From the NCBI GenBank assembly GCA_025920705.1, contig JAPDLJ010000009.1, positions 1 to 41,653 on the forward strand: 41,653 nt of DNA. The letters are read 5' to 3'. Of the stretch, positions 1 through 41,653 are shown piece by piece (within the stretch, counting starts at the first letter, position 1; each line of letters opens with the position of its first letter). The position numbers and the translations under genes were made by a program. This DNA is from Candidatus Jingweiarchaeum tengchongense. GTDB lineage: Archaea > Nanobdellota > Nanobdellia > Jingweiarchaeales > Jingweiarchaeaceae. The notes below the pieces were generated by a model. That model ran no database searches and was not told the DNA's origin. It saw nothing but the letters and a program-made list of their open reading frames with translations.

Positions 1-1
1 T

Positions 2-277
2 GATTGTAATGATGAAAAATCAGCAGTCGAAATGGCCAAGCAAAAAGCAAGGGAACTAAACAAATCTTTATTGATAAAACAAGAGGTCAATGGAAAGTTT
101 GTAGAGTATGGTGTTGTGTATCCGGGTGGGGAATTTGGAAAAATAACGCAATTTGGAACATTCAAAAACTTACCAATATCTCCAACACAAAAGAAAATAT
201 CAAAGTTGGAAATAAGTCCAAAAACAGAATTCGGACTGTTTCAAAAACTCGCAAAAGATAAAGAGAAAAAGAAATAA
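2..277 (+). CDS. Hypothetical protein, 5'-truncated by window edge
   Basis: The reading frame is open from base 2 to the stop at 277, with no stop before the first ATG at 32, so the gene probably starts outside the window. The visible part is about 91 residues: a charged helix (around SAVEMAKQKARELNK), then a short strand-rich segment (GKFVEYGVVYPGGEFGKI), then a Lys-rich tail. The order 'Ala-rich helix, then beta hairpin' loosely recalls small DUF2188-like domains, but I do not recognise the family. It ends exactly where the convergent PH-domain gene ends. If ATG 32 were the true start the protein would have 81 residues. Confidence 0.55.
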   Translation, partial: DCNDEKSAVEMAKQKARELNKSLLIKQEVNGKFVEYGVVYPGGEFGKITQFGTFKNLPISPTQKKISKLEISPKTEFGLFQKLAKDKEKKK

Positions 278-745
278 TTATTTTGCAACTTTTAAACCAG
301 TTAATAGTGTTAATATCAAACGCTGGAATCTTCCTGGATCCCTCACATTTTTAATTATGAGTTCTGATTCGACTTGCGACGATGCTCTTAGCCGGATATC
401 ACCAAAATCAAAAACGGCTCCCAAAAATCCTTTTTTAATTTCGACATTTTCTATTTTTGAAAATTGTATCCATTCCACTTCTTTTTTGAAAATACCTTTC
501 TCAATTATTACCCTTTGATTTGTTACATAGTAATTTATGAGCTTTCTTTTAAACAAAGCCATTAGACAAAATAAAATCAAAAGGAAAGAAGTGATAAATG
601 AAAAATAAAAATTGATAAAAAAATATCCAAAAAAAGTCAAGAATAATAATATAACAGAAAACCATAATTCCTTAAATACTAAAATTGTTTGTGATTTTTC
701 CAGCAAAATTTTTTCTTGTGGTAATAAATACTCCTCTCTGATCAT
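278..745 (-). CDS. PH-domain (YdbS-like, DUF304/bPH2) membrane protein
   Basis: A 155-residue protein. Residues about 25-65 form two closely spaced hydrophobic segments, followed by a bacterial pleckstrin-homology-like domain. The typical signature is visible: a basic stop-transfer (KRKLINYYVTNQRVIIEKG), then an IENVEIKKGFLGAVFDFGDI core in which a 'G-D-I' strand closes the barrel. Family members are small two-TM proteins with a cytoplasmic PH-like domain; their role is poorly defined (membrane association or stress). On the minus strand an AT-rich TATA-like stretch lies about 25 bp upstream of the ATG (around 760-770), fitting a leaderless transcript. The family call is fairly sure, the function unknown. 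Confidence 0.75.
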   Translation of the reverse strand: MIREEYLLPQEKILLEKSQTILVFKELWFSVILLFLTFFGYFFINFYFSFITSFLLILFCLMALFKRKLINYYVTNQRVIIEKGIFKKEVEWIQFSKIENVEIKKGFLGAVFDFGDIRLRASSQVESELIIKNVRDPGRFQRLILTLLTGLKVAK

Positions 746-809
746 TAGTATAAGATATTAAAATTATAAAATAAATACATTACCATAATTTTACGATGAA
801 TACGAGAAT

Positions 810-1040
810 TTAGCCCTCTAATCTTTCACCAATTGCAAACCTTCTCGCTACTTGTTTTATTTTAATTTTTAATTTTTCTCCTTCCTTCGTGTTTGGGACA
901 AAAATCACGAAACCTTTTATGCGCGTAACTCCATCTCCCTTTTCGCCTATTTCACTAATTGTTACATCGTAGATTTCTCCTTCCTTAACAGGTTTTTCAA
1001 ATTCTTTTCGCATAAACCTTCTTTGTCCAAAGCCATTCAT
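810..1040 (-). CDS. Stand-alone TRAM-domain RNA-binding protein
   Basis: A 76-residue protein made almost entirely of one TRAM domain (about residues 18-74): a five-strand OB-like barrel with the usual order 'G-x-x-Y-D-V-x-I...GEKGDGVTRIKGFVIFVPNT..GE..K.KI'. Small archaeal TRAM proteins bind RNA and have been described as cold-shock or RNA-chaperone-like proteins. The N-terminus (NGFGQRRFMRKEF) matches the basic leader common in these proteins. Its start codon lies directly after the stop of the PqqD-like gene at 1041, so the two are probably co-transcribed and translationally coupled. Confidence 0.85.
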   Translation of the reverse strand: MNGFGQRRFMRKEFEKPVKEGEIYDVTISEIGEKGDGVTRIKGFVIFVPNTKEGEKLKIKIKQVARRFAIGERLEG

Positions 1041-1322
1041 CTAAATCCACTCTATAAATCCAGTCTCAGTTAATTCGTTCAGAACTGTGGATAAAATCTT
1101 TTTTGCATCTTCAACATTAGTATCTGTATCTTTGCATAACATGATGGCTATCTCTTCAAGCGTTCTCGTACCATCACATATACATAAAAGTGTGTAAACT
1201 GCAGGTGGTATTTCATAGAATTTTTGTTCGTCTAATGTGATGAATATCTTTTCCCCCTGCTTTCCTACCTTGATTCCCTGCTTTGAAATCGGTTTTTTGT
1301 CCACCAATTTTATTACTTCCAT
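1041..1322 (-). CDS. PqqD-like (RiPP recognition element fold) protein
   Basis: A 93-residue protein with the PqqD family pattern: beta strands at the N-terminus (GEKIFITLDEQKFYEIPPAVYTLL), then 'CDGTRTLEEIAIML' and a C-terminal helix ending in 'L.ETGFIEWI'. In RiPP pathways PqqD binds the leader peptide and presents it to a radical SAM enzyme; stand-alone archaeal copies are common and their partners are often unknown. No radical SAM enzyme or obvious precursor peptide lies nearby. It is co-directional and gapless with the TRAM gene. Minus-strand TATA-like sequence at about 1375-1383 and a hairpin at 1324-1354 lie upstream. Family call good, role open. Confidence 0.75.
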   Translation of the reverse strand: MEVIKLVDKKPISKQGIKVGKQGEKIFITLDEQKFYEIPPAVYTLLCICDGTRTLEEIAIMLCKDTDTNVEDAKKILSTVLNELTETGFIEWI

Positions 1323-1323
1323 A

Positions 1324-1354
1324 GCCTATAGAACTAGTGTAACCAGTTCAAGGC
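1324..1354 (-). promoter_or_regulatory. Inverted repeat in the 5' leader of the PqqD-TRAM pair
   Basis: GAACT (1331-1335) pairs with AGTTC (1345-1349), and flanking GCCT (1324-1327) pairs with AGGC (1351-1354). Together they form a two-part stem directly in front of the PqqD start codon at 1322. With the TATA-like box at about 1375-1383 the transcript would begin near 1350, so the repeat could be an RNA leader hairpin or an operator covering the start site. There is no family match. Confidence 0.35.
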
Positions 1355-1438
1355 CAAAAAAATCTAATAGTTACTTATTTATAAATCTTGTTAAGTTGAA
1401 AATTATTTTGAAATTGACTACTTTAGAGGATAACTAAA

Positions 1439-1450
1439 CATTTATAAATA
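1439..1450 (+). promoter_or_regulatory. TATA box of the AAA+ ATPase gene
   Basis: The sequence CATTTATAAATA is a strong archaeal TATA element. Transcription about 25 bp downstream would start near 1470-1474, at the ATG at 1474. This supports a leaderless mRNA and argues against the upstream ATG at 1450. Confidence 0.6.
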
Positions 1451-1451
1451 T

Positions 1452-1469
1452 GTGCGACATATGTCACAC
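1452..1469 (+). promoter_or_regulatory. Operator-like palindrome 1 at the ATPase promoter
   Basis: GTGCGACATATGTCACAC is an 18-bp near-perfect palindrome (one mismatch pair) centred at 1460/1461, between the TATA box and the inferred start at 1474. A bound protein here would block transcription initiation. It shares the GACA..TGTC core with the second palindrome, centred exactly 20 bp further on. Confidence 0.55.
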
Positions 1470-1473
1470 TAAT

Positions 1474-2622
1474 ATGACAATTGTCACACAAAATTGGTTT
1501 GAAAGATATGGTTTCAAAGCGAATCCATTTACACTTCGGGCTGTTCCTGATGAATGGATTGTTGGATTCGACGATATAATAGAAAAAAGTAGTGAAGTGA
1601 TTAATGCTTGTAGTTCACTTGTGATATACGGCCCAATCGGAAGTGGCAAGACCACCATATTAAGAAAAATCAGTTCATTAAGTGAAAAGGGGCATTATCA
1701 TACGTTATACTTAAATTCAAGCTTGATAAAAAGCAAAGAAGAACTAATAGATGAATTTATAAATACAATTGGAAGGCCTAATGTTTTTGAGCAACTTCGT
1801 GGTCTTACGCCAAAAAAAGTTGGATTGATGGAATATTTCAGATACAAAATTGAAAAGAATAAAATTTGTATTTTATTAGACGAGGCGCAGGACATCGATG
1901 ACAAGGAAATGTTACGTTTTATTAGAACATTTCTCGACAGCATTCCAACATCGTCAATTATAATTGCTAGTTTGCAGAGGCTTGATTTACTTCCAATTTT
2001 TATTGATAGTTTAAGAGACAGGATTGTAAATGAGATTGAATTAAGACCATTAAAAAAAGAAGAAGCATTTCTAATGATCAAGACAAGGATAGAAAATGTT
2101 GGTGGTAGGGGAATAGATCCATTTGAAACAAAAGCACTCGAAGAGATATTTGAATATTCAAAACTCAATCCAAGAACAATACTTGTGCTGTGTGAAAGAG
2201 TCTGTGAGTATGCAGTAAACAAAGGTAAAAAAACAATTGATTCAAATTTAGTTAATGAATTCCTAAAGTCAAAACCGCTAGTAATAAAACCAAGTGTCGT
2301 AAGGGAGCATGTCACAGTAGTGCGACAAGAGGAGAAAAAAGCAAGAGAAACCCCTTCTTTCCTATCAAATCTCTCACCGACAGAATCGAAGTTTATTTTA
2401 GAACTTGTACATGGACCGAGAAGTTCTATAGAAATACAAGAAGCACTACAAAGTAAGCATGGTACAATTGCAAAAATTGCACAGCGATTGATGCTTCGTG
2501 GAAAGGATAAGAAATTGATGATAAAGAAAGGAATAAAATTTCCGTTGATAAAGGCGAGTAAAACTAGACCAGTAATTTATGAATTGTCCCCTGAAATAAA
2601 AAAGTTATTTGCAAAAGAATAG
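1474..2622 (+). CDS. AAA+ ATPase with C-terminal winged-helix-like domain
   Basis: From ATG 1474 the protein has 382 residues. The N-terminus NWFERYGFKANPF is the entry motif of ExeA/TniB/Cdc6-like STAND and AAA+ ATPases. Walker A is GPIGSGKTT (about residues 53-61), Walker B is ICILLDEAQ (about 131-139), and a sensor-like stretch follows (SIIIASLQRLDLLP). The C-terminal third (after about residue 300; SPTESKFILELVHG..SSIEIQEAL) looks like a winged-helix DNA-binding unit. ATG 1474 is preferred because it sits at the position predicted by the TATA box; ATG 1450 would add eight residues reading through palindrome 1. A role as a transcription-regulating ATPase is inferred, and replication initiation (Orc1/Cdc6) seems less likely as the lid and initiator motifs are missing. 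Confidence 0.75.
   Translation: MTIVTQNWFERYGFKANPFTLRAVPDEWIVGFDDIIEKSSEVINACSSLVIYGPIGSGKTTILRKISSLSEKGHYHTLYLNSSLIKSKEELIDEFINTIGRPNVFEQLRGLTPKKVGLMEYFRYKIEKNKICILLDEAQDIDDKEMLRFIRTFLDSIPTSSIIIASLQRLDLLPIFIDSLRDRIVNEIELRPLKKEEAFLMIKTRIENVGGRGIDPFETKALEEIFEYSKLNPRTILVLCERVCEYAVNKGKKTIDSNLVNEFLKSKPLVIKPSVVREHVTVVRQEEKKARETPSFLSNLSPTESKFILELVHGPRSSIEIQEALQSKHGTIAKIAQRLMLRGKDKKLMIKKGIKFPLIKASKTRPVIYELSPEIKKLFAKE
1475..1486 (+). promoter_or_regulatory. Operator-like palindrome 2 at the ATPase start
   Basis: TGACAATTGTCA is a perfect 12-bp palindrome centred at 1480/1481. It overlaps the first codons if translation begins at 1474. The centre-to-centre distance to palindrome 1 is 20 bp, about two helical turns, so two dimers could bind on one DNA face. 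Autoregulation by the downstream ATPase/winged-helix protein is the simplest guess. Confidence 0.5.
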
Positions 2623-2646
2623 GGATAGAAGTTCACTTCTATCCCT
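2621..2646 (+). promoter_or_regulatory. Perfect 11-bp intercistronic hairpin
   Basis: AGGGATAGAAG (2621-2631), loop TTCA, then CTTCTATCCCT (2636-2646). The stem begins inside the stop codon of the ATPase gene. No T-run follows, so it is not a normal intrinsic terminator. It ends ten bases before the Shine-Dalgarno of the next small ORF, so it may protect the mRNA end, be a processing site, or tune expression of the small ORF. Confidence 0.6.
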
Positions 2647-2670
2647 AACCCCTTACGAGGTGATATAAAA

Positions 2671-2823
2671 ATGGAAATGCGATTTTATAAAATTGACGAA
2701 TTTTTAGAAAAATTGGAAAGTGAACCGGAGGAACCAAAGTTAGACGATGGTTCCATTTGGTGGTTAAAGCAGATAAAAAAGAAAAAGATAGAACCAGAAA
2801 TTGATCCGCAAGATGAAAGCTAA
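2671..2823 (+). CDS. 50-residue acidic/basic small protein
   Basis: ATG at 2671 is preceded by a good archaeal Shine-Dalgarno (GAGGTGA at about 2656-2662). The reading frame runs 50 codons to TAA at 2821-2823. The protein starts MEMRFYKIDEFLEKLE, has an acidic middle (SEPEEPKLDDGS), a Trp pair (IWWLKQ), a basic run (KKKK) and an acidic end. No family is recognised. Its strong RBS and position 48 bp behind the ATPase gene suggest a partner or modulator of that ATPase. This is inference only. Confidence 0.6.
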   Translation: MEMRFYKIDEFLEKLESEPEEPKLDDGSIWWLKQIKKKKIEPEIDPQDES

Positions 2824-2860
2824 AAAAATTTTAAAGAGAATCAGAAAGTATGCACAAACC

Positions 2861-2902
2861 TTAATTTATTTTTATTTTTTATTATTTTATGGTTTTTTAT
2901 TG
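2861..2902 (+). terminator. T-rich transcript end behind the ATPase operon
   Basis: Several runs of four to six T lie in a 40-base stretch directly after the small ORF. Archaeal termination commonly uses such T-rich tracts without a hairpin. Confidence 0.4.
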
Positions 2903-2930
2903 ATTAACAGATTCAAGCGCAATTAGAATG

Positions 2931-2940
2931 ATTTATAAAT
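2931..2940 (+). promoter_or_regulatory. TATA box of the thioredoxin reductase gene
   Basis: ATTTATAAAT lies 22-31 bp upstream of the ATG at 2962, the spacing expected for a leaderless archaeal transcript. Confidence 0.5.
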
Positions 2941-2961
2941 AAAATCTTTTTATGATAAAAA

Positions 2962-3882
2962 ATGAAACATTTTGACATCGTCATAATTGGTGGTGGTCCA
3001 GCAGGCTTAACTGCGGGTATATATGCTGCTAGAAGAGGAGTAAGTGTACTTATCATCACAAAAACAATTGGTGGAAGATGTGCTGAAGCCACAACCATAG
3101 AGAATTATCCTGGTTTTCACAAGATAAATGGGTTCAAACTAGCAAAGAAGATGGAGAAACATGCAAAAAAATCCGGGGTCAGAATACTATACGAGGAAGT
3201 GGTTAATATAAACAAAAATGGTGAGTTTGAGATTTTAACATCAACAAACAAGAGATTTTTTTGCAAGGCGCTCGTAATCGCAACAGGTGCGATAAGTAAA
3301 AGGTTGGATGTAAAAGGAGAATCAGAATTCAAAGGAAGGGGATTAAGTTATTGTGTCGTTTGTGATGGTCCACTATACAAAGACAAAATAGTTGCTGTTG
3401 TGGGTAATAAAAACGAAGCATTACAAGCAACCCTATACCTTGCAGATATTGCTAAGAAAGTGATACTGATTTTTGAACAAGATAAAATCGATGGAGAAGA
3501 ATCATTGCTAAAGAGGGTAAAGGAAAAGAAAAACATTGAAATAATGGATAAAACGAAGATAAAAGAAATCATTGGTGATGAAATCGTCGATGGGATTATA
3601 ATTGAGAGAAACGGGAAGGAAGAGAAGATCGAATTACAAGGTATCTTTGTTGAAATAGGTACAATACCACTTACAGAATTAACATCAAAACTTGGGATAG
3701 AAATGGTTGGGAATTTCATAAAGGTGAATGAGAAACAGGAAACGAATGTAAATGGAATTTTTGCATGTGGTGATGTAACATCAAGATCAGCTTTAAAACA
3801 AGTCGTTATTGCGTGTGCAGAAGGAGCGATAGCTGGGAATTATGCTGCTAATTACGTAAAAAATTTAGGTTCTAAGGATTGA
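2962..3882 (+). CDS. trxB: Thioredoxin reductase-like flavoprotein, atypical NADPH site
   Basis: A 306-residue protein with all TrxR landmarks: FAD motif GGGPAG (residues 10-15), IENYPGF, redox pair CVVC (C131, C134), ATGA, and the C-terminal FAD motif GIFACGDV. It passes electrons to thioredoxin, whose gene lies opposite and overlaps by 11 bp. The second Rossmann motif, normally GGGNSA, reads GNKNEA (about residues 149-154). The stretch where NADPH enzymes carry HRRxxxR reads FEQDKIDGE instead. It may therefore not use NADPH. Ferredoxin- and F420-dependent homologues are known in other lineages to lack these motifs. TATA box 26 bp upstream; start unambiguous. Confidence 0.85.
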   Translation: MKHFDIVIIGGGPAGLTAGIYAARRGVSVLIITKTIGGRCAEATTIENYPGFHKINGFKLAKKMEKHAKKSGVRILYEEVVNINKNGEFEILTSTNKRFFCKALVIATGAISKRLDVKGESEFKGRGLSYCVVCDGPLYKDKIVAVVGNKNEALQATLYLADIAKKVILIFEQDKIDGEESLLKRVKEKKNIEIMDKTKIKEIIGDEIVDGIIIERNGKEEKIELQGIFVEIGTIPLTELTSKLGIEMVGNFIKVNEKQETNVNGIFACGDVTSRSALKQVVIACAEGAIAGNYAANYVKNLGSKD

Positions 3883-4153
3883 TTTGAGACAACGCAGAAT
3901 TTATTGCTTTTTTTAATGTTCTTTCATCAACAACTCCGATGAACTTTTCGACCACTTCTCCATCTTTCTCTATCACAATTGTCGGTACTGCACTTATTTT
4001 GTACTTCCTTGCTTCCTCAACATTTTCATCCACATTTATCTTTTCAACAGTTATTTTTCCTTCAAAGTCTTTTGCTATTTTTTCTATGATTGGTTTTTGG
4101 ACCTGACACGGTCCACACCATTCAGCAAAAAAATCCTTTAAAACAATACTCAT
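3872..4153 (-). CDS. trxA: Thioredoxin, short form
   Basis: A 93-residue thioredoxin with the active site WCGPC (residues 12-16) and the cis-proline loop AVPTIV. It is about 12 residues shorter than usual because the first strand and helix of the fold are missing: the central strand begins right at the N-terminus (SIVLKDFFAEW). No earlier in-frame start is apparent in the AT-rich leader. It converges on and overlaps trxB by 11 bp, so antisense coupling of the two mRNA ends is possible. It probably receives electrons from the neighbouring reductase. Confidence 0.88.
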   Translation of the reverse strand: MSIVLKDFFAEWCGPCQVQKPIIEKIAKDFEGKITVEKINVDENVEEARKYKISAVPTIVIEKDGEVVEKFIGVVDERTLKKAINSALSQINP

Positions 4154-4258
4154 CTCTCATCACTTTAATTTTAAAGTTTTCATCATTTTTAAACATTGCT
4201 CAAAATAAATTAATAAGAAATATAAATGTGCATAGATATTAAATAAAAATTGAATAAA

Positions 4259-6241
4259 ATGAAAGCTATCTACATTGATGTAGAAAATCAGAAATATAAA
4301 TCAGAGGAACTTAACGAAAAGATAATAGGTCCTATTGATTTTGCGATATATGTGCATAATAAAAATAAAAGTCACAGAACACACGCTTTTAATCCAAAAA
4401 ATGCTGTCTGCATTGGAATAGGTGCACTTGCTGGTTCAAAAATTCCAGGTACACATAGATTAATCTTCTGCACTAAATCCCCGTTAATTGATGCATTATT
4501 TACAAGTACGCTTGGTGGAGCTGGTATAGAATTTTATGCTGCTGGTTTAGAATTTGTTTCAATTGAAAAAAAAGCAAAGAAACCGACGATTATTATTATA
4601 AGAAACATTAATGACAAGTTTGAAATTTTCTTTGAGACAATAGAAAAAGAAGAACTATTAAAAATTTATAAAGGATACAGGAATGAAATTGGTACATATG
4701 CGTTACAAACATACCTTTTAGAAAAATTCAAGATTTTTTACAAGAGTGGTGATGGGTTTTATAACTTTCGTATCATCACACTTGGTCCTTCCTCTTTAAA
4801 CACTGATATGGGTGCCATAAATTCAATATTGATAAGGAATGGTGAGTTCCAATTTGGATCGGAAGATTGGGCTGGAAGAGGTGGCTTTGGTTCTGTTTTG
4901 CTTAGGGCACATAATGTAATCGGTGTAATTTTCGGCGGTAATTATGATAAGAGGAAGTTTGTAGAGGACTTGAAAGATATTAACGTACTAAACAAAATAT
5001 TCAATGAAATATTTGGAAAAAATTTTATGGACGTCATTAAAGAGGCGACTGAAAAGTATAGATATGAAGAAAAAGTAAAATCTGGTGGTACTTTTGGTGT
5101 TAATATGAGTGAACTTGGTTCATGGTTACCAATGTTCAATTGGAACTCAATATACTTTCCAACATCGCAGAGACAAGCATTGTATGATAAATTCGTAAAG
5201 AACAATTATTTAAAACAGTTCAATGAAACAATCATTGAAACTAAGAATTGGAAAACGTGTGGAGAAGCGTGTCCAGCGGTATGTAAGAAATATAAGGGAA
5301 GAAAAAAGAAGGACTACGAAGCTTATGAGGCAGCCGGTCCAAATTGTGGAATATTTGATCAGGATGCAGCAGAGCTTGCCCAAGAAGGAATAGAAACAAT
5401 GGGATTCGATGCCATAGAATTTGGAAACTTGTGTTCGTTCATACTTGAGTGCCTTTACCGTGGTCTTTTAAAAAAAGAAGAACTTGGCATAACTGAAAAT
5501 GTAAATTTCGATCCTAATAAATTCAAGTTGGAAGACTCATTCGAACATGCAAAAATTGTGCGAAAAATAGCTGAGATTGTTGCATATAGGAAAGGTAAAT
5601 TCGGAAAAATACTCGCCTATGGGATAAGGGTCGCAAGTAGAAAATTCGATGCGATCTTTAATGATAGAACGAAAAAAATTGGAATAAAATTTAAAGACAT
5701 TGCAAATTATATGCCATATGGTAAGGATGGATGTATTGCCCCATGTCAATATTGGGTCCCTGGATTTTACATACCACTACCAATCCAAGGAAAATTTTTG
5801 ACTTATTACGGGCAAGATTTCAATACGCCTGAAAAATTGGGTGAAATAGCAGCTGATAGAGCAGTTAAGGAATTATTCTCAGAGAATACAGGCATATGTC
5901 GATTCCACAGGAAATGGAGTGAAAAGGCAGTAGAGATACTCTTAAAACGTGGATGTGGAATCGATGTGAATTATTATGAGCATTGCAGAAATGCACTCCA
6001 AGAAATTTTAAACTATGATGAAAAGGCGAATGTAGAACCAATTTTTTGGGAAAGTAAAAGAACAATTGATGTAATAAGAACTTATATAAATGAAGTGGAA
6101 AATGTTTTTGGAAAGAATGACGAAACAGAGTACTGGAAAAGAAGATTTGAAGAAAATTATATTGGTGCAGCAATGGAATATTGGGAAAAATTATTAAAAG
6201 GAGTTGACAAAATACTTAATTGGCACAAGTTATGGGTTTAA
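4259..6241 (+). CDS. gor: Tungsten-type aldehyde ferredoxin oxidoreductase family, GAPOR-like
   Basis: About 660 residues from ATG 4259 (a TTG at 4250 would add three). The AOR-family cluster ligands are visible as CGEACPAVC (about 334-342), with a distal Cys in GICRFHRKW. Segments resemble glyceraldehyde-3-phosphate ferredoxin oxidoreductase of Pyrococcus as I remember it: PGTHRLIF, GSEDWAGRGG.GSVLLRAHNV, ETKNWKTCGE, FYIPLPIQGKF. That enzyme oxidises glyceraldehyde-3-phosphate to 3-phosphoglycerate and reduces ferredoxin, using a tungstopterin cofactor. TATA-like AAATATAAATG lies about 30 bp upstream. A different aldehyde substrate cannot be excluded, but the GAPOR subfamily looks more likely than AOR or FOR. 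The gene abuts the convergent hydrolase gene. Confidence 0.85.
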   Translation: MKAIYIDVENQKYKSEELNEKIIGPIDFAIYVHNKNKSHRTHAFNPKNAVCIGIGALAGSKIPGTHRLIFCTKSPLIDALFTSTLGGAGIEFYAAGLEFVSIEKKAKKPTIIIIRNINDKFEIFFETIEKEELLKIYKGYRNEIGTYALQTYLLEKFKIFYKSGDGFYNFRIITLGPSSLNTDMGAINSILIRNGEFQFGSEDWAGRGGFGSVLLRAHNVIGVIFGGNYDKRKFVEDLKDINVLNKIFNEIFGKNFMDVIKEATEKYRYEEKVKSGGTFGVNMSELGSWLPMFNWNSIYFPTSQRQALYDKFVKNNYLKQFNETIIETKNWKTCGEACPAVCKKYKGRKKKDYEAYEAAGPNCGIFDQDAAELAQEGIETMGFDAIEFGNLCSFILECLYRGLLKKEELGITENVNFDPNKFKLEDSFEHAKIVRKIAEIVAYRKGKFGKILAYGIRVASRKFDAIFNDRTKKIGIKFKDIANYMPYGKDGCIAPCQYWVPGFYIPLPIQGKFLTYYGQDFNTPEKLGEIAADRAVKELFSENTGICRFHRKWSEKAVEILLKRGCGIDVNYYEHCRNALQEILNYDEKANVEPIFWESKRTIDVIRTYINEVENVFGKNDETEYWKRRFEENYIGAAMEYWEKLLKGVDKILNWHKLWV

Positions 6242-7027
6242 TTATTTTAGATATTTTATGAACCATCTTAAACTTAATTCAACTGCTTCTTTGCTACTTT
6301 CTTGATCATGAAATCCATGCTCTGCCCCCTTTATAATTCTCAAGCTTTTTATTCCATTTATTTTTCTGAACAATTCTCTGGAATTTTTGATATCTACAGT
6401 TGTATCCCTATCACCATGGAGAATTAGTGTTGGACATTTAATTTTTTCAGCTGCAGAAAGTGCATCTAGTGTTTGTATCTCTTCCCAAAACTTCTCTCTA
6501 ATTTTAAAAATCTTTTTTTGTTTATAGAAAAAAACAGATTTTTTACTTTTCATCTCATCTATCCAATCTACACCAATTTTTTTCCTTAGGTATCGATCAA
6601 GAAATTCCTTTGTTTTAGAAATTGGATTCCATAGGACAAGCATTTTGATCCTTTCATTATATCCTAAAATTGAGATTAATCCACCAAAACTTGCACCCAG
6701 GATACCAAGTTTTTTCTTGTTCATTTTTTGTTTGAGTATAAATTTAATCGATGCTCTCAAGTCGCTTAATTTATCCTCAATCATCATGTTCTCAAATTCT
6801 CCTTCGCTCTCACCACATCCTCTAAAATCAAATCTTAGAACGATGAAGCCATTTCTACAAAATTCTTTTGCAGCTTTGACAAATACACCACTCTCATCTT
6901 TATCAACAGTGAATCCATGCACCATTATTATGCCTGGTGGGTTTCTCTCGTTGGGAATATGTAGAACACCTACAATTTCTTCTCCTTTATTTACGAACCT
7001 GACTTTATTTTGTCTCATTTTAATCAA
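6242..7027 (-). CDS. Alpha/beta hydrolase (dienelactone hydrolase/esterase type)
   Basis: A 261-residue protein with the complete catalytic set: oxyanion-hole region MVHGFT (about 35-40), nucleophile elbow GASFGG (Ser113), acid in LHGDRDTTVD and histidine in GAEHGF. The insertion between strands 6 and 7 (about residues 130-185, Lys-rich) forms a cap over the active site. It belongs to the serine aminopeptidase/DLH-like S9-type hydrolases with broad esterase or acyltransferase activity. ATG at 7018 (residue 4) is an equally likely start. It abuts gor tail to tail and lies upstream of nothing co-directional except egsA, which may share its transcript. Confidence 0.82.
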   Translation of the reverse strand: MIKMRQNKVRFVNKGEEIVGVLHIPNERNPPGIIMVHGFTVDKDESGVFVKAAKEFCRNGFIVLRFDFRGCGESEGEFENMMIEDKLSDLRASIKFILKQKMNKKKLGILGASFGGLISILGYNERIKMLVLWNPISKTKEFLDRYLRKKIGVDWIDEMKSKKSVFFYKQKKIFKIREKFWEEIQTLDALSAAEKIKCPTLILHGDRDTTVDIKNSRELFRKINGIKSLRIIKGAEHGFHDQESSKEAVELSLRWFIKYLK

Positions 7028-7061
7028 ATTTTATGAATGAGGATAAATTTGTTGTTTTGGT

Positions 7062-8105
7062 CTAGGCAATACCCGTAGCTTCAATTGCCTTCAATGCAGT
7101 TTTTCTATCAATTTTTTTGTGCTTAACAATTGTGTATCTTTCTGGTCTCATTTCCTTTGATTTAAGCAGTGCTTCTAATATTGTTTCCTTGTCATAACCT
7201 AGTTCCTTTGCTGTGGTTGGCAATCCAACTTTTTTCATCAATCTTTTTGCTTTTCTCCAGTCCTTTCCATGTAAGTAAAGTGAAATGATTGTTCCAAGCG
7301 CGCATTGTTCTCCATGCAATGCTGGTTGCTTACCTGCCTCTGCGCAAATCAGATCAAGTGAGTGTGAAAACTCGTGTTCAGAGCCAGAAGCAGGTCTTGA
7401 AGAACCATCTATATTCATTGCAATCCCTGAAAAAATCAATGCCTCTACAAGTTTTTCGATTCCTTTTTCGCTGCCTTTATTTATTTCATCTATGTTTTTT
7501 ATTACAGTATCTAACGCCTTTGAAGCGATTGAGATCGCATATTCATTTACTTTTTCTCCCTTGATTTTCCCTGCAAGTAAGTAGTCGCTAATCGCTGACA
7601 TCTTTGCGATCATATCACCAACACCCGCCCTTATTAATCTTGGAGGCGAATTTGCAATGATGGAAATATCTGCGATCACCGCATATGGTGCAGTCGCTTC
7701 TGTCGAATAGGGCACTTCACCTTTTTTTATAACAGCCCTATTTGAACATATTGCATCATTTGAAGCCGTAGTTGGAACAGAAATGTATGGTATTTTCTTA
7801 TTTGAACAAGCTTTTTTCGTCGTATCAATGACGACCCCTCCACCGAATGCGATACCCAAGTCAATTTTTTTATTAGTTATAGTCTGCTCAAGCTTTGATA
7901 GATTTTCGAGATCAGAATTTTTAACGATGAATTCGTCTATGTTTTTATACTTCCTATTCAAAATCTTCTTTATCTTATCTCCAAAAATATTTCTGACATT
8001 CTCATCAGTAATAAGAATTGGGTTTTCAAAGTCACTACATATTTCTAATATCTCAGGTAGCACATTTTTTCCAATCAATATGTACCTGGGTAGTTGTAAC
8101 TCCAT
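7062..8105 (-). CDS. egsA: Glycerol-1-phosphate dehydrogenase [NAD(P)+]
   Basis: About 347 residues from ATG at 8105 (a GTG at 8114 would add three). It reduces dihydroxyacetone phosphate to sn-glycerol-1-phosphate, the backbone of archaeal membrane lipids. Visible motifs are the nucleotide loop FGGGVVIDTTK, PTTASNDA with the metal-binding Asp, and the metal-binding histidines in SEHEFSHSLD and ALHGEQCALG. It has the standard length and all metal ligands, so it should be active. It is a strong marker that the window is archaeal. It runs in the same direction as the hydrolase with 34 bp between them. Confidence 0.93.
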   Translation of the reverse strand: MELQLPRYILIGKNVLPEILEICSDFENPILITDENVRNIFGDKIKKILNRKYKNIDEFIVKNSDLENLSKLEQTITNKKIDLGIAFGGGVVIDTTKKACSNKKIPYISVPTTASNDAICSNRAVIKKGEVPYSTEATAPYAVIADISIIANSPPRLIRAGVGDMIAKMSAISDYLLAGKIKGEKVNEYAISIASKALDTVIKNIDEINKGSEKGIEKLVEALIFSGIAMNIDGSSRPASGSEHEFSHSLDLICAEAGKQPALHGEQCALGTIISLYLHGKDWRKAKRLMKKVGLPTTAKELGYDKETILEALLKSKEMRPERYTIVKHKKIDRKTALKAIEATGIA

Positions 8106-8145
8106 TTCAACCACAACTCGATTTTTACCTATGTTTTTCCAATAT

Positions 8146-8427
8146 TTATGTCTTCTGTTTATTGCTTAAATTTCCATTTCTATAAGCAAAGAGAAATGCA
8201 TCGATGTATGCTACGAGATGACATTCAAAATCTTTTCTCTTTATTGGAAAAAATGGAAAATTTTTGATTTCTTGAAGATGTTTTCTATAAGCATTTAGAA
8301 ATAATTCTTGAACTTCAACAGGTAAATCCCCAATATCACTTATTTTCAATATTTCTCTTGCTAATTCGCTCCATTCTTGTATCTTCTCTTCTAACCTTTC
8401 TTCCTTCGTTTTGAAAAATCCACTCAT
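8146..8427 (-). CDS. Hypothetical small helical protein
   Basis: A 93-residue protein, mostly helical: charged N-terminal helix (KTKEERLEEKIQEWSELAREIL), a linker with DIGDLPVEVQ, then a second helical part (LFLNAYRKHLQEIK) and a C-terminal FECHLVAYIDAFLFAYRNGNL. No catalytic motif or family is recognised. It lies 32 bp upstream of egsA in the same direction and may share its transcript. Confidence 0.65.
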   Translation of the reverse strand: MSGFFKTKEERLEEKIQEWSELAREILKISDIGDLPVEVQELFLNAYRKHLQEIKNFPFFPIKRKDFECHLVAYIDAFLFAYRNGNLSNKQKT

Positions 8428-8526
8428 TTTATTATTAAGTAATATTTTTTAATACAAAATAATATTTAAAACTTTCTACATTTCATTAATTACCTGTCGA
8501 ATACAAGTTATTTCAAAGAAATCAAC

Positions 8527-9492
8527 TTACGACTCCAACTCTTTCTTTATCTTTTTTAAATTAATTATTCTTTTTGTGGTTAGTGGGTGCGTCATAAATA
8601 TTTCAAGAAAACCCATCCCTCTTTCTCTCTCCATCGCTCTTTCAAGCTCGGATGCGCTCATAGAACTCGCACGACTTATTGCTCCAAGATTTTCGTTAGA
8701 TTCAGGATCTGAGATGTAGAATGCACGCATCATGCTTGACTCATCGCTTACTCTAGCGCCTCTTGTCCTTATACCGTAGCTTATCTTTGCTAACGCATTT
8801 ATCAAATTGTCTGGTTTTCTCGTAATGTACGCGCTAAATTCATCAGCAAAGTATTCTCTCACCCTTGACAACCACATCACAAGTAGAGTACCCAAAAATC
8901 TTGCGAACATTGCACCAAAGAATACCCAAATCGGTACTCCCCTCTCATCTCTTCTTCTTGGCGCAAATATGATGAACAAGTAATACAAGAGTAAGGGTAG
9001 TATACTTGCAATGGTCATCACAATCATATCCCTATGTTTTATATGACCTATTTCATGTGCCAAGACAGCTTCGATTTCCTTTCTATCTAAAACATCCAAT
9101 AAACCAGTATGTATACCTATGCCTGCACTACGTTGTGTTCTTCCGAATGCGAATGCGTTTGGTGTTGGATTATTTACGATGTATAACTTTGGTTTTGGTA
9201 TCCTTGCTTTCTCGGCCAATTCTTCAACCATTTCATGGATCCATGGATATTCAGTTGGTCCTATTTCTCTGAGCCGCATAAACATTTTTATTAGAGCAGG
9301 AGAAAAGTACCATTGAATTAGAATCATGAAAATAGATAGTGCCAGTACAAGTGTAATCCCTTGAACTCCTGTGTAATCGGAAAGCCAAAGAATTATGCTT
9401 AAAATTCCAGCTATCACTCCAAACACTAAAGCTAATGTAAAAGTGGCTGCAAGCTCAAGTTTGAATAAACCTCTCATCTTCCTAATTCTCAT
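8527..9492 (-). CDS. htpX: Membrane zinc metalloprotease HtpX homologue
   Basis: A 321-residue M48B protease. Two N-terminal membrane segments (about 15-35, 46-65) are followed by the zinc motif HEIGH (146-150) with a nearby H-R-D, then two further hydrophobic segments (about 160-178 and 190-205). The third ligand lies in the helix REYFADEFSAYIT. The C-terminal FLEIFMTHPLTTKRI is typical of the family. It degrades damaged membrane proteins on the cytoplasmic side. Preceding bases 8428-8526 hold only AT-rich promoter-like sequence for the upstream gene. Confidence 0.92.
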   Translation of the reverse strand: MRIRKMRGLFKLELAATFTLALVFGVIAGILSIILWLSDYTGVQGITLVLALSIFMILIQWYFSPALIKMFMRLREIGPTEYPWIHEMVEELAEKARIPKPKLYIVNNPTPNAFAFGRTQRSAGIGIHTGLLDVLDRKEIEAVLAHEIGHIKHRDMIVMTIASILPLLLYYLFIIFAPRRRDERGVPIWVFFGAMFARFLGTLLVMWLSRVREYFADEFSAYITRKPDNLINALAKISYGIRTRGARVSDESSMMRAFYISDPESNENLGAISRASSMSASELERAMERERGMGFLEIFMTHPLTTKRIINLKKIKKELES

Positions 9493-9524
9493 TAGCTCAT
9501 TATTTAAAAAATTTTCTTCTTCAA

Positions 9525-10673
9525 TTAGTGATATGTTAATTTAAAAATTATGGGGGTAGCTATTGTTGTTACCATTACGCTCATCACCAATACTGAAAAA
9601 ATGTTATTACTTATGATATTATTCGCTAAAGAAATTTGGGCAACAACAATCGTAAATTCTCCTAATGGTAACATACCTAATCCCATCCCCCTTGCCTCTT
9701 GTTCATCGAATCCAAACAACCTACTCATCCTCTCTATTCCTATGTACTCAAAAAAGCATCGCATAAAACAAAAAATTATCAGATAAACAACACCAAGAAA
9801 AGATGAAAGAAAAATGAGATTGACACTCAGTCCAGAGTAAGCAAAAAACACAGGAATAAAAAGCGCATATCCGATTGTTTTGATTTTTGGGATGATCACC
9901 TGTTCTGTGTATTTTGTATTTGAAAATATAGCCCCAGCTAAGAATGCACCTGTAACAATTGCTATTTCTATTCTATCGCTGATCGCTGCAATAAAAAACA
10001 TAATAGCAATTAGAACTGCTATGAGCGCCTGTTCATCTTTCATCTTAGCAATCATATCTGTGATCGGATCCGAAACAAAGCTACCAAATTTCAGAACAAA
10101 GAAAAAGAAACCAATGATTGCTAGAACTATTGTTAATGCTTGCCATATGTCTAATGGTGTATTTGTGATGTGGGCAATTAAGACGCTTAGAAGTAAGGTA
10201 ACGAAAACATCGTCAATCAAATTACCAGTAATCAATGTCTTCGCATATCTTTTATGCAATTCACCTATTTCAGCAAGATATCTTATACTTATTGCAGTGC
10301 TTGAACCAATAAGCGCAACCGCAATCGCGAAGGAAGACAAGTAATTAAATCCAAGTAAAACAGCGCAAACAAAACAAGCAATCAAAGCAAGTAAATCTCC
10401 AAAAATCACGATTACACCTGCATTGAAAACATTTTTTTCGATTTCTTCAATTTCAGTTGATAAACCAATAAGAAAAAATAAGAAAACAATTCCCAGATTT
10501 GATAAAATTGATAATTGTTGTGAATTTTTGACTAGATTTAAAACAGCTGGACCTAAAATAATACCAGCAAGAATTTCTCCAATAATTGGGGAAAAATCGA
10601 GTCTTCTGAAAAATTCTCCAAGAATTTTTGCAAAAAATAGCAGGATTGCAATGCTGAATATTTCTTCTATCAC
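9525..10673 (-). CDS. CPA2 family Na+/H+ or K+/H+ antiporter (Kef/NapA type)
   Basis: A 382-residue membrane protein with about twelve predicted TM helices. The N-terminal signature is clear (FFRRLDFSPIIGEILAGIILGP), as is the ion-site helix region NLIDDVFVTLLL, where the Asp pair typical of electrogenic CPA2 antiporters appears as DD. It lacks the TrkA-N regulatory domain of KefB/C, so it is a short transport-only form. It runs in the same direction as htpX with 32 bp between them. Exact ion specificity cannot be read from the sequence. Confidence 0.85.
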   Translation of the reverse strand: MIEEIFSIAILLFFAKILGEFFRRLDFSPIIGEILAGIILGPAVLNLVKNSQQLSILSNLGIVFLFFLIGLSTEIEEIEKNVFNAGVIVIFGDLLALIACFVCAVLLGFNYLSSFAIAVALIGSSTAISIRYLAEIGELHKRYAKTLITGNLIDDVFVTLLLSVLIAHITNTPLDIWQALTIVLAIIGFFFFVLKFGSFVSDPITDMIAKMKDEQALIAVLIAIMFFIAAISDRIEIAIVTGAFLAGAIFSNTKYTEQVIIPKIKTIGYALFIPVFFAYSGLSVNLIFLSSFLGVVYLIIFCFMRCFFEYIGIERMSRLFGFDEQEARGMGLGMLPLGEFTIVVAQISLANNIISNNIFSVLVMSVMVTTIATPIIFKLTYH

Positions 10674-10801
10674 TTTGATTCACTAGTATATGAATAGGAA
10701 TATAATAAAAATAAAATTTGTGTAGTTAAAAGTAATAATAATTTAATCATTTCTCCAAACTGATATAGAATGAAAATTTCTTACATTCAAAAGCAGCTCA
10801 T

Positions 10802-10924
10802 ATGCTTGCTATTTTACTGATGCCAGTTTATAGTGTAATGGAAGGTATCAAAAAAGACTTAGAGAACAAAATTGATTTAAATAAATTAGAAAGAAAAATG
10901 AATAAAATTGGATTTTTCTTTTAA
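10802..10924 (+). CDS. Possible 40-residue small ORF
   Basis: ATG at 10802 opens 40 codons to TAA at 10922-10924, in an otherwise empty 250-bp gap (10674-10927) between divergent gene ends. The product begins MLAILLMPVYSVMEGIKKDLENK and ends with a Lys-rich helix. No Shine-Dalgarno is visible and no family is recognised. It may be random; the charged second half reads like genuine protein. The rest of the gap holds AT-rich promoter-like sequence of the antiporter gene. Confidence 0.25.
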   Translation: MLAILLMPVYSVMEGIKKDLENKIDLNKLERKMNKIGFFF

Positions 10925-10927
10925 ATT

Positions 10928-11116
10928 TTATTTTGAGTATGTAATTGCTTGTACTGGACAACTCTCAGCGGCTTGCTTGCAATCACATTTGTCACATGCC
11001 TTAGGATTTTTTACATGTGATTTTCCATCGCTACCAAGTTCAAATACATCTGGACAAAGACTTACACACAATCCGCAACCAATGCATTTTTCTGGATCAA
11101 CTTTAACTTTTGCCAT
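10928..11116 (-). CDS. [4Fe-4S] ferredoxin
   Basis: A 62-residue ferredoxin with CIGCGLCVSLC (C11, C14, C17, C21) and a distal CPVQAI (C53). This is a single-cluster pattern like thermophile ferredoxins, where C21 and a later Cys can form a disulfide. A further CDKCDC cluster (C41, C44, C46) is unusual and makes eight Cys in total. It is a plausible electron carrier for GAPOR and other ferredoxin-linked enzymes. RBS-like AGGTGATTT precedes the ATG. It lies downstream of the cobalamin adenosyltransferase gene with 24 bp between them. Confidence 0.9.
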   Translation of the reverse strand: MAKVKVDPEKCIGCGLCVSLCPDVFELGSDGKSHVKNPKACDKCDCKQAAESCPVQAITYSK

Positions 11117-11140
11117 TAAATCACCTCTTTTTAATTAACA

Positions 11141-11662
11141 TTAATATTCAATCCCTTTACGTACTGGAATACTTTTCGGCCTTTTTATATCGATTATTTC
11201 AGTTACTAGATCAGCTCTTTCTATAAATTCTTTTGGTGCATATCTGCCCGTCAGGTACACGGTTGTTTTGTTTGGAATATTTTTTAACACATCCAAAACT
11301 TCATTTGGTTTTAATAAACCAACCGCAACAGCTAAATTTATTTCATCTAATATTAAAACACATGGTTTTTTCTTGAGTGCTTTTTTAGCGAATTCCAATC
11401 CTTTCCTTGCCAACTCGTAATCAATGGGGGCTGGGTTCTTTAAGTCAATGAATTCCCTACGACCAAATTGATGAATTTCAAAATATGGTTTAAGTCTTTT
11501 CTGCGCTTTATACTCACCGATTTCTTTCCTTCCTTTCATAAATTGAATCATAATAACTTTACATCTATGTCCGACTGAACGGAGTGCAACACCCAATGTG
11601 GATGTAGTTTTACCACCACCTATTCCTGTATAAACATGAACAAAACCGTTTTTTCTCCCCAT
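11141..11662 (-). CDS. cobA: Cob(I)alamin adenosyltransferase (CobA/BtuR type)
   Basis: ATG at 11662 gives a 173-residue protein beginning GRKNGFVHVYTGIGGGKTT, the usual CobA N-terminus with its P-loop (about residues 13-20). An upstream ATG at 11725 would add 21 residues lying inside the RNR gene and is less likely. VLILDEINLA is the Walker B and conserved helix. The enzyme transfers the adenosyl group of ATP to reduced cobalamin, making coenzyme B12. Its start lies five bases behind the stop of the B12-dependent RNR, so cofactor and consumer are made from one transcript. The P-loop reads GIGGGKTT where GxGKGKTT is common. Confidence 0.9.
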   Translation of the reverse strand: MGRKNGFVHVYTGIGGGKTTSTLGVALRSVGHRCKVIMIQFMKGRKEIGEYKAQKRLKPYFEIHQFGRREFIDLKNPAPIDYELARKGLEFAKKALKKKPCVLILDEINLAVAVGLLKPNEVLDVLKNIPNKTTVYLTGRYAPKEFIERADLVTEIIDIKRPKSIPVRKGIEY

Positions 11663-11666
11663 TTTC

Positions 11667-13775
11667 TCAAACCTGGCATGAAGATTTGGGACATCCACCA
11701 CTCTCATCTGTCTCCAATGTGACATAAGATTCTAATACCTTTTTCTTTGGTACTGGTGTTACATATAGAACTTGTTCTTTCTTGCTTCCGTATCTATAAA
11801 TCGTAATTCCTTTACACTTCAATTCATAAGCTAGCCAGAATACTTTCTCAACATCACCTATTGTTGCATCATTAGGTAAATTCACGGTCTTTGAAACTGC
11901 ATTATCTGTGTATTTCTGGAATGCTGCCTGCATTCTAACGTGCCATTCTGGAGTAATATCAAATGCAGTAACAAATATTCTTTTCACATCAGCAGGTATG
12001 TTTTCAATCGATTGAATTGAACCTTTTTTTGCAATTTCCATCATCAATTCACTGCTGTAAAATCCCCTTTCCTTTGCAATCTTTTCAAATGATTGATTCA
12101 CTTCCATTAATGTTGTACCTTCCATTACATTTCTAATAAAGGAAATTGCAAACAACGGCTCTATCCCACTCGAACATCCTGCAATTATGCTTATCGTACC
12201 AGTGGGTGCAATTGTAGTTACTGTTGCATTTCTCATTTGCTTGTACCCATCCTTTTCCCATTTACTACCTTTAAAGTTTGGGAATGAACCTCTTTCGGCA
12301 GCAAGTTCAACTGATTTTTTTCTTGCTTCTGCTGTAATAAATTTCATCACCTCTTCTGCTATTTTGATTCCATCCTCTGAATTGTAAGGAATGCCAAGTT
12401 CAATTAGCATATCGGCAAATCCCATCACACCAAGACCAATCTTCCTATTTGCTTTCGTCATCTTCTCTATTTCTGGTAATGGAAACTTATTTACATCAAT
12501 TACATTATCAAGAAAATGTACCGCACTCCTTACAGTCTTCCTTAATTTTTCCCAATTTATCTTGCCATTTTCCACCATTCTCGCTAAATTTATTGAACCA
12601 AGATTGCATGATTCATAAGGTAAAAGAGGTTGCTCACCACAAGGATTTGTGGCCTCTATTTTCCCAATTTGTGGTGTTGGATTGTGTCTATTTATTTCAT
12701 CGATAAATATCAGCCCTGGATCTCCTGTCTTCCAAGCGGTTGTCACAATGAGATTGAAGACATCTCTCGCATTCATTTTTTCAGTAACCTCATTTGTTCT
12801 TGGATTTATTAATTCATACTCCTCATTCTTTTTCACAGCTTCCATAAATTTGTCAGTAACTGCTACTGAGATATTAAAATTTGTTAGAACCCCTTCTTTC
12901 TCTTTAGATGTTATAAATTCAACGATGTCTGGGTGATGAACGCTTAAGATCCCCATATTTGCTCCTCGACGTTTTCCGCCTTGTTTTATTACATCTGTGG
13001 CAGTATCAAAAATTCGCATGAATGAAACCGGACCACTTGCAACACCCATTGTAGAACCTACGATATCACCGCTTGGTCTGAGTCTTGAAAATGAGAAACC
13101 AGTGCCACCACCACTTTTTTGAATCAGTGCCATGTTCTTAACTGCATCAAATATGCTCTCAATTGAATCTTCAACTGGTAGTACAAAACAGGCAGAAAGT
13201 TGTCCAATCTCAGTTCCAGCATTCATCAAACAGGGTGAATTTGGTAAAAATTCAAGATTTTCCATCATTTTGTAGAATTCTTCCTCTATTTCTTGAATAT
13301 TTGCTTTTTTGTTATAGATCAAATCTGCCTTTGCAACTGCTCTTGCAACTCTGCGAAACATTTGCTTCGGTGTCTCAATTATTTTGCCATCTTTATCTTT
13401 CAATAAATATCGTTTTTGTAGCACATTTATTGCATTGAGTGTCAATTTCAAATCATCAATGACGCCGAGAAACTTCTTAGCTTCCCTTATCTCAGTCCTT
13501 TTTTGCCTGTAAAGTATGTAAGCTTTAGCTGCTTCAGCGTATCCGCTATTTATCAAAACTTTTTCAACGATGTCTTGTACATCTTCCACGCTAGGCACTT
13601 TTCCAGCAAAATTTTCTTCAAGAATTTTTACGACTTTGTCAGACAAATCTTTAGCTACATCAATGTCACCGGTCTTAACTGCTATCAACGCTTTGTATAT
13701 TGCAATTGTAATTTTTTCTTGGTCAAATTTAACGATTCTACCGTCTCTTTTCTTGATCTCAGAAATTTTAACCAT
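11667..13775 (-). CDS. nrdJ: Adenosylcobalamin-dependent (class II) ribonucleotide reductase
   Basis: 702 residues with an N-terminal ATP-cone (about 1-95; KRDGRIVKFDQEKI). In the catalytic barrel, C196 (LSACF) and C390 (YESC) would be the reducible pair. N377-C379-E381 (NPCGE) carries the thiyl-radical Cys. The tail ends GGCPKSSCQV, a mobile Cys pair (C695, C700) that would shuttle reducing power from thioredoxin. It makes deoxynucleotides without oxygen. PTGTISIIAGCSSGIEP is the phosphate-binding loop of the family. The downstream adenosyltransferase gene supplies the cofactor. A palindrome at 13813-13830 lies just upstream of its promoter. Confidence 0.95.
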   Translation of the reverse strand: MVKISEIKKRDGRIVKFDQEKITIAIYKALIAVKTGDIDVAKDLSDKVVKILEENFAGKVPSVEDVQDIVEKVLINSGYAEAAKAYILYRQKRTEIREAKKFLGVIDDLKLTLNAINVLQKRYLLKDKDGKIIETPKQMFRRVARAVAKADLIYNKKANIQEIEEEFYKMMENLEFLPNSPCLMNAGTEIGQLSACFVLPVEDSIESIFDAVKNMALIQKSGGGTGFSFSRLRPSGDIVGSTMGVASGPVSFMRIFDTATDVIKQGGKRRGANMGILSVHHPDIVEFITSKEKEGVLTNFNISVAVTDKFMEAVKKNEEYELINPRTNEVTEKMNARDVFNLIVTTAWKTGDPGLIFIDEINRHNPTPQIGKIEATNPCGEQPLLPYESCNLGSINLARMVENGKINWEKLRKTVRSAVHFLDNVIDVNKFPLPEIEKMTKANRKIGLGVMGFADMLIELGIPYNSEDGIKIAEEVMKFITAEARKKSVELAAERGSFPNFKGSKWEKDGYKQMRNATVTTIAPTGTISIIAGCSSGIEPLFAISFIRNVMEGTTLMEVNQSFEKIAKERGFYSSELMMEIAKKGSIQSIENIPADVKRIFVTAFDITPEWHVRMQAAFQKYTDNAVSKTVNLPNDATIGDVEKVFWLAYELKCKGITIYRYGSKKEQVLYVTPVPKKKVLESYVTLETDESGGCPKSSCQV

Positions 13776-13812
13776 TTTAATCGATAATAATAAACAAGAT
13801 AGGTATTTTAAA

Positions 13813-13830
13813 TTTTAGTAACTACTAAAA
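13813..13830. promoter_or_regulatory. Perfect inverted repeat upstream of the RNR promoter
   Basis: TTTTAGTA-AC-TACTAAAA has two perfect 8-bp arms and a 2-bp centre. It lies 38 bp before the nrdJ start and adjoins AATTTAAAAT, a minus-strand TATA-like element at about 13805-13814. This is a good operator position for an RNR regulator, though it does not look like the bacterial NrdR box. It could also act in ending the upstream Ogg2 transcript. Confidence 0.45.
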
Positions 13831-13836
13831 ATAAAT

Positions 13837-14463
13837 TCACTTTAGTACTTTACCCGTTTCCTTTGACCACAAGATCAAATCCAGTTCAGCTATTGAAATG
13901 CCAAGACTTTTAGAAAATCTCCTCATCTTTTCCTCTATTTCTAAGTATCTTTTCTTTGTAAGTGTTTTTGGAATTTCATTGATGACATTAAGATTTCTTA
14001 AATTCTTTAATATGTGTCGATCAAGAATTGCAAGATCTTCACTCATTCCAATGTTCCTGAGAAAATGGCTTGCTTCTTTCATACCAAGCCCCTTCACATT
14101 TTTAACGAGCCATTCTCTAAGTTTGAAAACATCATCAAACTGTTCAATTTTTTCTTTTATTTTCAATTTGTTCTCTTCAGTAAAAAACTTCCTATTTTCA
14201 ACGATGTATCTCGCTTTGTTCCTTGGAAATCTTACTCCTTTTAAAAGAGAAGTTATTTGTTCCTCTGTTCCATTAAATAAGATACCGCTTTGCTCTAATT
14301 CGCACATTGCTTCCATTGCCTTCTCAGCTTTTGATTGCGGTGTTAATACACAAAAACACAATTCAGCAAATATTTTTTTATCGTCCTGCCCAAATGCTTT
14401 CTTAAACTCATCAAGTCTTTCTTTAATTACCTTTCTTCTTTCATTATCCACTTGAAGATCCAT
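13837..14463 (-). CDS. ogg: 8-oxoguanine DNA glycosylase/AP lyase, archaeal Ogg2 type
   Basis: A 208-residue helix-hairpin-helix DNA repair enzyme. The motif LGMKEASHFLRNIG carries the catalytic Lys (K129), and LAILDRHIL the catalytic Asp (D148), both typical of Ogg2. The N-terminal part (FAELCFCVLTPQSKA) is the conserved helix pair of the HhH-GPD fold. It removes oxidised guanine and nicks the strand by beta-elimination. No C-terminal iron-sulfur cluster Cys are present, which separates it from endonuclease III and MutY. It lies between nrdJ and the ThiF gene (five bases to the latter). Confidence 0.9.
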   Translation of the reverse strand: MDLQVDNERRKVIKERLDEFKKAFGQDDKKIFAELCFCVLTPQSKAEKAMEAMCELEQSGILFNGTEEQITSLLKGVRFPRNKARYIVENRKFFTEENKLKIKEKIEQFDDVFKLREWLVKNVKGLGMKEASHFLRNIGMSEDLAILDRHILKNLRNLNVINEIPKTLTKKRYLEIEEKMRRFSKSLGISIAELDLILWSKETGKVLK

Positions 14464-14468
14464 CTTGT

Positions 14469-15506
14469 TTATACTCCTATTATTTTGTTTAATATATCTC
14501 TCGCTTCTTTTTCGGATTCAATGTTTTTTATTAAAATTCTCCCAAAGGAAGAAATTAAAATCTGATATTTACCATATCTCAATGTAAGAAGATAGTCGCT
14601 TTGTTTTTCAATTTTAAATAAGGGGTTATTTATTATTTCATTTCTCAGTTTGATCACATCAAAATTGCTGGGAAATAATATCTGTGCTGTAGTTCCACCA
14701 CATAACATTGTAATCTGCATTCTATTTATTTTTTGATTAAGAAACTGAAATTTTCTTTTTACACATACTGGACAGTGTAGATCTCTCTTCACATCTATGA
14801 AATTAAAACTCATCGAGCCCAGGTGAATGTATAAAAGTTTTGATTGTAGCAAGGAAGATCCCAACAGATATTTTATTGCTTCCGTTGCTTGTAAAATCCC
14901 GATTAATCCAGGTACAGTATTTAATACACCAACTCTGTCGCAGGTGGGTAAAGATCCTGGTTCAGGTATTTTTTTAAATATACACCTAAAACATGGTGTT
15001 TTTCCGGGTATTATCGTACTTAGAGCGCCGTAATCTCTGATTGCTGCACCATAAATGAATGTCTTCCTTTGCTTAACGCAGACTTCATTCAAAAGAAATC
15101 TTGTTTCCATGTTGTCCGTGGCGTCAATCACAAGATCAACATTTTTTAATAATTTTTCTGCTGTTCTTGGATTAAAATCCTCAGCAAATGCTTCAATTGA
15201 AATGTTGGTGTTCATACTTTCTAATTTTTCTTTAGCAGCGATTGCTTTAAGTTTGTGTTTTCTAGCATCTTCTTCGTCATAAAGGATCTGTCTTTGTATG
15301 TTGTTCAATTCTACAAAATCTCTGTCAATCAATCTAATATTCCCTATGCCTGCACATGTCAAGTAAATTGCTGCTGCGCTTCCAATACCACCCAAACCCA
15401 GTATGGCTATGCTACTTTTCTTTAATTTTTTTTGTCCATTTATTCCAATTTCGTTAAAAATAATGTTCCTAGAGTATCTTTCGATCTCCACCTTGTTTAA
15501 TTTCAT
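14469..15506 (-). CDS. ThiF/MoeB/HesA-type adenylyltransferase with extra C-terminal domain
   Basis: 345 residues. The Rossmann motif GLGGIGS (about 37-43) and early Arg (R10) bind ATP; DRDFVELNNIQRQ is the substrate helix. Zinc Cys pairs are CFRC and CPVC, and a catalytic-type Cys lies in LPTCDRVGVL. E1-like enzymes adenylate the C-terminal Gly-Gly of ubiquitin-like sulfur carriers for molybdopterin or tungstopterin, thiamin or tRNA thiolation. Residues about 260-345 form an added small domain (starting QITMLCGG) that may bind a carrier or substrate; no ubiquitin-like carrier gene lies nearby. A link to tungstopterin for GAPOR is plausible but unproven. Confidence 0.85.
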   Translation of the reverse strand: MKLNKVEIERYSRNIIFNEIGINGQKKLKKSSIAILGLGGIGSAAAIYLTCAGIGNIRLIDRDFVELNNIQRQILYDEEDARKHKLKAIAAKEKLESMNTNISIEAFAEDFNPRTAEKLLKNVDLVIDATDNMETRFLLNEVCVKQRKTFIYGAAIRDYGALSTIIPGKTPCFRCIFKKIPEPGSLPTCDRVGVLNTVPGLIGILQATEAIKYLLGSSLLQSKLLYIHLGSMSFNFIDVKRDLHCPVCVKRKFQFLNQKINRMQITMLCGGTTAQILFPSNFDVIKLRNEIINNPLFKIEKQSDYLLTLRYGKYQILISSFGRILIKNIESEKEARDILNKIIGV

Positions 15507-15611
15507 TGCTATCAGCTTTTATTTAATTAGGATTTTGTTTATTAAAACTTAATTCCATTCAAATAATTTTAAGTAAAAAAGTATAAATATAGCTAATTTT
15601 CTAAAAAATAG

Positions 15612-15661
15612 GTAGTAATATTAAATGTAGAAAAGTTTATAAGTTATTAAATGTTACTACT
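15612..15661 (+). promoter_or_regulatory. Inverted repeat flanking a TATA box
   Basis: GTAGTAATATTAAA (15612-15625) is matched in reverse by TTAAATGTTACTAC (about 15647-15660) at 12 of 14 positions, with TATA-like GTTTATAAG (15635-15643) between the arms. The downstream gene encodes an anchored thioredoxin-fold protein. The arrangement suggests a regulated promoter. A second TATA-like AGTATAAATATAG lies at about 15579-15591. Confidence 0.35.
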
Positions 15662-15675
15662 GGTGTGTGATACCA

Positions 15676-16746
15676 ATGGAAGCAAGTGAAAAAAAGGAAG
15701 AAAAAATAGAAACAAAGGAAGAAAAAAAGAGGTTCGTAATCAAATTTAATCCTTGGAAAGCACTAGCAATTTTCTTTGGAATTCTATTTGTAGCATCGCT
15801 TGCTACAAATGGATTCAGTGGATTCAAATCAGGACCAACAGGGTTGGCAATTGGTACAAGCACATTAAGCGCAGAGCAAGCAGCAAACAAAGCAATTGAT
15901 TGGTTAAATAGTTACTTCAAAGCAGCTGGACAAAACATAGACATAAAGTTACTAAATACGAGTGAAGTTAGTGGTATGTATGCGTTTACCGTAGAGTTCT
16001 CTTCATCGCAGGGAAATGCAACCTTTACTTACTACGTAACAAAGGATGGTGAGTTATTCCTCCCACAAGCAATTCCCACAAGCGAGTTAATACAAGCGCA
16101 GCCAGGTACCCAAGAAGCAGGAGCAACTTGTGAAAGCTTACCAAAGGAAAGCACTCCAAAATTGGAAGCATTTGTCGTTTCATATTGTCCATATGGAATA
16201 CAGATGCAGCGAGTACTTGCAGAAATAATAAAGAATATTCCTGAACTTGCAAATTACATAAAAGTTAGATACCTTGGTGCAGTAGTGAATGGTAAAGTAA
16301 CCGCAATGCACGGTGATCAAGAAGCAACAGAGAATTTAAGACAGATTTGCATCAGAGAAGAACAACCTAATAAGTTTTGGGATTATATTAGCTGCTTCAT
16401 AAAGAAAGGAGATTCAGCTGGTTGCTTAGATTCTACAGGAATCGATAAAACTAAATTAGAAACATGTATGAGTGACAGTAATAAGGGGATAAAGTACGCG
16501 CAAGAGGACTTCAGCTTACAAGATAATTATCGTGTAACTGGTTCACCAACTTTAATATTGAATGGACAAAGAGTAAGTGAATTTAACTTTGGTGGTCGAT
16601 CTGCACAAGCAGTGAAAACACTTTTATGCTGTGGATTTACAGATATGCCAAGTGTATGTGAGCAAAACTTGACGACAACTCAGGCAGCTACAAGCTTTTC
16701 AGAAGCTTACAGTAGTTCCTCGAGTGGTTCTGGCGGTCAGTGTTAA
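15676..16746 (+). CDS. Membrane-anchored thioredoxin-fold (DsbA/GILT-like) protein, CPYG type
   Basis: ATG 15676 is chosen because a Shine-Dalgarno-like GGTGTGTGAT lies just before it; a GTG at 15667 would add three residues. Layout in the longer numbering: charged cytoplasmic N-terminus (1-27), one membrane anchor (about 30-47), a PepSY-like alpha/beta stretch (about 66-135), then a thioredoxin-fold domain with SYCPYGIQM (Cys174). The second Cys of a CxxC motif is replaced by Gly. Further Cys (CIREEQ, ISCF, AGC, ETC) recall GILT-like proteins. VTGSPTLILNGQ is the cis-Pro loop. The end is Ser-rich and stops in Cys. It probably acts outside the cell in thiol/disulfide handling. Confidence 0.75.
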   Translation: MEASEKKEEKIETKEEKKRFVIKFNPWKALAIFFGILFVASLATNGFSGFKSGPTGLAIGTSTLSAEQAANKAIDWLNSYFKAAGQNIDIKLLNTSEVSGMYAFTVEFSSSQGNATFTYYVTKDGELFLPQAIPTSELIQAQPGTQEAGATCESLPKESTPKLEAFVVSYCPYGIQMQRVLAEIIKNIPELANYIKVRYLGAVVNGKVTAMHGDQEATENLRQICIREEQPNKFWDYISCFIKKGDSAGCLDSTGIDKTKLETCMSDSNKGIKYAQEDFSLQDNYRVTGSPTLILNGQRVSEFNFGGRSAQAVKTLLCCGFTDMPSVCEQNLTTTQAATSFSEAYSSSSSGSGGQC

Positions 16747-16813
16747 ATTATTCTTTTTTTATTTTTGATAGAAAAATTAATATATTATAAAATACCATAA
16801 AGTATTACTTAAT

Positions 16814-17242
16814 ATGATAAAATTCAAAATTGATCGCAATAAATTGTATGGGGTATTTTTTGGAACTATTTTTCTAGTTATATTTTTTGTTTATATCTAT
16901 CCAACAATCACAGGTACTGCTATATTAATTACTGAAAAAAACAGTTGTAATTTGGATGCTGATGAATTTGATTTTATATTTGCATTTTCACCGCTTTGTC
17001 CACATTGTAGAAATATGGCGCCGTTAGTTATTGAGACAGAGAAAGCTGGCTACAAAGTTTATTGGTTAGATTTAACAGACAGCACATGTGTAGAAATAGC
17101 ACAGAAATATAAGAACGGGAATGCGTTTTTATATGTTCCAACATTCTTATGTTTAAAAAACGAAAGTGATTATTTAATTGGTGAAGTATCAGCATCTGAT
17201 TTAATGAATTGGGTCAAAAATTGTGTAGGTAATGCACGATGA
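16814..17242 (+). CDS. Membrane-anchored thioredoxin-like protein, CPHC
   Basis: A 142-residue protein: basic N-terminus, one membrane helix (about 13-38), then a small thioredoxin domain whose active site is LCPHC (C62, C65), followed by YKVYWLDLTD and a cis-Pro stretch VPTFLC. Further Cys in DSTCVEI, FLCLKN and KNCVG could give structural disulfides. The CPHC motif is that of oxidising DsbA-like enzymes. TATA (ATTATAAAAT, about 16784-16793) lies 25 bp upstream, so it may have its own leaderless promoter. Its stop overlaps the start of the epimerase gene by four bases (ATGA). Confidence 0.78.
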   Translation: MIKFKIDRNKLYGVFFGTIFLVIFFVYIYPTITGTAILITEKNSCNLDADEFDFIFAFSPLCPHCRNMAPLVIETEKAGYKVYWLDLTDSTCVEIAQKYKNGNAFLYVPTFLCLKNESDYLIGEVSASDLMNWVKNCVGNAR

Positions 17243-18186
17243 AAGTTGTTGTTACTGGTGGTGCAGGTTTCATCGGCTCGCATATTGTTGGAGAATTAGT
17301 AAGAAGAAATCAAGAAGTCATAGTAATAGATAACTTTCATACGGGACACAAGCAAAACTTAAGTAAATTCGCTAATAAAATAAAAATTTTAGAGGGAAGA
17401 GTTTTTGATGCAATTAAAAAGAATCCAGACCTAAAACCAGATTTCATTATTCACTGTGGCATGCCATCTAGCTCACCTATGTACAAGGAAAACAGAAATA
17501 TGGTCCATAAAACAATAGAAGATGCAATTACACTCTTTGAATTCGCAAAAGAGAACGGAAGCAAAATTGTGTTAACTTCAAGCTCAAGTGTTTATAATGG
17601 TTTGCCGATTGCTTGGAAGGAAGAAATGAAGCCGATTGTTAGTGATTTTTATACAGAAACAAGACTTGCAATTGAAAGATTGGCCGAACTTTATTACAAA
17701 CTTCACAATGTAAACACAATTTGCTTAAGGTTATTCAGTGTTTATGGACCAAGGGAGGAATTCAAAAGAAATTTCGCAAATATGATCTCTCAAACGATAT
17801 GGAAAGTGTTAAAAGATGAACGCCCTGTATTTTATGGAGATGGAAATCAAACGAGAGATTTCATCTTTGTCGATGATGTTGTTAATGCATTCATACGCTC
17901 AATAGATATACTAAATAAAAAAGACGTTGGTTTCGAGATTGTTAATGTTGGTAGTGGAACCAACAAAAGTTTCAATGAAATACTTGAATTGATCAATGAA
18001 AAATTGAATAAAGATGTAAAAGCAATATATGTAAAGAATCCAATCAAAAACTATGTTTATCATACATTGGCTGATACAACAAAAATGGAAAGGTTTCTCA
18101 AATTTAAACCAAAGATAGAATTAGAAAGGGGAATAATGGAAACGATAAATTACTATAAGAAATTAGATAGATTACCAGAAATTTAA
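17239..18186 (+). CDS. NAD-dependent nucleotide-sugar epimerase/dehydratase (extended SDR)
   Basis: A 315-residue extended SDR protein. NAD loop TGGAGFIGSHI (about 6-16), DNFHTGHKQNL, TSSSSVYNG with the catalytic Ser region, LRLFSVYGPRE, and FIFVDDVV are all typical of GalE/RmlB-like enzymes. The catalytic YxxxK is YTETR here: the Lys is replaced by Arg. Likely it makes sugars for glycans or glycolipids. It is translationally coupled to the upstream CPHC gene. The substrate cannot be deduced. Confidence 0.82.
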   Translation: MKVVVTGGAGFIGSHIVGELVRRNQEVIVIDNFHTGHKQNLSKFANKIKILEGRVFDAIKKNPDLKPDFIIHCGMPSSSPMYKENRNMVHKTIEDAITLFEFAKENGSKIVLTSSSSVYNGLPIAWKEEMKPIVSDFYTETRLAIERLAELYYKLHNVNTICLRLFSVYGPREEFKRNFANMISQTIWKVLKDERPVFYGDGNQTRDFIFVDDVVNAFIRSIDILNKKDVGFEIVNVGSGTNKSFNEILELINEKLNKDVKAIYVKNPIKNYVYHTLADTTKMERFLKFKPKIELERGIMETINYYKKLDRLPEI

Positions 18187-18230
18187 TAAAACAGAAAGTT
18201 TATAAAGATAAAAAGTATTCAGTGTAAACT

Positions 18231-18626
18231 GTGAAACCGCCTTGTGAAGATATTGCCAAGAATTTTTTACCTTATGTCAGGGGTTATTTAGTCAGAGAAC
18301 TCGTAAAAGAGTATGGCATGAAAAAGATTGAAGTTGCTAAGAAATTTGCATTAACAAAGGGTGCTGTTTCTCATTATGTGAACAAAAAACGTGGACGTGA
18401 AGATAAGTTCTTTGAAAGGTTTGGTTTTGTTGAAATAGAACTCAAAAGAATTGCAAAGAGAATAAGCAAAGAAAATCTCAACAGTGGTGAAATTATCTAT
18501 TGTATATGTGGACTTTGTAAGAAAATAAGGTCCAGTAGGAAATTTTGTGAGCATCATAAAAGATTGCTTGAAATAAAAGAATGTAGAACATGTGGGGGGA
18601 TAAAAAATGAGAAGAATATATCTTGA
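18231..18626 (+). CDS. Helix-turn-helix regulator with Cys-rich C-terminus
   Basis: A 131-residue protein starting at GTG 18231. TATA-like TTTATAAAG (18199-18207) lies about 26 bp upstream, fitting a leaderless GTG start. An XRE-like helix-turn-helix spans about residues 31-53 (KKIEVAKKFALTKGAVSHYV). The C-terminus has C91, C93, C96, C106, C118 and C121 in a pattern able to bind zinc or an Fe-S cluster. It overlaps iscS by 20 bp and heads the Isc operon, so a role as Fe-S-sensing or metal-sensing regulator of Fe-S assembly, analogous to IscR, is inferred. Confidence 0.72.
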   Translation: MKPPCEDIAKNFLPYVRGYLVRELVKEYGMKKIEVAKKFALTKGAVSHYVNKKRGREDKFFERFGFVEIELKRIAKRISKENLNSGEIIYCICGLCKKIRSSRKFCEHHKRLLEIKECRTCGGIKNEKNIS

Positions 18627-19770
18627 TCATGCTGCAACAACACCTGTAGATAAAAGAGTCTTAAAGGCAATGTTACCTTATTTTTCAGAAAAATTTGGAA
18701 ATGCGTCGAGCTTACATTCTTTTGGTAGAGAAGCAAATGAAGCAATCGAAAAAGCAAGAGAAAAAATTGCTTCCTTAATCAATGCGCAAAAAGAAGAAAT
18801 ATACTTTACATCTGGAGGTACAGAATCTAATAACCTTGCAATTAAAGGAGTTGCTTTTGCGAATAGGGAAAGGGGAAAACATATCATCACTTCAAAGATT
18901 GAGCATCACGCAGTTCTTAATGTTTGTGAATGGTTAGAAAAGCAAGGATTTGAAATTACATACCTTCCAGTTGATAAATATGGTTTCATTGAATTAGATA
19001 AATTGGAAAAGGCAATTCGCAAAGATACGATCCTCGTATCAATCATGCATGCAAATAATGAGATTGGTACAATAGAACCAATAGAAGAAATTGGAAAGAT
19101 TTGTAGGAAGAAAGGTGTTTATTTCCATACAGATGCAGTACAAAGTGTTGGTAAAATACCTGTCGATGTGGAGAAAATGAATGTGGATTTACTTTCAATC
19201 TCATCACACAAAATCTATGGTCCAAAAGGGGTTGGCGCATTATATGTAAGGGATGGGGTAAAGATAGAAACAATACAACACGGTGGGGGTCACGAGAAGG
19301 GTCTGAGATCTGGTACTGAGAATGTCGCTGGGATTGTTGGTTTTGGAGAAGCGTGTTATTTGGCTGGTAAGGAAATGAAAAGGGAGATTTTGAAACAAAC
19401 TAAATTAAGGGATTACTTAATTAAAAATGTGTTAAAAATTAAATATTCCAGATTAAATGGACATCCAATTAAGCGATTACCTAATAATGCAAATTTTTGT
19501 TTTAAATTCATTGAAGGTGAATCGCTTGTTTTTCAACTTGACACAAGAGGAATTGCCGCAAGCACTGGCTCTGCTTGCTCTTCAAAATCATTAGAACCAA
19601 GTCATGTATTAACAGCGATTGGATTGAAGCCACATGAAGCGCACGGTTCATTGAGACTCACATTGGGTAAGGAAAATACAAAAAAAGAAATCGATTATGT
19701 GATTAAAGTTTTACCGGAAATCGTTGAGAATTTAAGAAAAATTTCACCTTTTAAAGGAAAGTGGGAATAG
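18607..19770 (+). CDS. iscS: Cysteine desulfurase
   Basis: 387 residues of class V aminotransferase fold. The PLP lysine is K202 in SSHKIYGPKG, the PLP-binding histidine region is EHHAVLN, and the persulfide Cys is C324 in the mobile loop TGSACSSKSLEPSHV. It removes sulfur from cysteine and hands it to IscU for iron-sulfur clusters. A purine-rich SD-like stretch (GTGGGGGGAT) precedes the ATG, which lies inside the end of the regulator gene. All key residues are present, so activity is expected. Confidence 0.95.
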   Translation: MRRIYLDHAATTPVDKRVLKAMLPYFSEKFGNASSLHSFGREANEAIEKAREKIASLINAQKEEIYFTSGGTESNNLAIKGVAFANRERGKHIITSKIEHHAVLNVCEWLEKQGFEITYLPVDKYGFIELDKLEKAIRKDTILVSIMHANNEIGTIEPIEEIGKICRKKGVYFHTDAVQSVGKIPVDVEKMNVDLLSISSHKIYGPKGVGALYVRDGVKIETIQHGGGHEKGLRSGTENVAGIVGFGEACYLAGKEMKREILKQTKLRDYLIKNVLKIKYSRLNGHPIKRLPNNANFCFKFIEGESLVFQLDTRGIAASTGSACSSKSLEPSHVLTAIGLKPHEAHGSLRLTLGKENTKKEIDYVIKVLPEIVENLRKISPFKGKWE

Positions 19771-19781
19771 GGCGTGATCAA

Positions 19782-20288
19782 ATGACAGAATTGTATCCAA
19801 AAGAAGTAATAAAACACTTTAAGAATCCAAAAAATGTGGGTGTGATAAAGAATGCAGATGGAGTAGGTAAGGTTGGTAACATTGTATGCGGTGATGTAAT
19901 GTGGCTTTATATTAAAGTAAAGAGGGATAAGGGTGGTGAAGAAAGAATAAGTGATGTCAAATTTCAAACATTTGGATGTATCGTCGCTATTGCTGTAAGT
20001 AGTATGCTTACAGAAATTGTAAAAAATAAAACGATTGAAGAAGCAATTAAGATCACAAAGGAGGATATTTTGAAAAGGGCAGGTAAACTCCCACCAATCA
20101 AGATACATTGCTCTGTTTTAGCAGCTGATGCCCTTCATGAGGCAATTTATGATTACTTTAAGAAAAACAATAGAAAGATTCCGGAAGAACTCGAGAGAGA
20201 ACACAAAAGAATAAAATATGATTTAGAAATCCTAACCAAAAGACATAAAGAATATGTGGCACTAGAAAAAAATATATTGGAGAAGTAA
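19782..20288 (+). CDS. iscU: Iron-sulfur cluster scaffold IscU/NifU N-domain
   Basis: 168 residues from ATG 19782; an in-frame GTG at 19761 would overlap iscS and is less likely given GGCGTGATC as SD just before ATG 19782. The three cluster cysteines are C36 (NIVCGD, with D38), C66 (FGCIVAI) and C110 (IHCSVLAADAL). C66 sits in GCIVAIA rather than the usual GCGxAIA. The C-terminal 45 residues (KIPEELEREHKRIKYDLEIL...) form an added charged helix longer than in bacterial IscU. It assembles clusters with sulfur from IscS. Confidence 0.93.
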   Translation: MTELYPKEVIKHFKNPKNVGVIKNADGVGKVGNIVCGDVMWLYIKVKRDKGGEERISDVKFQTFGCIVAIAVSSMLTEIVKNKTIEEAIKITKEDILKRAGKLPPIKIHCSVLAADALHEAIYDYFKKNNRKIPEELEREHKRIKYDLEILTKRHKEYVALEKNILEK

Positions 20289-20289
20289 A

Positions 20290-21465
20290 ATGGGTTTTCT
20301 AGAAGAAGTCAAAAAAATCGTTGAAAATGAAAATGTTAGCGAAAGTGATTTAGACAAAGTTGTATATGCGTTCGATTCTTCATATCTAGAAGGAAAAACC
20401 AATTTTATAATATGGCCAAGGAATGTAGATGAAATTAAAAAAATAATTAAAATTGCTAATAGGGAGAGGGTCAAGATTACATTGAGGGGTGGAGGTACTG
20501 GTCTTGTTGGTGGCGCAGTGCCTGAAAATTCTGTAGTTCTAGACCTCTCAAAAATGAATAAAATACTTGAAATAAATACGGATGAGAATTACGTAATTGT
20601 GGAAGCGGGTGTAATATTGGATGATCTAAATAATGAACTTGAAAATAAAGGGTTATTATTTCCAATTAGACCGGGCAGTCATGCTGTTTGTACAATCGGG
20701 GGCATCATTGCAACAAATGCGGCAGGTATTAATGCAATTAAATACGGTAAAGTTGAGAATTGGTTAATCGAATTAGAAGTAGTTACTGGAAATGGGGATT
20801 TGAAAATAGTGAAAGGAGATGAAATAAAAGTTTTTTGTGGCTCAGAAGGTTTATACGGTGTCATAACAAAAGCGAAATTAAGATTAACAAAATCAATTAA
20901 AAAAACAACGATTTCAAAATTGGCATTAAATAATTATGAAGAATTAATGAAAGCAATAAAGGAATTTAAGGATAAAGCAGTTGCATTGGAATTCATCGAT
21001 GAAATGACTTCAAGTTTCTTAGGCATGCAACCTGCGATGTACTTAATTGCTGAATTTGAGGACGATTCCGGAGATATAAAGGAAAAGGAAGAAATAGAAA
21101 AAATAATGAGAATTAGGGATGGTATCTATGCAGCACTTGTGTCAAACAATTATTCAATAATTACAGATCCGCAAGTCCATGTTGATAAATTACCCATATT
21201 ATTAAAAGAGATAAAAAAAATGGGAAAACCTCATTTTGGGCATGTTGGAATTGGTTTGATACATGTTCATTTCAAGCCCGAGGAAGTAGGAGAAACTGAT
21301 AGATTGTATGAATTAGTACTAAAACTTGGTGGGAAAATTTCTGGGGAACATGGAATTGGTAAGCTTAAACAAAAATTCCTTAGTGAGAATGAAAAAGAGA
21401 GAATAATGAGCTTTAAGAAGAGATACGATCCAAACAATGTATTCGGTGAATTGGAATGGGTATAG
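20290..21465 (+). CDS. FAD-linked oxidase, GlcD/D-lactate dehydrogenase family (short)
   Basis: 391 residues. The PCMH-type FAD domain is clear: LRGGGTGLVGGAVP, VIVEAGVILDDLN, GGIIATNAAG and YGKVENW. The C-terminal cap ends with SGEHGIGKLKQKFL, the GlcD signature. It is about 70-80 residues shorter than typical GlcD (about 460-500), mostly missing in the substrate domain. It oxidises 2-hydroxy acids such as lactate or glycolate and would pass electrons to the Fe-S proteins encoded downstream. It is two bases behind iscU and overlaps the next gene by 10 bp. Confidence 0.85.
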   Translation: MGFLEEVKKIVENENVSESDLDKVVYAFDSSYLEGKTNFIIWPRNVDEIKKIIKIANRERVKITLRGGGTGLVGGAVPENSVVLDLSKMNKILEINTDENYVIVEAGVILDDLNNELENKGLLFPIRPGSHAVCTIGGIIATNAAGINAIKYGKVENWLIELEVVTGNGDLKIVKGDEIKVFCGSEGLYGVITKAKLRLTKSIKKTTISKLALNNYEELMKAIKEFKDKAVALEFIDEMTSSFLGMQPAMYLIAEFEDDSGDIKEKEEIEKIMRIRDGIYAALVSNNYSIITDPQVHVDKLPILLKEIKKMGKPHFGHVGIGLIHVHFKPEEVGETDRLYELVLKLGGKISGEHGIGKLKQKFLSENEKERIMSFKKRYDPNNVFGELEWV

Positions 21466-21800
21466 AAAAATGTTCACGCTGCGGGTTTTGTAAGGTGAAT
21501 TGTCCGATATTTAGGGTAATGCTTAGTGAAACATTAAGTCCTAGGGGTAAGATGATTCTTCTTAAAAAAGAAATTATGGATGAAGTTTTCTACATTTGTG
21601 CACTTTGTAAATCATGTGAGGAAAATTGTCCCGCTGAGATAAAAATTTCAGAGGAGATAAAGAAAATAAGGGAAAAACTGATAAAAAACAAGAAAGAGAC
21701 AGAGGCAAATAAAAAGATGATTGAGAATATCCGAAAATTTGGAAATCCATTTGGTAAAATTGAGGAAGGAAAAATACCAAGGGAGCTTTACTGCTGCTGA
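21456..21800 (+). CDS. Two-[4Fe-4S] protein equal to the N-terminal half of GlcF/HdrD
   Basis: 114 residues. Two clusters: CSRCGFCKVNCP (C6, C9, C12, C16) and CALCKSCEENCP (C48, C51, C54, C58). This is the N-terminal ferredoxin module of GlcF, LutA-like and HdrD/GlpC proteins. The rest is a Lys-rich helical tail ending LYCC. The matching CCG module is a separate gene 1.6 kb downstream (23368-24096), so GlcF is split in two. It likely relays electrons from the GlcD-like flavoprotein, whose gene overlaps it. Confidence 0.87.
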   Translation: MGIEKCSRCGFCKVNCPIFRVMLSETLSPRGKMILLKKEIMDEVFYICALCKSCEENCPAEIKISEEIKKIREKLIKNKKETEANKKMIENIRKFGNPFGKIEEGKIPRELYCC

Positions 21801-21806
21801 TGAAAA

Positions 21807-22259
21807 ATGAAGAAGATTATTATTTTAATCATTTTGTTTGTATCAATCCTTCTTGGTTGTGTTACTCAATCACAAAGTAGCGTTCTCTTTGAAGAAGAAG
21901 GAAATTTCAGTATAAATAGGGGTGAAAATTTTATTAATTTGAATATTTCAACGGATAAAGAGGTTTATTATTCAAATGAATTGATGAACATAAAAATCGA
22001 AATTATGACTGAAAAAGAAATTAAGGATGTCTATATGATGACATACGGAATTGTCGATAATTTTGGAAGATATAGGCTCAATGACACAAGATTATTAAAC
22101 ATAAGTGCTGGAAAAAACTTGATAACATTCGAGTATAGAACACCATCATGTTATGGATGTGCCGGCATCAGTCCTGGAAATTACACATTAGTCGCAGTAA
22201 TGATGAATGGAAATGATACAATTGCAAATGCGACTTGTGAAATAGAGATAAGGGGATAA
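21807..22259 (+). CDS. Exported lipoprotein, beta-rich
   Basis: 150 residues with an N-terminal signal (KKIIILIILFVSIL) and lipobox LLGC (Cys17), so it is probably a lipid-anchored surface protein. The mature part is beta-rich, with several Asn-x-Thr/Ser sites (NIST, NYT, NDT, NAT), and carries a PSCYGCAGISPG loop with a CxxC pair. This recalls Ig-like domains of the BsuPI/CARDB type but no firm family is assigned. It lies in the operon between the split GlcF halves, next to the DsbD-like gene, so its CxxC may be a client or partner. Confidence 0.7.
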   Translation: MKKIIILIILFVSILLGCVTQSQSSVLFEEEGNFSINRGENFINLNISTDKEVYYSNELMNIKIEIMTEKEIKDVYMMTYGIVDNFGRYRLNDTRLLNISAGKNLITFEYRTPSCYGCAGISPGNYTLVAVMMNGNDTIANATCEIEIRG

Positions 22260-22260
22260 T

Positions 22261-23367
22261 ATGAGAAAATTTTTGGTTTTAAGTTTAATTTTGTTTTTAG
22301 TAATTAGCTTTATGCAGATATCAAAAGCGCAAGAGAAGAAAATTTGTATTTACTTCTTTTATGGTCTCGGTTGCCCTCATTGCGCAAATGTTGAGCCTTA
22401 TTTAGATAATTTGGAGAAAAAATATCCAGAAATAGACATAAAGAGATTTGAGGTGTATTATAATAAAACAAATCAGGAGATATTCAACAAATTCTGCGAT
22501 GTTTACTGTGTGGATATTAAGGGAGTTCCGATTGTTTTTGTAGGAGACAAATTTTTAGTCGGAGACATACCAATAATAACGAATTTAGAGAATGAGGTAA
22601 AGAAATGTTTAGATACGGGTTGTCCATGTCCAGAGGAAGTAGCTAATATCTCAACAGTATCTGGGATACCGCATCAAGTTTCACCGACAACAAGAATAGA
22701 GCTCACAATCCCAGTAATTATAACCGCTGCACTCGTTGATTCTATAAATCCGTGCGCATTTGCAGTGCTTATCTTTCTCCTTACATATTTACTCGCCATC
22801 GGTGCAAAAAGTAGAATATTAAAAATTGGAGTTACTTATATTGTTACTGTTTACATTACTTATTTCTTAACAGGTCTTGGTCTATTTACCGCAATACAAT
22901 CAATTGGCATCACAAAAATCGTATATAAAATAGCAGCAATAATTGCAATCATTGCTGGTCTAATTAACATCAAGGATTTTTTCTTCTATGGAAAATGGAT
23001 AAGTTTGGAAATTCCAAAATCTAAAAAACCTTTATTAGAAAAATACATACGTAAAGCAACAATACCTGCTGCGATTGTATTGGCATTTTTGGTTTCTCTA
23101 TTTGAACTTCCATGCACTGGTGGTGCATATCTTGCAATTTTGGGGATGCTTGCAAGTCAGATGACGAGAATGGTTGCAATACCTTATTTATTATTCTATA
23201 ACTTAATCTTCATACTACCATTACTCATCATTTTATTACTTGTGTACAAGGGATTAAGTAGTGAAGAGATGGAAAAATGGAGGCTTGAAAAAAGAAAATA
23301 CATGCGATTACTGATGGGGATTGTACTTGTGTTATTGGGAATTGTAATGTTAATGGGGATTGTTTAA
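22261..23367 (+). CDS. DsbD/CcdA-like membrane thiol transporter with N-terminal thioredoxin domain
   Basis: 368 residues. Signal-like helix (1-22), then an extracytoplasmic thioredoxin domain with YGLGCPHC (C38, C41), IKGVPIVFVG as cis-Pro loop and CLDTGCPCP. Next come about six membrane helices, including SINPCAFAVLIFLL and FELPCTGGAYLAILGM, whose two proline-flanked Cys form the transmembrane redox pair of the CcdA family. The order is reversed compared with bacterial DsbD, where the thioredoxin domain is C-terminal. It would move electrons across the membrane to keep extracytoplasmic thiols reduced or shuffled. Spacing to neighbours is one base on each side. Confidence 0.87.
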   Translation: MRKFLVLSLILFLVISFMQISKAQEKKICIYFFYGLGCPHCANVEPYLDNLEKKYPEIDIKRFEVYYNKTNQEIFNKFCDVYCVDIKGVPIVFVGDKFLVGDIPIITNLENEVKKCLDTGCPCPEEVANISTVSGIPHQVSPTTRIELTIPVIITAALVDSINPCAFAVLIFLLTYLLAIGAKSRILKIGVTYIVTVYITYFLTGLGLFTAIQSIGITKIVYKIAAIIAIIAGLINIKDFFFYGKWISLEIPKSKKPLLEKYIRKATIPAAIVLAFLVSLFELPCTGGAYLAILGMLASQMTRMVAIPYLLFYNLIFILPLLIILLLVYKGLSSEEMEKWRLEKRKYMRLLMGIVLVLLGIVMLMGIV

Positions 23368-24096
23368 ATGGGAATCTTTAGTAGAATATTTGGTGGTAAT
23401 GTACTGTATTATCCTGGATGCTTAACAAAATTTGTAGCCAAAGAATTGGGTGAGAACTATAAAAAGATCTTGAGGAAAATTGGTATTGATTTCATAGAAC
23501 TTAAAGATCTGGAAGTGTGCTGTGGTTCTCCAGCACTGAGCGCTGGTTATAATGAAGATGTAAAGAACTTAGTTAAGAAAAATTATGAGATTTTTAAGGA
23601 GCATAGCGTGGAAAAAATAATCACTGCGTGTCCTGCTTGTTTTAGGACATTTTCGAAGGAATATCCAAGCATATTAAAAGAATGGGACATAAAATCAGAG
23701 CACATAACACAAACGATTGTCAATGCAATAAATAAAGGAAAATTGAAATTTAAGAAAGCAAATGGAAAAGTCACTTATCATGATCCATGTCATTTAGGAA
23801 GATATGTTGGAATCTATGATGAGCCAAGAAAAATAATAAGGGCGATTGGCTTTGATGTTATTGAAATGAAATTAAGTAGGGAGAATTCATTTTGTTGCGG
23901 TGGTGGTGGAGGATTAAGATCAAATTATCCAGAGACAAGTAAAAAAATTGCTAAGGAAAGAGTAAGACAAGCCAAAGTAACAAATGCAGAGATATTAGTG
24001 ACCACATGTCCGTTATGTTACTTGAATTTAAAGGAAGCTGCTGGAAAGGAGATTGAGGTAATAGAACTTTCAGAACTGATTCTTAAATATTTGTAA
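23368..24096 (+). CDS. CCG-domain protein, C-terminal half of GlcF / HdrB-like
   Basis: 242 residues with two cysteine-rich CCG modules: YYPGC.. LEVCCGSPALSAG ..TACPACF, and HDPCHLGR..SFCCGGGGGLRSN..TCPLCY. Such modules hold non-cubane [4Fe-4S] clusters in heterodisulfide reductase HdrB, or bind quinone-linked partners in GlcF, LutA and SdhE. Together with the Fe-S protein at 21456-21800 it reconstitutes a full GlcF. Whether it reduces a disulfide (Hdr-like), fitting the thiol genes between, or serves hydroxy-acid oxidation is open. Its stop is one base away from the convergent ZIP gene end. Confidence 0.85.
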   Translation: MGIFSRIFGGNVLYYPGCLTKFVAKELGENYKKILRKIGIDFIELKDLEVCCGSPALSAGYNEDVKNLVKKNYEIFKEHSVEKIITACPACFRTFSKEYPSILKEWDIKSEHITQTIVNAINKGKLKFKKANGKVTYHDPCHLGRYVGIYDEPRKIIRAIGFDVIEMKLSRENSFCCGGGGGLRSNYPETSKKIAKERVRQAKVTNAEILVTTCPLCYLNLKEAAGKEIEVIELSELILKYL

Positions 24097-24097
24097 C

Positions 24098-24826
24098 TTA
24101 TCCTTTTAATAAGAACATTATCAATATACCCAGAATAAATACAAAAAAGATTGGTAATGATTTTTTCAAACTTATCTCTTTCTTTATTTCTGGTATCAGA
24201 TCAGTAGCAGCTATGTAAACGAAGCCACCTGCTGCGAATGGTAATAGAAAAAAAGATGAAGAAATTAGATTGTAATAAAGGAAATAAGCGAAAATGCCAC
24301 CAGCAATTGCAGCTAGCGCACAAATGAAATTAAAGAGTAGCGCTTTTGTTCTATTAATACCGGCATAAAGTAATACACCAAAATCCCCTATTTCTTGTGG
24401 AATCTCATGCAATGCAATTGCAAATGTGGTTGTTACTCCTAAACTTAAATTGGATAAAAAACTAGCTGCGATTATTATACCATCAACGAAATTGTGTATT
24501 CCATCGCCTAACAAATTCAAATAAGCGAATGTATGTATCGAACATTTACCATCATGGCAATGTCGCCAATGTAGTATTTTCTCAATAAAAAAGAATAAGA
24601 CAAAGCCGATTAGCACAAAGGAAAATACATTTTCTGAGCTTTGCTTAATTGCTTCTGGTATTAGGTGTAAGAACGCTCCACCCATCAATGCACCAGCAGA
24701 AAGTGCAACTAGAACTAACAGCATTCTTTTGAGTTGTTCTTCCTTTAATGCTAATGAGAAGACCCCGATGAAGGAGATTAAGCTAACAAAAAATGTACTA
24801 GCAATGATCAAAATCAAAATATCCAT
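24098..24826 (-). CDS. ZIP family divalent metal transporter
   Basis: 242 residues with eight predicted membrane helices. Metal-site helices IV and V are visible: DGIHNFVDGIIIAASFL and ALHEIPQEIGDFGVLLYAG. HLIPEA lies in helix II. The cytoplasmic loop HWRHCHDGKCSIHTF is a His/Cys metal-binding loop. It takes up zinc, iron or manganese. It is divergent from the DtxR-Feo operon, so both could be controlled from the shared 150-bp region; the palindrome at 24957-24972 lies close to the other gene. Confidence 0.9.
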   Translation of the reverse strand: MDILILIIASTFFVSLISFIGVFSLALKEEQLKRMLLVLVALSAGALMGGAFLHLIPEAIKQSSENVFSFVLIGFVLFFFIEKILHWRHCHDGKCSIHTFAYLNLLGDGIHNFVDGIIIAASFLSNLSLGVTTTFAIALHEIPQEIGDFGVLLYAGINRTKALLFNFICALAAIAGGIFAYFLYYNLISSSFFLLPFAAGGFVYIAATDLIPEIKKEISLKKSLPIFFVFILGILIMFLLKG

Positions 24827-24944
24827 ATCAAGTGGATAAATAAAATAAAATATTTAAACATATTGGATTTCATAGATTTAGTTTGGTAGATATAGAAAGA
24901 GGGTATAATAAAATGATGAGTATTCGTCTCCAAATGTAATAAAT

Positions 24945-24954
24945 GTTAAATATA
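24945..24954 (+). promoter_or_regulatory. TATA box of the DtxR-Feo operon
   Basis: TTAAATATAA lies 21-30 bp upstream of the ATG at 24975, giving a leaderless start. The operator palindrome lies between it and the start codon. Confidence 0.5.
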
Positions 24955-24956
24955 AG

Positions 24957-24972
24957 TTTAGGTTAACCTAAA
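24957..24972 (+). promoter_or_regulatory. DtxR-family operator palindrome
   Basis: TTTAGGTTAACCTAAA is a perfect 16-bp palindrome ending two bases before the start codon of the DtxR gene. Its TTAGGTTA..CCTAA core closely resembles known DtxR/IdeR iron boxes (TTAGGTTAGSCTAACCTAA). Binding there would block transcription start, so metal-dependent autorepression of the regulator and Feo genes is expected. Confidence 0.75.
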
Positions 24973-24974
24973 TC

Positions 24975-25355
24975 ATGGTTAGTGTAAGGGAAGAGGATTA
25001 CTTAAAAAATATTTACGAGATTACAAAAACAAAAAAATTGGCGAAAACAAGAGAAATAGCAAGAAAGATGAGAGTATCTGATGCTAGCGTTTCTGAAATA
25101 ATTGCAAAACTTAAAGAGAAAGGTCTTGTAATAAAAGAACCATACAAGGAAATAAGATTAACAAAAAAAGGTGAGGAAATAGCCAAAGATACAATCAAAA
25201 AACATGAGACAGTAGAAAGATTTCTTTCTGATGTACTCAAAATTAAAAGAGATGCGCATAGAGAAGCTGAGAAACTTGAACACATAATTTCAAAAAAATC
25301 TTTAGAAAAGATGTGTGTTTTCTCAGATCTAAAAAATATGCTCCTAAAATACTAA
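24975..25355 (+). CDS. DtxR/MntR family metal-dependent regulator
   Basis: 126 residues. N-terminal winged helix (about 1-65; TREIARKMRVSDASVSEIIAKLKEKGLV) and a dimerisation/metal domain: H and E in KHETVE, then DAHREAEKLEHIIS. There DtxR's Cys102 position appears to be Glu, as in MntR; the second residue pair E-H is kept. It probably senses iron or manganese and binds the palindrome just upstream. The C-terminus stops early (at KMCVFSDLKNMLLKY), and the SH3-like FeoA domain often present in this family continues in the -1 frame. See the slippery site at 25331-25337. Confidence 0.88.
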   Translation: MVSVREEDYLKNIYEITKTKKLAKTREIARKMRVSDASVSEIIAKLKEKGLVIKEPYKEIRLTKKGEEIAKDTIKKHETVERFLSDVLKIKRDAHREAEKLEHIISKKSLEKMCVFSDLKNMLLKY

Positions 25356-25579
25356 AACTAAGTGAAATAGACACCTATCAAAAAGCAAAAATTGTTTTAA
25401 TTAAAATTGAAACAGATGAAATTTTGGAACGCTTGAGTGCGATGGGTCTTGTGCCAGGTGCAGAAATAGAAGTAATAAGGGGTATGGTAAAAGGACCGAT
25501 GATTGTGAAGGTAAAGGGGAGTAAGATTGCGCTTGGTGATGATATTGCATCAAAAATATTTGTTAAAGTGAAAAAATGA
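25313..25579 (+). CDS. feoA: FeoA domain, overlapping DtxR in the -1 frame
   Basis: The FeoA/SH3-like core is ILKLSEIDTYQKAKIVLI..LERLSAMGLVPGAEIEV..GPMIVKVKGSKIALGDDIASKIFV. The only usual start in frame is GTG 25313, inside the regulator gene, with no clear Shine-Dalgarno; it would put 13 unlikely residues (CFLRSKKYAP...) ahead of the domain. Either this is a separate FeoA helping FeoB, or it is the C-terminal domain of the DtxR protein reached by frameshift. Its end overlaps feoB by four bases (ATGA). The domain call is firm; its expression mode is uncertain. Confidence 0.75.
   Translation: MCFLRSKKYAPKILKLSEIDTYQKAKIVLIKIETDEILERLSAMGLVPGAEIEVIRGMVKGPMIVKVKGSKIALGDDIASKIFVKVKK
25331..25337 (+). 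other. Candidate -1 frameshift heptamer A_AAA_AAT
   Basis: In the regulator's frame the codons are CTA AAA AAT, giving A_AAA_AAT, a textbook X_XXY_YYZ slippery heptamer. The FeoA reading frame lies exactly in -1, and a slip here would join regulator residues 1-120 to the FeoA domain, making a protein of about 201 residues. No stimulatory structure was demonstrated. Confidence 0.4.
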
Positions 25580-27522
25580 AAAGAATAAAGATTGCGCTTG
25601 TTGGAAATCCAAATGTCGGAAAAAGCTGTGTTTTTAATTATTTAACTGGATTAGGTCAAATTGTTTCAAATTGGCCTGGAAAAACAGTCGAGGTTGCAAC
25701 TGGTAAAACAAGATTCAGTAATTATGAAATTGATGTGATTGATCTACCCGGTACATATGCAATAGGAAATGCTTCTGATGATGAGATAGTAACAAAAGAA
25801 TATATTTTAAAGGAAAAACCAGACGTAATTGTAAATATTGTTGATGCTACGCTTCTTGAAAGAAATCTATTTTTAACACTACAGCTGATCGAGTTAAAAG
25901 TTCCTATCGTAATTGCATTGAATTTCATTGAAGAATCAAAAGATAAAGGAATTGAAATCGATGTAAAAAATTTAGAAAAAATGCTTGGTGTTCCAATCGT
26001 TCCGATTGATGCTCTGAGAGGATATGGGATTAATGAACTAATAAAAACATGTATTGCGATTGTGAACAAAAGAAAAAAGTTGAAATTCATCAAAATAGAA
26101 TATGATGACCACATTGAAAGAGCGATAAAAGCACTATGTAAATTCATTCCAAATAAACAAAAATTGATGAATAAAAGGGCGTTTTCTTTGCGCATTCTTG
26201 AAGGGGATGAAGAGCTGTTAAAAGAATTGATGATGCTAAATCCAAAAAATAAGGTAACTATTGAATTAATATTACCAGAGCTTAGGTCAATTCATAGAGA
26301 AATATCTATTCAAATAGCTAAGGAGCGCTATGGGATTGCTTCTTCTATTGCAAAAAAAGTGATCAAATTAAAAAAACCAAAGTATTCAAAGCAAGAATTG
26401 CTTGATAGGATCACAACAGAACCACGCACTGGTTTATTAGTAATGCTCATTGTCATGTTTCTTATCTTCTTTTCAATCTTTTATCTTGGTTCGATTTTAG
26501 AGGAGATGATCAGTTATTTATTAGAAAATTACTATTCGCCAATGCTTACCTCATTACTCAATTTAATACCGAGTACATTAATTAAGGAAACATTAACTTT
26601 TGCATTAGTTCTGGGGATAGAGTCAGGTCTAGTAATTGCGATCCCTTACATTTTTACATATTATCTTGTAATCTCAATATTAGAAGACATTGGTTATCTA
26701 CCGAGAATGGCTTATTTAATGGATAAATTAATGCATCGAATTGGATTACATGGTAAATCAATAATTCCAATGTTCCTGGGTTTTGGTTGTAATGTACCTG
26801 CAATACTTGCAACGAGGATATTACCAAGTAAAAGAGAACGATTTTTAACATCAATCTTAGTACTACTTATACCGTGCTCTGCTAGAACTGCAATTATTCT
26901 TGGTGCTGTTGGAAAATATTTGGGTGTCTTATATGCACTCTCAATTTATGCACTTGTCTTGATTTTAATATTTATTGTTGGTAAAATATTGGCAAAGAAG
27001 TTACCTGGGGAATCAACTGGGCTAATCATGGAAATGCCTCCTTACCGAATACCTTTAATCAGCGCAATCCTAAAAAAGACATGGATAAGAATAAAAGACT
27101 TCATTTACATTGCATTTCCCTTAATAGTCATAGGGAGTGGTGTCTTGGGTCTATTAAAAGAAAGTGGTCTCATTTACGCAATCATTGTACCAATGAGACC
27201 AATCGTTTCTGGTTGGCTAATGCTTCCTGATGTTGCTGGATTGGGATTAATTTATGGTGTATTGAGGAAAGAAATGGCATTAGAGATGTTAGTAGTCCTA
27301 GCTGGAGGAAACAAGAACTTGCTTACTTTTATGACATCCGCACAGATGTTTGTTTTTTCACTAGTTTCAGCGATTTATGTGCCATGTATTGCTACAATTG
27401 CAGTTTTAGCGCATGAATTTGGATGGAAAAAAGCAATTTTGACATCACTCTTAACAATCTTTATTGCATTAATTTTCGGTGGAATTGTTGCAAGAGTAAT
27501 TTTTTATTTTAACTTAATATAA
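25576..27522 (+). CDS. feoB: Ferrous iron transporter FeoB
   Basis: 648 residues. The cytoplasmic GTPase domain has G1 GNPNVGKS (about 10-17), switch region NWPGKTVEVATG and G3 DLPG. G4, normally NxxD, is NFIE. A helical spacer (about 170-270) follows, then the Gate-type membrane domain with about eight helices. It shows signature segments ESGLVIAIPYIF, GYLPRMAYLMD, GFGCNVPAILATR and LIPCSARTAI, with the Cys of the iron path. It imports Fe(II). The short N-terminus and absence of FeoC are normal for archaea. It overlaps feoA by four bases. Confidence 0.95.
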   Translation: MKRIKIALVGNPNVGKSCVFNYLTGLGQIVSNWPGKTVEVATGKTRFSNYEIDVIDLPGTYAIGNASDDEIVTKEYILKEKPDVIVNIVDATLLERNLFLTLQLIELKVPIVIALNFIEESKDKGIEIDVKNLEKMLGVPIVPIDALRGYGINELIKTCIAIVNKRKKLKFIKIEYDDHIERAIKALCKFIPNKQKLMNKRAFSLRILEGDEELLKELMMLNPKNKVTIELILPELRSIHREISIQIAKERYGIASSIAKKVIKLKKPKYSKQELLDRITTEPRTGLLVMLIVMFLIFFSIFYLGSILEEMISYLLENYYSPMLTSLLNLIPSTLIKETLTFALVLGIESGLVIAIPYIFTYYLVISILEDIGYLPRMAYLMDKLMHRIGLHGKSIIPMFLGFGCNVPAILATRILPSKRERFLTSILVLLIPCSARTAIILGAVGKYLGVLYALSIYALVLILIFIVGKILAKKLPGESTGLIMEMPPYRIPLISAILKKTWIRIKDFIYIAFPLIVIGSGVLGLLKESGLIYAIIVPMRPIVSGWLMLPDVAGLGLIYGVLRKEMALEMLVVLAGGNKNLLTFMTSAQMFVFSLVSAIYVPCIATIAVLAHEFGWKKAILTSLLTIFIALIFGGIVARVIFYFNLI

Positions 27523-27536
27523 TTAAAAAATAAAAT

Positions 27537-27764
27537 TTAAACAAATAATTGTTGTTCGATTTCTGTTGTATTCACTTGCAATTTATTAAGCTCTTCTATA
27601 AGCGATTGATATGCCATTTCCTCAGTTATTTGTGAGGCCTCTTGCGCAACACCTTGTGTTGCTTGTTGTGTTGCATTTGTTGAAGTCACTTGTTGACTTA
27701 CGCAACCATAGATAAGTATTAAGAAAAGCAATGTAATTGGAATTAAGTAGTAGATTCTGCTCAT
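27537..27764 (-). CDS. Small Thr/Gln-rich lipoprotein
   Basis: 75 residues: signal helix (YYLIPITLLFLILI) with lipobox IYGC (Cys21), then a Gln/Thr/Ala-rich linker (SQQVTSTNATQQATQG) and a helix (EEMAYQSLIEELNKLQ). It resembles a short tethering lipoprotein without a catalytic domain. It starts directly behind the stop of the Cys-repeat protein gene, so the pair is likely co-expressed and may act together at the cell surface. Confidence 0.7.
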   Translation of the reverse strand: MSRIYYLIPITLLFLILIYGCVSQQVTSTNATQQATQGVAQEASQITEEMAYQSLIEELNKLQVNTTEIEQQLFV

Positions 27765-28826
27765 TTATGTACACCTCACATCTGTTGGGTTTATTTGACA
27801 ATAAGTTACTTTTGCTGCGATACAAGCTACATATCTTGGATTGTCCTCACAGAAATTTCGGAGGGCATTTAAACAATTCTCGTCTGTCGGATTTGCATTG
27901 CAGTACCTTTTTGCTATTTCAATGCATCTCCAGTCCTTTGGATGATCTTTGCAATAATTTGTGGCCATTGTTCTAATTGTTCCACACATTGTTTCATTTG
28001 GATTTGCTTGACAATACTTATACGCAGCTTTGTAGCAATTTTCGTCCCATGGGTGATTCCTACAATACTCCAATGCTAAATCCCTACATCTTGTATCATT
28101 TGTGTGTGTCCTACAATAATCAACGATTATGTTTTTACACAATGGGTTCGTTGGATTAGCAGTGCAGAACTTCTCAAATGCCTCCCTACACCTCAAATCA
28201 TCCATATTTTCTCTACAATACTGGTAAACCAGGTGCTTACATCTATCATCCGTAGGATGGTCTCTGCAGTACGCAGCAATTCTTTCCCTACAATTTTCGC
28301 TACTGACATTACATCGATAATTCAATCCGAGTCCTTTACATTGCTCATTTTCTGGATGTTCCTTACAGTACTCACCAATTGCAAATCCCTTTTCATCATT
28401 TGTCAATTCTCTTCTGATTCCTATAATATATACATTGTAGTTTATACTATTTACAACTGCGCTTCCAACCCATATTTCAACATTTTCCCTGTAAAACTTT
28501 GTCAAATTTATTGTACCTATCTCTGTCATATTCGTTGTCATTATCGTCGCGCTAAATGAACCATTCTCAACAACGATGTTTTTCAATAAATAAACTGTCT
28601 TATCATGTATTGCAACTCCAACTCTAACCTCTGTATTGTTTATCCTTATTTCACCGACTGCAATCTTGAATATGTGGAAATCATAAGGGTCTTGTGTATT
28701 AATTGCTAGTCCCTGACCGATTGCGTGTAATTTTTTGAAACTTACATTTGGTCTTAATTGTGCAAATACTGTTGAGAAAATAGCTAATGATGCAACCAAA
28801 ACAAAAAGTAGTTTATTTTTATTCAT
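27765..28826 (-). CDS. Secreted protein with twelve Cys-pair repeats
   Basis: 353 residues. An N-terminal signal peptide (about 1-22, ending VFA-Q) is followed by a beta-rich domain (about 24-140, with NNT/NMT/NLT sites). The rest (152-353) is a run of about twelve 17-residue units of the form Y-C-x3-(N/H)-P-x-(D/E)-x2-C-x6. It contains 24 Cys alternately nine and eight residues apart. Cys are strictly periodic, so each unit probably makes a helical hairpin closed by a disulfide. I recognise no family. Its disulfides would depend on the DsbA/CcdA-like proteins encoded nearby. It precedes the small lipoprotein without a gap. Confidence 0.8.
   Translation of the reverse strand: MNKNKLLFVLVASLAIFSTVFAQLRPNVSFKKLHAIGQGLAINTQDPYDFHIFKIAVGEIRINNTEVRVGVAIHDKTVYLLKNIVVENGSFSATIMTTNMTEIGTINLTKFYRENVEIWVGSAVVNSINYNVYIIGIRRELTNDEKGFAIGEYCKEHPENEQCKGLGLNYRCNVSSENCRERIAAYCRDHPTDDRCKHLVYQYCRENMDDLRCREAFEKFCTANPTNPLCKNIIVDYCRTHTNDTRCRDLALEYCRNHPWDENCYKAAYKYCQANPNETMCGTIRTMATNYCKDHPKDWRCIEIAKRYCNANPTDENCLNALRNFCEDNPRYVACIAAKVTYCQINPTDVRCT
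27768..28370 (-). repeat. Protein-coding tandem repeat, about 51 bp x 12
   Basis: Codons for residues 153-353 of the Cys-repeat protein. The unit is about 51 bp (17 residues). Most steps between second-position Cys are exactly nine then eight residues (first Cys 154, last 352). Deviations are at residues 163-187 (spacing 9, 7, 8) and 281-292 (three extra residues). Units are diverged at DNA level, so it is an old array. Confidence 0.85.
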
Positions 28827-28914
28827 TTTTTCACCTTTTGTTATAAAGCTTAATAAAAATGGAGAAAATAAAGTTTTCTAATTATTAACTTGAGAAAGTG
28901 ATTAAAAAAAAGAA

Positions 28915-29877
28915 TTAATCTCTAATTCCTTCGTTCGTTATTCTAAAAATCGCTTCTCCTTCCGGTAGATCTGGACTATCAATCATTCTTGCAACTCTTT
29001 TGTCTCCCTTTGCCTTTCTTAAGTATATACGATAGGTTGAGGAATGACCAAGTACATGACCACCAATCGGCGCGGTTGGATCTCCAAAGAATATGTCTGG
29101 CTTTGCCATTACTTGGTTCGTTACATAAACCGCAAGATTGTATCTATCTGCTAGTCTTTGTAAAAAGTGAATGTGCTGATTCAATTTTTGCTGCCTATCA
29201 GCAAGCGTTCCTCTTCCTATGTACTCCGCTCTGAAAAGTGCAGTCAGACTATCAACAACGATGAGCTTAACTGGTACTTTCTCTCTTATCAAATCTGGAA
29301 TTTTCTCAGCAAGAAGTATTTGATGATCACTTGAATATGCTCTTGCAACCTTTATTCGATTAAGAGCTTCCTTTGGGTCCAATCCGACTGCCTTTGCCAT
29401 ATCAATGATTCTTACTGGTCTAAAAGTGCCTTCTGTATCAATAAATACAGCGCATGCATTCAATCCACCTTTTTCCATTGGTAATTGCACATTAACGCAA
29501 AGTTGAAATCCAAGCTGTGTCTTAGATGCGCCAAATGGACCATAAGCTTCCGTAATGCTTTGCGTTGCTATTCCACCACCGAGAAGTGTGTCCAGTGCCT
29601 TGCTACCGGTTGTTATTCTATAAATGTCTTTTTGTTTCTCCAGTAGCTCATTACCAGAGATAAAACCCATCTTCAATTTTTTTCTCGCTTCAATAATGAT
29701 CTTCCTTGCAGTTGCCTCTCCGAGCTCACAGACTTCAGCCAATGTTGTCGGAGGAGCAGTTGCAATTGCCATTAGATCAGAAAAGCCGGCATCCTTAAGT
29801 TTTTTAGCAGTTGCTTCTCCTACGCCGGATAGCTTCTCAATCTCAAGTTCTTCTTCCTTCTCTGTCATTTTGCCCAT
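28915..29877 (-). CDS. radA: DNA repair and recombination protein RadA
   Basis: 320 residues from ATG 29877; GTG 29886 and ATG 29868 are alternatives, and TATA-like TTATAAG (about 29900) supports 29877. An N-terminal helix-hairpin-helix domain (about 10-60; [20 protein letters not shown]) is followed by the RecA-fold core. Walker A reads GPFGASKTQ instead of the archaeal norm GEFGSGKTQ: Ser replaces the Gly before Lys and Pro the Glu. Walker B is [13 protein letters not shown], loop L1/L2 region [29 protein letters not shown]. It catalyses strand exchange. Everything else is typical, so it is likely functional. Confidence 0.95.
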
Positions 29878-29954
29878 ATTTTTCACTAGTTTTATTCTTA
29901 TAATTCTTTGCTTTTAAGTATTCCTGGCTTATTTCCATTTTTCCATTTATTTGA

Positions 29955-29969
29955 TACTATTAAATAGTA
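29955..29969. promoter_or_regulatory. Inverted repeat upstream of the metzincin-like gene
   Basis: TACTATT-A-AATAGTA has perfect 7-bp arms. It lies 37 bp before the ATG at 30006 and just upstream of an AT-rich TATA-like AAAATATTTAAAG (29972-29984), so it could be an operator. It also lies in the shared region with radA, 78 bp from its start. Confidence 0.35.
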
Positions 29970-30005
29970 GTAAAATATTTAAAGAATGAAAGTATCTTTA
30001 AAAGT

Positions 30006-30818
30006 ATGAAAAAAGGACAAATGCTAAAACCAAAGATAAAGATAATTGGTGTAGACATATTGCAAAAGCGAATGATAAAAATACCTTATGACTATAGAAA
30101 AGGTGGTGAGTTTTTAATAGAAATTGGAGAAAGGTATTATCCTGTTGATGAGAGGTTATTGAATAAAGTTGGAGATTATCTTGTTTCAAAACTTGGTTTT
30201 TTTGGTGATTATGAAATTAAAAAAATCACATATGAAACAAAAACAAATCTATGGGATTTTCCGGGTGAGTTCAATTTAAAGAGAAATGAGTTGATAAATA
30301 AAGTGATTAAAGAAGCAAGGGATGGTAGAAGAGCAGATAAGGAAATAGAAGAAATATTAAATGATGAATCCTTCATGCCGGTAATCGGTGGTCATCGCCT
30401 GCAAAGGGAACTTGAAAGTAAGGATTTGAAACCAAATAAAACAACAGACGTGATAGCACTTATTGGCTTAGATAGACTTGCTGATGATTCAATCATGTCA
30501 ATTGTATTGAATTCCAACATTGGAGAAGGAATTTTTTATGCGGATCGATTGGCTGGTGCCGGAGATAAAATACCAATTTGTTCATTTGAAGCATATAGAA
30601 ACATCATAAAAGAAACATCAAACAAAGAAATTTCTGATGAAGAATCGGCAATCGGTATTGTCCTTCACGAGTTGATTGAGCACCACTTTCCAGAATTTGT
30701 GAAAAGATTGAATAAACATGAAGGGTGTTGCTTGACACATCCACCAACTAGTAGTCTGATTTGTGATGAATGTATGGGAAAATTAAAAGGAATGATGGAA
30801 AAATTTAGAACATCCTGA
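30006..30818 (+). CDS. Uncharacterised protein with metzincin-like metal site
   Basis: 270 residues, not assigned firmly. The C-terminal third has IVLHELIEHH (HE-x3-H, one residue longer than HExxH), then HEGCC and a CDEC pair. The layout 'HE..H..., HxxCC, CxxC', preceded by DVIALIGLDRLADDS and an ADRLAG segment, recalls archaemetzincin (M54), whose motif is HExxHxxGxxHC..CxxC. The spacing does not fit that consensus, so it could be a diverged or inactive relative or an unrelated zinc protein. It converges with mat and overlaps it by 14 bp. Confidence 0.6.
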   Translation: MKKGQMLKPKIKIIGVDILQKRMIKIPYDYRKGGEFLIEIGERYYPVDERLLNKVGDYLVSKLGFFGDYEIKKITYETKTNLWDFPGEFNLKRNELINKVIKEARDGRRADKEIEEILNDESFMPVIGGHRLQRELESKDLKPNKTTDVIALIGLDRLADDSIMSIVLNSNIGEGIFYADRLAGAGDKIPICSFEAYRNIIKETSNKEISDEESAIGIVLHELIEHHFPEFVKRLNKHEGCCLTHPPTSSLICDECMGKLKGMMEKFRTS

Positions 30819-32004
30819 CATTTCCTTTAATTATTTCATCACTTATTTTTTTAATATTGTTGAGCTCGCTAATAACTAGATCTTTAATTTCTTCGGCCGT
30901 CTTCTTGTCCAGCTTAATTCCGTCCTTAAGAATGAGTTGACATGAAGTAATCACAGGTTCGTTTATTGGTCTACCTATTTCACTTAGAATTTTAACATAA
31001 CTCTCTTCGATTTCTGGAATCTGGACAATTTTCTCAGCAATTCGCTGTGCAAGTACACTATAAAGTTTTCCTGTATGAATCTCAGTATTTTTTCCAGCAC
31101 TTGCTTCTATGCTCATCTGCCTTCCGAATGGTATAACTCCATTCACTCGATTGCCACGCCCAACTTCACCATCATCTCCAGACTCTGCACTTGTGCCAGT
31201 TACAGTAAGATAACATCCGTCAATTCCTCTATCCTTTCTATCGAGTGTGTTCAACTTAACTATAATTCTTCTACAGTCTTTATTCACAAAGTTTTCAATT
31301 GCATCTTTGATTTCATCTTTCTTAGAAAAATAATCTTCAGTACTTTCTACCAATGAATCTATCATTGCCATTGCAATTGTTAATTCAATATTTTTTCCAT
31401 TTCTAACACCCATTACTTTTATGTCTTCTCCAGAGAAAGGAAATTCTTTTTTAAATTCCTTTGAATTTAAATAACCCTCTGTATCAACTACTAATTTTTC
31501 AAGTCTTGAAAGCGGCGCATAACCAACACCAACGCTAGTATCATTTGCAATTGGAAATTTACTCTTTCTTTCAAGGATATCAGTAAGCGCGGCTGATCCT
31601 TGTCTAGTTTTTATTACCCATTTAATGTGTTCATCAGGATTTAAATAACGAAAGTTTTTCCTGATGTAATCCTTTGCTGCATTTTCAGAAATTTCTTTAA
31701 TTGGAATCTCTTTGTGATCAACAAAGGTTGTGGCCCTCCCAGAAACAATTATTTCAATTGGCTCGATCACTTTCCCTCCACCGAACGCAACTTCTGATCT
31801 ACCTGCATGTAAAAGTGTCTTGTCCACATTATAGTGTAGTATCTTACCAAAGTTCCTTGAGTAATAATTACAGAGCGCATTTGATATTGATTCAACAACT
31901 CCGTCGCAGATCGTGTCTGGATGTCCAATTCCCTTCCTCTCAACAATCTCTACTTTCTGCTTCTCAATTGGCGCATGAGGTAATTGCTCAACTACGACTT
32001 TCAT
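30805..32004 (-). CDS. mat: S-adenosylmethionine synthetase, archaeal type
   Basis: 399 residues from ATG 32004. A start at 32043 would add 13 hydrophobic residues, but the TATA-like CTTATAAATT (about 32023-32032, minus strand) would lie inside it, so 32004 is preferred. Conserved segments include [72 protein letters not shown] and [11 protein letters not shown]. It makes S-adenosylmethionine from ATP and methionine and feeds methyltransferases such as the one at 39709-40419 and the C/D sRNA machine. All motifs are intact. Confidence 0.95.
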
Positions 32005-32100
32005 AATATTAAACCGGTAAACACAATTTATAAGTATTTTCATTATTATCGTAAAGTTGTAACAATTTTATATTATTATGTTATTCCTTGATATCAACCT

Positions 32101-33132
32101 ATGACTAAAATATTAAAGATAAGAAACGAATCTGACTTTGAAAAAATCAGAATTGCGGCAAGTGTGATAAAGAAGGGTGGTCTCGTTGCCTTTCCCACCG
32201 AGACTGTTTATGGTTTAGGTGCAAATGCATTAGATGTGAATGCGGTCAAGAGGATATTTGAAGTAAAGAAAAGACCCTTGGACAATCCAATCATCGTACA
32301 CATCGCAAATAAAATGGAGATTTATCAGTTGAGTAGAGATGTGCCATCTTATGCTAAAAAACTCATAAAAAAATTCTGGCCCGGTCCTTTGACGCTTGTA
32401 TTGAAAAAAGCTGAAATCGTTCCAAAGATAACTTGTGCAAATTTAGACACAATCGCAATCAGAATGCCCGATAATAAGATTGCACTCACTTTAATTAAAG
32501 AAGCTGGAGTGCCAATCGCTGCACCTTCTGCAAATCTTGCTGGAAAACCGAGTCCAACAAGCGCACAACACGTGATACAGGATCTATATGGAAAGATCGA
32601 TATCATAATAGATGGCGGTCCTACAAGAATTGGAATCGAATCTACGGTGATTAACCTAACAGCATCTCCTCCAGTACTTCTAAGGCCTGGGGGTATAACA
32701 TTTGAACAATTGAGAAAATTTTTACCCAAACTTGGGATACATCCAAGCATAAAAGGTGAATTTCTTAAGGAACATGCCATATCTCCTGGTATGAAGTACA
32801 GGCATTATGCGCCGAGTGCAGAAATGGTTGTAATCGAAGGTGAGCATAGAAATGTGAGGAGAAAAATCAATGAGCTTGTGCAGATTTATAAAAAGAAGAA
32901 AAAGAGAATAGGGATAATAACTACAAGTGAATTCAGTTATGATGCTGATGTAATAAAATTTATTGGAAAAACACCAGCTTCGATTGCAAAAAATCTTTTC
33001 AGAACACTGAGGGAAATGGACGACGAAAAGGTTGATTTAATCATTGCTGAAGGTGTGAAGGAAGATGGTCTTGGACTTGCAATAATGAATCGATTGAGAA
33101 AGGCTTCCAGTTTTAATGTGATAAATGTCTAA
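32101..33132 (+). CDS. Threonylcarbamoyl-AMP synthase Sua5
   Basis: 343 residues. The N-terminal YrdC domain (about 10-200) shows GGLVAFPTETVYGLGANA, KKRPLDNPIIVHI, FWPGPLTLVL, AIRMPDN, and SANLAGKPSPTSA. The C-terminal Sua5 domain (about 230-343) is present, following linker SPGMKYRHYAPSA. It makes threonylcarbamoyl-AMP for the universal t6A37 modification of ANN-decoding tRNAs. It is the long Sua5 form, not the short TsaC. The following sRNA locus begins 30 bp behind its stop. Confidence 0.93.
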   Translation: MTKILKIRNESDFEKIRIAASVIKKGGLVAFPTETVYGLGANALDVNAVKRIFEVKKRPLDNPIIVHIANKMEIYQLSRDVPSYAKKLIKKFWPGPLTLVLKKAEIVPKITCANLDTIAIRMPDNKIALTLIKEAGVPIAAPSANLAGKPSPTSAQHVIQDLYGKIDIIIDGGPTRIGIESTVINLTASPPVLLRPGGITFEQLRKFLPKLGIHPSIKGEFLKEHAISPGMKYRHYAPSAEMVVIEGEHRNVRRKINELVQIYKKKKKRIGIITTSEFSYDADVIKFIGKTPASIAKNLFRTLREMDDEKVDLIIAEGVKEDGLGLAIMNRLRKASSFNVINV

Positions 33133-33164
33133 TCAAAATTTTTTTAAGCTATGGATTTAATGAT

Positions 33165-33228
33165 TAATTGTGATGAGGCTGTCCCAGTATGAAAGAAATT
33201 GATGATTAGGAACTGCCTCTCTGATTTT
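33165..33228 (+). ncRNA. C/D box small guide RNA (2'-O-methylation)
   Basis: All four boxes are in order: C GTGATGA (33170-33176), D' ATGA (33189-33192), C' TGATGA (33200-33205) and D CTGA (33221-33224). The 12-nt guide upstream of D' is GGCTGTCCCAGT and the guide upstream of D ends GGAACTGCCTCT. With the +5 rule the targets would be a G in ACUGGGACAGCC and a G in AGAGGCAGUUCC. Box spacing is normal for archaeal C/D sRNAs. A T-run follows, and a weak TATA-like tract lies about 25 bp upstream (33137-33148). Ends are approximate. Confidence 0.82.
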
Positions 33229-33230
33229 TC

Positions 33231-33250
33231 ACTTGACCTACTCAAGTTTT
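33231..33250 (+). terminator. Hairpin with T-run behind the sRNA
   Basis: ACTTGA (33231-33236), loop CCTAC, TCAAGT (33242-33247), then TTT. This is an intrinsic-terminator-like hairpin for the sRNA or the Sua5 transcript. The following TTTTAAATATTA serves as TATA box of the next gene. Confidence 0.45.
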
Positions 33251-33278
33251 AAATATTATATTTTTTTAATTAATCACA

Positions 33279-33524
33279 ATGGGAGATAAAAGAGAGAAGA
33301 TAATTTCGAAAATAAAAGGGATGATTGGATATCTAAATAAAAAGAAAAAGGAGATAATCGAGGCAATAAACAGTGATTATCCGAGAAGCTTCTTAGCCTA
33401 TAAAATAAGCCAGGATATTGAAAAGTTGAACATGAAGTTAAAGAATCTGTATGAAGAAGGAAAGAAAAAGACAAGACAACTTATAAAGAGAAAAAGAAGT
33501 GAAGATAAAAATCAAAAAATTTAA
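33279..33524 (+). CDS. Small basic coiled-coil protein
   Basis: 81 residues, very Lys/Glu-rich and helical (KREKIISKIKGMIGYLNKKK, DIEKLNMKLKNLYEEGKKK), with one break at NSDYPRSF. It ends in a basic tail KRKRSEDKNQK. Likely a coiled coil binding nucleic acid or ribosome, but no family is recognised. TATA TTTTAAATATTA (33247-33258) lies about 25 bp upstream, giving a leaderless start. Confidence 0.65.
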   Translation: MGDKREKIISKIKGMIGYLNKKKKEIIEAINSDYPRSFLAYKISQDIEKLNMKLKNLYEEGKKKTRQLIKRKRSEDKNQKI

Positions 33525-33541
33525 TACGTTTATTCTCTTAG

Positions 33542-33868
33542 ATGATTGATATGAAAAAAGAACTTATAAGCTCGCTATATGAAAGGTGGAAGCAGTATAG
33601 AAAAACAATGCCAAAAACAAGTGAAATAGATGCATTCATTCATTTGATTATTGAAGAAGATGCTAGGAAAAAACTCTCCGACATTGCAAGAGCACTTTCA
33701 GAGGAATCAATCGTAAGGGAAGTGCACATTGTAACTGGAGAATGCGATTTAATATTGAAAGTTAGAGCAAAGGACTTTGATGAACTTTCAAACTTCATCA
33801 CCAAGAAATTGAGGGAGTATGCTTGGGTAAAAAAGACGACAACACTTTTAGTCTTAGAATCAATTTAA
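33542..33868 (+). CDS. Stand-alone Lrp/AsnC ligand-binding (RAM) domain
   Basis: 108 residues. The C-terminal 75 form a RAM domain, the effector-binding half of Lrp/AsnC regulators: [26 protein letters not shown], then [29 protein letters not shown]. There is no helix-turn-helix; the N-terminal helix carries only [15 protein letters not shown]. Such proteins pair with full Lrp members or sense amino acids alone. ATG 33551 (residue 4) is an alternative start. It overlaps nothing but lies directly before deoC. Confidence 0.85.
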
Positions 33869-33909
33869 TCTTTTTACAAAAAAATTTAAAACAATTGGAG
33901 AGTGAGAAT

Positions 33910-34596
33910 ATGAACCTAGAAGAAATTACTGAAGAGAAAATTGCAAAGATGATTGATCATACTCTTCTTAAACCATACGCGACCGAGAAAGACATAGAAA
34001 AAGTTTGTTTAGAAGCAAAGAAATATGGCTTTGCCAGTGTATGTGTGAATCCAAGTTATGTTTCCCTGGCATCAAATTTATTGAAGGGAAGCAATGTCAA
34101 GGTTTGCACAGTAATTGGCTTTCCACTAGGAGCAAACAAAACAGAAACAAAGTGTTTGGAAGCAAAACTTGCGATAGAGGACGGAGCAAGTGAAATAGAC
34201 ATGGTGATAAACATTGGTGAAATGAAAAATGGAAATTATTCATATGTCGAAGATGAGATAAGGAAAATTGTTGAGATAGCAAGGTCGAAAGGTGTTATTT
34301 CTAAGGTAATAGTAGAAACTTGTTACTTAAATGAAGAAGAGAAGAGGATTGCATGCGAATTGGCAAAAAGGGCAGGAGCTGATTTCGTGAAGACAAGTAC
34401 TGGATTTGGTACAAAGGGTGCAGATGTAAACGATGTGAAATTGATGAGGGAAGTTGTTGGCTCAGCGATGGGAATAAAAGCATCTGGGGGGATTAAAACA
34501 ATAGAGCAAGTGATTGAGATGATAAAAGCTGGTGCTACAAGAATTGGTGCTAGTGCTAGTGTGGAAATAATCGAAGATCTGAGACGTAGAAAATGA
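33910..34596 (+). CDS. deoC: Deoxyribose-phosphate aldolase
   Basis: 228 residues from ATG 33910, which has GGAGAGTGAG as SD; an upstream in-frame start at 33823 would overlap the RAM gene and add 29 unlikely residues. The TIM barrel has [43 protein letters not shown], and the Schiff-base Lys in [10 protein letters not shown]. It cleaves deoxyribose-5-phosphate to glyceraldehyde-3-phosphate and acetaldehyde. GAPOR could oxidise the first product. The downstream ACD beta overlaps it by four bases and could recover acetyl units. Confidence 0.94.
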
Positions 34597-35312
34597 AACT
34601 AGAAGATATTGTTGAATTTGAAACGCCAAATATTATAGAGAAAGCAAAAAAAGAGGGAAGAAAAAGTCTTTTGGAGTATGAGGCAAAGACAATATGTAAG
34701 GAATATGGATTACCAACGACGAATTTCAAGATTGCAAAGAGTGAGAAAGAAGCAAAAAGAATTGCAAATGAAATTGGTTATCCAATTGTAATGAAGATTG
34801 TTTCTCCTGATATTCTACACAAAACAGATTATGGTGGAGTCGTTCTTGGAATAGAAAACGAAGAGCAAGTTGAGAATGCATATAAACGAATAATCAAAAA
34901 TGTGAAGGACAAGGTACCTGATGCAAGATTAGAAGGTGTATTAATTGAGGAAATGGCACCGAAAACAGCGAGGGAAGTAATAATTGGTGGAATAGAAGAT
35001 AAAAATTTTGGACATGTTATTGTGTTTGGTCTTGGTGGTATATGGGTCGAAGTGCTCAAAGACGTGAGTTATAGATTAGTGTCCATCCTTGAGGAACAGG
35101 ATGTGAGGGACATGATAAAAGAGATTAAAGGTTACAAGATTCTTACAGGAATCCGTGGCATGAAACCAGTGAATGAAGATATGTTGATTGAAATGATCAT
35201 GAGAACTGCCAAACTGCTTGAAAATCATCCAGAAATCAAAGAGCTTGATCTAAATCCAGTAGTGCTTTATGAAAATAATGCTAAAATCCTCGATGCAAGA
35301 ATCATCCTTTAA
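34593..35312 (+). CDS. acdB: ADP-forming acyl/acetyl-CoA synthetase, beta subunit (ATP-grasp)
   Basis: 239 residues. Motifs of the ATP-grasp ACD beta subunit: [76 protein letters not shown] and the C-terminal [11 protein letters not shown]. In a complete ACD it transfers phosphate from a phospho-His on the alpha subunit to ADP, making ATP from acyl-CoA. The alpha subunit (CoA-binding) is not in the window, so it must be elsewhere. ATGA overlap with deoC implies translational coupling. Confidence 0.9.
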
Positions 35313-35356
35313 TCCATCCCAAAATCCTTATAATTTTATTACTATTTTAAAAGAAT

Positions 35357-35953
35357 ATGAAGAAAGACGATTTGCAGTTGCTTCTTGAAGAGCAGCAGAT
35401 AAATGTCAGTTTCACTTCAATTATGACGATTATAAGCACGTTTTTTGCTGGTTTAATTCTTACAAAGTATGATAGTTTTGACATATCAATTAGGGTACCT
35501 GTGTTGTTCCTCATAATAAGCGTCTTAGGTTTTACCTTTTCGACTCTCATTTTCACAAACCTGTCAGGAGAAATATCAAGATTTAGGAGACACTTTAAAG
35601 ATTATATTGTTTTTGGAAATATTTTATCTGAATACTTTGGAGTGTACTTGTTATTATTTTCATTACCATTAATAATCGTGGCTGTTTCGAGTGATTTATT
35701 TTTGAGATCAACTGTACTAATTTCTGTGTTAGTTGGCTTCTTTTTGTATAACTCCTCAAAATTTTCATTAATGGAAAGAGACCTTGGCCAAAGAAAATCT
35801 TTTTTCATTTCACTTTTATTGGTATCAATTGTACTTTTGATGTTCATTTCTCAAGTGTACCAGCTCACAACCTTTTTCATATTCTTATCGCTAACATTAT
35901 TATTGAGTATCTTAATAATTTCCTACATCACCTACAAAATAAATCTTGGATGA
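35357..35953 (+). CDS. Membrane protein, about five TM helices
   Basis: 198 residues. A short cytoplasmic N-terminus (KKDDLQLLLEEQQIN) precedes membrane segments at about 20-37, 47-66, 92-110, 114-132, 145-165 and 168-190. No charged catalytic motif is visible. No family is recognised. TATA-like TTTTATTACTATTTTAAAAG lies upstream at about 35333-35352. It ends exactly at the end of the convergent MFS gene. Confidence 0.6.
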   Translation: MKKDDLQLLLEEQQINVSFTSIMTIISTFFAGLILTKYDSFDISIRVPVLFLIISVLGFTFSTLIFTNLSGEISRFRRHFKDYIVFGNILSEYFGVYLLLFSLPLIIVAVSSDLFLRSTVLISVLVGFFLYNSSKFSLMERDLGQRKSFFISLLLVSIVLLMFISQVYQLTTFFIFLSLTLLLSILIISYITYKINLG

Positions 35954-37249
35954 TCATGCAGAAATTTCTTCAAGCGTTCTTCCCTTTGTTTCTATTCCTA
36001 GAACAAGTACGAAAGCTGCAGCAATGAAATGCGCAATGAAGAAGACGAGAAATGTTTGGAATGTGCCAAAGCTTGAAACAAGAAATGCAGTAAAACTTGG
36101 AGTTAAAATTCCTGCTATTCTTGCCATTGCTCCTGCGTATCCTGTCCCAGTACCTCTGATTCTTGTCGGATACAATTCTGGAGTATAAGCGTATGTAACT
36201 GCCCATGCACCTAAATTAAAAAATGAAATTGCACTTCCAAATACCAAGATACTTAACTCTGTGCTGCTTGTTCCAAAAAAATAGCTTGCAATTCCAGCAA
36301 TTATCATATATGAAACAAGAATTGGTTTTCTTCCTATTTTTTCAATCAGATATGCTGCACTCAAATATCCAGGAACTTGTACTGCTGTGATTAGTGTTGT
36401 GTACCAAAGTGCTTTTACAATCGTGAAACCTTGCTTAAAAAGTATTGTGGGGAGCCAAACAAAGATTCCGTGATAGGTATAAGCAATGCAGAACCAAAGA
36501 ACCCAAAGCATGATTGTCCTTTTCAAAAATTGCTCAGAAAAAAGTTCCTTTACTGAGACTTTTTTTCTTGTTTCCTTGTGTTTCCCTCTGAATACCTTAA
36601 ATCCATATTTCTTCAATGTACAAAGTGCTTCTTTTGTTCTCCCTTTTTCTTCAAGAAAACGAATCGATTCTGGTATATAATTTTTTATTAGAAAAATGAA
36701 AAAGACAGAAAGAAAGGCGATGAAGAAAATTGATCTCCATCCATATAGTGGTATCATCAGCCATGAAAATATACTAATAAAAAGCGCTCCAAATGACCAG
36801 GAGCTTTCAAGGATTGCAACGAACCTACCTCTCCTGTGCGTTGGTATATATTCTGACATCCAAGCGCTTAAGACTGGCATTATTCCTCCAGTACCTAAAC
36901 CTGCGAGAAAGCGAAAAATCATGAGAGAAATCGAATTCCATGCAAACGCGCATAATCCAGTAAAAATTGAATAGAGAAAAACTGCAAGCATTGTTGTTGG
37001 TTTTCTTCCAATCCTATCCGCAATCATACCACAAAAAGAAGCGCCGATAAACATTCCTACGTAATGGGACATTGCAATTAGACTACTTGCTTCCATTGAC
37101 AAGTTCCAATCCTTCAAAATCGATGGTAATGCATAAGAAATTATCATCACAGCAATTGCATTGAATGCCCAAGCCAAGCAACCGATTCCAAGGAACTTAT
37201 AATGAAAAGCACGAATTTCACTTTTTTCCAGGCTCTCATAAATTGCCAT
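35954..37249 (-). CDS. MFS transporter, sugar-porter/aromatic-acid-type
   Basis: 431 residues with twelve membrane helices. Two loop signatures DRIGRKP and EKIGRKP mark the 2-3 and 8-9 loops, PESIRFL closes the sixth helix, and PELYPTRIRGTGTG lies after helix ten. These are sugar-porter/AAHS motifs. It moves a small organic solute with protons. The substrate cannot be deduced from the sequence. Confidence 0.88.
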   Translation of the reverse strand: MAIYESLEKSEIRAFHYKFLGIGCLAWAFNAIAVMIISYALPSILKDWNLSMEASSLIAMSHYVGMFIGASFCGMIADRIGRKPTTMLAVFLYSIFTGLCAFAWNSISLMIFRFLAGLGTGGIMPVLSAWMSEYIPTHRRGRFVAILESSWSFGALFISIFSWLMIPLYGWRSIFFIAFLSVFFIFLIKNYIPESIRFLEEKGRTKEALCTLKKYGFKVFRGKHKETRKKVSVKELFSEQFLKRTIMLWVLWFCIAYTYHGIFVWLPTILFKQGFTIVKALWYTTLITAVQVPGYLSAAYLIEKIGRKPILVSYMIIAGIASYFFGTSSTELSILVFGSAISFFNLGAWAVTYAYTPELYPTRIRGTGTGYAGAMARIAGILTPSFTAFLVSSFGTFQTFLVFFIAHFIAAAFVLVLGIETKGRTLEEISA

Positions 37250-37368
37250 TTTTGACCTAAGGAATCTAAAAATTTAATAATTTTAGTTATGTGCAAAATT
37301 TGTTAGATTTTTTTGTGAATGGTAATTTAATCGAAAGATTTTTTTATCCTTCCATTCTATCCATTAAT

Positions 37369-37608
37369 ATGAAAGTAATAAATGGATTAATTTGGTGCGA
37401 CAAAAAGGAGAATCAGTTAAGTCTGGCAACGTACCTTGGTATAATATGTCTCGCTGGCTTCTATGTAACTACGCAAATCGAAGAAAGCCTTAGCACAATT
37501 GCTGGAATTGTGAAAGGAATCTTTGTTTTCTCAGCGCTTTATTACTTGGGTTATGCACTTATACTAGCAAAGATGCTAACAGAAGAGCACTATTTTAAGA
37601 AGAAATAA
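37369..37608 (+). CDS. Small two-helix membrane protein
   Basis: 79 residues from ATG 37369; a GTG at 37291 would add 26 less convincing residues. After a short cytoplasmic part (KVINGLIWCDKKENQ) two membrane helices are predicted (about 18-36 and 44-64), with a basic end EEHYFKKK. No family recognised. The 120 bases upstream hold nothing but AT-rich sequence. Confidence 0.5.
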   Translation: MKVINGLIWCDKKENQLSLATYLGIICLAGFYVTTQIEESLSTIAGIVKGIFVFSALYYLGYALILAKMLTEEHYFKKK

Positions 37609-37635
37609 AAAATCCGATCTTATCATCTTTCATTA

Positions 37636-37755
37636 TTACTTAAACGTTAATATTTTATTTTTCATTTTTCTATCAACATATTTTCTTGTTTTCCTAACAA
37701 TTTTAAGTGCTTCTTTGAAAGATAAAAGATCAAGTGCCAATTGTAATTTACTCAT
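37636..37755 (-). pseudogene. 39-codon stub resembling the N-terminus of hexulose-6-phosphate synthase
   Basis: ATG 37755 overlaps the transglutaminase stop (ATGA). The ORF begins SKLQLALDLLSFKEALKIV and stops after 39 codons. The LQLALDLL..EAL pattern matches the first strand and helix of 3-hexulose-6-phosphate synthase / OMP-decarboxylase barrels (about 210 residues), but the rest of the barrel is absent and the ORF ends KILTFK. Only 27 bases lie before the next gene. It is likely a decayed remnant, or a short real peptide. Confidence 0.45.
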
Positions 37756-38351
37756 TTTTTATCACGAAATTTATTAAGCGCTTCTTTAAATTTCCTACTC
37801 GTAGCTAGCATTCTTGTAGTTACGATAAAATTATCAATAAAAACAATGAATCTTGATAGGCTCCTTAATCTTATAATTTCTCTAGCACTTTCCCAACTTG
37901 GTTCTCCAAATTTATTTGGGTGGAAAAGAGTTTCTTCATTCTCACCAAAAGTCGGATCAGAGATTATCCATTCACCATTGATGAAAACCTCTGCTGCGGC
38001 ATGTCCTACGCGTTTTGGTAATTCTTTTAAGATCGTTTTTAAATCACAATAAATGAATAGATATCTAGCTGGTATTCCAATTGCCCTACAAAGCGCAATA
38101 AACAGGTTCACCTTGTCCGTACATATACCAGCAATTGGTTTTCTTTTCAATAATTTCTTCGCACCAACTGTTGGTAATATATCCCATCTAACTTTGTCTC
38201 TCACCCATTCAAATATTGCTTTTGATGCTTCTTCTGGTGTATTTTTATTTTTCGTAATTTCTTCGGCCAGTTTCTTTATTTCAGGATCATTAGCCTCGCA
38301 GAAAGGAGTTGGCTCACAAAATTTTTCATAGCCATCTGGAATCTTAAACAT
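37752..38351 (-). CDS. Transglutaminase-like protein
   Basis: 199 residues from ATG 38351; a TTG start at 38396 (overlapping the KaiC stop) would give 214. The catalytic triad is visible: Cys in AGICTDKVNLFIALCRAIGIPAR, His in VGHAAAEVF, Asp in IISDPTF. This is the transglutaminase/protease core (about residues 60-150). It could cleave or modify peptides, or act as a peptide N-glycanase-type enzyme; specificity is unknown. It lies directly behind the KaiC-like gene, so it is likely in the same operon. Confidence 0.83.
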   Translation of the reverse strand: MFKIPDGYEKFCEPTPFCEANDPEIKKLAEEITKNKNTPEEASKAIFEWVRDKVRWDILPTVGAKKLLKRKPIAGICTDKVNLFIALCRAIGIPARYLFIYCDLKTILKELPKRVGHAAAEVFINGEWIISDPTFGENEETLFHPNKFGEPSWESAREIIRLRSLSRFIVFIDNFIVTTRMLATSRKFKEALNKFRDKK

Positions 38352-38392
38352 ATTAAAATATATAGTAATTCCAATTAATAAAAATAATCTAT

Positions 38393-39145
38393 TCAAAATT
38401 CTTTTGCCACTTTCTCTATCTCTTCCTTTGTTATTATTATGCCCCCTTTACCGATCTCAAATGTGACTGGTTCCTTGTGATGATCAGTTTTTCTAAGTTT
38501 CAATATCTTAATCGTTCTATTGAATGCTCCAGCTATACCAAGTGTTTCAAAATCAATGATACCATCTGCTATGAATTCGGAAATTGCATCTCTTGATAAT
38601 CCTTCTTGTCCTTCAACCTTATCTGTAACTACAAATGCAATGTCAAGTTTTAATTCTCTGAAGAAGTCAAATATTTCTGAAATGATTATCCTGAGCGCAA
38701 AATTTGGATCTAGAACGCCCATCACTGTTGTTTCCTGGAATAACAAATACTTTTCAACTTCTTTTGGATTATAGAGACTTGGCAGCGCACCTGAAAGCGA
38801 ATCTAATACAATCATGGATACTCCTGATTTTACATAATTTTTAATTTCCTTTTTGAAATTCTTTAGATCCTTAACTCTTTGAATGATTAACCGTTTTTTC
38901 TTTATCAATTCTTTAATGTCCATCCCAAGCATCTCTGCCTGCAATGCTAAACCTTCCGCTGTTTCACCATCTATATTCAAATAAAGTACCTTTTTACCCC
39001 TTTCTGCGAAATTCTTTGCTACTTGTAAACAAAATATTGTCTTACCTGAACCTGGCACTCCTGTCAATAGGACAATTGAACCTTTTGGAAATCCACCTTC
39101 GATAAGTTCATCGAACTCTTTGATACCTGTTGGCACTCTCTCCAT
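38393..39145 (-). CDS. KaiC/RecA-superfamily ATPase, single domain
   Basis: 250 residues of the KaiC-like RecA family. FDELIEGGFPKGS leads to Walker A GVPGSGKT (about 29-36), NIDGETAEGL carries the catalytic-type acidic residue, Walker B is SMIVLDSLSG, and LDIAFVVTDKV follows. The start is fixed by a near-perfect SD GGAGGTGA just before ATG 39145. Such archaeal ATPases act in signalling, often with sensor or effector partners. The V4R gene lies upstream (47 bp) and could be its input. Confidence 0.9.
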   Translation of the reverse strand: MERVPTGIKEFDELIEGGFPKGSIVLLTGVPGSGKTIFCLQVAKNFAERGKKVLYLNIDGETAEGLALQAEMLGMDIKELIKKKRLIIQRVKDLKNFKKEIKNYVKSGVSMIVLDSLSGALPSLYNPKEVEKYLLFQETTVMGVLDPNFALRIIISEIFDFFRELKLDIAFVVTDKVEGQEGLSRDAISEFIADGIIDFETLGIAGAFNRTIKILKLRKTDHHKEPVTFEIGKGGIIITKEEIEKVAKEF

Positions 39146-39192
39146 CGCTTCACCTCCGATTATTTTAATTCTAAAATTTCACTATTTATATA

Positions 39193-39675
39193 TTATCCTT
39201 TAACTTTAACAACAAATTGACAATATAATTTACCTTCGCCTTCACACACGACTTCTTCACATCTCACTTTTTTATTAAAAAATATCTTAAAAACACCTGC
39301 TAATGCACCGGCAATTAATATACAATTTTTACCTTTACTAAGTTTGGCAAATGGTGAAAATGTGAGATTAATAATTACCTCCTTCTTTTTTAATTCCATA
39401 ATCTCAAACTTTCCTAAACCATAAAGATTAAGTAAATTAAGTGAGAGTTCTAAAAGCTTCATTCCAGTTACTCCAGTTGAATTTTTAATGTGCTCAATTT
39501 CATTAGAAAAAGTTTCTTCGGCGAATTCATATATTTGTTTAGCATACTTGTTCTGAAGTTTAACGATGAACTCCGGAGAAACCATTATCTCCCGATTACC
39601 AAGAACCTTAAGTTCTTTATCGATCTCAATTTCTCTCGCAAAGAGCAATCTCTTAAAAAAAGTTGATATTACCAT
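39193..39675 (-). CDS. V4R (4-vinyl reductase-like) small-molecule-binding domain protein
   Basis: 160 residues. The C-terminal two thirds show the V4R pattern: CILIAGALAGVFKIFFNKKVRCEEVVCEGEGKLYCQFVV (quoted in pieces: AGALAGVF, RCEEVVC, LYCQFVV). A preceding helix-strand-helix part (about 55-90) completes the domain. V4R domains bind hydrophobic ligands or metals and occur in sensors and bacteriochlorophyll-like enzymes. The Cys in RCEEVVC and LYCQF could hold zinc. Its neighbours KaiC-like and methyltransferase suggest a sensing role. Only the domain is certain. Confidence 0.75.
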   Translation of the reverse strand: MVISTFFKRLLFAREIEIDKELKVLGNREIMVSPEFIVKLQNKYAKQIYEFAEETFSNEIEHIKNSTGVTGMKLLELSLNLLNLYGLGKFEIMELKKKEVIINLTFSPFAKLSKGKNCILIAGALAGVFKIFFNKKVRCEEVVCEGEGKLYCQFVVKVKG

Positions 39676-39708
39676 TCCTTAACCTCATCTTGTAAAAATC
39701 AGCCAAAC

Positions 39709-40419
39709 TTAATTAACCTTGTCTTCAAGTCCTTGTTCTTTCTCTTCCCTTGGTTTCTTAGCAACTACTAACCAATTCTGTCCTGCGTACACTTTTTCTA
39801 TTTTATTAATGTCAAATCCGCTTTCTTTAACCATTTCCTCAAGTTTATCCTTAGGATAAAATCCTGGATTCTCTTTTATAATATCTTTATTTATCTTATA
39901 GTAATCTATTATTTCTCTCATTCTTAAAAAAATCTTTGGATTTTTAATTAGTGATTTTATAAATTCTGGAGCAAAATTCTCAAGTGATGCTTTTTTATCT
40001 GGAGTTGAGATGACTATTTTTCTGCCGGTTTTGAGTACCCGATTAGCTTCATCCAAGAATTTTTTGGGTTCTTTTAATTGATATAGTACATTTACATTCG
40101 TGATACCATCAAAGTAATCATTCCTAAAAGGTAAATGGGTGATGTCAGCCTTTACTAAATTTTCGATTCCTTTTTCCTTTGCTTTCTTCAACATTTCATC
40201 TGAGAGGTCTACCCCAATAAATGTGTAACCATTGCATCTAGCTTTATTTATTAAATTTCCAGTTCCACAACCAGCATCTAAATAAATTCCACTTTCTTTA
40301 GGGGTCAATTCATTTAAAATTTTGTTTAAGTGTTGATGATAGAAGGGAAGTTCTAACACTACATCGTAAACTTTTGAGTGTTCATTATTCATTTGTCTAA
40401 TTATCTCTTTATTTTTCAT
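39709..40419 (-). CDS. SAM-dependent methyltransferase (UbiE/class I type)
   Basis: 236 residues. Motif I LDAGCGTGN (about 48-56), GVDLSDEML (acidic end of strand 2), ADITHLPFRNDYFDGITNVNVLYQL and VLKTGRKIVISTP are typical of class I small-molecule methyltransferases. The C-terminal extension includes FYPKDKLEEMVKESGFDINKIE. It overlaps the upstream adenylating gene by 11 bp, so the two are coupled and the methyltransferase may act on the activated product or its derivative. Confidence 0.88.
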   Translation of the reverse strand: MKNKEIIRQMNNEHSKVYDVVLELPFYHQHLNKILNELTPKESGIYLDAGCGTGNLINKARCNGYTFIGVDLSDEMLKKAKEKGIENLVKADITHLPFRNDYFDGITNVNVLYQLKEPKKFLDEANRVLKTGRKIVISTPDKKASLENFAPEFIKSLIKNPKIFLRMREIIDYYKINKDIIKENPGFYPKDKLEEMVKESGFDINKIEKVYAGQNWLVVAKKPREEKEQGLEDKVN

Positions 40420-41653
40420 TTTGATTATTCACCGTTTTAATGATATGAATTTGTTTTGGTTTAATTTGTCCAAGCGGCCTGCCCTGTTTAAGTCTTTCTT
40501 CCATTTCTTTTTCTACTCTTTTATAATCATCTGGGGTTAAAACAACAATTTCTAAACATTGATCTATGATTTCATTTGGAAAATTTTCTTCTACCTTACT
40601 AAGAACTACATCTAATTCATCGCATTCTCTCCTTAATAATGTTTTTACTTCATTTTTAAATGCGTTTTCATCCTTTATTTTATCTTCTGGGATAATTTCA
40701 AATCTAAGTTTAGTAAAGGGTGTAGTTTTGGGTGGGAGGATATATAGATCCCACCACTTTATTTTTCCATTATTACCCACCCATGCCATAGCTTCTTTGA
40801 TTTGTCTACTGTATAGTTTAGCTCCCATGAATATGCCCATCTCCTCAGAGGTTGAAAAGTCTACAGTTTCTGTCGATCTTCCTAGTATTTTTACTGTTGG
40901 TAGTGTAATCGTTACTCTTTCGTTATTCAATTTGATAGTATGAGTCTCTGCTGGATTTATGACTTCAATTAAATCACCAGTAGGATATCTTATTAAAGGT
41001 AAACATTCACCTGGTCGAGTAGCAATTAATTCTCCTTTCATTCCTTTCTCCCATTTATACCAAGGAATAGCGTTTACTCGATAGTTTGGATTTTGTTTAG
41101 CTCTCATTATTTCTTCAGGTGGAGCTACTTCTGGTATAAACCAATTTAACATCAAACTAATGTCTGAATTATCAGATAATTGAATTCCACCAAAAACTAA
41201 TTCTGTGCTGCCATATGCTTCTCTCATTTTTAAATTTGGAAAAAAATGTTTAATATTTTGTAAATGTGGTTTTATGGGTTCTGCAAATGAAAAACCAACC
41301 TTTGTTCTCTCTAAATTTTCTTTTATTTTTTTATAATTAATTCCTCTTAAATATATTCTTGTGATTGGTTTACCCAAAAATTTTAATGGTCCTAATTTCT
41401 CACTTATTTTATTTTGAACTTTTTGTTCAAAGGCTTTTGGATTATTAATTATTTGACCAAGACTTAAATAAACTAATGGTATACCTGAAATAAAATCGAT
41501 TTTTTCTACCTTAGATGCTTTTTTTAATCCTTTAATAAAATCCTTCTGAGCTACTAAGTTAGTCATTATTTCTTTAGCATTAAGTTTTTTTCCTATAATT
41601 GTTCCAATCGAACCAGATAGGTACGGGTCTCCAGCTCCTAAATTCCAGAAAAT
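40409..41653 (-). CDS. GH3/ANL-like acyl-adenylating enzyme, N-terminus cut by window edge
   Basis: The frame is open through the last base of the window (29 codons beyond ATG 41566, reading IFWNLGAGDPYLSGS), so the true start is outside; about 414 residues are seen. The ANL-type signature AYGSTE lies near the middle, then GELIATRPGE..PLIRYPTGDLIEVI and VKILGRSTETVDF. This looks like the GH3/phenylacetate-CoA-ligase branch that adenylates carboxylates. The N-terminal motif STGTT is not in view. Substrate and acceptor (CoA or amine) are unknown. It overlaps the methyltransferase gene by 11 bp, leading a minus-strand operon. Confidence 0.72.
   Translation of the reverse strand: MFWNLGAGDPYLSGSIGTIIGKKLNAKEIMTNLVAQKDFIKGLKKASKVEKIDFISGIPLVYLSLGQIINNPKAFEQKVQNKISEKLGPLKFLGKPITRIYLRGINYKKIKENLERTKVGFSFAEPIKPHLQNIKHFFPNLKMREAYGSTELVFGGIQLSDNSDISLMLNWFIPEVAPPEEIMRAKQNPNYRVNAIPWYKWEKGMKGELIATRPGECLPLIRYPTGDLIEVINPAETHTIKLNNERVTITLPTVKILGRSTETVDFSTSEEMGIFMGAKLYSRQIKEAMAWVGNNGKIKWWDLYILPPKTTPFTKLRFEIIPEDKIKDENAFKNEVKTLLRRECDELDVVLSKVEENFPNEIIDQCLEIVVLTPDDYKRVEKEMEERLKQGRPLGQIKPKQIHIIKTVNNQNEK

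What the first reader, a model, noticed from the sequence alone, without database searches (positions are those of the whole stretch)
24975..25579. DtxR regulator and FeoA domain overlap in -1 frame at an A_AAA_AAT heptamer
The regulator stops early, and a FeoA/SH3-like domain, usually its own C-terminal domain in this family, continues exactly in -1. The overlap holds A_AAA_AAT in the right phase (25331-25337). The FeoA frame has no usual start except an SD-less GTG inside the regulator. A -1 slip would give a natural-length two-domain regulator of about 201 residues, while unslipped ribosomes make a 126-residue short form. That could tune metal sensing or provide FeoA for FeoB. A recent indel or an assembly error in the A6 run is the main alternative.
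Basis: partly seen in the sequence, partly recalled or inferred. Interest (0 to 1): 0.72.

Follow-up and report, generated by a model that had tools for sequence, protein, structure and literature searches.

The report
Fused metal-sensor gene split by frameshift
In this uncultured archaeon, a gene that relatives carry as one continuous two-part metal sensor (a DtxR repressor fused to a FeoA domain) is broken into two overlapping reading frames, most likely by one lost base; the "slippery" motif nearby is common in this A-rich genome and is not good evidence for programmed frameshifting.

Summary
A 126-aa DtxR/MntR-type regulator (24975-25355) is followed in the -1 frame by a FeoA domain (open from 25280, stop at 25579), and feoB starts at 25576. 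A_AAA_AAT lies in phase at 25331-25337. In the closest relatives of the operon (L190, L189/L095) and in Micrarchaeota, Hadarchaea and others, DtxR and FeoA are one continuous gene upstream of feoB. The window is therefore a frame-disrupted copy of a known fusion. Profile scores place the change of frame upstream of the heptamer, at the T4 run near 25318-25321: the -1-frame residues FLRSKKYAP match the family motif. The heptamer is ordinary here: 401 in-phase copies in 825 ORFs, five A6-type heptamers in this gene, a second one inside the overlap, and no stimulatory structure. Best reading: a one-base loss split the gene, leaving a short MntR-like regulator with an intact operator (TTAGGTTAACCTAA) and a FeoA made poorly, separately or not at all. 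An assembly error cannot be excluded without reads. Programmed -1 frameshifting has one exact archaeal precedent (S. solfataricus fucA1: same heptamer, 40-nt overlap), so it stays possible but unlikely (about 12%).

The parts
24957..24972 (.). Perfect 16-nt palindrome TTTAGGTTAACCTAAA, probable DtxR/MntR operator between TATA box and start codon
   Evidence: Exact match to the 14-bp TTAGGNNNNCCTAA consensus (PMC8464063); the only perfect copy in the genome; same motif just upstream of the DtxR gene in L190, L095, L035, L049, L033, L038, L013
24942..24952 (+). Possible archaeal TATA box (ttaaatataa), giving a leaderless transcript starting near 24975
   Evidence: sequence inspection, inference
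24975..25355 (+). DtxR/MntR-type regulator, N-terminal wHTH and dimerisation domains, 126 aa
   Evidence: PF01325 E 4e-16, PF02742 E 3e-16; best NCBIfam match MntR, below cut-off
25317..25322 (+). GTTTTC with T4 run: best-scoring place for the change of frame (one base fewer than in an intact gene)
   Evidence: Profile scores peak at 25313-25322 (191.5-194.0 bits against 189.8 at the heptamer; 129.2-129.5 against 126.2); PF02742 64.0 against 58.5 bits
25292..25298 (+). Second in-phase slippery heptamer A_AAA_AAA within the part open in both frames
25331..25337 (+).
25280..25579 (+). FeoA / SH3-like domain in the -1 frame, open from 25280; GTG 25313 is the only usual start before the domain
   Evidence: PF04023 75.9 bits; frame read; only FeoA match in the genome
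25576..27522 (+). feoB, ferrous iron transporter, ATGA overlap with the FeoA stop
   Evidence: TIGR00437 484 bits, Pfam FeoB domains
24098..24826 (-). Divergent ZIP-family metal transporter sharing the intergenic region with the regulator
   Evidence: PF02535 E 3e-42

Best explanation
The locus is an autoregulated metal-uptake operon whose first gene descends from a single-frame DtxR/MntR-FeoA fusion followed by feoB. Shown: the halves, the frame relation, the intact fusions in relatives, the operator-like palindrome. Inferred: one base was lost in the linker between the dimerisation and FeoA domains, most likely in the T run within 25317-25322, which moved the FeoA domain into the -1 frame. 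The 126-aa product keeps the DNA-binding and metal-binding/dimerisation domains, the same build as freestanding two-domain MntR-type regulators, so it probably still represses the operon at the intact operator. The FeoA domain is then made poorly or not at all, or from the SD-less GTG 25313 by translational coupling. The A_AAA_AAT heptamer is coincidental.
For: Intact in-frame fusions just upstream of feoB in the two closest operons (L190: FeoB 49%, DtxR 41%; L189/L095: FeoB 44-48%), in same-class L008 and L098, in Micrarchaeota L035, L049, L065, in Hadarchaea, and in other archaea. The joined window product aligns to L190 over its whole length, 38% identity, E 3e-46. All three profile tests put the switch upstream of the heptamer, where KMCVFLRSKKYAP (partly -1 frame) matches motifs such as KLDKLLKNPKTCP (L190) and KLRKFLKNPKCDP (L004). 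Skipping two bases scores below re-reading one, which fits one lost base. Heptamer at background; no structure. Stand-alone DtxR ORFs of 123-158 aa are common in the class, so a short form can plausibly work.
Against: Both halves are free of other damage, as expected if the split is recent, artefactual, or still expressed by some route. The site margin is modest (about 3-6 bits). No same-order relative exists in the collection, so timing and conservation cannot be tested, and there are no reads.
Confidence: 0.53

Rival explanations
1. The break is an assembly or consensus error in the metagenome-assembled genome, and the organism has an intact DtxR-FeoA fusion gene.
For: Both domains otherwise intact; relatives are all intact or cleanly split; the error would be a single base in a homopolymer; this genome is a 40-contig draft, 92.5% complete.
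Against: Few comparable broken overlaps in 1.11 Mb (8 of 364 pairs, several of them plainly separate genes), so indel errors are not common, though that screen finds only a minority of frameshifts because chance start codons hide the rest. T4 and A6 are short runs for the usual sequencing errors.
Confidence: 0.22
2. Programmed -1 ribosomal frameshifting at A_AAA_AAT (25331-25337), or at A_AAA_AAA (25292-25298), makes a minority of 201-residue full-length regulator beside the 126-residue short form.
For: Exact archaeal precedent: S. solfataricus fucA1 uses A-AAA-AAT in a 40-nt overlap, about 10% efficiency in vitro (PMC8037382, PMC8211752). The heptamer is in phase and the product would be full length. 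FeoA has no SD-bearing start.
Against: In-phase A_AAA_AAT is in 35% of ORFs and five A6-type heptamers lie in this gene. No downstream structure (z -1.1, -0.6, -0.6). The break maps upstream of the heptamer. No relative with a frameshifted fusion was found.
Confidence: 0.12
3. A true gene fission: DtxR and FeoA are two working genes, FeoA being initiated separately at GTG 25313 or by coupling to termination of the regulator.
For: Same-class relatives have cleanly split versions with FeoA-like genes right behind DtxR: L099 with ATG overlapping the DtxR stop, L103 with ATG-ATG 20-23 nt inside the DtxR end and a GGAGG in front. FeoA-FeoB overlap here is ATGA.
Against: GTG 25313 is SD-less (upstream AAAAAATCTTTAGAAAAGAT) and would give a 43-nt overlap; the genome's SD genes carry GGTG/AGGT/GAGG. 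The closest operons are fused.
Confidence: 0.13

Closest known systems
DtxR/IdeR and MntR-SloR type metalloregulators with a C-terminal SH3-like (FeoA-type) domain
   Same: wHTH, metal-binding dimerisation domain, then FeoA/SH3-like domain; TTAGGNNNNCCTAA operator; linked to feoB
   Different: Here the third domain is in the -1 frame; the linker is short
Two-domain MntR (B. subtilis type) without SH3-like domain
   Same: The 126-aa ORF has the same two domains and aligns to MntR structures such as 1on1
   Different: Below the NCBIfam MntR cut-offs; descends from a three-domain form
S. solfataricus fucA1 alpha-L-fucosidase, -1 programmed frameshifting
   Same: A_AAA_AAT in phase in an overlap of about 40 nt, archaeal
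   Different: fucA1 has flanking rare CAC codons and a putative stem-loop and was tested experimentally; here no structure, and the break maps upstream of the heptamer
Split DtxR / FeoA-like / FeoB operons of the same class (L099, L103)
   Same: Regulator and FeoA-like domain as separate overlapping ORFs ahead of feoB
   Different: Their FeoA-like ORF has ATG starts at the junction, with SD in L103; the window does not

Membership tests
DtxR/MntR metalloregulator | N-terminal wHTH and metal-binding dimerisation domains | tested here: met
   PF01325 and PF02742 above cut-offs
DtxR/MntR metalloregulator | DtxR-type operator at its own promoter | tested here: met
   TTAGGTTAACCTAA at 24958-24971, only perfect copy in the genome; motif shared by relatives
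DtxR/MntR metalloregulator | metal-dependent DNA binding | not testable with these tools
   needs gel shift with purified protein
DtxR-FeoA fusion regulator | FeoA/SH3-like domain continuous in frame | tested here: not met
   FeoA is in the -1 frame
-1 programmed frameshifting gene | in-phase slippery heptamer in the overlap | tested here: met
   25331-25337 and 25292-25298, but at background frequency
-1 programmed frameshifting gene | downstream stimulatory structure or upstream SD-like element | tested here: not met
   z -1.1, -0.6, -0.6; no SD-like sequence before the site by inspection
-1 programmed frameshifting gene | conservation of overlap and heptamer in relatives | tested here: inconclusive
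   Distant relatives are in one frame or cleanly split; no same-order relative is held
-1 programmed frameshifting gene | fusion product detected | not testable with these tools
   needs proteomics or a reporter

The most novel reading that the evidence does not exclude
A cellular archaeal gene, possibly only the second after fucA1, uses -1 frameshifting at A_AAA_AAT to set the ratio of short to full-length metalloregulator in front of feoB.
Probability: 0.12. Interest if true: 0.65.

Novelty: new member of a known kind. Interest (0 to 1): 0.25.

Why it matters
If the split is real, it is a fusion regulator losing its FeoA arm within a class that also holds cleanly split forms, which bears on what the SH3-like domain is for. 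If slippage were shown, it would be a rare archaeal recoding case in a metal-homeostasis switch. As it stands it is mainly a caution: A6 heptamers in A-rich archaeal genomes are common and should not be read as recoding signals without conservation.

Tried and rejected
Looked for close relatives with the same overlap: the order search returned only the own genome; class and phylum searches gave at best about 40% identity. Tested every possible switch position by profile score. Tested skipping two bases (lower scores). Folded downstream RNA in three windows. One fetch from genomes failed on a length limit. Looked for a second regulator or FeoA elsewhere that could explain loss of this one: none above the Pfam cut-offs. 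A paper search for a described archaeal DtxR-FeoA fusion gave nothing.

Full report
What is there. The reported features are real. ORF 24975-25355 encodes 126 aa with the DtxR wHTH and dimerisation domains; the -1 frame is open from 25280 to the stop at 25577-25579 and encodes a full FeoA domain; feoB starts at 25576. The genome is a 1.12-Mb draft in 40 contigs from an archaeon, and the window is a whole contig. It holds one FeoA and one DtxR above the Pfam cut-offs, both here.

The ancestral form is a fusion. Of the 75 feoB loci fetched, many archaeal ones have DtxR and FeoA in one frame just upstream: Micrarchaeota L035, L049, L065; Hadarchaea L031, L033, L034, L037, L038, L040, L044; and L013, L030, L032, L042, L047. 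In the same class, L008, L098, L095/L189 and L190 are fused. L190 and L189 are the closest operons found (FeoB 48-49%). The window's two frames, joined, align to L190 over the whole length with 38% identity and E 3e-46.

Where the frame changes. I scored every possible switch point. With a profile of 62 relatives the maximum is 193.6-194.0 bits at 25316-25322; at the heptamer it is 189.8-190.8. With 21 nearer relatives it is 129.2-129.5 at 25313-25322 against 126.2-126.9. Independently, Pfam PF02742 scores 64.0 bits and extends to profile position 64 for the T-run version, against 58.5 bits and position 56 for the heptamer version. The reason is visible: KMCVFLRSKKYAP, half of it in the -1 frame and before the heptamer, matches KLDKLLKNPKTCP in L190 and KLRKFLKNPKCDP in L004. 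The evidence is consistent but modest. Skipping two bases scores lower than re-reading one, which points to one lost base. The T run is not a slippery site (tgt gtt ttc does not re-pair in -1), so it is the place of a mutation or an error, not of ribosomal slippage.

The heptamer is expected. In 825 long coding ORFs (306,275 codons) A_AAA_AAT occurs in phase 401 times and in 289 ORFs. The genome average predicts 0.03 per 25 codons for this one, 0.08 for A_AAA_AAN and 0.21 for any classical heptamer, but this lysine-rich gene alone has five A6-type heptamers in phase, about one per 25 codons. A second, A_AAA_AAA at 25292, also lies in the doubly open part. Folding of the downstream RNA gives nothing beyond shuffles. 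The flanking CTA and CTC codons are fairly rare (9.1 and 7.0 per 1000), a weak point in favour of pausing.

Precedent. S. solfataricus fucA1 uses exactly A-AAA-AAT in a 40-base overlap, with about 10% efficiency in vitro (PMC8037382 and PMC8211752). Those reports add flanking rare CAC codons and a putative stem-loop, and in intact Sulfolobales homologues the A run is one shorter. This keeps recoding possible and prevents dismissing it on mechanism alone.

Error or real? A search of 1.114 Mb for coding ORF pairs that overlap without a start codon near the junction gives 8 of 364 pairs; this one is the only clear within-protein split, several others being separate genes (for example what looks, from memory, like a pyruvate-ferredoxin-oxidoreductase alpha/beta pair on C34). 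The screen finds only a minority of true frameshifts, since chance start codons mask most; my estimate is about a third. It does suggest that the assembly is not riddled with indels. Reads are not available, so an error remains open at about one in five.

How it probably works. Upstream lies TTTAGGTTAACCTAAA (24957-24972), between a likely TATA box and the ATG of a probably leaderless transcript. It matches the 14-bp TTAGGNNNNCCTAA IdeR/DtxR consensus (PMC8464063) exactly, is the only perfect copy in the genome, and the same motif precedes DtxR in L190, L095, L035, L049, L033, L038 and L013. A working repressor at this site is therefore likely, and the 126-aa protein has the parts needed: two-domain MntR proteins repress without an SH3-like domain (established knowledge), and M. 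tuberculosis IdeR lacking its SH3-like domain still forms a stable dimer (PMC10317159). The FeoA domain may be unexpressed, or made from GTG 25313, which has no Shine-Dalgarno sequence although many of this genome's genes do.

Comparison with split relatives. L099 and L103 show that this kind of regulator has also been split cleanly: in L099 an ATG overlaps the DtxR stop, in L103 an ATG pair 20-23 nt inside the DtxR end follows GGAGG. Separate initiation, not frameshifting, is thus the arrangement seen in the class when the two parts are apart. The window lacks such a start, which is why I favour a fresh loss over a settled fission.

Verdict. Real observation, ordinary family, probably a single-base split or an error; programmed slippage is a minority reading that a reporter assay or reads could settle.

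Noticed in passing
window 24957-24972: Perfect DtxR-type operator palindrome, unique in the genome and shared by the promoters of distant archaeal DtxR-FeoA-feoB operons.
   Followed up: yes
window 24098-24826: Divergent ZIP-family metal transporter shares the intergenic region with the regulator; the operator is about 130 nt from its start, so co-regulation is uncertain.
   Followed up: partly
L103 (reverse strand) 1855-1965: DtxR and FeoA-like ORFs overlap by 20-23 nt in another frame, with an SD and tandem ATG: a clean natural fission of this kind of regulator.
   Followed up: yes
own genome C37, minus strand, L151 near 1411-1535: A Toprim-like ORF runs into the start of a DnaG-like primase gene in another frame (names from inspection), possibly a lost stop or frame change near its end.
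   Followed up: no
L200 and L201: FeoA matches in two same-class genomes have an in-frame TGA in the matched stretch; pseudogenes, joins of neighbouring ORFs, or something else.
   Followed up: no
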